Positions 1-64,000 of a stretch of 64,000 bases of DNA are shown piece by piece. The stretch comes from Providencia alcalifaciens (GTDB lineage: Bacteria > Pseudomonadota > Gammaproteobacteria > Enterobacterales > Enterobacteriaceae). Position 1 is the stretch's first letter. The number at the start of each line of letters is the position of its first letter. The notes beneath the pieces are model-generated. The model was given only the letters and a program-made list of their open reading frames with translations, made no database searches and was not told where the DNA came from. The stretch lies in assembly GCF_915403165.1 (NCBI RefSeq), contig NZ_OU659204.1, positions 2,790,001 to 2,854,000 of the forward strand. Reading direction: 5' to 3'. Position numbers and translations under genes: made by a program.

Positions 1-1215
1 TTGCAAGTCAAACTGGCTATCGTGCAACCATTCGCGCAAAGAACGGCTATTGCCTTGATGCTGCATGGATTCCCACGTTTCCCATAACGAAACCAGTGAA
101 CGTGGCGCATCTTCGCTCGGCGGTGTGGTTTTGGTGAATTCGTTACGCTCAACCCCAATCACGTTAGAGACTAACACGGTATGGTGAGCGGTCAATGCAC
201 GCCCAGACTCAGTGATCACCGTTGGGTGTGGCAAATTAAACTCTTCACACGCATCGCCAATCGCCCAAATCACGTTATTCGCGTATTCGTTCAAGCCATA
301 GTTAACCGAACAATCTGACTGAGAACGGGTACCTTCATAATCAACGCCTAAGCCACCGCCCACGTCAAAGCACTGAATGTTGACACCTAATTGATGCAAC
401 TCGACGTAGAAACGGGCTGACTCACGAACCCCTGTCGCGATATCACGAATATTCGCCATTTGAGAACCTAAATGGAAGTGCAATAATTGCAGGCTATCCA
501 AACGGTTCGCATTGCGTAAAATTTCGACTAACTGTAGAACTTGTGTTGCAGCTAATCCAAATTTAGATTTTTCACCGCCACTCGCCTGCCATTTACCTGA
601 ACCTTGGGATGCTAAACGGGCACGAACACCTAAACGAGGCGTCACTTCCAGTTTTTGAGCTTCTTCAAGCACCATCTCGATTTCAGACATTTTTTCGATA
701 ACCAGGTACACTTTGTGACCCAGTTTTTCGCCAATTAATGCCAGACGAATATATTCGCGATCTTTATAACCGTTACACACAATCACAGTGCGCGTGCGCC
801 CTGCGTTGGCTAATACTGCCATTAACTCTGCTTTTGAACCCGCTTCTAACCCTAAAGGTTCACCAGAATTCACTAGCGACTCAATCACTCGGCGTTGTTG
901 GTTAACTTTAATTGGGTAGACTAAAAAATAATCACCTTTATAACCGTATGATTCACGCGCACGTTTAAATGCCGCGTTAATTGACCGCAAGCGATGTTGC
1001 AAAATTTGAGGAAAGCAGAACAATGCAGGCAAGCGTAAATGCTCTTGCTCTTCTTTAACTTGATAGACCAATTCGGCAAGATCGACGATGGTATCTGGAT
1101 TTTCAGGATTCGGGCAAACACAGACATTTCCGCGCTCATTCACCTGATAGTAACCACCTCCCCAATACGCGATATTGTAAGTTTGGCGTACTTTGCGGGC
1201 GATATTATCATTCAT
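1..1215 (-). CDS. speA: Biosynthetic arginine decarboxylase SpeA, N-terminal part (runs off the window)
   Basis: Reading the minus strand from the ATG at 1215 gives about 405 residues with no stop. The translation closely follows E. coli SpeA: the block [20 protein letters not shown], the PLP-lysine segment [23 protein letters not shown], and the HFHLGSQM and [11 protein letters not shown] segments of the PLP barrel. SpeA is a PLP-dependent fold-III enzyme (usual length about 650) that decarboxylates arginine to agmatine, the first step of the agmatine route to putrescine. The N-terminus is shorter than the E. coli precursor, which has about 25 extra residues. An AGGAG-like site lies 6-10 bases upstream of the ATG. 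The C-terminal 250 residues lie outside the window. The gene is divergent from metK, as in E. coli. Confidence 0.97.
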
Positions 1216-1813
1216 AATAAACTCCTAATATGGAGGGGTGAGTGATGCGTTCTCCTTCCAGACAAGCAACGACCAAGAGCATGATGCAACTGGGCAGTAA
1301 TGTCAGGGAAACAGCGATACTCAGATTGTAATTAAAAGTGCTTAGAACTTCTAAACGGTGACAATATACATCCATAGACTTAGCAGGCTACTACATTATA
1401 GATTACTGACTAAGTATTAAGGATCTATGATAGGTATGACGGTAACTTCGCGATGAAGTCAACATAGACAGGAAAGTAAAAGCCAATGTCACGCGGCGAT
1501 CCGCATATGACGGTTGGGTACTGTTATTCAGCAGATTATGGATCATTGCCCATTAACCCCCAATATAACTGTTTTCCCCTTAAAATTTTAATCGTGTATT
1601 AAAATTCAATCGGTTAAAACATTCCTGATAGATAGCAGATGCGTGTTTGACCTGCTGGTATATAACGGGAAACAACGACCATCCGTTACGGTCGCAGTTT
1701 ATACCTCGAATAGCCCAAAAATGCAAAAGCAAATTATCCAAAATGCTATTTTTATAATAAAACGAACTGAATTAGTGAATTATACCCTTGTCATTTTATA
1801 GCTTAAAAATTGG
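1216..1813. other. speA-metK divergent intergenic region
   Basis: About 600 bases with no supportable gene. It must hold the speA promoter, but I cannot place it with confidence; a TTGACT-like -35 is seen on the minus strand near 1458-1463 without a good -10 at normal spacing. A perfect 9-bp inverted repeat (AATTTTAAT / ATTAAAATT, 5-base loop) lies at 1584-1606 and could be a small operator or a weak hairpin. No tRNA or small RNA is recognised. Confidence 0.5.
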
Positions 1814-1866
1814 TAGAAATTCTCTAATGAAAAGTCTAGAATAGCCGTCTAGATGTTAAAACATCC
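1814..1866 (+). promoter_or_regulatory. metK promoter with tandem MetJ boxes
   Basis: A -10 TAGAAT (1837-1842) lies 17 bases after TAGAAA (1814-1819). Immediately downstream are three abutting 8-mers: AGCCGTCT (1843-1850), AGATGTTA (1851-1858) and AAACATCC (1859-1866), matching the met-box consensus AGACGTCT at 7, 5 and 5 of 8 positions. MetJ with S-adenosylmethionine binds tandem met boxes and represses methionine genes including metK. The placement, overlapping the probable transcription start 40-60 bases before metK, fits repression. The promoter hexamers are a weaker inference than the boxes. Confidence 0.7.
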
Positions 1867-1904
1867 AACTATAATGTTCTTTGAATTCTTAAGGTATTAA
1901 TCTC

Positions 1905-3056
1905 ATGTCTACACACCTCTTTACTTCTGAGTCCGTATCAGAAGGGCATCCTGATAAAATTGCAGACCAAATTTCTGATGCGGTCCTTGATGCTATTCTT
2001 GAACAAGACCCAAAAGCGCGCGTAGCTTGCGAAACCTATGTCAAAACCGGCATGGTCATGGTTGGTGGTGAAATCACGACCAGTGCATGGGTCGATATTG
2101 AAGAAATTACGCGTAAAACCGTTCGTGAAATCGGTTATACCAGTTCAGACATGGGCTTTGATGCCAACTCCTGCGCAGTATTAAGCGCAATTGGTAAACA
2201 ATCACCAGACATCAACCAAGGTGTTGACCGTGCAGATCCTTTAGAACAAGGCGCTGGCGACCAAGGTCTTATGTTTGGTTATGCAACTAACGAAACTGAT
2301 GTATTAATGCCTGCACCGGTGACTTATGCACACCGCTTAGTGCAGCGCCAAGCTGAAGTTCGTAAAAATGGCACACTGCCATGGTTACGTCCAGATGCGA
2401 AAAGCCAAGTGACCTTCCAATACGATGACAACAAAATTGTCGGTATTGATGCGGTGGTTCTGTCCACACAGCACTCAGAAGATATTGACCAAAAAGCTTT
2501 ACACGAAGCGGTTATGGAAGAGATCATCAAGCCCGTTCTGCCGGCTGAGTGGTTATCTCCAGCAACTAAATACTTCATCAACCCAACAGGCCGTTTCGTT
2601 ATCGGTGGACCAATGGGTGACTGCGGTTTAACAGGTCGTAAAATTATCGTTGATACCTACGGCGGTATGGCACGTCACGGTGGTGGTGCATTCTCTGGTA
2701 AGGATCCATCAAAAGTTGACCGTTCTGCTGCTTATGCTGCGCGTTATGTTGCAAAAAACATCGTTGCTGCGGGTTTAGCTGACCGTTGTGAAATCCAAGT
2801 TTCTTACGCTATCGGTGTCGCAGAGCCTACCTCTATCATGGTAGAAACTTTCGGTACTGGTAAAGTTGACGAAGCATTGCTCGTGAAATTAGTTCGTGAA
2901 TTCTTTGACTTACGTCCTTACGGCCTAATTCAAATGCTGGATTTATTACACCCAATGTACCAACAAACAGCTTCTTACGGTCACTTTGGTCGCCCACAAT
3001 TCCCGTGGGAAAAAACCGACAAAGCGGCTCAACTACGTGAAGCTGCTGGCCTGTAA
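1905..3056 (+). CDS. metK: S-adenosylmethionine synthase MetK
   Basis: A 383-residue protein (E. coli 384) that makes S-adenosylmethionine from methionine and ATP in the cytoplasm. The signature blocks are present: [18 protein letters not shown] near the N-terminus, the methionine/ATP-binding [12 protein letters not shown] around residue 115, and the phosphate-binding glycine-rich [19 protein letters not shown] around residue 260. A Shine-Dalgarno-like AAGG lies 8-10 bases before the ATG. MetJ boxes stand upstream and a strong terminator follows. In E. coli the order is metK-galP-sprT; here galP is replaced by a Fic gene and a YeeE/YedE cassette. Confidence 0.99.
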
Positions 3057-3096
3057 TTTTCGCTAACGTCACTGACGCTAACCGCAAAAATCAGCT

Positions 3097-3127
3097 TAAA
3101 AAACCCATCTTAATGATGGGTTTTTTG
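3097..3127 (+). terminator. Rho-independent terminator of metK
   Basis: The stem ACCCATC / GATGGGT (3103-3109 and 3115-3121, loop TTAAT) is followed by TTTTTT and preceded by a run of A, so it may also work on the other strand. It lies 47 bases after the metK stop. Confidence 0.9.
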
Positions 3128-3151
3128 TATCTAAAATTGCTCTCTAATGTA

Positions 3152-3198
3152 ATGAGTCAAATAATCTTTCTATTCGCCTCATTTTTTGGGTAGAATAA
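3152..3198 (+). repeat. Upstream copy of a 47-bp direct repeat flanking the fic gene
   Basis: It begins ATGAGTCAA and, 19 bases after its start, contains the 21-base block TATTCGCCTCATTTTTTGGGT followed by AGAATAA. The second copy lies at 4351-4397 with the same internal spacing; by eye 39 of 47 positions match, the 21-base block being exact. It lies just before the Fic start codon at 3228, so it probably covers the promoter or 5' leader. An operator for the protein's own C-terminal winged helix is the simplest reading, but an insertion boundary is possible. Confidence 0.8.
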
Positions 3199-3227
3199 AT
3201 ATGATATTCACCTCATCGGAGCACAAC

Positions 3228-4346
3228 ATGTGGATCTGGGAACAACCTAATTGGCCTACATTTACCTTTGACCAAACGCAGTTACAAACACGACTGCGCG
3301 ATGTTGTTTTTCTTCAAGGTAAACTTAATGGCCGATGCGATACCTTTGATACGCGCCAATATGTATTAGATAACATCCTTTCTAATATTATTTATTCCAG
3401 TGATATTGAAGGTGAGAAGCTCGATGCACGTTCCGTGCGCTCTTCCCTTGCTAACCATTTGGGTATTTCCGATGATGCCCCTTTCCCGATAGATCAAAAA
3501 ACGCATGGCTTAGTTGAATCTGCCTTAGATGCGATTAACAACCTTGAAGAACCTTTAACAGCTGCGCGGCTTTGCCAATGGCATGCTTTAATGTTTCCTG
3601 CAAATGATAGCCTGTTTAATAAAATCACCGTTGGATGTTTTAGGCCTAGTGCAATACAAGTCCTCTCAGGGCGATTAGACAAGCCCACTATTCATTTTGA
3701 AGCGCCGCCATCAGAGCAAATTCCTCATGAAATTGAACAATTTCTGTCGTGGTTTAACCACAGCCAGCATGACTCGACATTAGACCCAATTCTTCGAGCT
3801 GGCATTGCCCATTTATGGTTTCTCACTATTCACCCGTTTGATGATGGAAATGGTCGAATAGGACGTTTAATCATGGACTTAGCCTTAGCCCAAGCCGAGA
3901 AAACCACGGTTAGGTTATATGCGATGTCCCAACGTATCAATGAACAAAAAAAGCAATATTATCAAATACTCGAACAATCCCAACGTGGAAATATTGACCT
4001 CACCCAATGGCTGATTTGGTTTATCGACACACTACATGGAGCCATCAATGAAACCTTGCAGCAGATCCAATTAACCATTGAAAAGACAAAATATTGGAAT
4101 CGATTTGACCAACGTATTTTGCGCCCAGAGCAGTTAAAAGTGCTTAATAGGATGTTGGATGGTGACTTTGCTGATGGGATCAATAACCGTCAATATATGG
4201 CGGTGGGAAAAGTGAGTCGCTCAAGTGCCACACGCCATTTAGCAGAGCTTGTTGAGCATGGTTTTCTTGAGGAAGGCGCTAGCGGTGGGCGCAGTACACG
4301 ATATCGCTTAAGCCAAGAACCGCTATTTACGGGTTCATGGTGTTAA
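3228..4346 (+). CDS. Fic family protein (DUF4172-Fic-winged helix), probable AMP transferase
   Basis: Fic enzymes usually transfer AMP from ATP to protein hydroxyls. The 372-residue product begins MWIWEQPNWPTFTF, typical of the DUF4172 N-terminal domain. The catalytic loop HPFDDGNGRIGR (about residues 202-213) matches HPFx(D/E)GNGRxxR with the active histidine intact. Residues 60-66 (SSDIEGE) resemble the inhibitory-helix motif (S/T)xxxE(G/N) of self-inhibited Fic proteins. The C-terminus (SRSSATRHLAELVEHGFLEE) is winged-helix-like. I chose the ATG at 3228 because GGAG lies 6 bases upstream; an in-frame ATG at 3186 lacks one. The gene stands alone between two copies of a 47-bp repeat, in the place where galP lies in E. 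coli. The target protein is unknown. Confidence 0.9.
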   Translation: MWIWEQPNWPTFTFDQTQLQTRLRDVVFLQGKLNGRCDTFDTRQYVLDNILSNIIYSSDIEGEKLDARSVRSSLANHLGISDDAPFPIDQKTHGLVESALDAINNLEEPLTAARLCQWHALMFPANDSLFNKITVGCFRPSAIQVLSGRLDKPTIHFEAPPSEQIPHEIEQFLSWFNHSQHDSTLDPILRAGIAHLWFLTIHPFDDGNGRIGRLIMDLALAQAEKTTVRLYAMSQRINEQKKQYYQILEQSQRGNIDLTQWLIWFIDTLHGAINETLQQIQLTIEKTKYWNRFDQRILRPEQLKVLNRMLDGDFADGINNRQYMAVGKVSRSSATRHLAELVEHGFLEEGASGGRSTRYRLSQEPLFTGSWC

Positions 4347-4350
4347 ATCG

Positions 4351-4415
4351 ATGAGTCAATTAACTGACTTATTCGCCTCATTTTTTGGGTCGAATAACCA
4401 AATTAATTGACTCAT
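4351..4415 (+). repeat. Downstream repeat copy forming a nested inverted repeat
   Basis: Bases 4351-4397 are the second copy of the fic-flanking repeat. It lies within a longer palindrome: outer arms ATGAGTCAATTAA (4351-4363) and TTAATTGACTCAT (4403-4415) are perfect complements, and inner arms TTATTCG (4369-4375) and CGAATAA (4391-4397) are too. The loop between the inner arms is the conserved CCTCATTTTTTGGGT. It begins 4 bases after the fic stop codon. The upstream copy has kept only the left half of the outer palindrome. It could act as a structured 3' end or as an operator. Confidence 0.85.
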
Positions 4416-4446
4416 TCATCTTGATGACTTTTTGATGCGTTGAAAC

Positions 4447-4863
4447 TTACTTTTCAGTTCGTTGAAATAGTTGGAAAATAGCTATTCCGGCTATCATCGC
4501 CAACGTAAACAAAATACCTTGAGTCAGTCCCATACCAGTTAACAAAATAGCAGGTCCCGGGCAAATCCCCCCAAGCCCCCAACCTAAACCGAACAGCACG
4601 CTGCCTATCACTAATTTTTTATCAATAACTTTACTGGTTGGGATCTGCAATGGGCAATTTAATACACTGGTTTTACGCTTTTTCACTAACTGAAAAGCGA
4701 TGCCGCTTATCACCATCGCCACTGCCATGGTGACCAATAAAGAAGGATCCCAATTTCCCGTAATATCCAAAAATGCCAAAATTTTTGCAGGATTACCCAT
4801 ACCGGCTAACAGCAAGCCCAACCCAAATAAAATACCGGAAACTAACGCGATAATGATTGGCAT
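4447..4863 (-). CDS. YeeE/YedE family membrane protein (PmpB-like), second subunit
   Basis: A 138-residue membrane protein of the sulfur-transport (YeeE/YedE, DUF395) family, with about four hydrophobic segments. It carries the half-channel signature GLGWGLGGICPGPAILLTG near residues 90-110, whose cysteine is the conserved family residue thought to relay thiosulfate or persulfide sulfur across the inner membrane. The gene begins 4 bases after the related upstream gene stops; I take the ATG at 4863 with GAGG 8 bases upstream rather than the GTG at 4866. The split into two small proteins and the adjoining ArsR regulator match the bigR-pmpAB arrangement. The substrate is inferred, not shown. Confidence 0.85.
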   Translation of the reverse strand: MPIIIALVSGILFGLGLLLAGMGNPAKILAFLDITGNWDPSLLVTMAVAMVISGIAFQLVKKRKTSVLNCPLQIPTSKVIDKKLVIGSVLFGLGWGLGGICPGPAILLTGMGLTQGILFTLAMIAGIAIFQLFQRTEK

Positions 4864-4867
4864 CACT

Positions 4868-5305
4868 TTATCCTCTTAACCCAAAGTGGTTAATCACAGC
4901 AACCGTGATAAAGGCCACCAGCATAAAAATAGCGACTGCGACCATGGAACGACGGGAAAATCTCGCCATACCACAAATGCCATGCCCACTGGTACAACCG
5001 CTACCTAATCGAGTCCCAAAGCCCACTAACAACCCCGCTGCAATCAATAATGGCGTGCTTGTTGCAATAGTGACTTCTGGCGTATACACAAAGGTAATAA
5101 GCAGTAATGGTGCAACCAAGATCCCGATGATAAACGCCAGTTTCCACGCTGTATCCCCTTTCGTTGGTTTCAGAGCCCCCGCTAAAATCCCGCTGATCCC
5201 TGCAATTCGCCCATTAAAAATCAATAATATTGCCACCGCTAAACCAATCAAAACACCGCCAATTGCCGCAGAGCCCGGCGTAAAATGTGCCCAATCAATC
5301 GTCAT
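4868..5305 (-). CDS. YeeE/YedE family membrane protein (PmpA-like), first subunit
   Basis: A 145-residue inner-membrane protein with roughly four transmembrane stretches. The motif GFGTRLGSGCTSGHGICGMARFS (about residues 95-117) is the PmpA/YeeE half signature with conserved cysteines. It is the partner of the downstream 138-residue protein; together they would form one complete YeeE-like unit. It starts one base after the ArsR-family gene stops, with AGGGG as the ribosome site, so all three are one operon. In known cases such pairs serve persulfide or thiosulfate handling in sulfide detoxification. Confidence 0.85.
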   Translation of the reverse strand: MTIDWAHFTPGSAAIGGVLIGLAVAILLIFNGRIAGISGILAGALKPTKGDTAWKLAFIIGILVAPLLLITFVYTPEVTIATSTPLLIAAGLLVGFGTRLGSGCTSGHGICGMARFSRRSMVAVAIFMLVAFITVAVINHFGLRG

Positions 5306-5306
5306 T

Positions 5307-5645
5307 TTAATTCCCCTTCACAGGACAATAGAGTTGATACAAGGTATTGAGTAAGGTAAATAATTTCTCATCCGCAATGGAGTAATAGATTCGCTTACCT
5401 TCACGACGCGTCGCGACTAATCCTTCATTTCTTAACACGGTTAACTGCTGGGATAACGTCGGCTGTACAATCCCTAACGAGGCTTCTAAATCACTCACAC
5501 AAGCCTCGCCTTGAGTTAACTGGCACAGCAGTAACAATCTGTCTGGATTCCCCAGTGTTTTTAATAATGACGCAGTTTGCGTTGCTGCTTGGGTCATTGC
5601 TAAAAGCAGCTGTTCTGAGTTGGGTTGTTCACTCTTTGGCATCAT
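5307..5645 (-). CDS. ArsR-family sulfur-responsive repressor (BigR/YgaV-like)
   Basis: A 112-residue winged-helix protein. Residues 28-50 (LLKTLGNPDRLLLLCQLTQGEACVSDLE) and the recognition segment QPTLSQQLTVLRNEGLVATRREGKRIYYSI are typical ArsR/SmtB. The two cysteines near residue 50 and near the C-terminus (LYQLYCPVKGN) sit where BigR, SqrR and YgaV have the thiol pair that reacts with persulfide, whereas the metal-binding CxC of ArsR is absent. It heads the operon with two YeeE/YedE genes and probably represses it through the AT-rich palindrome 20 bases upstream. Confidence 0.85.
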   Translation of the reverse strand: MMPKSEQPNSEQLLLAMTQAATQTASLLKTLGNPDRLLLLCQLTQGEACVSDLEASLGIVQPTLSQQLTVLRNEGLVATRREGKRIYYSIADEKLFTLLNTLYQLYCPVKGN

Positions 5646-5665
5646 TCAATCTCTAGTTACTTATC

Positions 5666-5692
5666 TATATTATTATACTTCATAATAATATA
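5666..5692 (-). promoter_or_regulatory. Palindromic operator upstream of the ArsR-family gene
   Basis: Perfect 11-bp arms TATATTATTAT (5666-5676) and ATAATAATATA (5682-5692) with a 5-base spacer, 20 bases before the regulator's start codon. BigR-type repressors are known to bind AT-rich palindromes overlapping their own promoters. Because of its AT content chance symmetry is possible, but the length and position support an operator. Confidence 0.65.
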
Positions 5693-5759
5693 TGTTTTGA
5701 TATATTGATTGTCAATTATCACTTGTTAGAACTGTATGACTTCACGTATTCTTGACGCC

Positions 5760-6287
5760 ATGAAAACAATCCGAGTACCCATTCTGCTCCAGCAGCGAGT
5801 GATGAAAACCCTGCGTGAAAAGCTTGCGTTAGCTGAAGAAAAACTGGAACAGAAATTTCCAGAGCCAACCATCAACTATAAACAACGTGGTACCACCGCG
5901 GGCAGCGCCTATTTAAAAGATTGGGAAATTCGCGTTAATCCGACGTTGTTAATTGAAAATCCAGATAATTTTGTGGACGAAGTGATCCCCCATGAGCTCG
6001 CTCATTTGCTGGTTTACCGTGTATTTGGGCGTAAAGGGGTCTCCCCTCATGGCAATGAGTGGAAATGGATGATGCAGACGGTTTTAGGGGTAACGGCGAA
6101 ACGGACTCACAACTTTGCAGTGACCAGCGTCAAAAGCCAAACTTTTCGTTATCTTTGTGGTTGCGACACAATTCATGAACTGACCATCAGAAGGCATAAC
6201 AAAGTCGAGCGTGGGGAAAACCAATATTTATGTCGAAAATGCGGGGAAATTCTCAAGCGAGAAATTGAATCAGCGGCAGAGTGTTAA
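5760..6287 (+). CDS. sprT: SprT family zinc metalloprotease-like protein
   Basis: A 175-residue homologue of E. coli SprT (165). The zinc-protease motif [13 protein letters not shown] (from residue 78), then [11 protein letters not shown] with the third histidine, and a C-terminal zinc ribbon (CGCDTIHEL ... CRKCGEIL) are all present. SprT-like domains resemble the SPRTN/Spartan protease, but the bacterial protein's substrate is not known. The start at 5760 (MKTIRVPIL) matches E. coli SprT; an in-frame ATG at 5736 would add eight residues. It lies downstream of metK as in E. coli, but with an inserted block between. Confidence 0.93.
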
Positions 6288-6318
6288 TTCCCTGCCGCAT
6301 CAAGAGGTAGGACTGAAC

Positions 6319-7389
6319 TTAAGCGAACTCCGTCATCACTAATTTCGCGATTTCAAAGTAAATAATCAAGCCGGTACCATCAATAAATGTTGCGATAAAT
6401 GGCGCAGAAACCACCGCTGGGTCAACCTTCAGCTTCTTCAGAACCATTGGGATAATAGAAGAAACAATCGCACTCCACACGGTAATAGCCACAATCGTTA
6501 AGCTCACCACGATAGTCACTTCATGACCGACACCTAAGATCCAAGCACGAATTAACGCCGCGCCACCAATGGTGATAGCCACTAAGAACGAGGTTGAAAC
6601 CTCTTTTTTCAATACCGCTCCGAGGTTACGTAAACTCACTTCCCCCAACGCCATCGCTCTCACGAGGGTCGATGTGATCTGAGTTCCGCTGTTTCCGCCG
6701 GTACCAATCAATAATGGAATAAAGAACGCCAGTGAAATGGCGGCTTCAAGTTGCTCTTCGAACGCTTTCAGCACGGTTCCAGTATAGGCTTCAGCCACAA
6801 ACAGCATTAATAACCACACAACACGCTTACGCCATAAAGTGACTGGACTGGTGGTTAAATATGGCTCTTCGAGTGGCGTAGTAGCACCCTGCAATTGTGC
6901 ATCGAGGGTATTTTCGTCTTCAATAAGTTCTGCAATATCTTGAGGACGTAATACACCCATTAACTTACCAAACTGAACAACCGGGATCATATCCAAACCA
7001 CTGTGATTAATTAAATCATAAACATCATGGCGTGATTGTTCAGGGGAAACAGAGAAATAATTGTGGCGCATAATATCCGACACTAATAAATCTTCTGCTG
7101 AGGCAAGTAATGATTTAACGGACAGAATTCCATTTAAATAGTTTTCACTATCTACGACAAATAAATACGTTGGAATTTGTTCGCCTTCGAGATGTTCAAT
7201 AAGATTTTTCTTCACACACGCCACAGAGTCGGCAACCGATACAGGCAAATATGATTGGCTCATATATGCGTGAACAGTTGAATCATCAATTTTAGTTGGT
7301 TGTGTTTGATTAGACTTTTGACGAGCGTCTTTCATCGCGGATTGTGCAATAGCTACTGCACCCGCTTTGTTCTGGGTAGAAAATGACAT
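6319..7389 (-). CDS. mgtE: Magnesium transporter MgtE
   Basis: A 356-residue member of the MgtE family of Mg2+ channels. A tandem CBS region spans about residues 50-165 (IPTYLFVVDSENYLNGILSV; VSPEQSRHDVYDLINHSGLD), followed by five membrane segments, including the pore-lining stretch FIPLLIGTGGNSGTQ and the C-terminal PFIATFIDGTGLIIYF. It is about 90 residues shorter than Thermus MgtE because the N-terminal superhelical N domain is replaced by a short polar tail, as in many gammaproteobacterial versions. Expression is probably controlled by the M-box riboswitch just upstream and by a hairpin that covers its ribosome site. Confidence 0.95.
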   Translation of the reverse strand: MSFSTQNKAGAVAIAQSAMKDARQKSNQTQPTKIDDSTVHAYMSQSYLPVSVADSVACVKKNLIEHLEGEQIPTYLFVVDSENYLNGILSVKSLLASAEDLLVSDIMRHNYFSVSPEQSRHDVYDLINHSGLDMIPVVQFGKLMGVLRPQDIAELIEDENTLDAQLQGATTPLEEPYLTTSPVTLWRKRVVWLLMLFVAEAYTGTVLKAFEEQLEAAISLAFFIPLLIGTGGNSGTQITSTLVRAMALGEVSLRNLGAVLKKEVSTSFLVAITIGGAALIRAWILGVGHEVTIVVSLTIVAITVWSAIVSSIIPMVLKKLKVDPAVVSAPFIATFIDGTGLIIYFEIAKLVMTEFA

Positions 7390-7398
7390 TTTTTTAGT

Positions 7399-7438
7399 CC
7401 CTATTACTGTTGTTTACTCAAACAGTACTCACATAGGG
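7399..7438 (-). promoter_or_regulatory. Hairpin covering the mgtE ribosome-binding site
   Basis: In the mgtE leader, arms CCCTAT (7433-7438 in RNA sense) and ATAGGG (7399-7404) enclose inner arms ACTGTT and AACAGT (7406-7411, 7421-7426). The ATAGGG arm contains the only Shine-Dalgarno-like sequence, about 10 bases before the ATG. It follows the M-box 3' end directly, so it is a likely expression platform acting on translation. There is no U-tract to suggest a terminator. Confidence 0.65.
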
Positions 7439-7470
7439 GCGAAACCAGATGAGAGAATGCGTTTGCTATC

Positions 7471-7632
7471 TCTTCGTCTCGGTTTTAGCACTATACAACG
7501 TATCCTGAATAAATCAGGAAGTTACATGGGGATATACCTTCGGTCGATATATCCTGTCCTAATCTTGGGCGTCTCTCGACGTCGTCAGATCAGTAACCTA
7601 TGTTTGTATAGGAGCCTCGCCTAACGAGTTAC
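7471..7632 (-). ncRNA. M-box (ykoK) magnesium riboswitch
   Basis: On the minus strand the leader contains CGTTAGGCGAGGCTCCTATA at 7605-7626, the hallmark of the M-box, followed by ACATAGGTTACTG and GACG repeats, and near the 3' end TAGTGCTAAAACC (7484-7496), matching the conserved CAGTGCTAAAGC of the family. M-box RNAs fold on Mg2+ and switch off Mg2+ transporter genes. The downstream gene is mgtE, which fits. An open reading frame on the opposite strand across this segment is a shadow of the RNA. Confidence 0.92.
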
Positions 7633-7882
7633 TGCACTTTGGATGCGGCGCGAATTATACCCACTGAGTGTTCAATTACCACCCTTTTGCCCCGCTCTTT
7701 TTTTTATAGCCCACCCTTGTTTAAGATTTGTTTAAGTTAATGTATATCAAGAATTCAGCGTGTAACCATTTGTAACTTTAATAGAAGCTTATATTATTCA
7801 TAATACATAACGTCATAATCACGCTATGAATTACTTTATTATTTTTTGATTATCTTTTGCCACTCAAATAAATCGATTAATA
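7633..7882. other. AT-rich spacer between mgtE leader and hcr terminator
   Basis: It must contain the promoter for the M-box/mgtE transcript (minus strand). I see no gene and no convincing operator. Confidence 0.4.
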
Positions 7883-7922
7883 AACAAAAAAAGCCACCTT
7901 ATTTATATTCATAATAAGATGG
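7883..7922 (-). terminator. Terminator of the hcp-hcr operon
   Basis: On the minus strand GCCATCTTATT and AATAAGGTGGC pair (one G-U) around a nine-base loop and are followed by TTTTTTTGTTT. It lies about 40 bases past the hcr stop. Confidence 0.9.
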
Positions 7923-7963
7923 CAATTAATGAGGCATTTAAATTTTATATTATCGAAAATCGA

Positions 7964-8968
7964 TTAAGCGATTTCTGTGTCGCCTTGTAATTGGCAACTA
8001 CACGCCAAAACATAACCGTTAGCAATTTCATCCGCAGTTAATGTCATGGTGCTACTGGTTGTGTAATTCCCCGAAAGCACTTTTGTTTTGCAACTACCAC
8101 ACACCCCTGCGCGACACGCGGCAATCACCGGTTGTTTATTCTGTTCTAACGCAGACAGCAGTGATGTACCCACAGGTACATTGAAGTTCACTAAACGATG
8201 GCGAATTTTTAAGTTCAGCACCTCTTCACTCACGGCCTCATCACCACCCGTAGTAAAACGCTCCATAAAGAAGTGTTCCGCAGGTACGCCCAATGCCTTA
8301 GAAAATTCCTGCACATTTTTCATATACGGAACAGGCCCACAAGTCATTACCACACGGCCATGAATATCTGGTACTAACTCCAGCAGTTTTTCTTGGCTCA
8401 AGCGACCTTGTGCAACACCGCCGTTATCAGGTGTTTCCGGCATGATGCACAGTTGCAAACGCTGCGGATATTGCTGGACCAATCTTTGCCACTCACTGGC
8501 GAAAATGACCTGCTTTTCATCTCGCACATTAAACAGCACTTTGACATCCGTTTCAGGGCGATTCGCCATCAACCAACGAGTCATCGACATAATCGGTGTG
8601 ACGCCACAACCGGCTGCGAGCATTAAATATTGGTGGCTTTGTACATTGGCACACGTAAACTCCCCTTGCGCCTCAGACAACCAAAGATAGTCTCCCGGTT
8701 TCACCGTTCCTGTCAGCCAACAAGAGCCTGCACCCTCGTCTAATCGTCTCACCGTAATGGAGATAAAACGGCTTTGTCCTGGCGATGAAGACAAGGTGTA
8801 AGCGCGCATTACGTCATCACTGTTTTTGATACTCACCAGCGCGTACTGCCCTGGTTCATATTGGTAAAAATCATGATTAATCAGGTTAATTGTCCAAACA
8901 TCTGAGGTTTCCTGCACTATCGAGTGAATTTGCATTCTGTTCGGACATAGGCTTGTTGGCATGGTCAT
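7964..8968 (-). CDS. hcr: NADH oxidoreductase Hcr
   Basis: A 334-residue cytoplasmic flavo-iron-sulfur reductase that passes electrons from NADH to the hybrid-cluster protein Hcp. The FAD domain shows RAYTLSS (about residue 54), the NAD domain shows MLAAGCGVTPIMSM and VVMTCGPVPYM, and a C-terminal plant-type [2Fe-2S] ferredoxin domain shows CRAGVCGSCKTKVLSG plus a distal cysteine pair. The start codon follows AAGGAGTAACCC. It lies 51 bases downstream of hcp in the same orientation, as in E. coli. Confidence 0.96.
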   Translation of the reverse strand: MTMPTSLCPNRMQIHSIVQETSDVWTINLINHDFYQYEPGQYALVSIKNSDDVMRAYTLSSSPGQSRFISITVRRLDEGAGSCWLTGTVKPGDYLWLSEAQGEFTCANVQSHQYLMLAAGCGVTPIMSMTRWLMANRPETDVKVLFNVRDEKQVIFASEWQRLVQQYPQRLQLCIMPETPDNGGVAQGRLSQEKLLELVPDIHGRVVMTCGPVPYMKNVQEFSKALGVPAEHFFMERFTTGGDEAVSEEVLNLKIRHRLVNFNVPVGTSLLSALEQNKQPVIAACRAGVCGSCKTKVLSGNYTTSSTMTLTADEIANGYVLACSCQLQGDTEIA

Positions 8969-9019
8969 GGGTTACTCCTTGCAAGGGGGAAAGCCGCTTC
9001 CCCCCTGAATTCCTTCTAA

Positions 9020-10672
9020 TTACGCTGGCAGAATTTCCGCCAGATCTTGTTCAACCGTGGTAATGCTGCGCATACCGAATTTTTCATTCAGAATATTCAG
9101 CAGGTTTTCGGTTAAGAAACCCGGAGCCGTTGGACCGGTGTAAATATTTTTCACACCCAGCGCTAGCAGGGTTAACAAGATCACAATCGCTTTTTGCTCG
9201 AACCAAGAAAGGATCAGGCTCAGTGGTAAGTCATTCACACCACAACCTAATTTCTCTGCTAAGTTCACCGCTAACATAATGGCAGAATAGGCATCGTTAC
9301 ATTGACCCACATCCAGTAAACGCGGTAAGCCTTCTAAGGTACCGAAGTCCAATTTGTTGAAACGGTATTTACCGCAAGCCAGCGTTAAAATCAGGCAGTC
9401 TTTCGGTACGCTGCGAGCGAAATCCGTGTAGTAGCTGCGCTCACCACGGCTACCATCACAACCACCGACTAAGAATACGTGGCGTAATTTTTTCTGAGCA
9501 ACGAGATCAATCACCGCATCCGCAGCACCCAGCAGAGTTTGACGACCAAAACCGACAGTAATTTTGTGTTCGATTTCAGTGTATGGGAAGCCCGCCATTT
9601 CCTGCGCTTGCGCTATCATTTCAGCAAAACTGTCGCCTGTAATGTGTTTCACGCCCGGCCAACCCACAATGCTGCGAGTCCAGATACGCGCTTTATATTC
9701 ACCCACATCAGGGTCGATAATGCAGTTAGAGGTCATTAAAACTGGGCCAGGGAATTTCGCAAATTCCACTTGCTGATTCTGCCAACCGCTGCCGTAGTTA
9801 CCCACTAAATGCGCGTATTTTTTCAGTTCAGGATAACCATGAGCAGGCAGCATTTCACCGTGGGTGTAAATATTAATGCCTGTGCCTTCGGTCTGTTCTA
9901 ACAACATTTTTAAGTCTTTCAGGTCGTGACCTGAAATCAAAATGCATTTACCTGCGACTGGACGCACGTTAACTTCCGTTGGAATTGGATGACCAAATTC
10001 TCCCGTTTCGCCTGCATCCAGAATTTCCATGATTTTGAAGTTCATCATGCCGATAGCCATCGCATTGTCGAGCAGCTCATTCATATCCGCAGGCAATGTG
10101 CCTAACCAAGCCATAATTTCATGGTATTGAGCATAAATCTGGTTATCATACTGACCTAAAACGTGAGCGTGCTCCATATAGGCCGCCGCGCCCTTCAAAC
10201 CATACAGGCACAGCATACGTAAGCCATGAATATCATCGCCAATTTGCGCTTTATCGATATCTAACGCAAATTGTGCAGCTTGCTGTTGCAGTGTATCAAT
10301 ATCCTGCCCTGCTAATTGCAGGTTGATCAGCGGGTGGTTAAATGCCACTGCGCTATTCACTGACAAGCAGTGTTTGATTAATTTATCACGCAGATAAATC
10401 GCTTCACGGGCATAACCAATAATACGTTCAGAATCGAAGTTAACGTTGGTCAATGTAGAGAAGAAAGCGCGCGGCGCAAAACTGTCGACATCATGATCAA
10501 TAATGCCCAGTTCACGAGCCACCACCGCACTAGCAGATAAGCTTTGCAGGACAGCAACTAATAAATCTTGCAGGTCTGAAGTTTCAGCGGTTTTACCGCA
10601 CATACCTTGCGAATAAGCGCAGCCATTTGCTGCGGGTGTTTTAATTGTTTGTTCACATTGCACACAATACAT
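9020..10672 (-). CDS. hcp: Hydroxylamine reductase / hybrid-cluster protein Hcp
   Basis: A 550-residue protein, the same length as E. coli Hcp. The N-terminal [18 protein letters not shown] and GMCGK cysteines bind the first Fe-S cluster; later ligands to the hybrid 4Fe-2O-2S cluster lie in the HDLKD, NCIIDP, GGCDGS and LACGKYRFN blocks. Hcp is a high-affinity NO reductase, also active on hydroxylamine, working with Hcr under anaerobic conditions. I take the ATG at 10672 (SD AAAGGGG); an in-frame ATG at 10696 lies inside the NsrR box and is unlikely. An NsrR box and an FNR-like site lie upstream. Confidence 0.97.
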
Positions 10673-10687
10673 GGAGGAAACCCCTTT

Positions 10688-10710
10688 AAGTTGCATTTCA
10701 TATACAACAT
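10688..10710 (-). promoter_or_regulatory. NsrR box of the hcp promoter
   Basis: The 23-base sequence has halves AAGTTGCATTT and ATATACAACAT around one base. The NsrR consensus is AAGATGCATTT-N-AAATGCATCTT; the left half matches 10 of 11. NsrR is the NO-sensing Fe-S repressor that controls hcp-hcr in E. coli. It ends 16 bases before the chosen start codon. A sister box precedes tehB. Confidence 0.8.
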
Positions 10711-10768
10711 TAAGATTACCCCTTTTAAATAAATAGAAAAGCGCCTTAAAATTCTATTTGAAGGTTTG

Positions 10769-10782
10769 TTGATCTACATTAA
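10769..10782 (-). promoter_or_regulatory. Candidate FNR site of hcp
   Basis: TTGAT-CTAC-ATTAA matches the FNR consensus TTGATnnnnATCAA at 9 of 10 positions, about 100 bases upstream of the hcp start codon. hcp is FNR-activated in E. coli. A transcription start at the right distance cannot be proved here. Confidence 0.6.
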
Positions 10783-10944
10783 CTTTCACTATAAATAAGA
10801 ATTATTCAATGTTGTAAAATAGGCTGTTTTGCTGATCTCATTTGATTTTTCTCTGGGGTTTCAAAGCAGTATTGCTATACTATGTTTATCATTCATACTT
10901 CATAAGTTATTGTTGTTAAATCATTTTAAGAGAATCAAAAAGCG

Positions 10945-12333
10945 ATGATGCAGGCTAATTCGACTCCAAAATCAGACAACAAAACCCACTTTAGTTTTTT
11001 ACGTCATGTAAAAGAATCCGATAAAACTCCACTCAAAGTGCTTGTTTTAGCGGCTATTATTGGTGCCGTCGTTGGGCTGATAGGCTCCCTATTTATGCTA
11101 GGTACTGAGTGGGTCAGCAATATTCGTATCTCGTCTGTTAACCAATATGTCACCAATAAATGGTTGGTGATCCCCGCTATGTTTGTGGCTTCAGCCCTAT
11201 TAGCTATGCTCGGCTATTATTTGGTTAAACGCTTTTCACCTGAAGCGGGAGGCTCCGGGATCCCTGAAATTGAAGGGGCATTGCAAGATTTGCGCCCTGT
11301 CCGTTGGTGGCGAGTGATCCCAGTGAAATTTGTCGGTGGATTAGGTACGTTAGGTTCCGGCATGGTGCTCGGTCGTGAAGGGCCTACCGTGCAACTAGGG
11401 GCAAACATTAGCCAAATGTTTTATGACCTATTTCGCCTCAAAGATAATGAATCTCGCCATACATTATTGGCTGCGGGTGCCGCTGCGGGTCTTTCTACCG
11501 CCTTTAATGCCCCATTAGCGGGAATTCTGTTTATCATCGAAGAGATGCGCCCACAATTTAAATACAGCCTTATTTCCATCAAAGCCGTGTTTATTGGCGC
11601 TGTGAGTGCCACCATTGTTTTTCGCCTAATTAATGGTGAAGCCGCGATTCTGAATATTGGGCAATTTTCCTCAGCCCCCATGGAAACCCTATGGTTATAT
11701 CTGATTTTAGGCATGTTGTTTGGGATCGTGGGCATTGGCTTTAACCGCTTCTTGCTCTATCTGCAAAGTCTATTTTTAGCTTTCTACCAAAATAAAATTT
11801 CACGATTTGTTTTGATGGGAGGCTTGATTGGTGGTAGCTGTGGCGCTATCAGTGTATTTGCTCCTGAAGTTGTAGGGGGTGGCTATAGCGTGATCCACCA
11901 AATGGTCGCCAATAGTTTCACCATCACCATGCTAATGGTATTTTTTGCCCTGCGCTTTTTAACTTCAACAATCAGCTTTAGTTCTGGTGCGCCGGGAGGG
12001 ATTTTCTCACCGTTATTAGCACTTGGTACGTTATTTGGGGGTATTTATGGTTATGCGGCGCTGGAGCTGTTCCCAAATTATTCAATTGAAGTCGGTACCT
12101 TTGCGATTGCAGGTATGGGGGCATTGTTTGCAGCTACAGTACGTGCACCGTTAACGGGGATTGTCTTAGTGTTGGAAATGACCAATAACTATCAATTGAT
12201 TTTACCGATGATTATTACCTGCATTGGCGCAACGATGGTGGCGCAATTCTTAGGGGGTCGACCACTTTATTCTGTACTGCTCGAAAAAACCTTAGAGCGT
12301 AGTGAAAAACAAGCGGCAGATTCAAAAGCCTAA
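10945..12333 (+). CDS. clcA: H+/Cl- exchange transporter ClcA
   Basis: A 462-residue CLC-family antiporter (E. coli 473). The selectivity motifs GSGIPE (about residue 108) and GREGPTVQ (gating glutamate, about 150) and the later [14 protein letters not shown] are intact. The proton-path glutamate region [12 protein letters not shown] is present. CLC antiporters exchange two chloride ions for one proton and support extreme acid resistance. Many hydrophobic helices span residues 40-445. An alternative ATG is three bases downstream. The gene is divergent from hcp and probably monocistronic. Confidence 0.96.
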
Positions 12334-12365
12334 CATTGGTTTTATGCCCCAATATAGAACGTAAA

Positions 12366-12432
12366 ATGGGTTGCCTAGGCAACCCATGATGTTGATGACA
12401 AAGAGGGATAAAAGAGTGGTTTTTCCCTCTTT
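12366..12432. terminator. Two hairpins between convergent clcA and tehB
   Basis: A perfect 22-bp palindrome ATGGGTTGCC/GGCAACCCAT (12366-12387, centred on a CCTAGG) is followed by a second hairpin, AAAGAGGG (12400-12407) with CCCTCTTT (12425-12432), flanked by runs of A and T. They lie between two genes that run towards each other, so a bidirectional termination region is likely. Confidence 0.65.
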
Positions 12433-12505
12433 GTGTTATCAGGCGAAAATCAATAAATTGATTTTCCTCGTTAATTTAACAACCCATTATCTTCGCTATC
12501 GCAGG

Positions 12506-13372
12506 TTATTTTTTCTTGGCAATCAATGTTGCAAAGTTCAGTTTAATTCGATTACCTTGCGCATCCGTTCTATGCAAGTGTCCTGGATTTTCATTGTATT
12601 TGAGGATTTCCCAGTCTTGATAATATTGCTGCAATTCACCCGGTTTTAAGAAACACTTAAATGGCACCATATCCAGTGGCGCATCCGGCGTTTCTACCGC
12701 GCATACCACTATATTAATCCCACCCGTTCGGGTATGTGATTGCATATCCGCGATAATGTCAGCAATTTTATCCCGTTGTAGGAACATCAATACGACTGTG
12801 GAAATAATCAAATCATAGTCACCTTGGATTTGGTGACTGTTAATGTCATACAGCGCGGTATCGATATTTTCTATGCCCGATTGCTGCTTAACAGTTTCAA
12901 TGGCTTGAATGTGATTTTGGTTAATATCCACCGCCGTCACATCATACCCTTGCTGAGCAAGATAGAAGCTATTACGCCCGCGGCCTGAACCTAAATCCAA
13001 CACTTTGCAAGGTTTTGCTAGGTTATTCTCGCAAAGATAGCGTACTTCAGAGTGAGGCTCGCTGAGATCATACTGCTTATAAAACTTAATTTCAGGGCGG
13101 CATAAAAAAGAGAGTTGGCAACGCACATCATCGCTGCAATCGGCAATGCGATGCCAGACTTGTGGCTGGATCACGGGCGGTTGATTTTGCGTATTAAACG
13201 TAAATTTTTGCTCGCTGCCATCTTCATTGAAAATAATAAAATTGAGGGAGCCTTGTAGCACCTTCAATTGGGCGAATGTATCTTCTTTGGTGTTATGGCG
13301 GTCTTGGAACATTAACGGAATCGAAGCCTTATCCCAAACAGGCATGGTTTTGTAGCACACTAATTCAGTCAT
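12506..13372 (-). CDS. tehB: Tellurite-resistance methyltransferase TehB (long form)
   Basis: A 288-residue SAM-dependent methyltransferase. The first 90 residues form the DUF1971 cupin-like domain (WHRIADCSDDVRCQLSFLC) seen in Haemophilus TehB but absent from the 197-residue E. coli protein. The methyltransferase half has motif I VLDLGSGRGRNSFYLA and the acidic VTAVDIN. TehB methylates tellurite or selenite species and gives resistance. The ATG at 13372 follows AAAGGTAACCCC; an in-frame ATG at 13393 lies within the NsrR box and is probably not used. The box suggests co-induction with hcp-hcr by NO. Confidence 0.92.
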   Translation of the reverse strand: MTELVCYKTMPVWDKASIPLMFQDRHNTKEDTFAQLKVLQGSLNFIIFNEDGSEQKFTFNTQNQPPVIQPQVWHRIADCSDDVRCQLSFLCRPEIKFYKQYDLSEPHSEVRYLCENNLAKPCKVLDLGSGRGRNSFYLAQQGYDVTAVDINQNHIQAIETVKQQSGIENIDTALYDINSHQIQGDYDLIISTVVLMFLQRDKIADIIADMQSHTRTGGINIVVCAVETPDAPLDMVPFKCFLKPGELQQYYQDWEILKYNENPGHLHRTDAQGNRIKLNFATLIAKKK

Positions 13373-13384
13373 GGGGTTACCTTT

Positions 13385-13407
13385 AAGTTGCATATTAAAT
13401 ACATCTT
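13385..13407 (-). promoter_or_regulatory. NsrR box of tehB
   Basis: AAGTTGCATAT and AAATACATCTT around one T match the NsrR consensus AAGATGCATTT-N-AAATGCATCTT at 20 of 23 positions. It lies 12 bases before the chosen tehB start. tehB is a known NsrR target in E. coli, which supports the call. Confidence 0.85.
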
Positions 13408-13470
13408 ATGACGTTCATCTCGATAGTGCAACGTTTTCATAGATAAAGAATAGATGAGTTGATGTGCATC

Positions 13471-13493
13471 AACCTCCTGCTGCTCAGGAGGTT
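13471..13493 (-). terminator. Hairpin after the choloylglycine-hydrolase-family gene
   Basis: Perfect arms AACCTCCTG and CAGGAGGTT with a 5-base loop. There is no strong U-run on the minus strand, so it is a weak or factor-assisted terminator. Confidence 0.5.
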
Positions 13494-13533
13494 AAATTCA
13501 AAATCGTGGACTTAGAAACCTGACTTTATAAAC

Positions 13534-14613
13534 TTAGTAACCCAACTGCTCTGCACTCAGCCCTAAAAATTCAAACGGTTTGGTATCAACATATTGCGCG
13601 GTCGCGTCACCCGAATAAATATGGCTTTGCTCTTCACCGAGATCTAATTTCTTCACTTTTCCGGTCTCATTAGAAAAATCAATTTTCTTTAGATCCGTCC
13701 AAAAAATGTTTGGCGTTAAAGCAGACTCAAAGAAATAGAGTTGACGTTTGCTGTCAACCAGTGTGCGCCAACGGGTAGAAGAAATCTCAGGGGACGTTTC
13801 CGACGTTAAACCGTATGGAACAGACACATTACGGATCACCCCAAACACACTAGCAACCGCTTTATTTGGCGTTGTTTTTTGTGGGATAGCATTGATGTAA
13901 AACTGCGCTCGAGCGAAACGATCCGCTGAACGGTTGGTTCCCGGTAGCATTACCGTGCCACCAATACCTTGCCAATACTCTTGCATCGCTAACTGCTTTT
14001 CATACGCCGGCGAGTTAGTCATTACTTGGTATTTACGGTTATGGTGAATGACTTGTTTGCCATCGATATATTCGATAATGGCGCTATCACCGCTCGCATC
14101 GGAAAGTGATAAATGTAGAGTCGCTAAGCGATTTTGTCCCGGAACCTTGTCAGTTGCGACTATTAATGGCGTTTTTTCTAATGCGGCAACGGCTTCTTCA
14201 ACCGTGGCATAGTTGTCCAACATGTATTGTGCCCATAACGAAATAGACAGCGCAGGCTTTTTATTATCTAACTCAGGGTATTTCGATTCGGCGAGCCAGA
14301 GTAAGTTTGCTACTAACCCTTTTTCATTAACGCCATCAGTCGTAGAAATATCGTAACCTGACGCTATCACGCTACCGTATTTGGATTTCCATTTGAGTGA
14401 TTTTGGCCCTGCCACGCCATTTCGCTCCATACCTCGTGGAAAAATCCATAAATTGGTACCCACATCATATTTCCAATCCATGGTTCTACCTGTCATGATT
14501 TGTTGGTCTTCCCCGAGATAAACAACACGGGTACAAGCCTGAGAAACCATGGCAGGAACATAAATTGCAGCGATGGTTAAGAGCGTAACAATGCTTTTCT
14601 TCACAAATCGCAT
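13534..14613 (-). CDS. Secreted linear-amide C-N hydrolase (choloylglycine hydrolase / penicillin V acylase family)
   Basis: A 359-residue Ntn-hydrolase. The signal peptide (MRFVKKSIVTLLTIAAIYVP...SQA) is followed directly by Cys27 (CTRVVYLGEDQQIMTGRTMDW), which becomes the N-terminal nucleophile after cleavage; the Arg and Asp of the GRTMDW segment and the later MTNSPAYEKQL asparagine and NRSADRFARA arginine are the usual catalytic partners. Family members cleave bile-salt amides, penicillin V or acyl-homoserine lactones. Gram-negative periplasmic members often act as acylases on penicillin V and quorum signals, so I would not call this a bile-salt hydrolase. It appears monocistronic. Confidence 0.88.
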   Translation of the reverse strand: MRFVKKSIVTLLTIAAIYVPAMVSQACTRVVYLGEDQQIMTGRTMDWKYDVGTNLWIFPRGMERNGVAGPKSLKWKSKYGSVIASGYDISTTDGVNEKGLVANLLWLAESKYPELDNKKPALSISLWAQYMLDNYATVEEAVAALEKTPLIVATDKVPGQNRLATLHLSLSDASGDSAIIEYIDGKQVIHHNRKYQVMTNSPAYEKQLAMQEYWQGIGGTVMLPGTNRSADRFARAQFYINAIPQKTTPNKAVASVFGVIRNVSVPYGLTSETSPEISSTRWRTLVDSKRQLYFFESALTPNIFWTDLKKIDFSNETGKVKKLDLGEEQSHIYSGDATAQYVDTKPFEFLGLSAEQLGY

Positions 14614-14835
14614 CTTGCCTCCAAATGGTATTGAATGAGTAGCGCAGATAAGCCACGCGAATAAATAACTATTATTTATATTAGACAGTATATCGTTTTC
14701 AGCGTGTTTTTAGCGGATGGATATTGAAACAAAATGCAACAAGGATTAACTCAATCAAACTGCTTACGTTTTACAGTGAGTTAATCCTATAAGGAGATGA
14801 GTTTTATCAATTCGTTAGCCTGTTGGCTTCCGTCA

Positions 14836-15609
14836 CTACTTTTTGCTTAAAGAAAACCAATAACGCAATAGTCCAGCTTTTTTCTGCGTGTCCGCAATAT
14901 TCAGCGTCGAGTCATACAGGCTAATTGTAATTTCGCATACCTTGGCAGGATTTTTTTTGCCTTCATCGATATTAATCAACATGGTGACGTCATTACCATA
15001 TTTACCCATTAATTCGATTCTCAACGTCTCCATGATTTGCTGATATTCATCTTGAGACAACGGCATATATTTCTTACCCGCTTCACTGGAAATTAATAAT
15101 GCGTTGATCGCCCCGACCTGTTTCAATAATACATCTTGGCTTTTCTGCGGCGGTATAACATTGGAAGGATCCCTTAACTGCGGGAATAGAGCGTCATAAC
15201 ACATTTTTCCTGACGGGTCTTGCTCTAACAATGATTTGATATTGTCGTTCACTTTAGCGGCAAAATTAATCACTGTTTCATCGGAGGCATAAGGCATGCG
15301 CTCAACGACCAACTTCATTGATTGGCTAACAACCTGATCCAATAATTGACGGCGTAAGTCTTCATTAGCAGGATCATATTGAGACATTAAAGGCTCAAAG
15401 CTCTGGTAAGTGACAGGGCTTAATTTTTTGATTGTGACTAAAATCGGCAGTTCTTTTTCAACTTGAGCAATGGCCTCTGAATGAATTTCACTATTACTTT
15501 CTGTCGATAGTACGTTGTTGTCTTTACTTAACCAGTAAAAACCCAACGCAACGATAATAAAAATGATGCTAACGACTACTGCGATTTTGCGTGAACTGTT
15601 TGTATTCAA
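14836..15609 (-). CDS. Unrecognised membrane-anchored protein
   Basis: 257 residues that I do not recognise. Residues 9-28 (VVVSIIFIIVALGFYWLSK) form one membrane segment or uncleaved signal anchor; the rest is a soluble, mostly helical domain expected in the periplasm, with cysteines near residues 138 (KMCYDAL) and 224 (KVCEITISLY) that could pair. No enzyme motif is visible. The gene stands alone, with about 220 non-coding bases on the left and 250 on the right. Confidence 0.7.
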   Translation of the reverse strand: MNTNSSRKIAVVVSIIFIIVALGFYWLSKDNNVLSTESNSEIHSEAIAQVEKELPILVTIKKLSPVTYQSFEPLMSQYDPANEDLRRQLLDQVVSQSMKLVVERMPYASDETVINFAAKVNDNIKSLLEQDPSGKMCYDALFPQLRDPSNVIPPQKSQDVLLKQVGAINALLISSEAGKKYMPLSQDEYQQIMETLRIELMGKYGNDVTMLINIDEGKKNPAKVCEITISLYDSTLNIADTQKKAGLLRYWFSLSKK

Positions 15610-15792
15610 AGTGAATCTGCCTTTTAACTATCTGTCTTTTAAACAACTGTCTTTTAAAAACAAAAAAACCAATACTCAATAATAAAATTCTTATTATCAT
15701 TCTAGTCGTAAATGCGTCAATATCGCTATAGGAATAAGAGTAAATGTAAAAAAAGCAGAAAATTAACCATTCCAATCCGTATATCGAATGAA

Positions 15793-15828
15793 AAAACCGC
15801 AGACACTTATTTCAGTCTCTGCGGTTTT
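15793..15828 (-). terminator. Terminator of yceJ-yceI
   Basis: Perfect arms AAAACCGCAGA and TCTGCGGTTTT with a 14-base loop; the T-run on the minus strand continues to six. It lies just past the yceI stop. Confidence 0.9.
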
Positions 15829-15863
15829 GATAAATCGAAGGAAAAGTATTTCAAAAATACGAA

Positions 15864-16442
15864 TTACTTAACTTGAACACCTTCAACAGATAGCATTAAT
15901 TCAACTTCTTGGGATTTAGGACCTAAATCAGATTTGATATTAAACTCTTTCAGTTTAATGTTCCCTTTCGCTTCGAAGCCTGCGCGGTAGCCACCCCATG
16001 GGTCTTTACCTTCACCCGTTAATTTTGCATCTAAAGTGATTGGTTTCGTCACGCCATTTAAGGTGAAGTCCCCTGTTATGAGGTATTTGTCACCCTCTTT
16101 TTTCACTTCTGTGGAGACAAATTTTGCTTCTGGGAATTTTGCTGCATTTAAGAAATCTGGGCTACGTAAATGCTTATCACGCTCTGCGTGGTTAGTGTCA
16201 ATGCTGCCAGTTTTAATCGTCACTTCAACTTTATCTTTCGCCGGATCTTTCGCGTCGTAAGTAAAGTTACCATCGAAATCTTTAAAGCTACCGTATAACC
16301 AGCTGTAACCTAAATGTTGGATACGAAATTCAATAAAACCGTGTTGACCTTGTTTATCAAATTGATAGTTTTCTGCCAGTGCAGATCCTGCTGATAATAA
16401 TAAAGTCCCTGCAGCAAGACCTAAAATAGATTTCTTCAACAT
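15864..16442 (-). CDS. yceI: Periplasmic YceI family protein
   Basis: A 192-residue protein (E. coli YceI 191). A signal peptide ([23 protein letters not shown]) precedes a lipocalin-like YceI barrel: the conserved [20 protein letters not shown], the [20 protein letters not shown] block, and [14 protein letters not shown]. Family members bind isoprenoid or other lipid ligands; the E. coli protein is induced by base. The ATG at 16442 has a GGAGAGAG site, so I prefer it to the ATG at 16454. It follows yceJ closely, as in E. coli. Confidence 0.95.
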
Positions 16443-16455
16443 AACTCTCTCCACG

Positions 16456-17013
16456 TTATTTATCGGGATTAAAGCCCAACATTCTTTTTAAAGTAATATC
16501 ACCATCAAAGAAATGGTGTTTTAAAGCTGCAAATGCATGCAGAACAGATAACAAAACAACAGCCCAAGCTAAATAAAGATGAATCTCACCTGCTGTATCG
16601 GCTTGTTCTGCTGCACCAGTAAATAATGCAGGTACTTCGAACCAACCAAATACACTTATCGCTTGTCCATCCGCAGTTGAAATTAAATAACCACTGATCA
16701 AGATAGAGAATAAAATAATATAAATTAAAAGCTGAACCGTAATTGAAGCAAATTTCGTTAATTTGCTATAGCTTGATAACGGCTTAGGTGGTGGAGAAAT
16801 AAATCGCCAAACCACACGAAAAAGCATGATAAAGAATAGCAACATCCCTATGCTTTTATGTATTTCCGGGGCTTGATGGTACCAGGTGTCATAGTAGCCT
16901 AATGACACCATCCATAAGCCTAATGCAAACATTCCATATACGACAATTGCGACCAACCAATGAATGAGCAGCGAAAGATGCCCATAACGAGTGGCGTTAT
17001 TTTTCCATTGCAT
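16456..17013 (-). CDS. yceJ: Cytochrome b561 family protein YceJ
   Basis: A 185-residue inner-membrane protein with four hydrophobic helices. Histidines at ends of helices ([62 protein letters not shown]) are in the positions of the two b-heme ligands in this family. It probably passes electrons between quinol and a periplasmic partner; the overlapping operon with yceI suggests a joint role. The last ten residues and stop are 14 bases before the yceI start. Confidence 0.93.
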
Positions 17014-17446
17014 AGTTTAAAAACCATATAGTTTTAAAGGTAATTACTTGTTTTACCAAGAGTGAATAATCATAAGGTTAATCTGGCTTTATTCCTATCC
17101 CAAAGTTAAACAAATATTTTGTCGAAGATATTCAAATAGTATCATCATCATGATGAAAAATAGGTGAATTCTATTTTTGTTATTACAAGCGTAAACCTTT
17201 AATAAAGAATCTTCTATTTATGTAAATAGATTACACCTAATAACCTCTAGGATTATTTATCCTGCTGATTTTCTTATTACCCATCTTAATATGATAGATG
17301 AATTTGTTATAAATATAGTTCAGCATTTCTAAAATAGGTAGGTGAGATTTTTATTTCAACGAATAAATTAACCTAATTTTTTCGATTCCTGCTAAATTGA
17401 TGCTCTATCTATAGGTTGTTTTTTCTTTATTCTTAGAGGCTAGCGT
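17014..17446. other. Intergenic region between yceJ and a GST gene
   Basis: About 430 AT-rich bases holding divergent promoters for yceJ and the GST. No gene, repeat or operator stands out. Confidence 0.4.
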
Positions 17447-18076
17447 ATGTATACATTATGGATTGCCAACAAAAATTACTCTTCATGGTCTCTAAGGCCT
17501 TGGGTCCTGTTAAAAGCATTGCAAATTCCTTTTGAAGAGAATATTTGCTTCTTCGAAAATGGCAAAAGTAGCCATGAAAAATTTAGCCGCTTTTCACCCT
17601 CCGGCTTAGTGCCATGCCTGATTGATGGCAATAAAACCATTTGGGACTCATTGGCAATTTGTGAGTATGTTGCCGAAGATTTCCCTCAAGTTTGGCCGAC
17701 TGAAAAATCAGCAAGAGCCTGGGCTCGCTGCGCAAGCGCTGAAATGCATGCAGGTTTTACCGCACTACGCCAACAGTGCCCGATGAATGTGACAAGAAAT
17801 GAGCCTCTTGGTGAAATTTCCCATGAACTGCAAGGAAACCTAAATCGCATTCAGCAATTATGGCAGGAAGGGTTTGATAAATTTGAAGGACCTTGGTTAG
17901 CAGGAAAACACTTTACTGCCGTTGATGCATTTTTTGCACCAGTAGCGTTTCGTATTCAGAGCTACCAATTAAAAGTCAATGAACAAGCTCAACAATGGAT
18001 TGAACGCATTATTGCATTACCGGCGATGCAAGAGTGGAAACGTGCCGCAGAAATCGAGCCAAATATCGAACACTAA
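17447..18076 (+). CDS. Glutathione S-transferase family protein
   Basis: 209 residues with a thioredoxin-like N-terminal domain (MYTLWIANKNYSSWSLRPWVLLKAL; the cis-Pro segment GLVPCLIDGNKTIWDSLAICEYVAE, where D/S binds glutathione) and an all-helical C-terminal domain with the capping motif KHFTAVDAFFAPVAFR. The N-terminal serine cluster (NYSSWSLRP) is typical of bacterial YfcF/zeta-like relatives. The true substrate is not visible from the sequence. A terminator follows. Confidence 0.9.
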   Translation: MYTLWIANKNYSSWSLRPWVLLKALQIPFEENICFFENGKSSHEKFSRFSPSGLVPCLIDGNKTIWDSLAICEYVAEDFPQVWPTEKSARAWARCASAEMHAGFTALRQQCPMNVTRNEPLGEISHELQGNLNRIQQLWQEGFDKFEGPWLAGKHFTAVDAFFAPVAFRIQSYQLKVNEQAQQWIERIIALPAMQEWKRAAEIEPNIEH

Positions 18077-18111
18077 AAAAACACCTGTACGAGCATCAAA
18101 ATTAATTTTTG

Positions 18112-18153
18112 AGCAGTTTGAGTAAGAAATAGACCCAAACTGCTTGTTTTATT
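18112..18153 (+). terminator. Terminator of the GST gene
   Basis: Arms AGCAGTTTG (18112-18120) and CAAACTGCT (18136-18144) are followed by TGTTTTATT. Confidence 0.75.
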
Positions 18154-18163
18154 CACAAATCAC

Positions 18164-18784
18164 CTAGAGGCTTTCATCCCAAGGATCGGCAGCCATCACA
18201 TCCCCCGTTGGAGTATGCAGCGTCACTTGGTCATTTTTAAACCATTCCGCTAAAGAAAATCCGCCTTTCGGTGTTTCCACATGAATATCAATTGGGCAAT
18301 ATGGTGTATTCGCTTTAATAGCAAACTGCGCAAAATCTTCTTTTTTCTGACGAGTTGGGCAGCGGATAACAACATCAAGGTCACAATCTGTCAGCATACT
18401 TTGAATATCTGTCGCCAATGTATAAGCGCAGCTTCCCGTCACTCCCCATTTCCAAGGCCAATTGTGCTGAGAAATTAGCAACAAAACTTGGATAGGCGGT
18501 AACGCAATAAACATCGAACGTTGCAGCTCAATAGAATTTGAAACTAAAGATTCCACATTCATAATGTGCGTGATAGCAAATTTTGAAATTTGGGTTGTCA
18601 CACGCTGATGGGGCTTAATACCGCGAATGGCCACAGTGAGTTGGTTTTCACCTGCCTTCTCTCGGTGCACAATAAGGGGTAGTTTACTGTTCCACTGCGT
18701 TTGAACCCATTCCGGCAGGGTATCAAGAGGAACATCGTTGTTACTACCAACCCAAACAAAATCATGGGGATTAATTATTTGCAT
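18164..18784 (-). CDS. Malonate decarboxylase holo-ACP synthase MdcG-like (orphan)
   Basis: 206 residues with the MdcG pattern: an early LTVAIRGIKPHQRV block, a nucleotidyltransferase core WGVTGSCAYTLATDIQSML followed by DCDLDVVIRC (metal-binding aspartates), and the family end IDIHVETPKGGFSLAEWF...DPWDESL. MdcG attaches the phosphoribosyl-dephospho-CoA prosthetic group to the malonate decarboxylase acyl carrier. No mdcA-F, mdcB or other decarboxylase genes lie in the window; the neighbours are unrelated. It is either a relic, served by genes elsewhere, or repurposed. Confidence 0.82.
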   Translation of the reverse strand: MQIINPHDFVWVGSNNDVPLDTLPEWVQTQWNSKLPLIVHREKAGENQLTVAIRGIKPHQRVTTQISKFAITHIMNVESLVSNSIELQRSMFIALPPIQVLLLISQHNWPWKWGVTGSCAYTLATDIQSMLTDCDLDVVIRCPTRQKKEDFAQFAIKANTPYCPIDIHVETPKGGFSLAEWFKNDQVTLHTPTGDVMAADPWDESL

Positions 18785-19007
18785 GTATTCTTCCTTATCA
18801 TGACGACAAATTGCTCTCGCTCTGCGCTATTATGCATTTTTTCAGATAGATGAATACATTCACGCATAATCAACATCTTTATTTATCCCATCAAAAACAA
18901 AGGTTCATAGGTTACTGAAAGGGAAATTTGTCTTCAAATAGCAATATGTTATCATAGAATACTCTTAATAATTAAAGAGTTAGATAACGAATTTTGAGCA
19001 TCATAAT

Positions 19008-19985
19008 ATGAAGAAAATCCCTGCGATCCATGACGGAATTCTGTTCAGCAGCTGCTTAGTTTTAAGTGCCCTCACTGCACTCGCACTGATCGACGTTCAG
19101 GCCGCCATGTGGGCAGCATTTTCGACGCTCTACTCATTTAACCTATTTAACGCCGCTAAAGAATATAAAAATTACCTCTATACTGCTTTTTGGCTATCCA
19201 TGATTTTAGTCGCTATCTATATTGGCGATACGCTACGTTTAGGCACTGGGTTTTATATTTATCTGGCAATATTCTCATTTATCTATTATCAGCTCTATGG
19301 CACAGATCCGATCATGGACTTGACCATGAAATTCATGATTATCATGTCCACCATTGGTACAATCTTGCCTGAAGTGTCAAAAAGCCTGACATTAGGTTTT
19401 TTAATTGGCAGTGGCGTCACCTTGCTCACCTATTATTTTCTCAGCCACAAAATGACTCGCCATTCCATTATTACGCCACTTACTGTGGAAAAAAATCTAT
19501 TTACCCTACGTAAAAATATTATTCCACGGTCAATGACCTATACCATTGGATTATTGTTAACTTTGGCTATCCCTCGGATGATAGACTTAGGGCATTTCTA
19601 TTGGACATTGCTGACTTTCGTTTTTGTATTGCACCCAAAATCTGAAAGTATTGTGCACATTACACTGCAACGGGTGGCGGGTAGCTTAATTTCCGTGTTA
19701 TTCCTATTCCTGTTATTTAATACCCCGTTGATGCCTTATATTGGGCTAGTGGCTATTTTAGTTTTCGCCTTTTTGCTACCAATGAGTTTTCATCACGGCT
19801 ATACCTTTATGACTTTTGTCGTCACCAGCCTAATCCTCTCGGTTCTTGAACAAGTGGTTTATTGGCGTCATCCGGTCTATACCTTATTATTTGACCGTGT
19901 GCTTGAAACTGCCTTGGGTGGAGCTATCGCCATTATCACGAGTATTATCTTGAAACTATTTAGAGAAAAAAGCCCGGAAAGCTAA
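19008..19985 (+). CDS. FUSC family membrane protein
   Basis: 325 residues with about ten hydrophobic segments arranged as two similar halves, one around residues 10-140 and one around 175-315. The second half begins FYWTLLTFVFVLHPKSESIVHITLQRVAGSL, the characteristic FUSC (fusaric acid resistance / YccS-AaeB) block in which an Arg on the helix start is conserved. Larger FUSC proteins are involved in aromatic acid efflux; this short form has no cytoplasmic domain. The substrate is unknown. The promoter region is shared with the divergent mdcG-like gene. Confidence 0.8.
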   Translation: MKKIPAIHDGILFSSCLVLSALTALALIDVQAAMWAAFSTLYSFNLFNAAKEYKNYLYTAFWLSMILVAIYIGDTLRLGTGFYIYLAIFSFIYYQLYGTDPIMDLTMKFMIIMSTIGTILPEVSKSLTLGFLIGSGVTLLTYYFLSHKMTRHSIITPLTVEKNLFTLRKNIIPRSMTYTIGLLLTLAIPRMIDLGHFYWTLLTFVFVLHPKSESIVHITLQRVAGSLISVLFLFLLFNTPLMPYIGLVAILVFAFLLPMSFHHGYTFMTFVVTSLILSVLEQVVYWRHPVYTLLFDRVLETALGGAIAIITSIILKLFREKSPES

Positions 19986-20069
19986 CGATACTCAGAGGTA
20001 TAGCGCCAGCCATCCAGACTTTGTTTATAGTTTAATTATGTTGATATCTCGCTGAAGCTCTACCCTATT

Positions 20070-20762
20070 TCACCATGGTAATGGCGCATTTTCCCCATTC
20101 GCGTGCTCGCCGTAATACAGCGATGGCAAAAAACGAGACAAATAGGTAAATTCGTTATAACAGTGGCGCATTAGCTCTAATCCAATTTCATCGGACAGCT
20201 GTGTGCGCGGATCCTCAAGAGATGCCCCTAGCAAGAAACGGCTACGTAATACACAACCAAACTCAGTATCACGGGCTAGATGCATCATTTTCCCATCAAT
20301 AGGATACCCCTTGGCATCCATTTCAATATGCTCACCAAAACCAATCGAAGAGCAAACCGCACCGGAAATATGCCCCTCTTTGATGGCTTTTTCATACGCT
20401 GAAGCCTCAAAGAAATCCGTTGGATCTCTAAATTTTAACTTCGCTGCCACTGGTGGGATCGCACCGAGAGACTCAACAGCATGAATGGAAGCGCCAATAA
20501 AACTCTCCCCTTTTTGCCATTTTTCATCCCAGCCGTGATGAGCAACATGGTCATGGGGATGCCACCAGCGGATATGTTGTGTGGTTTCAAAAAAGGTAAA
20601 CCACCATGCTAACATTCGACCTTTACAACCCTGTAAGTCAGTGCGAACGGCGACCGTTAATAACCCATTTTCATCACGCTCAATACCCATTTCCATGCGT
20701 AATGGATGTGGAAGTAGCAACTGATTTATGTCGTCAACTGCCCATGTTTGATTTGTTTTCAT
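20070..20762 (-). CDS. PhlG-like hydrolase (2,4-diacetylphloroglucinol hydrolase family)
   Basis: A 230-residue protein with the pattern of the DAPG hydrolase (PhlG) fold: MLAWWFTFFETTQHIRWWHPHDH, WDEKWQKGESFIGASIHAVES, and LKFRDPTDFF. PhlG is a zinc enzyme that cleaves a carbon-carbon bond of the antibiotic 2,4-diacetylphloroglucinol; the histidines and glutamates in these blocks are the likely metal ligands. Related proteins act on other phenolics, so the real substrate is open. It is divergent from a TetR gene across a 12-bp palindrome, so it is probably the repressor's target and induced by an aromatic compound. Confidence 0.78.
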   Translation of the reverse strand: MKTNQTWAVDDINQLLLPHPLRMEMGIERDENGLLTVAVRTDLQGCKGRMLAWWFTFFETTQHIRWWHPHDHVAHHGWDEKWQKGESFIGASIHAVESLGAIPPVAAKLKFRDPTDFFEASAYEKAIKEGHISGAVCSSIGFGEHIEMDAKGYPIDGKMMHLARDTEFGCVLRSRFLLGASLEDPRTQLSDEIGLELMRHCYNEFTYLSRFLPSLYYGEHANGENAPLPW

Positions 20763-20782
20763 GATGACCTACCTATCTCGAT

Positions 20783-20813
20783 TAATTAGGAAACTTATTT
20801 TGTTTCCTAATTA
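20783..20813. promoter_or_regulatory. Palindromic operator between the PhlG-like and TetR genes
   Basis: Perfect 12-bp arms TAATTAGGAAAC (20783-20794) and GTTTCCTAATTA (20802-20813) with a 7-base spacer. It lies 21 bases before the PhlG-like start and 54 before the tetR start, the usual place for a TetR operator controlling both genes. Confidence 0.85.
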
Positions 20814-20866
20814 GTTTTGAGCTAAAATGAAAAAAAGTCAAGATAGCAAAATGAGGTAAGCCATTT

Positions 20867-21502
20867 ATGTCAAACAGCAGCGAGAAGAAACCAGCTCGAG
20901 GTCGCCCAAGTATTCCTGAGGGGCTTCTCAAAGAAAAAATCATGAATGCAGCACTGAGCTCACTACTTGAAGATGGATACCAACTCACCAGTATTGATAA
21001 TGTGGCAAAACGTGCAGGCGTGGCTAAAAAAACCATTTATCGGTTTATGGAAAATCGCGAAGAGCTTGTAGAAAGAGTGGTACTCAATTGGACGGATAGC
21101 TTTGTGCCATTGTTTGAACAGAAAGCTACAACCCACAATGAGCTATTTAGTTTGTTACAGAATAATTTAGAAATTATCGCGAAAACTGTTCTTTCCCCAG
21201 AAGCCGTTGGACTGTATCGCTTATTACAAACGGATTTTGCACACAAAGAATTGCTATTAGAAAAATACCAACAAAATGGTATTGAGCGCAGTCGCCAATT
21301 ACTCAATCAATGGCTAACCCGCCATGCGCAAGACGAAGTTATCCAACAGCATGACTTTGCCATTATCAGCGATTTGATCCTCTCGATGACAATAGCTGAA
21401 CCATTACGGCAAATTTCATTAGGGCTTTCCCCTGCAGGGCTTACACCCGGATTTCAGCAGAGGATCTCTCATGTGATTGATTTTTGTCGCGCTAGAATTT
21501 AG
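20867..21502 (+). CDS. TetR/AcrR family transcriptional regulator
   Basis: 211 residues. The N-terminal domain (residues 14-70) includes LKEKIMNAALSSLLEDGYQLTSIDNVAKRAGVAKKTIYRFMENREELVERVV, the classic TetR helix-turn-helix; the C-terminal 140 residues are a helical ligand-binding and dimer domain typical of AcrR types. It most likely represses itself and the divergent PhlG-like gene through the 12-bp palindrome between them. The inducer is unknown. Confidence 0.93.
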   Translation: MSNSSEKKPARGRPSIPEGLLKEKIMNAALSSLLEDGYQLTSIDNVAKRAGVAKKTIYRFMENREELVERVVLNWTDSFVPLFEQKATTHNELFSLLQNNLEIIAKTVLSPEAVGLYRLLQTDFAHKELLLEKYQQNGIERSRQLLNQWLTRHAQDEVIQQHDFAIISDLILSMTIAEPLRQISLGLSPAGLTPGFQQRISHVIDFCRARI

Positions 21503-21590
21503 ATAAAAAACAACCAAATAAATTTTCATGCTCTATACTTTCATTATTATTCATCAAACCTGACAAATGAAAAGGCAGCTGGAGCTAAAC

Positions 21591-22232
21591 ATGAAAATAT
21601 CGATCCTAGGAGCCACTGGTTTTGTCGGTAAAGCGTTGGTTTCTGAAGCCTTAATGCGTCATCATCAAGTCACTGCGATCTCTCGTCACAGCAATCAGCT
21701 TCCTCAACATGCTCATTTAATTGCTGAATCTGGAGATATTACGGATGTGGCATGGCTAACATCTCGGCTTAAAGGCCAAGATGTGGTGCTTAGTGCATTT
21801 AATGGTGGATGGAGTAATCCTAATCTGTACCGCGATACTGTTGCAGGAAACCAAGCAATCTTAGAGGCAGTAAAAAAAGCAGGTATAAAACGATTTATTG
21901 TGGTTGGCGGTGCCGGAAGCTTAGAAATCGCGCCAGGTGTTTTATTGCTCGACTCCCCAGATTTTCCAGCCAATATCTGGCCAGGAGCCCAAGCGGTCAA
22001 AGAATTTAAAACGACCTTGGAATCTATCGATAGCTTAGATTGGACGTTTGTTTCTCCTGCCGCAATGCTTGAAGATGGCGCTCGAACAGAAACCTTTCGC
22101 CTTGGTGGAAAACAGCTATTAATGAATGGTAACACCCCCGCAAAAATATCTGTTCAGGATTTAGCGGTGGCGATATTAGATGAGGTAGAGCGGCCACAAT
22201 TTATCCGTCAGCAGTTTACAGCTGCATATTAA
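21591..22232 (+). CDS. NAD(P)H-binding SDR-family oxidoreductase
   Basis: 213 residues. The Rossmann motif KISILGATGFVGKALVSEAL is at the N-terminus; VVLSAFNGGW and KRFIVVGGAGSLEIAPG follow the atypical SDR (NmrA/YwnB-like) pattern, without the usual YxxxK catalytic pair in obvious form. The ATG at 21591 has GGAG seven bases upstream; an ATG at 21567 would add eight unlikely residues. It is 88 bases downstream of the tetR gene and may be part of the same regulated unit. Confidence 0.88.
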   Translation: MKISILGATGFVGKALVSEALMRHHQVTAISRHSNQLPQHAHLIAESGDITDVAWLTSRLKGQDVVLSAFNGGWSNPNLYRDTVAGNQAILEAVKKAGIKRFIVVGGAGSLEIAPGVLLLDSPDFPANIWPGAQAVKEFKTTLESIDSLDWTFVSPAAMLEDGARTETFRLGGKQLLMNGNTPAKISVQDLAVAILDEVERPQFIRQQFTAAY

Positions 22233-22762
22233 TACTAATAAATGGATGACGAGTAAATCATGACTAAATGTATCAATTTATTTGTTTAACATAAAAAGTA
22301 ATACAATCATTAACGTTTAATAAATATTCGTATATTCCCGTATAAAATATGACTATTCACTTATAAATGATTAAATTAAGATTATTATTATTTAAATGCA
22401 GTTAAATTCAGCCATCAATATAATTTAATTTTTTGCGTTATCAATTCACATTAAGACTAGAGTTTTATTTTATTTTTTGACGCGATGATTTTGATGAGCT
22501 TTATGAGACTATTAATAATAGGCAATTATTGTATGCGAGCATTGTATGTGAAAAGTATTACATGCAGGTATAATCTAAAAATAGAGTATTAAGCCGGAAG
22601 AAACAACCTATAATAGTAAAACAGATAATCTCTTCCGGTCAGATGATTAAATTCATGGAATCTCTTTTATAAAAACAGGGTCGAAAATGGAAAATCTTCT
22701 ACTTTCCTAGTGATAACCAACCTTTAAAAATAAATGATTGAAAACATAACACACTGATATTT
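22233..22762. other. AT-rich intergenic region with an 8-bp inverted repeat
   Basis: 530 bases without a gene. An inverted repeat CCGGAAGA (22594-22601) and TCTTCCGG (22631-22638) encloses 29 bases; its GC content stands out from the AT-rich surroundings. It could be a terminator for neither or both flanking genes, or a protein site. Together with the next gap, it suggests acquired DNA. Confidence 0.5.
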
Positions 22763-23017
22763 TTAATGAATTGTACTTCTAGTGCCACTATTTATGTTCA
22801 CAACACCATATAAGAATGATGCAGGTTCTAAGTTAAATAAATACGCAAATTGAAAAAGAGAATCAACATCAATGCAGCTTTCTCCACTCTCGAAACGATT
22901 CATTTCATCCTCAGAGACACCAATTAAATCAGCCGCTTGCTGAAGACTCATTTTATGACTCTCTCTTTGCATACGGATCTTAATCCCTAACTTTTTCGCA
23001 ATTTCATTTTCATTCAT
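22763..23017 (-). CDS. Small XRE-family HTH regulator
   Basis: 84 residues. The helix-turn-helix is clear: IKIRMQRESHKMSLQQAADLIGVSEDEMNRFESGES. The rest (DSLFQFAYLFNLEPASFLYGVV) matches the C-terminal part of the domain. The ATG at 23017 has GGAG six bases upstream. It is similar in size and type to the HTH gene beside the fim operon but not the same. It lies alone in a very AT-rich area and its target is unknown. Confidence 0.85.
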   Translation of the reverse strand: MNENEIAKKLGIKIRMQRESHKMSLQQAADLIGVSEDEMNRFESGESCIDVDSLFQFAYLFNLEPASFLYGVVNINSGTRSTIH

Positions 23018-23980
23018 AAATACTCCTTTTACTATTAGATTGAATACCAATTATGAGGGCAGCTAAATTATCATCACACCAGGTTTAATTAATTGACTTA
23101 CGTTAATAAAACGCGACATACATCACATCATTTAGTGACTTTCATAAATAGATATTTTTCACTTAAAACTGTAATTGGTTGATTTAAATTACAAATAAAA
23201 CCAATCATCCATGTAATATAAAAATAAAAGCGTGATAGAAATCACATAAAATTCAGATTATTACCTGTGTATATTTACTTATCATGCCCATCAAATAATG
23301 ATGTAAGAATTTAATTACTCATTTAATGATGTTCTTCAGCATGAGCTATATTACAAAATCATAAAAACAATGATCAAGGATTATCTTAACTTTTTTCAAA
23401 TAATGATAGCTTACGTTTATATACTTAAATTTATTCTTATATTTTAAATCATCTACTAATGACTTATTCACTAAACAACAAGCAATATCATAATAATAAC
23501 TGACTAAATCATCTATCACTATCAGAATAATTTTTTATCATTTACTTAACTTTTCTCAAATAACTCATTTTGTCATACAAAGTATGAATATCAATGAATG
23601 ATGATTGAATTATATTCATACTAACTGAATCGAGTAACCTATTGAATATTTGCTTTAATTTTATTCATTCGTTAAACGCTTTCATTCTATTTGTATGAAT
23701 AATATTGTTTTTACATAACGACTAATTTAACAAAAAATGCGTTGTAGGCTATCAAAATTTCAGTGTATTCCTAATACGTTATCTCTGTTTAGTCAGCTAA
23801 CTAATCATCATTTAGAGTGATGAAACCCGATTAAAACTTACTTAACTTCACATTGCTTATAAAAAAATTGTCAGTAGACATGCTATCCTATGTTCAATTA
23901 CGATGAGTTTTATCTAACTTTAATGCATAGATTTGGCGCTTAAAATAACGCCTGTTGCAAAAGTGACTGGAAAGGTAACC
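23018..23980. other. Long AT-rich non-coding region before the Rob-like gene
   Basis: About 960 bases, strongly AT-rich, without a supportable gene. A perfect 11-bp inverted repeat AGTATGAATAT (23581-23591) and ATATTCATACT (23612-23622) with a 20-base spacer is present, and a related TATGAATAATATT follows near 23693. These may be regulator sites or H-NS-silenced DNA. No tRNA or mobile element is seen. Confidence 0.5.
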
Positions 23981-24865
23981 ATGCTACAAGAAAGTGTTAT
24001 CAGGGAAATTATTCTCTGGATCGAACAAAATTTAGAGTCGCGGCTCTCCCTTGATACCGTTGCTGATAAATCTGGATACACTAAATGGCACTTTCAACGA
24101 TTATTTAAAACCCAAACAGGTCTCGCGTTAGGTGCTTATATTCGCGCTCGTCGTTTATCCTGTTCTGCGGTTGCTTTGCGCTTAACGAGCGATAGTATCA
24201 TGGATATTTCTCTACGCTATCGTTTTGATTCACAACAAACTTTTTGTCGAGCATTCAAGAAACAGTTTGGTGTAACACCTTCAGAATATCGTAAACGCTC
24301 AGGCTGGCATATTGAAGGTTTTTGCCTTCCTCTGCGTGAAAGTAAAGAACTCGAAGCTCATGTGGAATTAGTTGAATTAAAAGAGATCCACTTAGCGGGA
24401 ATGACACATCGCTACACACAAGGCATTAACGAGTGGAACTTAAAAACTGAAGAGCTACGACGCCAGTATTGGAAAAACTTTTTAGATAAAAACAAGATTG
24501 TTACTAAAAATTTGTATGCTATCCACGGGGTTGATACAAGCTCCGATGAAGAAGGCCGTTTTCTCTACTCCACTGCATTTGATAACAACGATCTTGATGT
24601 CATACCACCATTTACTAAAAAACTGATGGTTCCTGCTGGCAATTATTTGCAAATTAAATTTATCGGTAATTTACAAGGCACTGACTATAACGACATTATT
24701 TACACCGTTTATGGAAAAGTGCTGGCCGAGATGGATATTGCTCGCGGCTTAGGGGCTGATATCGAACATTATGTTTTAAAATCAACACCAACTTATGAGG
24801 ATTTTGTTAGCCACCCTCATACTTACATCCAAGAGCTGAATTACTATATTCCTGTGATTGCCTAG
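23981..24865 (+). CDS. Rob-like AraC-family regulator
   Basis: 294 residues (E. coli Rob 289). The N-terminal DNA-binding domain has both helix-turn-helix units: SLDTVADKSGYTKWHFQRLFKTQTG and the highly conserved IMDISLRYRFDSQQTFCRAFKKQFGVTPSEYRK. From residue 130 there is a GyrI-like effector domain as in Rob. Such proteins bind marboxes and switch on efflux and stress genes. I take the ATG at 23981, after GGAAAGGT; an upstream ATG would add sixteen residues. Several regulator types in Providencia use marboxes (for example AarP), but this is not AarP, which lacks the effector domain. Confidence 0.88.
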   Translation: MLQESVIREIILWIEQNLESRLSLDTVADKSGYTKWHFQRLFKTQTGLALGAYIRARRLSCSAVALRLTSDSIMDISLRYRFDSQQTFCRAFKKQFGVTPSEYRKRSGWHIEGFCLPLRESKELEAHVELVELKEIHLAGMTHRYTQGINEWNLKTEELRRQYWKNFLDKNKIVTKNLYAIHGVDTSSDEEGRFLYSTAFDNNDLDVIPPFTKKLMVPAGNYLQIKFIGNLQGTDYNDIIYTVYGKVLAEMDIARGLGADIEHYVLKSTPTYEDFVSHPHTYIQELNYYIPVIA

Positions 24866-24902
24866 TTCTTATTACTGTATAGCGCCTGTTATCGCATAAA
24901 AA

Positions 24903-24932
24903 CTAACAACCCGCTTTTACACGGGTTGTTAG
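24903..24932. terminator. Terminator hairpin between convergent Rob-like and copper receptor genes
   Basis: Perfect 11-bp arms CTAACAACCCG and CGGGTTGTTAG with an 8-base loop, between two convergent genes; no strong U-tract. Confidence 0.7.
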
Positions 24933-24953
24933 CTTCATTCAGTGCTGAGTAGA

Positions 24954-26996
24954 TTAGAACGTGACGTTCAATTTACCCCAGAATGTTCTACCCGGCTCAT
25001 TAACAGGGCTATTAGACGAATAACCAAATCCGCTATTACCTGCTAAGTTCAAGTGCTCGCTGTACGTTTTATCAAACAAGTTATCGACCCCCGCACTCAG
25101 CTTCACATTTTCATTGATGCGATATGCCGCATTCATCGAAAATACCGTAAAGCCCGCGCTCTCACTGAAGTCTTTTCCGACAACGTTACCTTCGTTGATT
25201 GCCACGCGATCTTGGCGACTCACCATGCGTACCAATCCGGTCGTTGTCCAATCGCCTTTCTCCCACGTTAAACCTAAACGGCTTTCCAACGGTGGCATTT
25301 GAGGCAGTGCACGCCCATCAGTTCTATTTTTCCCCCAAGAATACGCAAGACTTGCATCCGCTTTCCACTCATCGCTGAGTTGATAAGCAACCCCCATTTC
25401 ACCGCCCATGATCATCGCATTGACGTTTTCAACTTGGCTCATTCTGGCGTTAGTTGGGCTATAGCGGAATAAAATAAAGTCATCAACGCGCCCTACATAA
25501 GCGGAAACCCATGCATTGGCTTTATCATCACTGTATTTTGCACCAATATCTAACTGTGTCGTTTTCTCGGTTTTCACGTTGTCGAAAACATTTTTGCTGC
25601 CATTCGGACCCATTTTTGGCGAGAATAACTCCCAATAATCTGGGAATCTTTCTGTATACCCTACCCCTGCGTATAACATCACCGGCGTTTCAGGTAATGC
25701 ATGTTCGTAGCGAACGAATCCCGCTGGCATGACTGTGTTACGACCGGATGATCCCACATCGGTGTAATTATCCACCAATACGCGATCTACACGCCCGCCA
25801 CCAATTACCTTGCCTTGCTCGCTCGCCGTCCAAGTTACCTCACTAAATACCCCATAATCTTGGAATTCGGCATCTTTTTTCCAGCTATTATTATTGTTTT
25901 TACGGTGTTTATTGGTCTGCATATCTGCCCCAGCACGCAGCTCATAATCACGCCATAACCACGTCCCCATGACTCGACCGCCCATCGTCTCGCGGTCAAC
26001 ACGCATTTTCATTGGCATATTCATCATCATGCCGTGCCCGCCATGACCACCGCCCATATGCCCGCCGCCTGATCCCATTGTGCTCATTGGGCTACGCAGT
26101 GAGTAGTTATCCATAATATGGTCGGCGTAGTTGTAGTAAACATTTCCTTCGATTTTATCGAATACATCTCCGATATTGCTTTTCTCGAAACGTAATCCTA
26201 AGCTTTCACGCTTAAATTGAGAGCCATCCATTCCTCGCCCTGCATATCGCGCTTCACCATCACCTTTTCCTGCGGAAAGCTCGAGTAATGTGTATTCATC
26301 CGGCGTCCAGCCCACTGCAACATCCGCATTCCATTTATCCCATTTAGACGGTACTTTGTCTCCGTTACCATCTTTATAGTCATTAGAGCGAGATTTATTG
26401 CCCGTCAGGCGCACATAGCCTTTCTCATTTCCCAAGCTCACATCCGCATTAGCATCCCAACGCTGGTTTGACGCCGTCAATGCACTCGCATTACCTTGAA
26501 TGCCGCCCTCAGTAAAGACAGGTTTTTCACGCTCAAAACGTACAGTACCCGCTGAGTTTCCAGGTCCCCATAATACGGTTTGTGGCCCTTTCACCATGGT
26601 AAGCAAGTCAAAGTTTTCCGGTGAAATATAGGACGTCGGTGCATCCATACGGGAAGGACACGCACCCAACATTTCACTGTCATTCGTCATGATCTTAAGA
26701 CGGGAACCAAACATGCCACGAAAAACAGGGTCACCATTTGTACCGCCATTACGGATTTGGGAAAATCCGGGGATTGTTTTCAAGTAATCAGAGCCATCAC
26801 TCGCCGGTACTGGCTGTCTTGGGGTTTTCGGCGATGTCGAAATAGTTAACGGCGAGTCCACAGGAGCCGTGACAATCATGACCGAGCTATCGGTGATTGA
26901 ACTTTGATTTTCTTCTTTAGCAAAAGTGGATGTTGATGCGATAGCTGAAATCACCAGCGCAGTCACAGGTGAAAATTTAAAATTAATTGAGTTCAT
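24954..26996 (-). CDS. TonB-dependent copper receptor (OprC/NosA-like)
   Basis: A 680-residue outer-membrane receptor. A signal peptide (about 26 residues, ending STFAK) precedes a plug domain with GDPVFRGMFGSRLKIM and the copper signature GACPSRMDAPTSY, where Cys and Met match the CxxxM copper site of OprC; the plug continues LLTMVKGPQTVLWGPGNSAGTVRFE. The barrel fills the rest to the terminal aromatic KLNVTF. A surface stretch at about residues 300-330 is extremely rich in Gly, His and Met. It probably takes up copper; the DUF2946 gene upstream is often its companion. Confidence 0.9.
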   Translation of the reverse strand: MNSINFKFSPVTALVISAIASTSTFAKEENQSSITDSSVMIVTAPVDSPLTISTSPKTPRQPVPASDGSDYLKTIPGFSQIRNGGTNGDPVFRGMFGSRLKIMTNDSEMLGACPSRMDAPTSYISPENFDLLTMVKGPQTVLWGPGNSAGTVRFEREKPVFTEGGIQGNASALTASNQRWDANADVSLGNEKGYVRLTGNKSRSNDYKDGNGDKVPSKWDKWNADVAVGWTPDEYTLLELSAGKGDGEARYAGRGMDGSQFKRESLGLRFEKSNIGDVFDKIEGNVYYNYADHIMDNYSLRSPMSTMGSGGGHMGGGHGGHGMMMNMPMKMRVDRETMGGRVMGTWLWRDYELRAGADMQTNKHRKNNNNSWKKDAEFQDYGVFSEVTWTASEQGKVIGGGRVDRVLVDNYTDVGSSGRNTVMPAGFVRYEHALPETPVMLYAGVGYTERFPDYWELFSPKMGPNGSKNVFDNVKTEKTTQLDIGAKYSDDKANAWVSAYVGRVDDFILFRYSPTNARMSQVENVNAMIMGGEMGVAYQLSDEWKADASLAYSWGKNRTDGRALPQMPPLESRLGLTWEKGDWTTTGLVRMVSRQDRVAINEGNVVGKDFSESAGFTVFSMNAAYRINENVKLSAGVDNLFDKTYSEHLNLAGNSGFGYSSNSPVNEPGRTFWGKLNVTF

Positions 26997-27177
26997 TTTT
27001 AGCCTATTTTTATCTGTTTCTTACTGCCATTGGCTCAATGAGTTAATGACCGCTCGGCTTCTTTTGAAAAATAGCCTAGCCTCCTGAAAATGAAGCTCAA
27101 TTTCAGGATAAGCGAAGTGGTTTTGTCCATTGAAGACAAAATGCAGTTTTAAATTACGTTAAATAAAGAAATAAGAA

Positions 27178-27606
27178 TCAATAGGATGTGGGTGGTGCGC
27201 GAGCTAGCTGTAATGACCAAGGACGGAAAATTCGTAATTGAATACAACGTTCGAAAGGAACAAAGATAGCGAGGGTTGCTAATTGGCGGATCACCGCAGC
27301 AACAAATAAAATCAAAAATGGGAAGTGAACAAGTAGTTGGCAGTAACCACACGCGATGTCTTCCATCGGTGATTGCCCGATTCCCGTCATCAGCATATGG
27401 TTCATCGCACCGCCATCTTCGCAATGTTCAGACAATGGCATTTCGTGATGCTGCTGCATCGAATGCTCCGCTATTTCCCCATGCTCCATCGAGCAGTTAT
27501 TCATGTGTGACATTGATTTTGAAATCAATGGCGCAACGAATAACATCGCTACAGCGAGTAAAGCAAGATAAGCGGCAAATTGTCGAATCGCGTGACGTAA
27601 ATGCAA
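27178..27606 (-). CDS. DUF2946 family protein, Met/His-rich
   Basis: 142 residues. A hydrophobic N-terminus (AAYLALLAVAMLFVAPLIS) precedes a Met- and His-rich segment of residues 30-70 (SMSHMNNCSMEHGEIAEHSM; QQHHEMPLSEHCEDGGAMNHMLM), then the family core DIACGYCQLLVHFPFLILF and a second membrane segment, ending RAPPTSY. DUF2946 proteins are found next to copper receptors. The start appears to be TTG at 27606 (SD GGA); the first ATG is inside the first hydrophobic segment. A periplasmic copper-binding role is inferred. Confidence 0.8.
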   Translation of the reverse strand: MHLRHAIRQFAAYLALLAVAMLFVAPLISKSMSHMNNCSMEHGEIAEHSMQQHHEMPLSEHCEDGGAMNHMLMTGIGQSPMEDIACGYCQLLVHFPFLILFVAAVIRQLATLAIFVPFERCIQLRIFRPWSLQLARAPPTSY

Positions 27607-27785
27607 CGGTTTTCCGGTGTTTCATAGCCTATAGATGGGCGCAGATTGTATCGTAATAAGAGGCTTATTGTTATTGTTTTTTGGCATTATTGTTAAGGCA
27701 AAATGCAGCTCGCAAGCCTGACAAAAAAACTAACTAACTTGGGTTAGGCAATACAGCGTTAATTAATATTGGTAAAATGTACCCG

Positions 27786-28664
27786 TTAGTTTTTCTTCTT
27801 CAAAAAGACTAAAGCGACACTAGTAAAAATCAAAACCATTCCAATCAACATATTCATGTTTATTGCTTCACCTAAGTAGTAATACGAGATAAGCACACTC
27901 ATCATCGGTGAAATAAGAATCGAATAAGACGATAGTTCAGCCCCGCCATTATCAATCATGTAAAACCATAAAATGTAAACTAATACCCCATTTGCTACAC
28001 CGATAAAAATCACGGGAATCAGCAATTCCGTCATCAATCTACGGTAACTCAATCCATAGCTTGTCAAATCTAAATTGGCAGATAGAAACATCGTAAAAAC
28101 CAATATAATCAAAAATGAAGTGATATTTTGATAAAGCACCTTTGAAAAAACATCAACGTTGACGGCAATGTGTCCTGATAGAAAGGTTCCTAGCGCCCAT
28201 ACAAATGCACTTAGCAATATAATCACTTCACCATAGCTCATCGCATCAAATGAGGTAAAAAACAGAATTCCAAGCCCACAAAGTACCGAGACAACCAACG
28301 AGTTCAAGATTATCTTTCGCTGGCTTATCATCACAAAGCAAGACGTTATCGCTGGCATGGTATAGACCAATACTGACGCCTTAACGGAGTCCGTAAATTG
28401 GAGCGCAATGTTGTTTAATATTGGCACGAGGAACATATTTAAAATGCCAAGAGGAATGCAACGAATAAAATGGCTCGCTATAAATTGCTTTTTATATATA
28501 AAGAAAAATACAAATAAAAGCACCAGCAAAGCTATCAATGCGGAGTAGAATCGGAATACCCATGCCCCAACAATTCCAATACCGATTTTCGAGATCGGAA
28601 ATCCCATCCCCCACAGTATAGATATTATCGCTGCAAATATAATGACCGTATTTTTATGCGTCAT
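27786..28664 (-). CDS. EamA/DMT-family transporter, putative exporter of the RiPP product (PaaC-like position)
   Basis: 292 residues with ten hydrophobic helices in two EamA-like halves, starting NTVIIFAAIISILWGMGFPISK and with GVLVYILWFYMIDNGGAELSSYS near the end, typical of drug/metabolite exporters. The ATG at 28664 lies within the end of the upstream oxygenase gene (overlap of 11 bases), showing translational coupling; an ATG at 28703 would overlap more and has no better site. In this gene set it is expected to export or give self-protection against a peptide product. The local base composition is more AT-rich than the flanking ccm genes. Confidence 0.85.
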   Translation of the reverse strand: MTHKNTVIIFAAIISILWGMGFPISKIGIGIVGAWVFRFYSALIALLVLLFVFFFIYKKQFIASHFIRCIPLGILNMFLVPILNNIALQFTDSVKASVLVYTMPAITSCFVMISQRKIILNSLVVSVLCGLGILFFTSFDAMSYGEVIILLSAFVWALGTFLSGHIAVNVDVFSKVLYQNITSFLIILVFTMFLSANLDLTSYGLSYRRLMTELLIPVIFIGVANGVLVYILWFYMIDNGGAELSSYSILISPMMSVLISYYYLGEAINMNMLIGMVLIFTSVALVFLKKKN

Positions 28665-29337
28665 ATCGAGCAACCACAGCCATTCTTTTAGCGCCTCTAA
28701 CACCTACCGAATTCACCATTGAGACAAAATGGGGAATACTTTTTTCTCCCGTATCAATAATTAATGTACTCAAATACGTTGGTACTAATGCTTCTATGAT
28801 GTTTTCTTTCTGTTTATCCAAAATAAAAGTCAAGCCACCATGGTTACGTTCCCAACCTTTCGTAAAGTTAATGACAATATTAATGCAGGAACCTGAGTCG
28901 CAGTGTGTGGTTAGGAAATCCCCTAAATCAAACCAGCTTAAATAACATAGCGATAATTCATTGATACTTTTTTCCGTTATTTCAGACAGAAAGGATTTGA
29001 ATTCTGTGCTATCTAAAAAGGTCTTAATCGCTAAAAAGGATGAAACCTCGTTTCCTTGTTGATTATCGGTTATTCGCCTAAATGAATAACAGAAATTCCC
29101 CTGATGGTATTCTTGCATTGCTTTTTCTTTTTCTTGTTCTATCTCGATATTAGGATGCTTATTTATAAAATAATCCATTGGACTAGATTTATTTTTTATA
29201 ATAAATGACCATTCAGAATCATTAATATCAAGAAAATCATCATAAAATTTATCTAACTCTGAAAAGTATTGTTCGATAGGAAACTGAACATATCCTTTGT
29301 TATTAAAGCTATTAGTTAACTCATGAATTTCTCTCAC
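28654..29337 (-). CDS. Fe(II)/2-oxoglutarate-dependent oxygenase-like protein (PaaB-like position)
   Basis: 227 residues. The C-terminal half has the double-stranded beta-helix pattern: SWFDLGDFLTTHCDSG gives H145-x-D147, PHFV gives the distal H203, and KRMAVVARYD gives Arg218, the usual 2-oxoglutarate contact. The spacing and the GGLTFIL middle match prolyl-hydroxylase-like enzymes. The gene overlaps the upstream ThiF-like gene by four bases. It probably oxidises the modified peptide. A non-oxygenase role is possible, but the HxD...H...R set is complete. Confidence 0.82.
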   Translation of the reverse strand: MREIHELTNSFNNKGYVQFPIEQYFSELDKFYDDFLDINDSEWSFIIKNKSSPMDYFINKHPNIEIEQEKEKAMQEYHQGNFCYSFRRITDNQQGNEVSSFLAIKTFLDSTEFKSFLSEITEKSINELSLCYLSWFDLGDFLTTHCDSGSCINIVINFTKGWERNHGGLTFILDKQKENIIEALVPTYLSTLIIDTGEKSIPHFVSMVNSVGVRGAKRMAVVARYDA

Positions 29338-30449
29338 AAAAGCTCCTCTGTCATTTTAAAATCTCTTAGCGAAAAGAATATTTTCCTATTTTTCAATACC
29401 ACATCATCATAGCCAGTAATTAACTTAACAATTTGGTCTGTTACTAATCCTGACATGACTGCAAGAGATGGTGTACTTTGCCAAGCATTCACTTTTCTCT
29501 TTCCATTTAAAAACTGGTGTTTCATTCTTGCTAATTGAAATTTTTCAACTTCATGATTCTGGCTATAGAATTTATTTCTAATATTATTTTTTACCGCATG
29601 ATAACTTGAATTATGCCCATCATTTAAATAAATAGGCCCAACCGAAATATCTAAAGGGTCTCCCCCCAATTCAATTACCGGTATTTCTTTTTCATGGGCG
29701 ATATCATGAATGACACCTTCAACTGTATTTTTTCTAAAATAACCTAAACTGGCCCATGCAATTAAAATGACATCTACGCCATCTAAAATTTCCATCAACC
29801 GATCTCTATCCGTCGTTGCAAACTCGTTGTACTTCTCAACCTTGGTATATCTATTATGCCGTTTAATACCTATTTCAGCAGCTTCAACTTTCGCGCTTCC
29901 AATATCATCAAAAGTATAAAGAACTTGCCTGTTTAAGTTAGAAAGCTCAACGACATCACCATCTACCAATCTCAATGTGCCTATACCTAACATAGCTAAC
30001 TGCATTGCACACCAGGTCCCCCATCCCCCCATACCTAAAATCAAAACTCGACTATTTTTGAGTTTTTCTTGGTACTTTAAACCACCTACTTTTTGACTAT
30101 CAATTAACGAAAACTGTAATAACTGCCTATCATATAAATTTATTTCTTGTTGACTAAGAATATCCGAATAAGTATCTGAAATTTCCATGACGTCTAACTG
30201 ATTAAGCTTATTAATAAACTCAATAATACATTCTTTATCAATATTAAACCCTAAAGATTTCAATTCCTTTACTATTCTGGGGATAGTATGCTCTCCATCA
30301 AGTTTGGGTAATAACGATATAACCCACTCTTCCGGACTTTTAATAATGCAACCCTTTTGTGGTATTTCCCCTATGCAAATATCACCATCATCAGATATTA
30401 AAATATGATGTGAGCATTTAATTAATGGTTTTAGTAGCGAAAAATCCAT
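29334..30449 (-). CDS. ThiF/MccB-like adenylating enzyme of a RiPP cluster (PaaA-like)
   Basis: 371 residues. Residues 1-100 form a small N-terminal domain, probably a peptide-binding clamp; the E1-like fold follows with YDRQLLQF (106-113), the ATP loop LILGMGGWGTW (137-146), DGD (163-165), NLNRQVLY (171-178) and Lys187. There are no paired CxxC motifs for a zinc, unlike ThiF and MoeB. It is closest in architecture to MccB (microcin C7) and PaaA (pantocin A), which adenylate or rearrange residues of a precursor peptide. It starts 52 bases after the small peptide gene ends, in the same direction. Confidence 0.88.
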   Translation of the reverse strand: MDFSLLKPLIKCSHHILISDDGDICIGEIPQKGCIIKSPEEWVISLLPKLDGEHTIPRIVKELKSLGFNIDKECIIEFINKLNQLDVMEISDTYSDILSQQEINLYDRQLLQFSLIDSQKVGGLKYQEKLKNSRVLILGMGGWGTWCAMQLAMLGIGTLRLVDGDVVELSNLNRQVLYTFDDIGSAKVEAAEIGIKRHNRYTKVEKYNEFATTDRDRLMEILDGVDVILIAWASLGYFRKNTVEGVIHDIAHEKEIPVIELGGDPLDISVGPIYLNDGHNSSYHAVKNNIRNKFYSQNHEVEKFQLARMKHQFLNGKRKVNAWQSTPSLAVMSGLVTDQIVKLITGYDDVVLKNRKIFFSLRDFKMTEELL

Positions 30450-30501
30450 ATTTAGCCTCCATTAAGAAAAGCCGCATTTAGCGGCCATTCAATATAACTC
30501 G

Positions 30502-30603
30502 TTATTCTAACTCGATAGATTCATCTTCGTTGTACATCGCATTCTCTTCATTAATCGCAGAGACTCGTTCATTAAGAATAATGAATTCCATACTTATACT
30601 CAT
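30502..30603 (-). CDS. Putative RiPP precursor peptide with internal Glu-Glu-Asn
   Basis: A 33-codon gene, too small for routine gene finders. The ATG at 30603 has GAGG 8 bases upstream (GAGGTAACTTTT-ATG) and the frame ends TAA at 30502. The product begins MSISMEFIILNERVSAIN, then E19-E20-N21, then AMYNEDESIELE. The size and internal EEN match the 30-residue pantocin A precursor PaaP, in which an internal Glu-Glu-Asn becomes the bicyclic antibiotic. The ThiF-like gene follows after 52 bases. It is a prediction: no homology search was run and the sequence outside EEN cannot be aligned from memory. Confidence 0.75.
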   Translation of the reverse strand: MSISMEFIILNERVSAINEENAMYNEDESIELE

Positions 30604-30927
30604 AAAAGTTACCTCGCACATTATTTAATATAGGATTTTAACAAACTGCGCATTAAAGTTAATTAATATAACAACGCTCTGTCAATGATTATTTAAACAA
30701 TAAAAAAATATAGTTATCTAAATATAGATTTAAATATAAAAACAACCAAAAAAAATAACGTTAGTAAACAACTTAATCTATTGATAGCAAATAAAGTTAA
30801 ATGAAAAAAATAATGAACCAATAAAATATCGTGACTTTTTTTTTATAATAGAACATCTAAAAAATATTATTTTAAAACCCAATTCTATTTTTAAGTTTAT
30901 TCCTCTTTTTACATATTGATTTCATAA
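30604..30927. promoter_or_regulatory. AT-rich leader/promoter region of the RiPP cluster
   Basis: About 320 very AT-rich bases. On the minus strand a perfect -35 TTGACA lies at 30680-30685, but I cannot fix one -10 with normal spacing (several TATATT-like sites follow). The low GC is continuous with the cluster and contrasts with the ccm genes, as expected for acquired DNA. Confidence 0.45.
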
Positions 30928-30952
30928 TAAAGGGAGCCGAAGCTCCCCTTAT
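30928..30952 (-). terminator. Terminator of the ccm operon
   Basis: AAGGGGAGC and GCTCCCTTT pair around a TTCG tetraloop on the minus strand, followed by ATTATG; it lies about 40 bases after the ccmH stop and separates ccm from the peptide cluster. Confidence 0.8.
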
Positions 30953-30986
30953 TCAATCACATTAATACCCGACACCCCGAAAACCG

Positions 30987-32060
30987 TTATTTCCCTTCCG
31001 GTGCCTCTTTCTTCTCATGCAGCATCATCAGCGATTGCTCGACACTGCGTTCAATAATCTCTCGGCGCTGATCATTTTCAGGCAGCAGCTTTAACATCAT
31101 CTGCCAAGCCGAAATTGCTTCGGGATAACGCCCTTGCTCGAACGCATTGAAGGCAAATATGCTGAGCGCTTTAACGTTAGTTCGATTTTTGGCAATCAGC
31201 TTTTTGAGTAGCTCATTACCTTCTTGGTTATCACTTGGGTCTGACGAACGGGTTAATACCTCCGCATAGCCTAATGCGACTGCATCATCGTCCGGGGATA
31301 AGCGGTAAGCACGCCCATAAGCATCGGTTGCCATGGTGGCGTTCCCTAATACCATCCCAATGCGACCGAGCATCACCCAGCCATCAATATTTTGCGGATC
31401 GTCCTGAAGGCGAGTACGTAACCCTAAAGCCAAGTTCTCCATCTCTTCATTATTCAGTGGAAGTTCATTAGCATTCAGCGCTCTATCTAACAATGCTGGC
31501 GCTTGTTGGTAAGCCACATTCCAATCTTTCACTTTGCTGTAGCTACCCACTTCATAATACGCCGCACCTGCAACACCCAGCGCTATCACAATGCCAGGGA
31601 CATACACCCAAGCACTCGCACGGCTAGCTTCTGGCAGCAGTTCGTCATCATCATCGTGAGCAACTTGGCTGGCTCTGACGCGCTTTTTAGAACGAGCATA
31701 AATCAACCATCCCCCAACGGCGATAGCCACAAATGGCATTCCCCATAACATCACGGTTAATGGTGTTAATGGCGGGTTATACGTCACGAAATAACCATAT
31801 CTCGCGACCATATAATCGACGATTTCATCGCGGTTTTTTCCCTCTTGCATCAGCTCATACACTTTCTGGCGCAAATCGAGAGCGATCATCGAGTTCGAAT
31901 CAGCAATACTGTTGTTTTGGCATTTCGGGCAACGTAACTCTTCCGTCAACTTACGAAATTGCTGCTCTTGCTGTTCATTTTCGAACGTGAAAACTTCCGT
32001 GGAAGCCAAGCTTACACCTGCGCTGAGCGCCCACATCATCAAGGCAATCACATATTTCAT
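30987..32060 (-). CDS. ccmH: Cytochrome c maturation protein CcmH (CcmH-CcmI fusion)
   Basis: 357 residues (E. coli 350). A signal peptide, then the apocytochrome-thiol domain with LRCPKCQNNSIADS (the redox CXXC), a membrane segment near residue 110, a second near residue 150, and a C-terminal periplasmic TPR domain (DAYGRAYRLSPDDDAVALGYAEVL) equivalent to CcmI. It holds apocytochrome c ready for heme attachment by CcmF. It overlaps ccmG by four bases. Its paralogue in the window is the fused NrfFG. Confidence 0.95.
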   Translation of the reverse strand: MKYVIALMMWALSAGVSLASTEVFTFENEQQEQQFRKLTEELRCPKCQNNSIADSNSMIALDLRQKVYELMQEGKNRDEIVDYMVARYGYFVTYNPPLTPLTVMLWGMPFVAIAVGGWLIYARSKKRVRASQVAHDDDDELLPEASRASAWVYVPGIVIALGVAGAAYYEVGSYSKVKDWNVAYQQAPALLDRALNANELPLNNEEMENLALGLRTRLQDDPQNIDGWVMLGRIGMVLGNATMATDAYGRAYRLSPDDDAVALGYAEVLTRSSDPSDNQEGNELLKKLIAKNRTNVKALSIFAFNAFEQGRYPEAISAWQMMLKLLPENDQRREIIERSVEQSLMMLHEKKEAPEGK

Positions 32061-32614
32061 TGATTTGCCTCCTTGCTATAACGATCCCACAGCGGCTTCA
32101 ACTCGTTTTGCCAAACTCGTTCATCAACTGCACCGGCGTGGCGATAACGAATAATTCCTTGCCCATCAATTAAAAAGGTTTCAGGCGCGCCATACACACC
32201 GAGATCAAGCCCCAGCATCCCTTGCCCATCGAATAAACTTAATGCGTATGGATTACCCAATTCGCGCAGCCAGCCGATCGCTTTTTGGCGATCATCTTTA
32301 TAATTCATCCCCACAACGCGGATCCCTTGGGATGCTAACTGATTCAAATATTGGTGCTCAGCACGGCAAGTCGGGCACCATGTCGCCCATACATTCAATA
32401 AAATAGGTTGCCCTTGGATCAGTACCTTGGTGTCATATTCCTGCCCCGGATTTTCCAAGGATTCCAAACGGAAAACAGGCACTGGCTTGCCAATCAAAGC
32501 AGACTCTAGCAAGCGGGGATCGTCCCCTTCAGCATTACGTACCAATTGCCATAACAGCACGGCTGCAATCGCCGCAAAGATAACAAAAGGAATTAAAAAA
32601 ACTTTGCGATTCAT
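32057..32614 (-). CDS. ccmG: Thiol:disulfide interchange protein CcmG (DsbE)
   Basis: 185 residues. An N-terminal membrane anchor (VFLIPFVIFAAIAAVLLWQL) precedes a thioredoxin fold facing the periplasm with the active site WATWCPTCRAEH and the acidic GVYGAPETFLIDG near the cis-Pro. It reduces the CXXCH cysteines of apocytochromes c. It overlaps both neighbours by four bases. Confidence 0.96.
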   Translation of the reverse strand: MNRKVFLIPFVIFAAIAAVLLWQLVRNAEGDDPRLLESALIGKPVPVFRLESLENPGQEYDTKVLIQGQPILLNVWATWCPTCRAEHQYLNQLASQGIRVVGMNYKDDRQKAIGWLRELGNPYALSLFDGQGMLGLDLGVYGAPETFLIDGQGIIRYRHAGAVDERVWQNELKPLWDRYSKEANQ

Positions 32615-34542
32615 ACAGCTTCCCCTTGCAGCTTGCGACGACGATAACGCGAGTCAAACAGGCAGCATAACGCGCCTATTGCCATAAATACCCCACCCGC
32701 CCAAATCCAGCGGACAAACGGTTTATAGTACAAACGCAGGGTCCACACATTTGGGGAGATCTCCTCCCCCAACGCCGCGTATAAATCACGAGTGATCCCG
32801 CCATCAATAGCCGCTTCCGTCATCACTGAACGGCTAGTGCTATAAAAACGTTTCTCTGGATGCAACGTGGTGAGCACCTTGTCATTCTCTTTCACGGTGA
32901 TAGTGCCAATCACCCCTTGATAGTTTGGCCCATCTGCTTCATGTACCCCATTAAATACAAAGGTATATCCGCGAATGGCAATACTGTCATCGGGTTTCAT
33001 TTTGACATCACGTTCAATACTGTAATTCTGGCTAAAGGCGATCCCCACGATAGTCACCGCTAAACCAAGGTGTGCCAGTACCATTCCCCAATAGCTTGAG
33101 GTCAGTTTGATTTTTTTACTGATACGCACCTTCATTTCAGCAAAGGCTAAAATAACAATCCAGCACGCCATCATTAAGCCCAGCACTGTCAACGCTTCAA
33201 CTCTGTCTTGCATTAACCAAGGCAGTAAGAAAGAAAGAATCAATGTCAGCACTAACGCCATCAGCAGTAATTTGCGAATAGCCGCAGGACGGTCACGTCC
33301 CCAACGCACTAGCGGTCCAATACCCAGCAATAGTGCAAACGGCACCATCAAGGCAATAAACATAGTGTTGAAGAACGGTTCACCAATGGAAATCGTTCCC
33401 AAACCAAGTTGTTTATGGATAAGTGGCAGCAATGTACCTAACAACACCACCAACATGGCGGCTGTCAAAATCACGTTATTGCCCAATAGCAGGGATTCCC
33501 GAGACCATAATGCGTTGTTCACCTTAGAGCGTACTTTATGACCGCGAATCGCAAAGACTAACAGCGAGCCACCGATCACCAACACCATAAAGGCAAGAAT
33601 AAATAGCCCTCGTGCGGGGTCTGAAGCAAAAGCGTGCACCGAAACCAATACGCCTGAGCGGACTAAGAACGTGCCCAATAAGCACAGTGAGAAGGCAAAT
33701 ATCGACAATAATAGCGACCATGCTTTGAAAGTGGCTCGCTGCTCAGTGACTGATAATGAGTGGATTAAGGCCGTCCCCACTAACCATGGCATAAACGAGG
33801 CATTTTCGACCGGATCCCAAAACCACCAGCCACCCCAGCCTAATTCGTAGTATGCCCACGCCGACCCTAACATAATCCCCAGCGTTAAGAAGAACCATGC
33901 TGCTAGCGTCCAAGGACGTGCAAAACGGGTAAAGGAGCTATCTAAGCGCCCACTGAGTAATGCTGCAATCGCGAAGGCGAAGGCTACCGAGAAGCCCACA
34001 TAGCCCATATACAGTAATGGCGGGTGGAAAATCAGTCCCGGATCTTGCAGCAGAGGGTTTAAGTCACGGCCTTCAATCGGGAAAGATGGCAAGGTGCGAG
34101 AGAATGGATTTGAGGTAAAAATGATAAACAGCAAAAAGCCGACACTCACCATCCCCATTACCGCCAGCACACGCGCCACAATATCCAGAGGCATACGGTA
34201 ACTGAATAACGCCACCGCAAATGTCCAGCCGCTCATTAGCAGCACCCACAGCAACAGTGACCCTTCATGAGCGCCCCATGTTGCCGCCACACGATACCAA
34301 ATCGGTAATTGTGTATTGGAGTTATTTGCCACGTAGGTAACGGAGAAATCATTCACCACAAAGGCATTGATCAACACCAAAAATGCCCCTGCGATACAAA
34401 GAAACAGCAACCATGCTAATGGTCTAGATGCCGCCATTAGGCGGGCATCATTACGCGCCACGCCCCATAGAGGATAAAAAGAGAGTAATACAGAGACCCC
34501 TAATGCTAAACACAGCAGGATATTACCAATCTCAGGGATCAT
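32611..34542 (-). CDS. ccmF: Heme lyase subunit CcmF
   Basis: 643 residues with about 14 membrane helices and the WWD domain [20 protein letters not shown] that binds heme at the periplasmic face. The conserved [15 protein letters not shown] and a periplasmic domain near residues 530-600 are present. It ligates heme from holo-CcmE to apocytochromes. The NrfE protein further right is its paralogue. Overlaps ccmE by four bases. Confidence 0.97.
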
Positions 34543-35018
34543 GATGCATTGTCCTTATACATTGCAGCTGGACGTTTATGGTTTTCTTGCATCGCTTGCT
34601 CAATTTCTGGCGGCGTGTAGTTTTCATCATGTTTGGCTAACACTTCTTTCGCCATCACATGGTTATTCGGTTCTAATTCCCCTTGTACCACCACACCTTG
34701 CCCCTCTTTAAATAAATCAGGCAAGATACCGTCATAGCTGACATCAATTTCGGCTTCCGCATCATAAACGGTAAAAGTCACTTTCAGCGAGTCTGGGTCG
34801 CGCACAACAGTTCCTGGCATCACCATGCCTCCGACACGTAGACGCTGTCCAACTTCAGGGACTTTTTGGGTTTCCCGCTTCCCATAAATCACTTCACCGG
34901 GAGTATAAAATAGGTCGATACTGGAACTTAAGGCGTATAGCACCAATGAAAAAGTCAGCCCAACACCTAAAATAATGGATGAAACCAACCACAGTCGGTT
35001 ACGGCGACGAATATTCAC
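34539..35018 (-). CDS. ccmE: Heme chaperone CcmE
   Basis: 159 residues. An N-terminal anchor ([22 protein letters not shown]) and a beta-barrel with [15 protein letters not shown], ending [20 protein letters not shown], in which the histidine of HDENY forms the covalent heme link. It carries heme from CcmC to CcmF. It overlaps ccmD by four bases. Confidence 0.97.
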
Positions 35019-35227
35019 ATCCCCTCCCTACGCGCTCTAGCGGCTTTTTGTCTTGCTTCTCGCGCTTGTTGCTGAACAATCGCGCTAAAAATCATTTTTC
35101 GTTGAATATAGGTATGGATGCACAGTGCCGTTAATGGCAAAAGGGTTAGCGCAACTGCTAACCAAACATAAAATCCATATCCGCCCATGGCGATAAAGTC
35201 ACTCCAAGAGGCAAAAGCACTATTCAT
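35015..35227 (-). CDS. ccmD: Heme exporter accessory protein CcmD
   Basis: 70 residues: one membrane helix ([27 protein letters not shown]) followed by a strongly basic tail ([18 protein letters not shown]). It helps release holo-CcmE from CcmC. It overlaps ccmC by eight bases. Confidence 0.94.
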
Positions 35228-35963
35228 GATGGTTCCCTCGCTTAGTCATCAGTTCCAGTACCCAAGGTCGGTTACGCTCTAACATTAATAGCTGGTTACG
35301 CAGACGAATTAGCGTCAACGAAATAAACAGGAATAAATACCCCAGAATAGCTAAACGTAATGGTGTACGCATCGCTGGATTAATGCTTTCTTGCATACGT
35401 GTTGATGGTTGATGCAGGGTTTGCCACCACTCAACTGAGTAGTGAATAATAGGCAAATTGATCACCCCAATTAACACTAAAATGGCAGCCGCTTTTCCTG
35501 CTGTTCGGCGGTCATCAAAAGCGTGCCACAAGGCAATGATCCCAACATATAAAAATAACAGGATCAATTCAGACGTCAGACGCGCATCCCATACCCACCA
35601 AGCTCCCCACATCGGTTTACCCCATGTGGCACCGGTGACAAGCGCGATAAAGGTGAATACAGCGCCGACGGGTGCCATTGCAGCAATGGCTAACTCAGAA
35701 ATTTTCATCTGCCAGACAAGGCCAATGAACGCAGTGATAGCCATAGTGGCATAAATCCCCATCGACCACATGGCCGCAGGGACATGAATATAGATGATCC
35801 GGTAGCTATCACTCTGTGTTTTATCGGTTGGTGCAAAACCAAAGCCCCAAACCCAGCCCACCGCCAGAAAGATAACACTTAACATAATGAACCATGGAGC
35901 CAGTCGCCCACATATTTTATAGAGGTTCATTGGAATTGCTAATTGGTGAAGCTTTTTCCACAT
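35220..35963 (-). CDS. ccmC: Heme exporter/handler CcmC
   Basis: 247 residues, six helices, nearly the length of E. coli CcmC and matching it from MWKKLHQLAIPMNLYKICGR on. The WWD motif is WGAWWVWDARLTSELILLF, with the heme histidines in IHVPAAMWSM and NLPIIHYSVEWW. It loads heme on CcmE. It is the first ccm gene here: no ccmA or ccmB precede it, and the space to napC is only 136 bases. The operon seems to have its own promoter. Confidence 0.96.
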   Translation of the reverse strand: MWKKLHQLAIPMNLYKICGRLAPWFIMLSVIFLAVGWVWGFGFAPTDKTQSDSYRIIYIHVPAAMWSMGIYATMAITAFIGLVWQMKISELAIAAMAPVGAVFTFIALVTGATWGKPMWGAWWVWDARLTSELILLFLYVGIIALWHAFDDRRTAGKAAAILVLIGVINLPIIHYSVEWWQTLHQPSTRMQESINPAMRTPLRLAILGYLFLFISLTLIRLRNQLLMLERNRPWVLELMTKRGNHHE

Positions 35964-36040
35964 AGTTAATAGCCCCGATTTATCTCACAAAATGCTGTGC
36001 ATTAATATTAGCTACAATACACAAAAACCACGTAATTTTA

Positions 36041-36054
36041 TTGATTTATCACAA
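36041..36054 (-). promoter_or_regulatory. Candidate FNR site before ccmC
   Basis: On the minus strand TTGTGATAAATCAA matches the FNR consensus TTGATnnnnATCAA at 8 of 10 positions. A TATTGT hexamer is about 29 bases downstream of its centre, as for a class II FNR promoter. This is a weak inference. Confidence 0.4.
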
Positions 36055-36062
36055 ATACAACT

Positions 36063-36095
36063 TAGGCTAGCTGACTCAATTAGCCCACTAGCCTA
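36063..36095 (-). terminator. Hairpin after napC
   Basis: Arms TAGGCTAG and CTAGCCTA with a 17-base loop lie 5 bases after the napC stop; the minus strand continues AGTTGTATTT, a poor U-tract. It may separate nap from ccm transcription in part. Confidence 0.5.
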
Positions 36096-36099
36096 TTTC

Positions 36100-36702
36100 T
36101 TAGAAGCCAGGTTCCACTTCTCGCATATCTGGTAGCTTATGCGCAATACCTTTATGGCAATCAATACAGGTTTTTCCGTCTTTTAATGCTTGGTCATGCA
36201 TTTTTGCAGCGACACTTTTTTGAGCGGTAAAATCCATATAGTCGAAGTTGTGACAGTTACGGCATTCTTGGGAATTGTTATCCTTCATCCGTCGCCACTC
36301 GTTCTGCGCCATTTCTAGACGATGCGCTTCAAATTTTTGTGGTGTATCAATCACGCCAAAAATCTTACCGTATAGCTCTTTACTGGCTTTGATTTTCCTT
36401 ACCATTTTTGGCACAAACTCATGAGGTACGTGGCAATCAGGGCAGGTCGCTCTCACCCCACTACGGTTAGTATAGTGAATGGTATCCATATACTCTTCGT
36501 AGACGTTTTCACGCATTTCATGGCAGCTAATACAGAACTCTTCCGTGTTCGCTTTTTCCATTCCGGTATTGAAACCGCCCCAGAAAATAACACCGCCGAC
36601 GAAACCGATAATCAACAACGTACCCAACGCTAAACGGCTTGGACGCCACCACCACTGCCAAACTCGGCGAATGATCCCCGGTTTATCATTTTTATTAGTC
36701 AT
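36100..36702 (-). CDS. napC: Tetraheme cytochrome c NapC
   Basis: 200 residues. An N-terminal membrane anchor ([20 protein letters not shown]) precedes four c-heme sites: [22 protein letters not shown] and CIDCHKG. It takes electrons from menaquinol or ubiquinol and gives them to NapB/NapA. Last gene of the nap operon. Confidence 0.96.
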
Positions 36703-36711
36703 ATTCGCCCC

Positions 36712-37176
36712 TTATTTCCCGAAGCCTTTAGATGGGGTAAAGGTATTATCGATAATCGGCGCAGTATCAGATTGAGGAACATGACACTGTAAGCAGAAAT
36801 AACGATTTGGTGCCACTTCACCTAATACTTTACCCGTCGCATCCATAAAGTGTGTTGGGCTAATACGTGGTGCGCCAGTAGTACGATAATTTTCCACACC
36901 GTGGCACTGCAAACAACGGTTTGTATTGGTAGTAATTTGATACCCTTCAACGCTGTGAGGGATCATCGGTGGTTGGTTAACGTAGTTCAGTGCCATTTTT
37001 TCCTGCTCTTTAGGAATATGAATGCCACTTTCTGGTGTACCTGACACTTCTGGTGATTGAGCCAGATCGACGCCATTCGCCGACCATGCAAAACTGCTCA
37101 CGACAACGGCCATACCCGCTATCCAACGGCTTAAAGCTCTTTTCAGGACCGTTTTTTTCAGGATAAAGTTTTTCAT
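36712..37176 (-). CDS. napB: Diheme cytochrome c NapB
   Basis: 154 residues, signal peptide to about residue 33 (AWSANG), then heme sites CLQCHGVEN and CLQCHVPQ. It forms a complex with NapA in the periplasm. It overlaps napH by four bases. Confidence 0.96.
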   Translation of the reverse strand: MKNFILKKTVLKRALSRWIAGMAVVVSSFAWSANGVDLAQSPEVSGTPESGIHIPKEQEKMALNYVNQPPMIPHSVEGYQITTNTNRCLQCHGVENYRTTGAPRISPTHFMDATGKVLGEVAPNRYFCLQCHVPQSDTAPIIDNTFTPSKGFGK

Positions 37177-38036
37177 GATTTAGCTCCCGAACTCCATTTT
37201 AGTGTTATTTTAAAAACGTCCTCAGCACAGACATCGATACAGCGACCACACGTTGTGCAGTCTTTTGCCGTGATCTCTGCTGGGGCTTGTTTATCAAGAA
37301 CCGGAACGCGCAAAACTTGCGGCTCAGGACAAACGTGGAAACAATCCATACAGCGGTTACACTGCTCTTTTTTATGGGCAGTCACGACCAAAGCCCCTTT
37401 ACACCCCGCGACACCATACAGTGCGCCGAGCGGGCATAAGTGACCACACCAACCATGTTCCACGACCAATAAATCGAATAAAAACAGTGCAACTAAAACT
37501 AAAGCGCCGCTACCAAAACCAAAAATCAAGCTACGTCCCATCAGAGAAACGGGGTTAATCCATTCCCAAAGCAACGTACCTGTTAATGCCGATCCCAACA
37601 AAATCACACCCAGCAAAACATAGCGGATGTAACGTGGGATCGTGGCGGATTGATTAAATTCGAATTTTCGACGTAGCCATGCCGCCGCATCCGTGACCGG
37701 ATTCACAGGGCATACCCAACTACAGAAAACCCGTTTTCCTAACAGGGCATACACCCCGAAAACAATCCCTGCACCGATTAACGCGGAGATCCCCGGTAAG
37801 TAACCACTTGCTAAGCTTTCAAGAGTAATCAGCGGATCCGTCAATGGGATCGTATCCAGTAATAAGCTGCTACTGTAGTTGCCATGTAAGATCCACACGC
37901 CAAACCATGGACCACTTAAAAACATGGCTAACACTAACAACTGACTGGTACGTCTTAATACCAACCATTTATGGCTTCCCCACCACCCTTTTTTCGCCAG
38001 AGCCTCACGTCCGGCATCGTGCTTACGATTTGCCAT
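37173..38036 (-). CDS. napH: Quinol-linked ferredoxin-type protein NapH
   Basis: 287 residues, exactly E. coli length, starting [20 protein letters not shown]. Four helices with the motif [10 protein letters not shown], a second [10 protein letters not shown], and two C-terminal [4Fe-4S] clusters ([28 protein letters not shown]). With NapG it passes electrons from ubiquinol. I take the ATG at 38036 with GGAGGG as ribosome site; it begins within the last codons of napG. Confidence 0.96.
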
Positions 38037-38718
38037 TGTTTCCCTCCAGCCAACCAAAACGGTAATGGTGACCTAATTCCCCTTTCGCCAGCGAACGTGG
38101 CAATACTTTAATTGCCGATTCCTCAAGCACACACGCTTGTTCGCATTTACCGCACCCCGTACAGTAATTACTGTTCACAGTCGGTAAGAAACGCGCGTGT
38201 TTACCGGTTCGATGGTTTTGTTCAAGTTCCAGTGTGATAGCTTCGTCAATCACAGGACAAACTCGGTAGCACACATCGCATCGTAACCCTTGAAAGTTCA
38301 AGCAGTTCTCTTGGTCGAGTAACACTGCCAGTCCCATACGTGCATCATTGATAGAGGCAATATCCTTATCCAACGCACCACTTGGGCACACTTTGGCACA
38401 AGGTATGTCTTCACACATTTCGCACGGGTTTTCACGAGCAATAAAATACGGTGTACCGGCTGCCATGCCAGACGCCAAAGTGGCGAGTTTCAACATGTCG
38501 TAAGGACACGCTTGCACACATTGACCACAGCGCACACAGGCACTTGCAAAGGCACTTTCGTCTAAGGCACCCGGCGGGCGAAGATGCACTCCGCTCGCTC
38601 GAGAGGTTTGTTGCTGAAGCCCCAGTACCACACCAACAGCCGCCAGTCCACCCGCTGCGCGAGCAACATCACGCAAAAAACGGCGGCGACTATTCTGGGA
38701 ACTCGGTTTCTGGGACAT
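38023..38718 (-). CDS. napG: Ferredoxin-type protein NapG
   Basis: 231 residues, the E. coli length. A twin-arginine signal ([16 protein letters not shown]) precedes four [4Fe-4S] motifs: [43 protein letters not shown] and [12 protein letters not shown]. It is exported by Tat and works with NapH. I take the ATG at 38718; the TTG six bases upstream is also in frame. Confidence 0.96.
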
Positions 38719-38724
38719 ACGCAA

Positions 38725-41211
38725 TTACACCTTTTCTAATTTAACCGCACATTTCTTGTAATCCGTCTCTTTCGATAGCGGATCCGTTGCATCCAAAGTG
38801 AGGTTGTTCACTAACTGAGATGCATCGAAGAATGCCATATAAATCAAGCCTTTTGGTGGTCGATTACGGCCACGAGTTTCCACGGTTGAGAGCACTTCAC
38901 CACGGCGAGAAAGCACTTTTACTTTATCCCCACGGCGTAAGTCTTTCGCTTTTGCGTCCAGCGGGTTCATAAACACTACCGATTCAGGGAATGCACGGTG
39001 TAATTCAGGCACACGGCGAGTCATACTGCCAGTATGCCAATGCTCAAGAACACGTCCTGTGGATAACCATAAATCGTATTCTGCATCTGGCGCTTCTGCT
39101 GCTGGTTCAAATGGCAGTGCAAAAATCACCGCTTTACCATCTGGCTTGCCGTAGAATTGATAACCCTGTCCGGCTTTTACGTAAGGGTCATTACCTTCGC
39201 TGTAACGCCATTGAGTTTCTTTACCATCCACGACTGGCCAGCGGATACCGCGAGCTTTGTGGTATGCATCAAAATCAGCTAAGTCATGACCATGACCACG
39301 GCCGAAACTTGCATACTCTTCAAACAGCCCTTTTTGCAGGTAAAAGCCGAGTTCACGGGATTCATCATTCAGCTGATCAGCGGCCAGTTCTGTAATTGGG
39401 AATTTGGTCACTGATTCGTTAGCAAACAGAATGTCGTATAACGTTTTTCCACGATATTCTGGTTTCTTCGCTAATAACTCTTCCGGCCAAACGTCTTCCG
39501 CTTTGAAGCGGCGAGAGAACAGCACCATCTGCATTAAGTCAGATTTTGCTTCGCCCGGTGCAGGCACTTGTTGACGCCAGAATTGAGTACGACGCTCTGC
39601 GTTACCGTATGCCCCTTCTTTTTCTACCCACATTGCAGTTGGTAGAATTAAGTCCGCCGTCAGTGCGCTGACAGTTGGGTATGGGTCAGATACCACGATA
39701 AAGTTACGCGGATCACGCCAGCCCGGCATACGCTCTTCATTAATATTTGGGCCAGCCTGCATATTGTTATTGCACATCACCCAGTAGAAATTGAGCTTGC
39801 CATCTTTTAATGCGCGGTCTTGAGCAACAGCATGTAATCCCACTTTTTCTGGGATAGTTCCCGCTGGTAACTTCCAAACGTTCTCCACTTTTTCACGGTG
39901 CTTTTCGTTGGTGACTACCATGTCGGCAGGTAAACGGTGAGAGAAAGTTCCCACTTCACGCGCGGTACCACAGGCTGACGGCTGACCCGTTAAGGAGAAC
40001 GGCCCACAACCTGGTTGAGAAATTTTACCGGTCAATAAGTGCAGGTTATACGCCAAGTTATTCGCCCAGACACCACGAGTGTGCTGGTTGAAGCCCATTG
40101 TCCAGTAGGAAACCACTTTCACATTAGGGTCTGCATACAGCTTAGCTAGCGCTTCTAACTGATCTTTCGGAACACCCGTCATTTCAGCGGTTTTGTCGAG
40201 GGTATATTCCGCAACAAATGCTTTGTACTCTTCGAATGTCATTGGATCAGAGGCATCTGATCCTGGGTTTTTCGCCTTCTGCTCTAAAGGATGCGTTGGA
40301 CGTAAACCATAACCAATATCAGTAACCCCACGACGTAAATTAACGTGTTTATCGAGGAAGTCCTGATTCACCGCATTGTTTTGAATAATGTAGTTAGCAA
40401 TGTAGTTGAGGATCACTAAGTCTGATTGCGGCGTAAAGACAATGCCGTTATCCGCTAATTCGAAGCTTCGGTGTTTAAATGTAGACAGTACCGCCACACG
40501 AACATCAGGGTTAGATAGACGACGGTTGGTGATACGCGACCATAAAATTGGGTGCATTTCCGCCATGTTCGACCCCCACAGCACGAAAGCATCTGCATGT
40601 TCGATATCATCGTAACAGCCCATCGGTTCATCCATACCAAAGGTACGCATAAAGCCTACAACCGCTGATGCCATACAGTGACGCGCATTTGGGTCTAAGT
40701 TATTTGAACGGAAGCCACCTTTAAATAGTTTAGATGCAGCATAACCTTCCCAAACCGTCCACTGACCGGAACCAAACATTCCGATACCTTCTGGACCTTT
40801 CTCTTTGAGGGTGGTTTTGACTTTCTCTTCCATCACATCAAAGGCTTTTTCCCATGTTATTGGGGTAAATTCACCGTTTTTATCGTACTCACCGTCTTTC
40901 ATACGCAGAAGCGGTTGAGTTAAACGGTCTTTTCCGTACATGATTTTTGGTAGGAAATAGCCTTTAATGCAGTTCAAACCACGGTTTACAGGGGCTTCAG
41001 GGTCACCTTGGCTCGCAACGATACGTCCGTTTTGCGTTCCGACTAAGACCCCACAACCTGTACCGCAGAAACGGCAAGGTGCTTTATCCCATTTAATGCT
41101 TTCTTGCTGACCAACCACTGCTTTCGCAATACTTGGTACGCCAACGCCTGCCGCCGCAGCAGCGGCCGCTATCGCATTGGCTTTCATAAAGCTACGACGA
41201 CTGAGTTTCAT
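38725..41211 (-). CDS. napA: Periplasmic nitrate reductase catalytic subunit NapA
   Basis: 828 residues, identical in length to E. coli NapA. A twin-arginine signal [20 protein letters not shown], then the [4Fe-4S] motif [12 protein letters not shown]...GLNCIKGYF, then the molybdenum-ligand cysteine in [13 protein letters not shown]. It reduces nitrate to nitrite in the periplasm using a bis-MGD cofactor. It overlaps napD by four bases. Confidence 0.98.
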
Positions 41212-41471
41212 ACTTTTTCCTCACATTGCTCATCCTGCTGGTGATAAACCAGTGAAACATCCAATACACCATCGATATCACGGATGAAATCGATAGTATC
41301 TAAAAGCGTTTTGCTGTCTTCCCCTTCCACAACCACAATTAACTTGCCATTTTCAGGAGAGGAAATAGCCACTTCGCAGTTGGGTTCTTGATGTAATTCA
41401 TCTGTCACAGCTGGAATGCGTTCACTTTTGACTTGAACAATCAAACTGCAAACTTGCCAGTTATTGTGCAT
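41208..41471 (-). CDS. napD: NapA chaperone NapD
   Basis: 87 residues from the ATG at 41471 ([19 protein letters not shown]), the E. coli length, preceded by GGAG at 8 bases. It binds the NapA twin-arginine signal and prevents early export. It overlaps the end of napF by 11 bases. Confidence 0.95.
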
Positions 41472-41952
41472 CTTCATGCTCCATGGTAATGGCTGATACA
41501 GGGCATCCCGCGACACATGCGCCACAACCTGTACAACCCTGCATATCAATGTTTGGCTGGTAAATACCAGCCAGTGATGGACGAAAGGCGATCACTTGAG
41601 GCTCACAACTGTCTTCACAACGGCGACATTCAATCGATTTGTACGCCAGACAGTGTTGCCCAATGGCAATCTTGATATTCCAAGGCTGGGTATTTTGAGG
41701 AAGGAATATAGGCTCAGGACAGGCTTCTGCACATGCATAACAGAATGTGCATTCACCACGCTGAAAATCGACCATGGGATAGCCACCAGGACCCGGTTGC
41801 AAAATTGCAGTTTCACAACTCGATATACACTGGTTACAACGAGTGCACTGTTCAATAAAACGTGCTTCGCTACCACTCCATGGTGGTCGAATTACGGGTG
41901 CAGCATTACGCCAAGCCCCCGTTAAAACTCCCCGACGGGTGATATCAACCAT
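41461..41952 (-). CDS. napF: Ferredoxin-type protein NapF
   Basis: 163 residues (E. coli 164) from ATG 41952. Four cysteine groups: CTRCNQCISSCE, CTFCYACAEACPEP, CRRCEDSCEP and CTGCGACVAGCP. It is a cytoplasmic Fe-S protein that assists NapA maturation. It heads the nap operon, divergent from nrfA. Confidence 0.95.
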   Translation of the reverse strand: MVDITRRGVLTGAWRNAAPVIRPPWSGSEARFIEQCTRCNQCISSCETAILQPGPGGYPMVDFQRGECTFCYACAEACPEPIFLPQNTQPWNIKIAIGQHCLAYKSIECRRCEDSCEPQVIAFRPSLAGIYQPNIDMQGCTGCGACVAGCPVSAITMEHEDAQ

Positions 41953-42063
41953 GTTTATTTCCTTTACATTGCCCAACCAAAAACTGCTAAAAGAGACTGA
42001 TAAACCGTACTTTTTATATGATTATTTATTGTGAATATTAATTAGCTAACTATCAAAAATACA

Positions 42064-42079
42064 TACTACCTAGTAGGTA
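42064..42079. promoter_or_regulatory. Candidate NarP 7-2-7 site near napF
   Basis: TACTACC-TA-GTAGGTA is a perfect inverted repeat; the right heptamer matches AKRGGTA at 6 of 7 positions. It lies 112 bases before the napF start. NarP activates nap in E. coli. Confidence 0.6.
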
Positions 42080-42266
42080 AACTTACTTTTGGCATTATTA
42101 TGAAGAAAATAGTCATTCTTTGACGTTTCACATCGAAGACAAAGTTCAAACATCGAGAAATGCGGATTTGAGGTCGTTTTATAATTATTCATTAACATTT
42201 CATAAATATGATTTGCGAATTTAAACCTTATTTTTAATAGTCAAATTTATAATTAATGAAAATATA

Positions 42267-42282
42267 TACCACTAAAGTAGTA
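42267..42282. promoter_or_regulatory. Candidate NarP 7-2-7 site in the nap-nrf region
   Basis: TACCACT-AA-AGTAGTA with 7-2-7 spacing; the left half matches TACYYMT at 6 of 7 positions, the right half is weaker (5 of 7). NarP/NarL sites also control nrf. Confidence 0.5.
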
Positions 42283-42567
42283 TATGATGAGCACTTTTAC
42301 AAAAAACTATATTTACTTTTTTTGATTTTACGCACGTTTTAATTCAAAAATTAACCAACTTATTTATCTATCATATTAGTAAAAATATAATTTATGATAA
42401 ATATCAGTATGATAATTAAAATCACAAAGTGTAAATAACAATCATTATTATTTGATAATTTAATCCACACTCTGCGTTAAAAAATAAAATTTAATATTTT
42501 TTTATTTATTCAACTTTCTCCATTTTTATTATTTTTCATCGATTAAAAAGTAAACTCATTTTAATTA

Positions 42568-42581
42568 TTGATCAAAGACAA
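42568..42581 (+). promoter_or_regulatory. Candidate FNR site of the nrf promoter
   Basis: TTGAT-CAAA-GACAA matches TTGATnnnnATCAA with one perfect half. A -10-like TAATTA at 42604-42609 fits a class II FNR promoter (centre about -41.5). The nrfA start codon is at 42711. Confidence 0.5.
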
Positions 42582-42710
42582 TATTTTTTGTGTGGTTTTT
42601 TGCTAATTATATAAGTTGGCAATTGTCTGATAGCAATAGTGCGATTGTTATCAAATATAAAAATAAATACAGCTAATGGGATGGCTGGCTTAAAAACACT
42701 CGAGGCCCTT

Positions 42711-44144
42711 ATGGCAAAGATAAGAAATAATGCACTGTACCTACTGAGTGTGCTTGCAGGGATATTTCTATTTACCTCTGTACAGGCACAAACTCCAACA
42801 AAAGATTCCACATCAACCATCAACGCTCGAAACGAAACGTTTGAAGCGGCACACCCTGATCAATACCATTCATGGCGAGCGACTTCAGAACAATCACAAC
42901 GAGAAGATGCACTGGCTGAAGATCCGCGCCTAGTCATCTTATGGGCTGGGTATCCATTCTCTCGTGACTACAGCAAGCCTCGTGGTCACGCCTACGCGAT
43001 TACCGATGTTCGTGAAACACTGCGAACAGGTGCGCCAAAAAATGCTGAGGATGGCCCTCTTCCTATGGCATGTTGGAGCTGTAAAAGCCCTGACGTTGCT
43101 CGGTTAATTCAGGAACATGGGGAAGATGGCTACTTCAAAGGTAAATGGGCAAAAGGTGGCCCTGAAGTCGTCAACGTATTGGGCTGTGCGGATTGCCACA
43201 AAACAGACTCCCCTGAGTTTGCCAAAGGTAAGCCTGAGCTCACTCTTTCTCGCCCATATGCTGAGCGTGCCATGGAAACCATCGGCAAACCTTTCGATAA
43301 AGCGAGCCGCTTCGACCAACAATCTATGGTGTGCGGTCAATGCCACGTTGAATACTATTTCTCTGGCGAAACCAAAGCGGTGAAATTTCCTTGGGATAAC
43401 GGCACCAAAGTCGAAGACATGGAAGTGTACTACGACAACATTGCCTTCTCTGACTGGACAAACTCCCTGTCTAAAGCCCCAATGATTAAAGCTCAACACC
43501 CTGAGTATGAAACTTGGAGCGCAGGCATCCACGGCAAAAACAATGTGACCTGTATCGACTGTCATATGCCGAAGCTGCAAAACGAAAAAGGCGAACTCTA
43601 TACCAGTCATAAAATCGGCAATCCATTCGATAACTTTGAACAGACTTGTAGCAGTTGCCACACACAAAGCAAAGAGCAGCTGCAAAGCGTTGTTGCTGAG
43701 CGTAAAAAAGCTATCCAAGAGATGAAAATCAAAGTGGAAGATCAGTTAGTACGCGCCCACTTTGAAGCTAAAGCCGCTTGGGATGCGGGTGCAACCGATG
43801 CTGAAATGAAAGATATCCTTGCCGATATCCGTCATGCACAGTGGCGTTGGGATTTAGCTATCGCGTCACACGGTATCCACATGCATGCTCCAGATGAAGG
43901 GTTACGTATGCTCGGTGGTGCAATGGATAAAGCCGCCGATGCGCGAACAAAACTGGCGCGTTTACTGGGTTCAAAAGGCATTACTCATGAAATCGCGATC
44001 CCGGATATCTCCACCAAAGATAAAGCGCAGCAAGCTATCGGCTTGGATATGCAGAAAATTAATGCCGAAAAACAAGAGTTTTTAAAGACAGTGGTACCCG
44101 AATGGGATGCACAAGCTCGTAAAAACGACCTGTTAGCCAAATAA
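42711..44144 (+). CDS. nrfA: Cytochrome c nitrite reductase NrfA (ammonia-forming)
   Basis: 477 residues (E. coli 478). A signal peptide ([20 protein letters not shown]) is followed by the active-site heme motif CWSCK at 121-125, with lysine as heme ligand, and four CXXCH sites ([30 protein letters not shown]). Catalytic Tyr and His lie in HVEYYFSG and [11 protein letters not shown]. It reduces nitrite to ammonium in six electrons. The ATG at 42711 has GAGG; a start at 42639 would add an unlikely 24 residues. CWSCK requires the NrfEFG heme lyase encoded downstream. Confidence 0.98.
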
Positions 44145-44189
44145 CCACTCACCCCAGTTCACTGGGGTGCGATAACCAATGGAGTGAAT

Positions 44190-44762
44190 ATGAGCGTACT
44201 ACGTTCGTTATTAACTGCTGGGGTGCTGGCGTCAGGCTTGTTATGGGCGATATCCGCGTCGGCAACACCACAAATGGCTGAAGAAGCTAACAAAGACGGT
44301 CGTTGGCAAGTTACGCAGCAGCGTAATCCAGACAAGGCTTGCCTTGATTGCCATAAACCCGATAAAGAAGGGATGCATGGCACCCATGCTGAGGTCATCA
44401 ACCCGAATAATAATTTGCCAGTGACGTGCACCAATTGCCACGGCAAACCGGGTCCCAATCACCGTGAAGGCGTCAAAGACGTCATGCGGTTTAATGATCC
44501 AATGTACAGTGTGGAACAACAAAATAGCGTCTGTTTATCTTGTCACTTACCTGAACAACTGCAAAAAGCGTTTTGGCCCCACGATGTTCACGTGACCAAA
44601 GTGGCTTGTGCGAGTTGTCATGACCTCCATCCAAAGCAAGACACCATGAAAGTGCTGAGCGATAAAGGTAAGGTCAAAATCTGTGTGGATTGCCACTCAG
44701 ATCAGCGAGATAACCCGAACTTTAACCCCGCTGCGGTGAATGTTCTTAAGGAGCAGCCATGA
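44190..44762 (+). CDS. nrfB: Pentaheme cytochrome c NrfB
   Basis: 190 residues (E. coli 188). Signal peptide ending SASA, then five heme motifs: [32 protein letters not shown] and CVDCHSDQ. It carries electrons to NrfA. Start: ATG 44190 with GGAG five bases before; a GTG at 44184 is also in frame. It overlaps nrfC by four bases. Confidence 0.96.
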
Positions 44763-45430
44763 GTTGTTCTCGTCGTCAATTCATAATCTATTCAGGCGCA
44801 CTGGCGGCGGTAGGCGGTGTGGCGGGGCATTCCCTCGCCAATACCATGAAAGTTGACGGGGTGCGATATGGCATGATCCACGATGAAACACTGTGTATCG
44901 GCTGTACCGCCTGTATGGATGCATGTCGGGAAGTCAACCAAGTTCCAGAAGGCGTATCACGCCTAACGATTATTCGCAGTGAACCTATTGGTCAATTTCC
45001 TGACGTCAAATATCGGTTCTTCCGCCACTCTTGCCAACATTGTGAACATGCCCCATGTGTCGATGTATGTCCTACAGGGGCTTCATTCATTGATAAAACC
45101 ACGGGGATTGTGGATGTAAACCCCGATCTGTGCGTTGGCTGTCAATACTGTATTGCCGCCTGCCCTTACCGCGTCAGATTTATTCATCCCATCAGCAAAA
45201 CCGCCGATAAATGCGATTTTTGCCGTAAAACCAATCTCAAAAAAGGGAAGCAACCAGCTTGTGTCGAAGCGTGTCCAACCAATGCGTTGGTGTTCGGTAA
45301 TTTAGATGATCCAAACAGTGCGGTGTCGCTAATGCTCCATGAAAAACCGACCTATCGATTCAAAATTGCACTGGGAACGAAACCCAAAATGTACCGAGTT
45401 CCCTTTAAATATGGGGAGGTTAGCCAATGA
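44759..45430 (+). CDS. nrfC: Fe-S subunit NrfC
   Basis: 223 residues. An N-terminal SRRQFI twin-arginine-like signal precedes four [4Fe-4S] cysteine groups ([48 protein letters not shown]...CVEACP). It links the membrane protein NrfD to NrfB. It overlaps nrfD by four bases. Confidence 0.96.
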
Positions 45431-46383
45431 CAACCACTTCAGCTTTTCATTTTGAGTCGTTAGTCTGGGACTGGCCTATCGCCGTTTACCTGTTTTTGAT
45501 TGGTATCTCTGCGGGGTTAGTGGTTCTGGCAGTATTGATGCGCCAATATGTCCCCAATGCTGCCACCAGCAATAGTACTATCATGCGTACCACGCTAATT
45601 TTAGCCCCGACTACCATTATTCTCGGTCTACTGATCCTCATTTTCCACTTAACCCGTCCATGGACGTTCTGGAAATTGATGTTTCACTACAGCCCAACTT
45701 CTGTGATGTCCATGGGGGTGATGCTGTTTCAAGTTTACATGGCAGTGCTAGTGGTTTGGCTGGCTAAAATTTATGAGCAGGAGCTCATTGGGTTGCAACA
45801 AAAATGGCTTCCTAAGCTAACAATAGTACCTCGCGTTTTAGGTTGGTTAAGTCGCATCATGCGCGGGTTAGATATTGCTATGCTAGTCTTAGCCGTATTA
45901 CTCGGAGCTTATACGGGATTCTTGTTATCGGCCCTAAAATCCTATCCGTTCTTAAACAACCCAATATTACCGGCTTTATTCCTCTTTTCAGGAATTTCGT
46001 CGGGACTGGCGGTGAGTTTACTGGCAGTAGTCCTGCGCTATCGCAAAAATGTTCATAACCCTGAAACGGCCTTTTTACACCGCGTAGAAAGCTTCGTCGT
46101 CTGGTTAGAGATATTTCTGCTAGCAGCCTTCTTTGTGGGGTTGGCGCTCGGTGATGATGGCAAACTGCGTTCGTTAATTGCGGCATTAGGCGGTGGTTTC
46201 TGGACGTGGTGGTTCTGGCTTGGCGTCGTGGGGATTGGGTTTGTTATTCCCCTTGCGTTGAAAAAATGGCAACAACAAGGTAGCCAAGCTTTTCGGGTTA
46301 TTGTGGTCAGTGGCGCAAGCTTAATTGGCGTGTTTTTCCTGCGTTTCTTTGTCCTGTACGCCGGACAATTAACGGTCGCATAA
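45427..46383 (+). CDS. nrfD: Membrane quinol dehydrogenase subunit NrfD
   Basis: 318 residues with eight or so helices of the NrfD/PsrC family, beginning ESLVWDWPIAVYLFLIGISAG. It oxidises menaquinol and hands electrons to NrfC. It is the only integral membrane subunit of the electron-input branch. Confidence 0.95.
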   Translation: MTTTSAFHFESLVWDWPIAVYLFLIGISAGLVVLAVLMRQYVPNAATSNSTIMRTTLILAPTTIILGLLILIFHLTRPWTFWKLMFHYSPTSVMSMGVMLFQVYMAVLVVWLAKIYEQELIGLQQKWLPKLTIVPRVLGWLSRIMRGLDIAMLVLAVLLGAYTGFLLSALKSYPFLNNPILPALFLFSGISSGLAVSLLAVVLRYRKNVHNPETAFLHRVESFVVWLEIFLLAAFFVGLALGDDGKLRSLIAALGGGFWTWWFWLGVVGIGFVIPLALKKWQQQGSQAFRVIVVSGASLIGVFFLRFFVLYAGQLTVA

Positions 46384-46406
46384 CCGACTTAGAATAAAGG
46401 TGATAC

Positions 46407-48212
46407 TTGGAAATTTTCCTTCCCGAAATAGGGTTTATCAGTTTGCTACTGGCGCTGTGTATCACCGGCTATCATACCCTGTTGGGGTTTATTGGCGTTT
46501 TCAGGCACGTCCCGAGGCAAATGTCTCAGGGCGTGCTCTGGACATCTTTGCAATTCACTTTTTTATTAACTGCGTTTCTCTGCTTAACCGCCAGCTTTGT
46601 TTTCAGTGATTTTTCCGTTATCTATGTAGCTCAACATAGCCACAGTTTATCCCCTCTGGTTATCAAAATTGCTGCCGTCTGGGGAGGGCACGAAGGTTCG
46701 CTGCTTCTGTGGGTGCTGTTTTTCTCCGGCTGGAGTACCTTCTTTGCATGGCGTTATCGCCGCCAAAATAGCCCGTTTTTCCCTTTAACGTTGTGTGTAC
46801 TGGCGGCTATTTGCACGGCATTATTACTGTTTGTTGTGTTCTATTCCAACCCGTTTGAACGCCTGTTTCCGCCTGCCATTGAAGGGCGCGATCTCAATCC
46901 GATGCTGCAACATTGGGGGCTAATTTTACACCCGCCGCTACTTTACCTTGGTTACAGCGGATTGATGCTAGTGGCAGCGTTAGTGCTCGCGTCATTAATG
47001 GCGACGCCCACCCTACTTCCTGAAAATTCCAGCCAGCCTATTGCTCAATTGTGTTGGCGCTTTGCGGTTCCAAGTTGGTGCATACTCACTAGCGGTATCA
47101 TCCTCGGTTCTTGGTGGGCATACAGTGAATTGGGCTGGGGAGGATGGTGGTTTTGGGATCCGGTTGAAAACGCATCCTTACTTCCTTGGCTTTCAGCCAC
47201 GGCATTGCTGCACAGTTTATCCATTACTCGCCGAACAGGGCTGTATCGCCACTGGAGTCTGTTGCTGGCGATTATCACATTAATTTTAGCGCTGCTCGGT
47301 ACACTGATTGTCCGCTCTGGGATCTTAGTGTCCGTTCATGCGTTCGCCTTAGACAACGTGCGTGCCGTTCCGCTATTTTTGCTATTTAGCATTTTAAGCC
47401 TTGGTGCGCTGTTTATTTATGGTTGGAAGGCAAAATTTCCCCTTCAAGAGCCTCGGCGAAAAACATCACGAGAAATCTATTTATTACTGACATTGATTTT
47501 GTTTACCACGGTTTTATGCATCGTACTGACTGGCACGTTATACCCGATGCTCTATGGGCTATTAGGCTTAGGTAAAATTTCTGTCGGTGCTCCGTATTTC
47601 AACCTAACGTTATTGCCATTTGGTCTGTTCATGCTAGTGGTGATGGTGCTTGCCACGCTCAAATATCGTGATATTGCCAAGAACGAAAATCACAAGCCAC
47701 TTCAACGGCTGTTGATTATTGTGCAGCAAAAGTTTCCTGCCCTTGTCGCTCACGCTGGGGTTGTTCTGTTCGCCATGGGGATTACCCTTTCCTCAACACA
47801 AAAAGTAGAAATTAGCCAAAATATCGCCGTCGGGCAATCTATCTCAGTTGGCGGATATCAATTCCAATTTCAGCAATTGCAACTGGCAGCTGAATCCAAC
47901 TACACCACCGAGAAAGCGCTGATCCATGTCAGTCAAAATGTAGATGAAAATATCGCTCAAAACTCAAAAAATGGCTTTGTTCTTGTCACTGAGCGCCGCC
48001 TATATATGGCTCGCCAGCAACTGATGATAGAACCGGGGATCCACTGGGGGTGGCTGCGTTCTTGGTATGTAGTGCTGGGGGAAAAAACGGGCACTGAGCG
48101 CTATGCAATGCGTTTTTATGTACAAGAAGGCATTCAATGGATTTGGGGTGGTGGATTTGTGATGTGCTTAGGTGCGCTGATGAGTTGGTTTAGGGGGCGA
48201 AAAAATGATTAA
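46407..48212 (+). CDS. nrfE: NrfA-specific heme lyase subunit NrfE
   Basis: 601 residues, a CcmF paralogue with the WWD motif [20 protein letters not shown] and [17 protein letters not shown]. The start is a TTG at 46407 with AAAGG seven bases upstream; no ATG is better placed. With NrfF and NrfG it attaches the CWSCK heme of NrfA. It overlaps the next gene by eight bases. Confidence 0.94.
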   Translation: MEIFLPEIGFISLLLALCITGYHTLLGFIGVFRHVPRQMSQGVLWTSLQFTFLLTAFLCLTASFVFSDFSVIYVAQHSHSLSPLVIKIAAVWGGHEGSLLLWVLFFSGWSTFFAWRYRRQNSPFFPLTLCVLAAICTALLLFVVFYSNPFERLFPPAIEGRDLNPMLQHWGLILHPPLLYLGYSGLMLVAALVLASLMATPTLLPENSSQPIAQLCWRFAVPSWCILTSGIILGSWWAYSELGWGGWWFWDPVENASLLPWLSATALLHSLSITRRTGLYRHWSLLLAIITLILALLGTLIVRSGILVSVHAFALDNVRAVPLFLLFSILSLGALFIYGWKAKFPLQEPRRKTSREIYLLLTLILFTTVLCIVLTGTLYPMLYGLLGLGKISVGAPYFNLTLLPFGLFMLVVMVLATLKYRDIAKNENHKPLQRLLIIVQQKFPALVAHAGVVLFAMGITLSSTQKVEISQNIAVGQSISVGGYQFQFQQLQLAAESNYTTEKALIHVSQNVDENIAQNSKNGFVLVTERRLYMARQQLMIEPGIHWGWLRSWYVVLGEKTGTERYAMRFYVQEGIQWIWGGGFVMCLGALMSWFRGRKND

Positions 48213-49299
48213 AAAAATCGTTATGCTACTTCTGCTGCTGTGCTCCTTGAATGCGTACGCCCAAATTGTGGATACATGGGCATTTAACTCCAATGAGGAG
48301 CAAGAATTATCCTTGCAGATCGCTTCACAGCTACGTTGCCCACAATGTCAAAACCAAAACTTGTTGGAATCCAATGCACCTACGGCAGTCAGTATGCGCC
48401 ATCAAGTCTTTAAAATGGTCTCTGAAGGGAAAAGTGAATCTCAGATTAAACACTATATGACCGAGCGTTATGGTGACTTTGTTTTATATAATCCGCCATT
48501 AACGCTTAGCACCCTACTATTATGGTTACTTCCCGTATTTGCTGTTCTTTTTATTATCTTTATTTTATGGAAAACATTAAAAGTAAAAAATAGAATTAAT
48601 CCGCGCGTTATTTTATTAGATAATGCGATTCCATTAATAGAAAAATACAACCAGACTCACTCTGACATACAATTATTACCGGATATCAATAATGAAAAAA
48701 TACTTCAGTATTCTCATTGGAATAAGATAAGTAATGCCCTTATTGTCATCATAATCTGCATTATGATAGCGGGATATTTTTTATTACCGCGATTCAATTC
48801 AACACTTGATTTATATCAAAGACAAAATGACCCTATTTTGCTGTTTACACCCTTAGAGCGTGAAACGCAGGATCTACAACGTTTACAAGCAGATATCCGC
48901 CAATCCCCTGAAAACAGTGAGCTTTGGGCTGTTTTAGGTGAATACTATCTTTATCAAAATAGCTATGAAAATGCTTTAATTGCCTATGGCTATGCACTCA
49001 AGTATCGCGGAGAGAATGCCCAACTCTATGCCGCAATTGCCACGGTGATGTATTACCAAGCCGGACAAGTGGTTACAAATGACACACAAAAAATGATAGA
49101 CAAAGCATTGAGTCTAGATAAGAATGAAGTCACCGCATTGATGTTATTAGCCTCAGATGCCTTTATCAATGCCAATTACACAACGGCGATTAATATCTGG
49201 CAAAACCTACTTGATAGTAATAATCCTAGAGTCAATCGCGCTCAAATTATTGAAGCCATTCACATGGCTAAATTAATGGAAAATAGTGGGAAACAGTGA
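48205..49299 (+). CDS. NrfF-NrfG fusion protein (heme lyase accessory)
   Basis: 364 residues. The N-terminal part is NrfF/CcmH-like: signal peptide, QLRCPQCQNQNLLESN with the redox CXXC, and a membrane helix around residue 110. A second helix at about residue 180 is followed by a TPR domain (LWAVLGEYYLYQNSYENALIAYGYAL) like NrfG. In E. coli these are two proteins (about 127 and 198 residues). There is no stop or shift between them, so it is a true fusion like CcmH. The GC drops in the second half, so it may evolve fast. Confidence 0.88.
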   Translation: MIKKIVMLLLLLCSLNAYAQIVDTWAFNSNEEQELSLQIASQLRCPQCQNQNLLESNAPTAVSMRHQVFKMVSEGKSESQIKHYMTERYGDFVLYNPPLTLSTLLLWLLPVFAVLFIIFILWKTLKVKNRINPRVILLDNAIPLIEKYNQTHSDIQLLPDINNEKILQYSHWNKISNALIVIIICIMIAGYFLLPRFNSTLDLYQRQNDPILLFTPLERETQDLQRLQADIRQSPENSELWAVLGEYYLYQNSYENALIAYGYALKYRGENAQLYAAIATVMYYQAGQVVTNDTQKMIDKALSLDKNEVTALMLLASDAFINANYTTAINIWQNLLDSNNPRVNRAQIIEAIHMAKLMENSGKQ

Positions 49300-49406
49300 A
49301 TAAAAATAATAAAGGCTCCTAAACCTTTATTACCTCGCGGTATCCATAATTGATAAAAAATAATAATAAGTTTATTTATTAAATATAATAATCTAGAAAA
49401 AATATC

Positions 49407-49808
49407 ATGACGAATAAGATGCTTTCTATCTTAGTGATTATTCTTATCGCAGGAGGATCATTTCTTGCAGGAGTAATGGCTAACTACACACCTGATTTAG
49501 ATGTTATCAAGAAATCCGAGCGGGCTGTGGAAGACTTGTTAAATTTCCCTAAAACCGTCGAATTTAAAGATGTGAAATACCATGTCATCAGAGAGACCTC
49601 TGATCGCGGTATGCTAGGCTACGTTTGTGGTCAAGTTCTGGTATTTGATGCAAAAAATAGCTATACCTACAAACGTTTTATGGTGAAAACGTACCTGAAT
49701 GAAGATGGTAGAAATATCGTTTCCATTCCGCTATTAGATAGAGACGAAATGGAATTTCCACTTGAAGAATTTAATTACTTGTGGCGTAAAAATTGTCAAA
49801 ATAGATAA
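49407..49808 (+). CDS. Unrecognised small membrane-anchored protein
   Basis: 133 residues. One helix (SILVIILIAGGSFLAGVMA, residues 6-24), then a hydrophilic periplasmic domain with two cysteines (YVCGQV and KNCQNR). It has features of a lone secreted beta domain (VEFKDVKYHVIRETSD). I recognise no family. It may be transcribed with nrf, 107 bases upstream, but there is no overlap. Confidence 0.7.
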   Translation: MTNKMLSILVIILIAGGSFLAGVMANYTPDLDVIKKSERAVEDLLNFPKTVEFKDVKYHVIRETSDRGMLGYVCGQVLVFDAKNSYTYKRFMVKTYLNEDGRNIVSIPLLDRDEMEFPLEEFNYLWRKNCQNR

Positions 49809-49865
49809 TTATACTTAATTGAATATTATCTATTCCCCACGAAATTAATGATTTTTCTCTGTGCC

Positions 49866-50102
49866 TTATTTACAGCAACATGAAGGCTTGCCTGTTAATT
49901 CTGCTTCTTGAATTGGCGGGCATTTCACCGTGCCATAAGAACAAAAAACGCAGCAATCCCCTTCCAATGGCTTTAGTAATACACCGCAACCTGTGCATTC
50001 ATAAAACCACTGACAAGCATTGGTTGGCATCTCTTCCATTTTCGAACACCCACATTCTGGGCACGTAATTTCAGACATCAATTCAATCTTGACTTGGCTC
50101 AT
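49866..50102 (-). CDS. GDCCVxC domain protein (Cys-rich, probable metal binding)
   Basis: 78 residues with twelve or so cysteines: CPECGC, CTGCG, the diagnostic GDCCVFCSYG, and CPP...CCCK at the end. This domain is listed in many bacteria, often with mercury-resistance genes; the role is not proven. GAGG lies before the ATG at 50102. An alternative start is eight residues in. Confidence 0.85.
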   Translation of the reverse strand: MSQVKIELMSEITCPECGCSKMEEMPTNACQWFYECTGCGVLLKPLEGDCCVFCSYGTVKCPPIQEAELTGKPSCCCK

Positions 50103-50286
50103 TTGATCCTCGATAGGGTATTTCGCAATAAATAATTCTGTTCATCCTACAAAATTATGTTGCCCTTATCCTTGCGCCAAATTAGGTTTCCCACACAAAA
50201 TAAAAATGCGGTTCCAATAGCATTTCCCGCAAGGTTGATATACAGTTTTCCACTTTTTTCAAAGCACCCTAGATTTTGGAGGCGAA

Positions 50287-51639
50287 ATGTTTATTGGTTT
50301 TGACTACGGAACATCTAACTGCTCCGTCGCAATCATGAAAGATGGCAAACCGCAATTGTTACCCCTTGAAGGCAGCAATTTTTATATTCCATCAACCTTG
50401 TGTGCGCCGACAAGAGAATCGGTTTCAGAGCACTTATTTCGCCATCTGAATATTTCTCCGACAGACTCAGTAGGCCAGCAAATCCTCCGACGCTCTATTG
50501 CGTTTAATCAGGATGAAGGCATTGAACTGGAGCCGGAAGATATTGTTTTCGGGCAAGCTGCGCTGGACTTATATTTAAGCGACCCTCGTGATGTCTACTA
50601 TGTAAAATCACCTAAATCTTTTTTAGGTGCATCAGGCTTACACGAAACCCAAGTGAGTTTCTTCGAAGATTTAGTGTGCGCCATGATGGCAAATATCAAG
50701 CATACTGCCGAAGCAAGTACCCAACAAACCATCACTGACACCGTGATTGGTCGCCCAATTAACTTCCATGGACGTGGTGGTGAACTGGCGAACCAGCAAG
50801 CGGAAGCTATCTTATTAAAAGCCGCTAAACGTGCTGGGTTTAAGAATATTGCCTTCCAGTTTGAGCCCGTTGCCGCTGGGTTAGAGTATGAATCTACTCT
50901 CACCAATGAGAGGACCATTTTAGTGGTGGATATTGGTGGGGGAACCACCGACTGCTCACTGATCCAAATGGGTCCAAGTTACAAAGACAGCCACGACCGT
51001 ACAAGCTCTTTGTTAGCCCATACAGGTCAACGTGTTGGCGGAAACGATCTGGATATTTTCGTTGCCTTAAAACAGTTAATGCAGCTTTTTGGCATGGAAA
51101 GCCAATATCAATCGGGGATCAAAATGCCTCTGTTGCAGTTTTGGAATCCGATTGCCATTAACAATGTGGAAGCACAAAAAGAGTTTTATTCTCGCGCTAA
51201 CCTCAATGCATTAACCCGCTTACAACAAGATGCTCAAGAGCCAGCTTTGCTCGCCCGTTTACTCGAGGTTTATCACCAAACACTGGGTTACAGCATTGTA
51301 CGCAAAGCGGAAGAGGCGAAAATCGCGCTCTCTGACGAGCAAAATTATTTAGCGAAAATTGCATTATCAAAAGAGCTGCTTGAAGTGAATATTGGACGTG
51401 ATCAATTGATTGATGCGATTGAATCACCAAAAAGCAAAATGATTGAGTTGGTAAAAGAAGCCGTTGTACAAGGAGGCGTTCAACCGGATGCTATTTTTGT
51501 CACCGGGGGTAGCGCCCGATCGCCTATCTTACATCAAGCGATTCAAGAACAACTGCCGAATATTCCCATTGTTCGTGGTGATGACTTTGGCTCGGTGACT
51601 GCTGGATTAGCCCGCTGGGCGCAAACCTGTTTTAAGTAA
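50287..51639 (+). CDS. yegD: Hsp70-family chaperone-like protein YegD
   Basis: 450 residues, the E. coli YegD length. The actin-ATPase phosphate loops are FIGFDYGTSNCSVAI at the N-terminus and ILVVDIGGGTTDCSLIQ, with the adenosine motif FVTGGSARSPILHQAI near the end. It lacks a DnaK-type substrate-binding domain, so its role is unclear. A strong terminator follows. Confidence 0.95.
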   Translation: MFIGFDYGTSNCSVAIMKDGKPQLLPLEGSNFYIPSTLCAPTRESVSEHLFRHLNISPTDSVGQQILRRSIAFNQDEGIELEPEDIVFGQAALDLYLSDPRDVYYVKSPKSFLGASGLHETQVSFFEDLVCAMMANIKHTAEASTQQTITDTVIGRPINFHGRGGELANQQAEAILLKAAKRAGFKNIAFQFEPVAAGLEYESTLTNERTILVVDIGGGTTDCSLIQMGPSYKDSHDRTSSLLAHTGQRVGGNDLDIFVALKQLMQLFGMESQYQSGIKMPLLQFWNPIAINNVEAQKEFYSRANLNALTRLQQDAQEPALLARLLEVYHQTLGYSIVRKAEEAKIALSDEQNYLAKIALSKELLEVNIGRDQLIDAIESPKSKMIELVKEAVVQGGVQPDAIFVTGGSARSPILHQAIQEQLPNIPIVRGDDFGSVTAGLARWAQTCFK

Positions 51640-51650
51640 GTTTATTTGCC

Positions 51651-51677
51651 AATGCCGCTTTCGCGGCATTGTTTTTT
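51651..51677 (+). terminator. Terminator of yegD
   Basis: AATGCCGC-TTTC-GCGGCATT followed by GTTTTTT, 12 bases after the stop. Confidence 0.93.
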
Positions 51678-51678
51678 C

Positions 51679-51708
51679 GTTACTCTTCGAGCAGTTACTC
51701 TTCGAGCA
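51679..51708. repeat. 15-bp tandem duplication across the fbpC stop
   Basis: GTTACTCTTCGAGCA occurs twice in direct succession (51679-51693 and 51694-51708). The ABC-ATPase reading frame ends in the second copy (LLEE-stop); the first copy repeats the same codons beyond the stop. Confidence 0.9.
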
Positions 51709-52375
51709 AACGCCCCTCTTTTAAGTAGCTGATTTTATTTGCCATTAACTGGGCTTCATCTTCACTGTGGGTCACTAACAGCGCCGTCTGCCCCGCCGCA
51801 CGTAAAATATCCCGCACTTCTTGCCCTAAGCGTTTTCGGCTATCTGGATCAAGGCTCGAAAGCGGTTCATCCAGCAACAGCACCGCAGGCTGTGGCGCTA
51901 ACGCTCGTGCTAAAGCAATGCGCTGCTGCTGACCACCCGACATTTCGTGAGGATAACGTTCAGCTAAGCCGCTCAATTCAACCAACGTTAATAGCTGTTG
52001 AACGCGAGCCTGTTGCTGCTCTTTAGGCTGTTTTCTAAGCCCAAATGCCACGTTCTGCGCCGCCGTTAAATGAGGAAACAAGGCGTAATCTTGGAAAACC
52101 ATCCCAACATTACGCTGTTCAGGTGGCAGATGAAGATGCGGGCCAGCAACACAGCGGCCTCCCACGTAGATTGTTCCTTGCTCTACCTGTTCAAACCCAG
52201 CAATCGCTCTTAATGCCGTGGTTTTTCCGCATCCTGAAGCCCCAAGTAAGCAACCAATTTCACCAGCATCAATATGCAAAGAGAAACCATTAAGCACATG
52301 GTTACGTTGATGTTTATTGCCATAAGAAACATGGACATTGTCAAGAACTAAGGTTGAATCTGACACCGAAGACAT
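51695..52375 (-). CDS. Iron(III) ABC transporter ATP-binding protein
   Basis: 226 residues. Walker A GASGCGKTTAL, Q-loop MVFQDYALFPHL, signature MSGGQQQRIALARAL, Walker B LLLDEPLSSLDP, H-loop VTHSEDEA. It is about 120 residues shorter than FbpC/SfuC, lacking the C-terminal regulatory domain; a 15-bp duplication at the stop is no cause of this. It energises the permease encoded before it. Confidence 0.9.
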   Translation of the reverse strand: MSSVSDSTLVLDNVHVSYGNKHQRNHVLNGFSLHIDAGEIGCLLGASGCGKTTALRAIAGFEQVEQGTIYVGGRCVAGPHLHLPPEQRNVGMVFQDYALFPHLTAAQNVAFGLRKQPKEQQQARVQQLLTLVELSGLAERYPHEMSGGQQQRIALARALAPQPAVLLLDEPLSSLDPDSRKRLGQEVRDILRAAGQTALLVTHSEDEAQLMANKISYLKEGRLLEE

Positions 52376-52396
52376 TCCTTAACATAATCATTTTTA

Positions 52397-54100
52397 TTAA
52401 GATGACCGTTTTGATTGAGATGAAGTCAGCTGACTGCGCGCTAAGAGGATCACAGGCAATGTCCCTGCTAGCACAATTAATAGTGCTGCAATCGCGCCTT
52501 CTTCATAGGTTCCTCGCGCCGCCTCTGCATACAACGAGGTTGCCAACGTCTCAAAATTCACCGGACGTAACAGTAATGTGGTCGGCAACTCTTTCATCGC
52601 ATCAGCAAAGACCAACAATGCACTGGTGACGAGTGCTGGACGTAATAGCGGAAGATGCACACGAAAGAACGTTCGCAGCTCGCTTTCCCCTAGCAGCCTT
52701 GAGGCTTGTTCCATACTCGGCGGAATGCGGGTTAACCCAGCATCAATCGCCCCAATGGAGATAGCCATAAATCGAATTGAACAGCAGATAACCAATAAAA
52801 TTCCCGTTGATAACAGCGGTAATCCTCTAAAATCCAATAGCTCAGCAAGAAAATTATCCAGCGCCATACCCGGTGTTAACAAACCTATTGCCAATACCGT
52901 TCCGGGCACTGCATAACCCAGCGAAGCAATTTTCATCAAGGTTCGTCGCCATTCTTGAGATGAACCGGAGATCGCACTCGCTCTGGCATACCACGCCACC
53001 ACAATGCTCACCAACGTCACAACGACGGTGACACCCGCCGCCAGCAATAATGAGTTTTGTAGTGACTGCAACAGGCTGCTTGAGATTGTCATGCTGTCAC
53101 TGATGCGTTTAAGGCTTTCCCACCCTAAAAAAAGTGCCGGTGCTAAAAAGCCTAACACGACGGGTAGTGCGGTGACGCACGTCGCTAATATGGCGCGCCA
53201 TCCCGTCAAACGCGATGGCAAGATCCCTCGCATTTGCCGCCCAGTACTGTAACGCTGATTTTTTCGACCGTAATATTCTAATGCTAACAGCAAGATAATC
53301 ACGGTTAACATCGAGCAGGCAATTTGCGCCGCAGCGGGCAGATCAGAGCGAGTCACCCATGTGGTGTACACCGTCACGGTCAATGTATTCACACCTAAAA
53401 ATTCCGATGCGCCGATATCATTGAGGGTTTCCAGCAGAGCGAGGCTTGTGCCCACCACTAAGGCAGGACGCGCCATCGGTAGAGCCACTCGGAAAAATGT
53501 CCCCGTTGAACTGAGTCCAAGGGTTCGAGCCGCTTCCAGCAAATGAGCTGGCTGACTCATAAACATGGCTCGCATGGTCAAGTAAACATAGGGATAAAGC
53601 ACCAGACCAAGCAACAAAATGGCCCCCGTCATCGAACGGAGATCAGGAAGGCGGAATTGGCGTGGTGAATCGTACCCTAACACGCTACGAATAAATTCTT
53701 GAATCGGTCCAATAGGGTGCAGTAAATCTAACCATGCAAACGCCACAATGTAGGTTGGCATCGCAAGGGGCAGTAGCAGCGCCCAGCTAAACAGCTTTCG
53801 ACCAGGGAAATCAAACGCTGTCACCAGCCATGCACACCCTGCGCCAATGGTCATCACCATTGCACCAACACCCAGCAGTAAAATTAAGGTATTTAAGGTG
53901 GCATCGGGAAGCACATAGCGCATCAAATGTTCCCAATGGTCGAATCCTGAGCTTGCAGCCAGACCTAATAAAAACAACAAAGGGGTCAGAACGCCAAGCG
54001 TAATGACCACCACAGAAAGAGTTAATGGCGAGAAACCAACACGCGGTAACCCGAAAGCCCCGCGCGTAGAGGTTAAGCCAGTTTTATTGATCGAATCCAA
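52397..54100 (-). CDS. Iron(III) ABC transporter permease (double length)
   Basis: 567 residues with about 12 helices in two similar halves, each with an EAA loop (ARTLGLSSTGTFFRVALPMARPA and ASRLLGESELRTFFRVHLPLLRPA). This is the fused FbpB/SfuB arrangement. It overlaps the end of the binding protein gene by 17 bases. Confidence 0.92.
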   Translation of the reverse strand: MDSINKTGLTSTRGAFGLPRVGFSPLTLSVVVITLGVLTPLLFLLGLAASSGFDHWEHLMRYVLPDATLNTLILLLGVGAMVMTIGAGCAWLVTAFDFPGRKLFSWALLLPLAMPTYIVAFAWLDLLHPIGPIQEFIRSVLGYDSPRQFRLPDLRSMTGAILLLGLVLYPYVYLTMRAMFMSQPAHLLEAARTLGLSSTGTFFRVALPMARPALVVGTSLALLETLNDIGASEFLGVNTLTVTVYTTWVTRSDLPAAAQIACSMLTVIILLLALEYYGRKNQRYSTGRQMRGILPSRLTGWRAILATCVTALPVVLGFLAPALFLGWESLKRISDSMTISSSLLQSLQNSLLLAAGVTVVVTLVSIVVAWYARASAISGSSQEWRRTLMKIASLGYAVPGTVLAIGLLTPGMALDNFLAELLDFRGLPLLSTGILLVICCSIRFMAISIGAIDAGLTRIPPSMEQASRLLGESELRTFFRVHLPLLRPALVTSALLVFADAMKELPTTLLLRPVNFETLATSLYAEAARGTYEEGAIAALLIVLAGTLPVILLARSQLTSSQSKRSS

Positions 54101-55130
54101 CTTTATCTACCAACTGACTCGCTTGTTTACGGTATTTCACAATTTCGGTAAGTGGAAGGGTATCCACATTGATTTCCCCAATCGCGTTATTGATAGTGGC
54201 ATCCAGTGGAACGCCTTTGCGAATTGGGTATTCATAGTTTGCTTGCGCGTACAGTTGCTGAGCAGGAACAGAAACCAGATATTCCATCAACTTAACCGCT
54301 TCTGCTTTATGGGGAGCATGACGCGCAACGGCTGCGCCAGTAATGTTGACGTGTGTTCCACCGTGAGTAAAGGTTGGCTGAACCACTTTGATAGCATCCC
54401 CCCATTTACGTGCGTCAGTGCCTTCTTTGGCATTTTTCATATGACCCACATAATAAGAGTTAGCTAAACCAACATCGCAGATACCACCAAGAATATCACG
54501 AGCGACATCGCGATCACCGCCCGTTGCTTTACGTGCTAAGTTGGCTTTCACGCCACGTAACCACGCTTCCGTTTTCGCTTCACCGTCGTGGGCAATCATT
54601 GCCGCCACCAACGCTGTGTTATACGGGTGCTGACCTGCGCGGATACAAATTTTGTCTTTCCATTTAGGGTCAGCTAAATCTTCATACGTGATGCTAGTTA
54701 ACGGTAAATCTTTTTCCGCATACAGCACTCGAGCGCGCATCGATAAACCAAACCATTGGTTATCTTTATCGCGTAATGAAGCAGGAATAGCATCAGTTAA
54801 TACTTTTGAATCCACAGGCTGCGTAACACCTGCTTCGACTAAATCGATGAGGTTACCCGCGTCCACCGTCATTAATAAATCCGCAGGGGAGTTTTTACCT
54901 TCCGCTTTGACGCGCTCTAACATGCCGTCTTTGACATAGACAGTGTTGACATCAATAGCCGTTTCTTTGGTAAAGGCATCCAGCAGTGGCTGAATCAGTC
55001 CCGGTTCACGAGTGGTGTATAACGTTAAGGAATCTTTTGCCATGGCAGGCAGTGCGCAGGTAACAATAAGTGATGAGGCCAACGTAATTAAACGCATTTT
55101 ATTACGTAAAAAATACAGTTTTTTCAACAT
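54084..55130 (-). CDS. Iron(III)-binding periplasmic protein (FbpA/SfuA-like)
   Basis: 348 residues. A signal peptide of about 31 residues ends ALPAMAK; mature residues follow the FbpA type: DSLTLYTTREPGLIQPLL and CDVGLANSYYVGHMKNA, which holds the paired tyrosines that bind Fe3+. It delivers iron to the adjoining permease/ATPase. A ribosome site GGAG is about 11 bases before the ATG. Confidence 0.92.
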   Translation of the reverse strand: MLKKLYFLRNKMRLITLASSLIVTCALPAMAKDSLTLYTTREPGLIQPLLDAFTKETAIDVNTVYVKDGMLERVKAEGKNSPADLLMTVDAGNLIDLVEAGVTQPVDSKVLTDAIPASLRDKDNQWFGLSMRARVLYAEKDLPLTSITYEDLADPKWKDKICIRAGQHPYNTALVAAMIAHDGEAKTEAWLRGVKANLARKATGGDRDVARDILGGICDVGLANSYYVGHMKNAKEGTDARKWGDAIKVVQPTFTHGGTHVNITGAAVARHAPHKAEAVKLMEYLVSVPAQQLYAQANYEYPIRKGVPLDATINNAIGEINVDTLPLTEIVKYRKQASQLVDKVGFDQ

Positions 55131-55511
55131 GTTGCTATCTTCTCCAAGGTGAAGTGACGCTTGAACTAGTATATTGAGTATTTTTAACAGGTCGAAAAAA
55201 GTATATTGATAACCAATCTCGTTTGCAAATTATTTTCATCGGTTAATAATACGCATTAATGACTATTAAAATTTATTTATAATTTATTATTTGGCATTTA
55301 TTCTTTCGTGAAGGATTTTTTGCGGGTGGTCTGCACTCAGGGTTTGTAGAATAAAAGCCAAGATTACCAAAACGATAATGATGACTATATTCTACAATAA
55401 TATTAATGGATTAAGTTCTCATTGATGGGCCAATGATAAAAAATCCACTGCCCCTATTACATACGGATCAATAGGATTTCCGCTGGGTATATTGAATATT
55501 TATTTAACGCA
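55131..55511. other. Upstream region of the iron transporter
   Basis: About 380 bases with no gene. A Fur box is expected. The best candidate, GATAACCAATCTCGTTTGC at 55208-55226, matches the 19-bp consensus at only about half the positions, so I do not annotate it as a site. Confidence 0.4.
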
Positions 55512-55544
55512 AAAAGGCTCAAGATATTCCTCCTTGAGCCTTTT
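55512..55544. terminator. Bidirectional terminator at the end of the fim operon
   Basis: AAAAGGCTCAAG and CTTGAGCCTTTT are perfect 12-bp arms with a 9-base loop; either strand reads a stem followed by T's. It lies 20 bases past the fimH stop. Confidence 0.93.
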
Positions 55545-55563
55545 CATCTGTCTAATTCATTCA

Positions 55564-56505
55564 CTAATCATACATAAATGTCACGCCAATCACCGACTGC
55601 ACTTTCCCTGCGGTCACCTGACCTTGAGTTCTTGAATATCGCGCACTTAGCCCTAAACTCGTCGACGAAGTTCCTACTCGACCTAACTGGACGTTTTGGT
55701 TTGCTGGAATTGCATTACCATTGCGAACCATTTGGATCCCTACCCCTTTTGCAGCATTAGCACCGGATAGGGTATTAGCAAAAATATTGCTGCTCGTATC
55801 CGTTGTACCTGTTAAATAATAGGAGATATTTTGGCTCGAAGCGCAATAGATAGATAAGGGTACCGGTTGAGCACTTCCCGGATATTCCGGTAAATTGACT
55901 ACCACATTACGCGAAGAAACATCACAGCCACCAATAGGTACCACAACATCATTGTTGGCATACAAATTCCATGTAAAGGTCGATGTATTGACGTTACCGC
56001 CCCCCACGATGTTAGAACCAACTTGGTACATTACCAATGTTGCAAAGTGGGTTCCTCGGTTAACCACTACACCACCCGCCGCAGATATGGGGGTTAAATA
56101 CAATTGGGTATTCCATGCTGTGTAATTGCCCGATGGAAAATCTTGCTGGTGAGTTGGGTTAGTCAAAGGGAACGTATAGCTTGAGCCATAATACCGTAAT
56201 GAGCCCCGAAAGTTATTTAATACCCCACCATAAGCGGAACCTCGGATCATGTTTACTTGGTCACGTCGCGCTGTTGGGTCATCGTTCTTACAAAATATCG
56301 AACTCGACAAATCGACCACTAAGTTTTGACCTGATTGAACACTTGGCTGCAAGTTAACATACGCATTGGCTGTTACAGGGCTTTGCGTATAGCTTAAAAC
56401 GTTTCCTGTTGAGTCGTAACAGGTAAAAGCAAATGCCGAAGAAACCCCGACAAAATAGATAAATGCGTTAACAAAGATTAACTTAACTAGCTGTTTTATA
56501 TTCAT
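55564..56505 (-). CDS. fimH: Type 1 fimbrial tip adhesin FimH
   Basis: 313 residues (E. coli 300). Signal peptide ends SSAFA, then mature FTCYDSTGN. The lectin domain shares AYVNLQPSVQSGQNLVVDLS, IFCKNDDP, RGSAYGGVL, the linker region NLYANNDVVVPIGGCDV and the pilin domain ending GKVQSVIGVTFMYD with E. coli FimH. Mannose-pocket residues N46, D47, D54 and Q133 (E. coli numbering) are kept, but D140 and F142 are not in the aligned place; the loop is about five residues longer, and the tyrosine-gate Tyr48 and Ile52 are Asp and Arg. A GTG at 56517 is an alternative start. Confidence 0.93.
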   Translation of the reverse strand: MNIKQLVKLIFVNAFIYFVGVSSAFAFTCYDSTGNVLSYTQSPVTANAYVNLQPSVQSGQNLVVDLSSSIFCKNDDPTARRDQVNMIRGSAYGGVLNNFRGSLRYYGSSYTFPLTNPTHQQDFPSGNYTAWNTQLYLTPISAAGGVVVNRGTHFATLVMYQVGSNIVGGGNVNTSTFTWNLYANNDVVVPIGGCDVSSRNVVVNLPEYPGSAQPVPLSIYCASSQNISYYLTGTTDTSSNIFANTLSGANAAKGVGIQMVRNGNAIPANQNVQLGRVGTSSTSLGLSARYSRTQGQVTAGKVQSVIGVTFMYD

Positions 56506-56513
56506 AATTTTGC

Positions 56514-57023
56514 TCACAGATACGTGTAGGTAACATCAATTGCCGCTTGGATGGAGCCTTGTGTCGCCCCTCCTCTCACCGATATTGCCCTTACCTGTAA
56601 AGGAAAACTGGTTGAAAGCGTAGCATCGCTGACTGGCACGCGTTTTTGTGCGCCGTTATTTAAATTATTACCCGATGAATCTTGAAGTTGCAGCTGGATA
56701 TTGCCTGCCGTACCTTGGTTTTTGTAGTATCCCACCGAATCAGCGACACCTTTAAAAGTCGCCATGACCACCGATGTGCCAACAGGGCAATTGGTCAAAT
56801 CCAGCGACACAGTATGCCAATCCGATGCCGATCCCGGTGAGGTCAAATTGAACGTGTAAAGGTCTCCCAAATCCACATTGGCCGTCTTGGTTGATACCGT
56901 ACAAGGCTTCGCAACAACGCTCCCATTGACCGTCACTGTTACGTCAGCCGCATGTGTGGAGGTTATTGATGAAGATAACAGTCCCAAAATTAAAGCTGTC
57001 ATCATTGTTGATTTATACGTCAT
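56514..57023 (-). CDS. fimG: Type 1 fimbrial minor subunit FimG
   Basis: 169 residues (E. coli 167). Signal peptide ends THA; pilin fold with paired cysteines KPCTVSTKT and LTNCPVGTSV and terminal DVTYTYL (penultimate Tyr as in donor-strand pilins). It joins FimF to FimH in the tip. Order matches E. coli fim. Confidence 0.9.
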   Translation of the reverse strand: MTYKSTMMTALILGLLSSSITSTHAADVTVTVNGSVVAKPCTVSTKTANVDLGDLYTFNLTSPGSASDWHTVSLDLTNCPVGTSVVMATFKGVADSVGYYKNQGTAGNIQLQLQDSSGNNLNNGAQKRVPVSDATLSTSFPLQVRAISVRGGATQGSIQAAIDVTYTYL

Positions 57024-57039
57024 TCATCGCATCCTCTAT

Positions 57040-57576
57040 TTACTGAAATTCGAGCGTAAATGTGGCGGTTGCTCGAATATGCCCTGCCGTAACGGGCAGT
57101 TTTGACGCCATTAAACGTGCATTGAAATTGAGCGTATTGGCTTTTCCTGCCACTAAAGGCGTCCATGCAATATTATTCGAGTCCGCATTGAGGACTAATG
57201 GATCTTTAGCACTGTCTAAAATCTGAATACCTGCCCCTGTCGCATTTGCGCTACCAGGTTCTAATGCCAGTAAGGTTTTGTTATTCGAGTCTGCAATACC
57301 GACAAACCCGACTTTGACTGCTGTTACCGCAGAACCGCAGGGTGTTAGCTCAATACGAAACGGCACCGTCGGTGTCACTTCCCCCACTGAGTGCAACTGT
57401 TTCACCGCATTCAGTAGCAAATCTACCACTTGGTTTTGTGAACCGGGAGCCACAGCACAAGTGTTATCTCGCACATTGCCTGTAATGTTAATGGTGCTAT
57501 CCGCCGCCAATGCATTGGAACATAAGCACAAAGAAGTCAGCATTGAGGCAAAGAAAATATTGGATTTATCAAACAC
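57040..57576 (-). CDS. fimF: Type 1 fimbrial minor subunit FimF
   Basis: 178 residues from the GTG at 57576 (SD AAGGAG six bases upstream). A longer frame that begins at 57678 overlaps the usher and adds 34 meaningless residues. After the signal peptide ([13 protein letters not shown]) come CAVAPGSQ and LTPCGSAV, the paired cysteines, and a terminal TFTLEFQ. It is the tip adaptor between rod and FimG. Confidence 0.88.
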
Positions 57577-57586
57577 TATTGGCTCC

Positions 57587-60223
57587 TTAGAGGCACTCGG
57601 CACTATACTTGCTGAGGATTTCATATTGGCTTTCTGCTGGCAGTGTGTAATTGACCTTACACTGAGCATCTGCCCCATCCCCCCAACGTGCGATTAATTG
57701 TCCGGTTAACGGCAGCCCTGTTAAGTAAACTTGCCCATCTTCCGCCACAATATTGCCACCACTATTTTCGCCAGAAGAGACAACTGAACCGAATGGCACC
57801 GGTTTTCCATGGCGAGTTAACGTCATCAGAACTTTGATCCCAACTTTCGGTTGGAAATCAGCGCGAACTACAGCGCCACGAGTTGGCACCACATTCATGA
57901 CCGGATCATCCAGATCCACGTTGTTCGCTAACGTATTGGTATTCAAAGCAATACGGTTTTCACGATATTCAGTGGCATAAGGTAAAACCGCATAGCCCCG
58001 CCAGTCAGTCTCAACCCCAGTTTGGTTTTCAACTTTCACATGCCCCGCACCCGGCGCTTTCACTAATACCACGGTATCGTTCATCGGCTGACTCAGTGTT
58101 AATCCATTTTCATGGGCTAAGACCCCTCCACTCACACCGTAGTAAACTTGGCGAATATTATCGGCATAGCTATAACCGACGTTGGCATTTCCATAAGCCC
58201 CGCGATAGTTCAGTGACGTATAGCCTGTCCCCGAAGAGTTACCTTGCCCACCGCCTGCATACCCAGCTTGAACGCTATAACTTAAGTTATTGTCTTCCAA
58301 TAACGTTCCGTATAAACCGGCCGTGTTGTTCACGCGACCTTTGAGATCGTGAGAAACGTTGTAACTTGCGCTGGCATTACGCCAGATAGACTGACTGTCC
58401 GAACGTAACCAATGGCTAAAGGGAATGTTGACGTTCAATGCCAGCATTTGGTCATTGCCATCCTGCCATGAGTTTTTGGACAGACTGTAACTTAATCCCC
58501 AACTAATCCCTTTAATCAGCGTGTTAATCCCTACCTGTAATTGCTTATCCGCTTTACTGGTATTCCAATATGTTTCATGACTACCCGTCACATACATAGT
58601 GGATTGCTCACCCAACTGCTGAGTTAGGGTTAACTGAATTTTTTCGCGCTTGTTATAGGCTAAGTTGTAATAGTCAGAAAACTTAGGTGTCACTTGGATA
58701 ATGCCGTCTTGCGTCGCAAGGTTATACCCTGACATCCGCTTGTAGGTCGTATCCGCAAATGAGTAGTAACCCTTTGTTGAATACCGATAACCCGCCAGCT
58801 GAATAATCGTGCCAGTTTCATTCAGGGACTTGTTATATAAGAAACGAATTGACTGCCCTTGATGGTTACTGTCATCCGGTAATTTGGCATTTGCATGGGT
58901 AATATCGATAGATAACGCCCCAAAGATACCGATGTTTTTACCTACCCCTGCGTTAAAAGCTTGGTAGCGATTGGCTAACTGAGTTCCGCCATAGAGCGTC
59001 CAACCATATGACAAACCGTGCAGTAACGTAGTTTGTAAGAATGTCGGTTTTTCCTGATTGCCGCTTCCCGAACGGTAATCCCCTACAGTGACGGCATATT
59101 GAGTATGCCCCTCACGTTGTAGCAGCGGAACGGATGAATATGGCACGGTAAAGCTCTGTACGGATCCATCAACTTCAGTGATCGTCACATGCAAATCACC
59201 GCTATTTCCCGCAGAATAGAGATCGTTAATCACAAATGGTCCCGGTGGGAATGTGTTGCGATAGATCTCATAACCATTTTGTTTAACAGAGACATCCGCT
59301 GTACCACGAGCGATCCCTCGGATCACGGGCGCAAATCCTTTTTGACTTTCAGGCAGCATATTGTCATCCGAGGCTAATTGAACGCCTCGGAAGTTAACGC
59401 TGTCAAAAATTTCTCCCGGTGTGTAGCTATCACCCAGCGTTAAACGAGAGCGGATCACATTGATACCGCGCTCTAAATAGGTATTGATATGTTCCCAGCG
59501 AGTTTCGCTATTCGCCGTACCTGTGCTGTGGCTCCATGTGGAGTTATCCCGTAAGCGCCACGCGCCAAAATTTAAACCACTTTGTAGATTCAAATAGTTA
59601 TAGCTACTGTTCTTTCCGTCTTGGTTACGTGCACTACTTCCCGTCAGGCTATAGTTTAAAATGCCTGCCGTGATCCCTGAATCCCAAAGCTCCGGTGGAA
59701 TAAAGCCTCGTGCTTTGTCTTTCATAAACAGTTGTGGAACAGTGATATATAACCGTTGCAAACCCACATCAAATCTCGCCGTTGAATCCTTCACGGTGGA
59801 TGATAATGGTTCACAGGTATCTTTGGGTTTCGTCTGTAATTCTGGCAGCGCTAATGTATTGATCCCCATCTTGGCCAATTCATTAGGCGTTAAACAAGGG
59901 GATAGCTGTTTATCATTTTTATCCAGAACAAAGTTCACATCCCGGGTGAGTAAATAACCATCATTAAGATAGACATCAACACGATAAGTCCCTTCAGGAA
60001 CTTCTTGCCCTTGTTCAAACGCAGATAAATCTGCGACTGCCGAAGGATCATCCGCTAAGAAACGAGGGTTAAAATATAACTCTGCCGTCGCCCATGTTGG
60101 ATAAAGGCATGCGCCTATCAAGAATGCCAGCGGAACCAAAGGAAAATGACGTTCGAATCTGCATCCCAAAAATGATCCTTTTTTTGAAATTAATAGCCCT
60201 TTTTCAGATGTCAGATGTGACAT
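57587..60223 (-). CDS. fimD: Fimbrial usher FimD
   Basis: 878 residues from ATG 60223 (SD GGAGGG), the exact E. coli length. Signal peptide, N-terminal domain ([39 protein letters not shown]), beta barrel with [24 protein letters not shown] plug edge, and C-terminal domains ending with [24 protein letters not shown]. It secretes and orders the pilin subunits. Confidence 0.96.
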
Positions 60224-60309
60224 GTTCCCTCCGCTCAACAATGTTGCTCAGCAAACTTTCCAAGTTGGAATGATGTTTAATTATTTTCGAGAAATAAAAA
60301 CGTAAGTTT

Positions 60310-61008
60310 TTACTGCATTTTTCCTGTCATTTTCGGCGTTAGTGCGCCGTAATCATTAATGGTTTGATAGCTAATGGCACCATTTCCATTGGAAGGAACA
60401 TTCACTGACGCATCACCAAATGGAGGAACAAGCACGTTATCCAATTTCGCTACACCGATTTTTAAATCTGTGACTGTGGCAAAATAAGGTGTTGGGTTAA
60501 CCACAATCAGTGAGCTACCTTGGCGCTTAAAGCGTAATTCTTCAGCCACTTTATCCGGTGCAATGGAGAGACCTGTTGGACGGTAATACAGTTTAATGCG
60601 GCTAATAATCGCTAACTGCAACGTGTTCTCGCTCATGTTCGCTTTATCCATTGCGGGAATCGCTTTCACATTCAGCCAAAACAGCGTTTCTCTGTCTTTC
60701 GGCAGTTGGTTATTGGTCGCATCAATAATGCGCAGTGTATTTTCTTTAACACCTTTCATCGTGAAAAGGGGCGGTGTAATTGCAAATTGGCTATCTTTTT
60801 GGCCATTGGCATTTTCAACCCACGATTGGATCAGAAAAACGCCCTTTTCATCATTATTGGTCACAGCAAGTTGAACCTGCTTTTGATCCGCAGGATAAAT
60901 CACTCGCGTTGCACCTAATGCAACACCCGCATAAACCTGAGTGGATACGGTCGAACAGAGTAAAAGTAATAAGGCGGTAATGAACTTATATGTTTTTCTA
61001 GCTTTCAT
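60310..61008 (-). CDS. fimC: Periplasmic pilus chaperone FimC
   Basis: 232 residues (E. coli 241). Signal peptide ends VYA, then GVALGATRVIYPADQKQVQLAVTN with the catalytic Arg8, and KLYYRPTGLSI with the Lys. It folds subunits by donor-strand complementation and delivers them to FimD. Confidence 0.95.
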   Translation of the reverse strand: MKARKTYKFITALLLLLCSTVSTQVYAGVALGATRVIYPADQKQVQLAVTNNDEKGVFLIQSWVENANGQKDSQFAITPPLFTMKGVKENTLRIIDATNNQLPKDRETLFWLNVKAIPAMDKANMSENTLQLAIISRIKLYYRPTGLSIAPDKVAEELRFKRQGSSLIVVNPTPYFATVTDLKIGVAKLDNVLVPPFGDASVNVPSNGNGAISYQTINDYGALTPKMTGKMQ

Positions 61009-61071
61009 GTTTACATCTGTCCTTTTTTACTAAAAATTTAAATGAATATGTCACTGTCTTTTTCGGTATTT

Positions 61072-61608
61072 TTATTCATAAGTCAGTGAGAATAGTGCTT
61101 GTGCATTCGCTTTTCCGCCCATGATGCTCTCGCTTGTCGAGCGATACTTAGCAACAAAATGCAATGTCATATCCCCATCACGCAGATTAGCCATTTTACG
61201 TGGGGCACTATTCACCGGAATTAAGGTATTTTTTGAATCAAAAATGGCTACTCCTACACCTCTTGCAGTGTTAGGCCCATCACCGATGGAAAAAATATCT
61301 GGGTTCCTTTCATTAGCCACACCATTGAAGGTTATGGATACATACTCGCTGACTGCATTGCTACACTCTCGAAGGTGAAGATCAAACGCAGTCGGTGCTG
61401 AATCTTGACCTGGAGCCTTGAATGCATTGGTGCGCACTTGCCCCATATTCACGACTAAATTACGGTCTGAAGTTTCAACAGTGCAGCCTTCTGCGATTAA
61501 CTCTCCTTGAAAGCGCATCCCGCCACCAGGAAGTTGGACTTTCCATTTATTTCCAGCTTGCAAAAATGGAGAAAACAGAAGGAGTGAAACTGCCAGCAGC
61601 TCTCTCAT
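61072..61608 (-). CDS. fimI: Fimbrial protein FimI
   Basis: 178 residues. Signal peptide ends FLQA; pilin-like cysteines EGCTVETSD and LRECSNAV, terminal LFSLTYE. In E. coli FimI is a rod terminator/regulator, between fimA and fimC as here. It is 77 bases downstream of fimA. Confidence 0.88.
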   Translation of the reverse strand: MRELLAVSLLLFSPFLQAGNKWKVQLPGGGMRFQGELIAEGCTVETSDRNLVVNMGQVRTNAFKAPGQDSAPTAFDLHLRECSNAVSEYVSITFNGVANERNPDIFSIGDGPNTARGVGVAIFDSKNTLIPVNSAPRKMANLRDGDMTLHFVAKYRSTSESIMGGKANAQALFSLTYE

Positions 61609-61685
61609 AAACTTCCACCTTTTGGTTCGTGAATAAAAGCCATCCTTGGCTTATCAAATGGGATATCCCTAATCCTTTTTAATGA

Positions 61686-62234
61686 TTACTCGTATTGAAC
61701 TGCGAAGGTTGCATCTGCGTTAGCAACACCAGCAGTTGTTGCACCCAGTGCGAAGTAACGAGCTTGGAATGGCAGAACGTTTGCACCGTCATTCAGAGTG
61801 ATAGGGTTACTGAATGTTGCACCATCCAGACCCAGAGGTGCGCTCTTACCATCTAAAATTTGAATACCAACGTTAGTAGCTGCACCTGAAGCTGAAGAAG
61901 CAACAGATAAAACAGTTGGGTTAGTTGCATTTGCAGCAACACCGGTAAAGGCAACTTTTGCAGAAGTAGCAACTGTAGTATCACAGTCGTTTAATTGGAT
62001 GTTGAAGCCAACAGAACCACTGGTATCGCCCAATTTAGCTAATTTAGCAGTACGAACTTGACCTAAACGAACAGTTTGCTCCACAGAACCAGCATCAACA
62101 GCACACGCTGCATTCACTAGCTCACCTTTAAAGTGTACCTGACCGCCATTTACGGTTGTTGTTGCAGCCATTGCAGCGACTGAACCTAAAGATAAAGCTG
62201 AAATAACAACAAGTGCTAGTGATTTAACTTTCAT
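61686..62234 (-). CDS. fimA: Type 1 major fimbrial subunit FimA
   Basis: 182 residues, same length as E. coli. [18 protein letters not shown], cysteine pair AACAVDAGS and [46 protein letters not shown] and terminal FAVQYE. It forms the rod. SD AAGGAAATATT before the ATG. Confidence 0.95.
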
Positions 62235-62315
62235 AATATTTCCTTATGTTTATTTATTAAGTACATCTTGATAGAAAAAAATACAGACTTCATGACACCA
62301 TAATTAAAACGACCG

Positions 62316-62352
62316 AATTTAATTAAATTGCCTAAAACAATTTAATTAAATT
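62316..62352. repeat. Pair of identical 14-bp palindromes before fimA
   Basis: AATTTAATTAAATT occurs at 62316-62329 and 62339-62352, 23 bp centre to centre (about two helix turns, same face), 82-118 bases before fimA. It may be the operator of the flanking HTH protein or another regulator; A/T composition alone could make some of the symmetry. Confidence 0.75.
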
Positions 62353-62379
62353 TGAATGATTTTAAAAAACAAGAGCCCA

Positions 62380-62655
62380 TCACTCTATTTTCGAGTGTTT
62401 GTATACACTAGAATCAAACAGATACTTCATTTTTTCGAAGAAAACATCAATATCTCTGCTACTCATCTCAAGTGCATTAAATAGTATGATGAGCTTGTCA
62501 AATGATATATTATTCACGCCGTTTTCATACCGAGATATTTGCTGCTGGCTAACATTAATACGCTTCGCCAATTCACTTCCGGTTAATCCTGTGCGCCTAC
62601 GGTAGTCTTTTAACATCCTGCCAATATTATTTGATAATGGTTCATAATCTCGCAT
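62380..62655 (-). CDS. MrpJ-like HTH regulator of the fim operon
   Basis: 91 residues with an XRE-type HTH: KDYRRRTGLTGSELAKRINVSQQQISRYENGV, carrying the SQQQ-SRYE motif characteristic of MrpJ and similar fimbria-linked regulators of Proteus, which repress motility when fimbriae are made. It is on the same strand as fimA and upstream of it, 145 bases away, in place of E. coli fimB/fimE. GAGAGG precedes the ATG. Confidence 0.87.
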   Translation of the reverse strand: MRDYEPLSNNIGRMLKDYRRRTGLTGSELAKRINVSQQQISRYENGVNNISFDKLIILFNALEMSSRDIDVFFEKMKYLFDSSVYKHSKIE

Positions 62656-63810
62656 TTCAAACCTCTCAGATCATATTTCGCTGATTATTTTTTTATATTT
62701 TCAATATAGGAAAATACTCTTCAGCTGTTATTAAGTTATAGAATTAAAACTGTAGTTAAAAATTGTTTTTTTCGATCGAAAAAGAGCTATTTGATATACG
62801 CAGGCTATCAATCATAAACATTAATTCATTTAAATCAATAAATAATCAAATATGAGTAAACAATTAAAATATATAAATCAACAATTTATGAGCATCCAAA
62901 AATATCCAAATAAACAATCGAAGATATTTCTTTAAATGAAATAAGACACGCATAACACGATATACATGTGAAATAGACACAATAATTTACAATAAGAACC
63001 AATATATAAAAACAAAATCGTTAATTAATGAGAAATAACAACCACTACATTACAATTAATTCGCGAAGATAAAGATAAAAACAAATCAAAAAAAGATAAT
63101 CGATATTGGAATATCAAGAAAATCATAAAAAAACAATAAAACAGCACAAAAGTGTAATACATACAAAAAACCCAAATTAAGGGTTGAAAACAATTCTCAA
63201 GAAAAACAAAAAACTGAATTCATTATAGCCATATATAAGAATAATCCTAGCAACAGTTAAATAAATATGTAAATAATTATTAAATCCACTACTTCACCTT
63301 TATTTCGTGTTTTTAATCATAGTATTTAATTTAAATTTAATAATTTTATAACTTATAAGGATCAGGGATTAAAAACTGAATGGTTAAAATATAAAAAACC
63401 AAGTTCTATTAAAATAAAAATTATTTAAATTCATTATTAAATTTTATCTTAATGGATTCCTCCAAAAATAGCTTAGAAATATTAATGTATCAACAAGAAA
63501 AAACACGTAAAATGAATACACCTAAACTGGCTAGATGTTTTTATAATTGAATGGACTTGTTGAATTGAACTTATCAAAAAAACGTTGGTTATTGGAAAGG
63601 TAATAAAAGAAATAGAAACCTATTAGTTAATACTTTCAGGGAAAAGACGTTAACCCGGCAGAATGCCATGTTCGGCCGCCGTAATGACGTCCCCGGTAGT
63701 AAGGTGGTTATTTTTTATTCTGACAGCAAAAAGAATTCCAAGGTGAAATAATCACTCAATATATTGATTCTGGTGGGTTGTTCTACTGGTTTGCTATGAA
63801 TTTCAGGCAT
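62656..63810. other. Very AT-rich non-coding region between the HTH gene and tRNA-Arg
   Basis: About 1150 bases, with no supportable gene and no recombinase. It must carry the promoter of the HTH/fim unit. A GC-richer patch at 63645-63710 (GGCAGAATGCCATGTTCGGC nearby) stands out and may be a relic of a mobile element; I cannot identify it. Confidence 0.5.
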
Positions 63811-63834
63811 AAAAAAAGACATCCTTTGATGTCT
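63811..63834 (-). terminator. Terminator of the tRNA-Arg transcript
   Basis: On the minus strand AGACATC-AAAG-GATGTCT followed by TTTTTT, 24 bases after the tRNA end. Confidence 0.93.
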
Positions 63835-63857
63835 ATTGATACGCGCTTACTTGGGAA

Positions 63858-63934
63858 TGGTACGCCCTACAGGATTCGAACCTGTGACCTACGGCTTAGA
63901 AGGCCGTTGCTCTATCCAACTGAGCTAAGGGCGC
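63858..63934 (-). tRNA. argU: tRNA-Arg (anticodon UCU)
   Basis: 77 bases on the minus strand from GCGCCCTTAGCTCAGTTGGA to encoded CCA. D-loop GTTGGATAG, anticodon loop CCTTCTAAG with TCT, T-arm GGTTCGAATCC. It resembles E. coli argU, which reads AGA/AGG; the acceptor closes with G1-U72 and discriminator A. tRNA-Arg(UCU) is a common integration site, and its 3' end faces the fim operon. Confidence 0.97.
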
Positions 63935-64000
63935 ATTGTATGCGCAGGCAGCCTATCTGGCTGATGGCGTTGAATTATACGGTTGCTGAGCGCCGAGTCA

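Follow-up and report, generated by a model that had tools for sequence, protein, structure and literature searches.

A pantocin-type paaPABC gene cluster in Providencia alcalifaciens, with evidence for its acquisition

The window, by which we mean the whole 64,000-nucleotide stretch of Providencia alcalifaciens DNA analyzed here, contains, on its minus strand between 27786 and 30603, one gene for a peptide and three for proteins. All four read in one direction with intact frames, neighboring protein genes (paaA-, paaB-, and paaC-like) overlap by a few bases, and 52 bases separate the stop of the paaP-like peptide gene from the paaA-like gene. A preliminary description, made from the letters alone, had proposed this one-strand layout with overlapping protein genes as a pantocin-like cluster, and its layout and positions agree with the sequence and its open reading frames. 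The features of the locus are as follows.

30502 to 30603, minus strand: paaP-like precursor gene, 33 codons, with leader FIILNERV, core E19-E20-N21, and follower AMYNEDESIELE; TIGR04310 match
30470 to 30486, minus strand: GC-rich hairpin in the paaP/paaA spacer, 6 pairs followed by TTTCTT; possible partial terminator
29334 to 30449, minus strand: paaA-like gene, 371 aa, RRE plus ThiF/E1-type adenylating domain (PF21475, PF00899, PDB 5ff5)
28654 to 29337, minus strand: paaB-like gene, 227 aa, predicted 2OG-Fe(II) oxygenase; its GTG start overlaps the PaaA stop
27786 to 28664, minus strand: paaC-like gene, 292 aa from ATG 28664, predicted EamA/DMT exporter (PF00892)
27698 to 30923, no strand: stretch without counterpart in close relatives (inserted or exchanged), 33% GC, from blastn against five cluster-free sites
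30929 to 30950, minus strand: hairpin after ccmH, probable ccm terminator at the edge of the acquired stretch, from the sequence and the empty sites

A promoter scan returned 22 promoter-like sites against 18.4 expected, none of them convincing, and no RNA family reached its gathering score between 24000 and 36000.

The 33-codon gene has its own ribosome site, as first described, with GAGGT seven bases before the ATG. Its product scores 46.1 bits (E 2.1e-12, cut-off 35) against the NCBI model TIGR04310, “pantocin A family RiPP.” In Pantoea, the PaaP leader residues are F4, L7, R10, and I11, and the core is E16-E17-N18 (PMC12250964). The window peptide has F7, L10, R13, and V14, with Val in place of the Ile of PaaP, followed by the core E19-E20-N21, and it ends in Glu. 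The two peptides thus share the leader motif and the distance of six residues between its R and the first core E, but PaaP has 30 residues, compared to 33 codons in the window and 29 in the sister genome G009. In G009, 12 bases are absent, and the ATG at codon 5 uses the same ribosome site. An Asn precedes the core in the window, whereas, apart from G009, the remaining relatives whose core is Glu-Glu or Asp-Glu have Thr or Ser at this place. The preliminary description would have been undone by a peptide that is never translated. Seven of the 29 codons shared with G009 differ, and because six of these differences are silent (the other is an Ile/Val exchange), the peptide is evidently translated, judging by this pattern of codon change.

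The paaA-like protein matches the RRE family PF21475 (83.7 bits, E 6.1e-24, cut-off 27), the ThiF family PF00899 (E 4.2e-40), and, over residues 5–368, the crystallized PaaA of PDB 5ff5 (E 4.5e-134). The Pantoea enzyme is ~55% identical (~45% diverged). R174 and K187, on which PaaA activity is reported to depend (PMC12250964), are unchanged in all 18 aligned PaaA proteins. The E1-type loop without zinc CxxC pairs that had been noted before was also found, as GMGGWGTW in a protein with five scattered cysteines and not one CxxC pair.

The paaB-like protein has a Pfam match that falls below the cut-off. However, the complete HxD...H...R set seen earlier (H145, D147, H203, and R218, the iron and 2OG residues) is invariant across 16 aligned sequences, namely, the window and 15 relatives; this alignment leaves out three relatives with a paaB match (L022, G009, and G012). 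A structure predicted from alignment A2 reached a pLDDT of 94.0, and one predicted from the single sequence (35.2) was discarded. Foldseek matches of the retained model were mostly hydroxylases, with VIA-align serving as a second look at Foldseek’s own list. The protein therefore models as a 2OG-Fe(II) oxygenase, with predicted fold and invariant HxD/H/R residues in agreement. For the paaC-like protein, the exporter type proposed at the outset is borne out by an EamA match (PF00892) of 104.3 bits (E 8.3e-30, cut-off 28.2) in two stretches. Its gene likely starts at ATG 28664, overlapping paaB, although the mechanical open reading frame opens at GTG 28703; the stop lies at 27786. It is 57% identical to a neighbor gene in Photorhabdus australis. 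The protein searches that the preliminary description had called for gave homology to Pantoea PaaB at E 6.8e-37 and to Pantoea PaaC at E 1.3e-40, each ~34% identical (~66% diverged) as measured on P. brenneri (L008).

Relatives keep the gene order of the window, and a motif-bearing precursor immediately precedes paaA in 20 of 21 loci; the other, L019, has a different repeat peptide there. Peptide and enzymes are thus conserved together, the second point on which the preliminary description had staked its reading. Much of the variation falls on the third core residue. It is Asn in the window, G009, Edwardsiella, Enterobacter, Pantoea, Shewanella, and a Vibrio plasmid; Lys in three Photorhabdus loci, P. 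burhodogranariea, and Pseudomonas; Ile in P. rettgeri RB151 and G012; Asp in four loci of rhizobia and Stenotrophomonas; Ala in three loci; and Ser and His in one each. One locus (L011) has the core Asp-Glu-Lys. A review had already noted that paaPABC is conserved across diverse genomes, where Lys, Ile, or Asp can replace the core Asn (PMC12250964). On a tree of 22 PaaA proteins (without L019, L022, L072, and repeat fetches of the same genomes, and with a partial RB151 row), the Asn label needs two changes and the Lys label three, and the same holds with well-supported branches only. The window and G009 form a pair nested among the Lys and Ile types of a Morganellaceae clade, their nearest relatives being Lys or Ile, although some long branches make the deep joins unsure. 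The Asn core lies in two separate PaaA lineages, which, with so few sequences, may equally reflect convergence or a retained ancestral Asn.

Taken gene by gene, homology to Pantoea paaPABC upholds the pantocin-like reading. We are confident that a complete paaPABC cluster was acquired by Providencia and that it most likely makes pantocin A or a very close analogue, since the core is Glu-Glu-Asn. The pathway that we propose joins the genes, homology, conserved motifs, modeled PaaB fold, peptide conservation, and acquisition reported here with chemistry, target, and export carried over from the Pantoea literature. A ribosome-made short peptide would be bound at its leader, FxxLxxR(V), by the RRE domain of the PaaA-like enzyme, whose ATP-using domain would then activate both core glutamates, with two dehydrations and a decarboxylation yielding a bicyclic core. 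The PaaB-like oxygenase would add a conjugated double bond, and host proteases encoded outside the cluster would remove leader and follower, so that the bicycle stays attached to Asn. Export of the product and protection of its maker would fall to the EamA protein. For Pantoea, PaaB has been named a 2OG-Fe(II) oxygenase and PaaC an EamA transporter (PMC12250964). By analogy, the product would enter neighboring bacteria through a tripeptide transporter and inhibit histidinol-phosphate aminotransferase.

The product may differ in oxidation state or trimming, because PaaA is ~55% and PaaB and PaaC are ~34% identical to their Pantoea counterparts. Counting further against our reading are the Asn ahead of the core, the Lys or Ile cores of the nearest relatives on the PaaA tree, the weakness of the window’s own paaP hairpin, and the absence of a convincing promoter. 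Taken further, the product could be another compound of the pantocin family, keeping the PaaA chemistry but differing in oxidation pattern or trimming and acting on another target. The low identity of PaaB, the other core residues (Lys and Ile) of close relatives, and the resemblance of the PaaB model to hydroxylases all speak for this. Still, we consider it rather unlikely, as the core is identical to that of pantocin A and every iron and 2OG residue of PaaB is retained.

The cluster is rare and patchy. Strong PaaA matches occurred in 5 of 24 Providencia genomes (G000, G003, G007, G009, and G012), with the RRE domain in four of the five. Among drawn genomes, the window’s own counted, it was present in 2 of 392 of the family, 2 of 369 of the class, and 1 of 394 of the order. 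The genus of L017 gave 1 of 398 and that of L002 gave 2 of 12, which are the known loci themselves. Plasmid matches at E up to 1e-40 were limited to four records, three from Sinorhizobium and one from Vibrio, each below 60% identity, and carriage on a plasmid was rejected on that ground; the phage collection gave no match at E up to 1e-20, and carriage on a phage was likewise rejected. The Vibrio plasmid peptide already bears the annotation “pantocin A family RiPP,” so public pipelines recognize such clusters.

Within the genus, the surroundings of the cluster differ. The ccmH gene is present in 23 of 24 genomes, and in the five cluster-free genomes whose ccmH most resembles that of the window (G022, G023, G002, G001, and G014), blastn placed 95 to ~270 bases between the flanks, compared to ~3.2 kb in the window (flanks at 30924 to 30987 on the ccm side and 27686 to 27735 on the DUF2946 side). 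The cluster of G009 occupies the same site as that of the window, with 93.4% identity over 10 kb and 94–98% DNA identity in the three enzyme genes. By contrast, G012 and RB151 (G007) carry it beside an ABC-transporter operon and G003 at yet another site, with gene names assigned by eye from sequence. Because the sites differ, these comparisons indicate either more than one move of the cluster or a loss followed by reacquisition.

Composition adds little. The cluster has 35% GC against 43% in the rest of the window, but of 612 equally long sliding windows, 28, some of which overlap the cluster, match or exceed it in AT content, and composition alone is therefore weak evidence of acquisition. 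The earlier remark that the cluster is more AT-rich than its neighbors holds for the genes themselves (32–38% GC per gene, compared to 47–48% in two measured neighbor genes), although the window has an even more AT-rich stretch elsewhere. Where the ccm terminator had been proposed as a boundary, a terminator-like hairpin is visible at ~30929–30950 and the same kind occurs in empty sites (L047, L048, and L050), but it is absent from the consensus-scan list. Neither direct repeats nor an integrase were seen by eye at the edges of the cluster, in the window or in the compared sites. Still, empty sites in relatives and differing chromosomal sites within the genus support acquisition of paaPABC by the Providencia lineage, as had been thought probable.

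Decay seems to occur in the genus, with RB151 PaaA lacking its N-terminal part and G012 paaB matching only in pieces, and the window cluster could in principle be a decayed and silent copy. We judge this improbable given its four intact frames, enzyme genes nearly identical to those of G009, and silent changes in paaP. The window cluster is real, intact, and probably working.

Between the precursor and enzyme genes, the window has a hairpin of GCCGC/GCGGC plus one G-T pair, followed by TTTCTT. Its spacer folds at z −2.6, the longest stem of this spacer is equaled in 28% of shuffles, and the scan found 4 terminator-like sites against a mean of 2.8 in shuffles, so that the window hairpin taken alone is no better than chance. 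Across 22 paaP-paaA spacers (the window plus 21 loci, leaving out L019 and L014, whose spacer is deleted), 19 fold at z −2 or lower (exceptions L009, L013, and L020), and 19 have an uninterrupted stem of at least 9 pairs with G-T allowed (exceptions the window, L026, and L015). For L006 and L011, 5% of shuffles equal the stem. Stem sequences vary from lineage to lineage, and the independent number of such spacers is smaller because many rows are close relatives. Such a hairpin may raise precursor output above that of the enzymes, by analogy with microcin C, where a terminator lies at the same place and precursor is in large excess over enzymes (PMC6495379). Its presence in most relatives examined may be a new by-product of this work.

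In microcin C, modification falls on the C-terminal Asn of a short precursor, MccB carries zinc CxxC pairs, and a 2OG oxygenase is not known to be part of the system. That the window cluster is of this type, with a MccB-like enzyme joining a nucleotide to a C-terminal Asn, would suit the shared enzyme superfamily and RRE, the presence of MccB among the matches, and a hairpin placed as between mccA and mccB, but we rejected it on match scores and the internal Asn as exceedingly improbable: the best MccB match is E 7.9e-15 over part of the protein, a similarity far below that to PaaA, so that the lack of likeness to either that would have counted against the preliminary description was not seen, Asn is at position 21 of 33 with Glu last, the precursor matches TIGR04310, the oxygenase and EamA protein are counterparts of PaaB and PaaC, and the CxxC pairs of MccB are absent.

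For the pantocin clusters, the related loci revealed a further association. A gene for an M32 carboxypeptidase (PF02074, 381–388 bits) follows paaC in all five Glu-Glu-Lys loci (L002–L005 and L017), with HExxH present in the three proteins checked, and lies beside none of 19 non-Lys loci. The latter comprise the window, G009, G012, and RB151 (searched genome-wide), 14 further loci, and the Vibrio plasmid (by annotation). They include L011, whose Asp-Glu-Lys core makes it a possible counter-example; L019, also without M32, was left out. The locus search covered ~5 to 8 kb of DNA beyond paaA. The Pseudomonas M32 is 31–32% identical to the others, and its PaaA is in another clade. Across 18 genomes, four Lys genomes (L003’s left out) have the cluster copy only, eight have none, and six non-Lys genomes (Pantoea, Edwardsiella, Enterobacter, Shewanella, Aquabacterium, and a Hyphomonadaceae) have a higher-scoring M32 elsewhere. 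A genome-wide search found no M32 gene in the window’s genome, so it is not needed for the Asn type. An M32 maturation protease common to the family is not supported, as the gene is absent from this genome and from those of four Asp-type loci. The association with Glu-Glu-Lys clusters may be a new by-product.

The gene set and its roles are already in print for Pantoea, so the window supplies a further example of an established type. In a blastn survey, the pantocin A list names Pantoea, Dickeya, unknown Pectobacteriaceae, and Edwardsiella but not Providencia; the survey’s abstract counts Morganellaceae among families with some of its twelve clusters, and the pantocin A rows do not include them (PMC11350110). 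Titles and opening lines of abstracts held nothing on a Providencia pantocin, M32 in pantocin clusters, or the hairpin, and an earlier mention is possible. Providencia is thereby added as a predicted genus making an antibiotic of fire-blight biocontrol strains, and the divergence of PaaA, PaaB, and PaaC from Pantoea helps in learning their requirements. The pantocin section of a review names no enzyme for leader or follower trimming (PMC12250964); the related loci offer a testable clue to such trimming or to self-protection, and they suggest a family-wide means of setting precursor dose. Tentatively, and with less than even confidence, we read these clusters together as modular weapons in which the third core residue is exchanged to change target with matched accessory genes, M32 would serve Lys-product maturation or self-protection, and a lineage-varying hairpin would set the precursor-to-enzyme ratio as in microcin C.

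Among known systems, microcin C (mccA-mccB) shares an RRE-ThiF enzyme, a tiny precursor, and a terminator hairpin after the precursor gene but has a seven-residue peptide and other chemistry. The RB151 and G012 clusters are of the same genus (PaaA 62–63%), yet have a Glu-Glu-Ile core, another chromosomal site, and partly broken genes. Those of Photorhabdus and P. burhodogranariea (L002–L005) have PaaA at 64–66%, PaaC at 50–57%, and a follower nearly as in the window, but differ in their Glu-Glu-Lys core and the M32 gene after paaC. Pantoea agglomerans paaPABC (PaaA, PDB 5ff5) has the same four genes in the same order, the Glu-Glu-Asn core, an RRE-ThiF enzyme with R174 and K187, the oxygenase, and the EamA exporter; it differs in host genus and site, and of the two only the window has Asn before the core.

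An M32 carboxypeptidase gene follows paaC, the exporter gene, in all five clusters with a Glu-Glu-Lys core, carried by P. burhodogranariea and three Photorhabdus (L002-L005) and by a Pseudomonas (L017). None of the 19 other clusters examined, the Vibrio plasmid cluster being judged from annotation only, contained this gene.

M32 carboxypeptidase gene, after paaC:
L002 10657-12093
L003 10657-12093
L004 10657-12093
L005 10648-12072
L017 10315-12153

The spacer between paaP and paaA holds a GC-rich hairpin in most relatives (window and 21 related loci compared), with lineage-specific stem sequences.

Window 30470-30486, GC-rich hairpin in the paaP-paaA spacer

Beside the window cluster lies a receptor/DUF2946 gene pair, which we take to be a possible copper-uptake pair. 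In close relatives lacking the cluster, this pair neighbours ccmH.

Window 24954-27606, TonB-dependent receptor with a Met/His-rich stretch, and adjoining DUF2946 gene

Elsewhere, window 22000-24000 has only 26-32% GC, making it more AT-rich than the pantocin cluster itself; its end lies close to the gene for a regulator of the AraC/GyrI type.

P. rettgeri RB151 (L014/L027/L045) and a genome of the window's genus, G012 (L024/L043), each carry a cluster of the pantocin type whose precursor core is Glu-Glu-Ile. Both clusters look partly broken: PaaA and PaaC of RB151 each lack N-terminal parts, and paaB of G012 is matched only in pieces.

An acidobacterial cluster (L015) encodes a precursor with a Glu-Glu-His core. 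No PaaB match was found in this cluster; paaA adjoins an oxygenase gene of the PhyH type.

L015 9145-10047, PhyH-type oxygenase gene adjoining paaA

In an Amycolatopsis (L019), an ORF of 71 aa, upstream of 8001, lies ahead of the gene for the PaaA relative. This ORF lacks a Glu-Glu core and carries two similar stretches around Ala-Asp-Gln-Gly, perhaps reflecting another chemistry.
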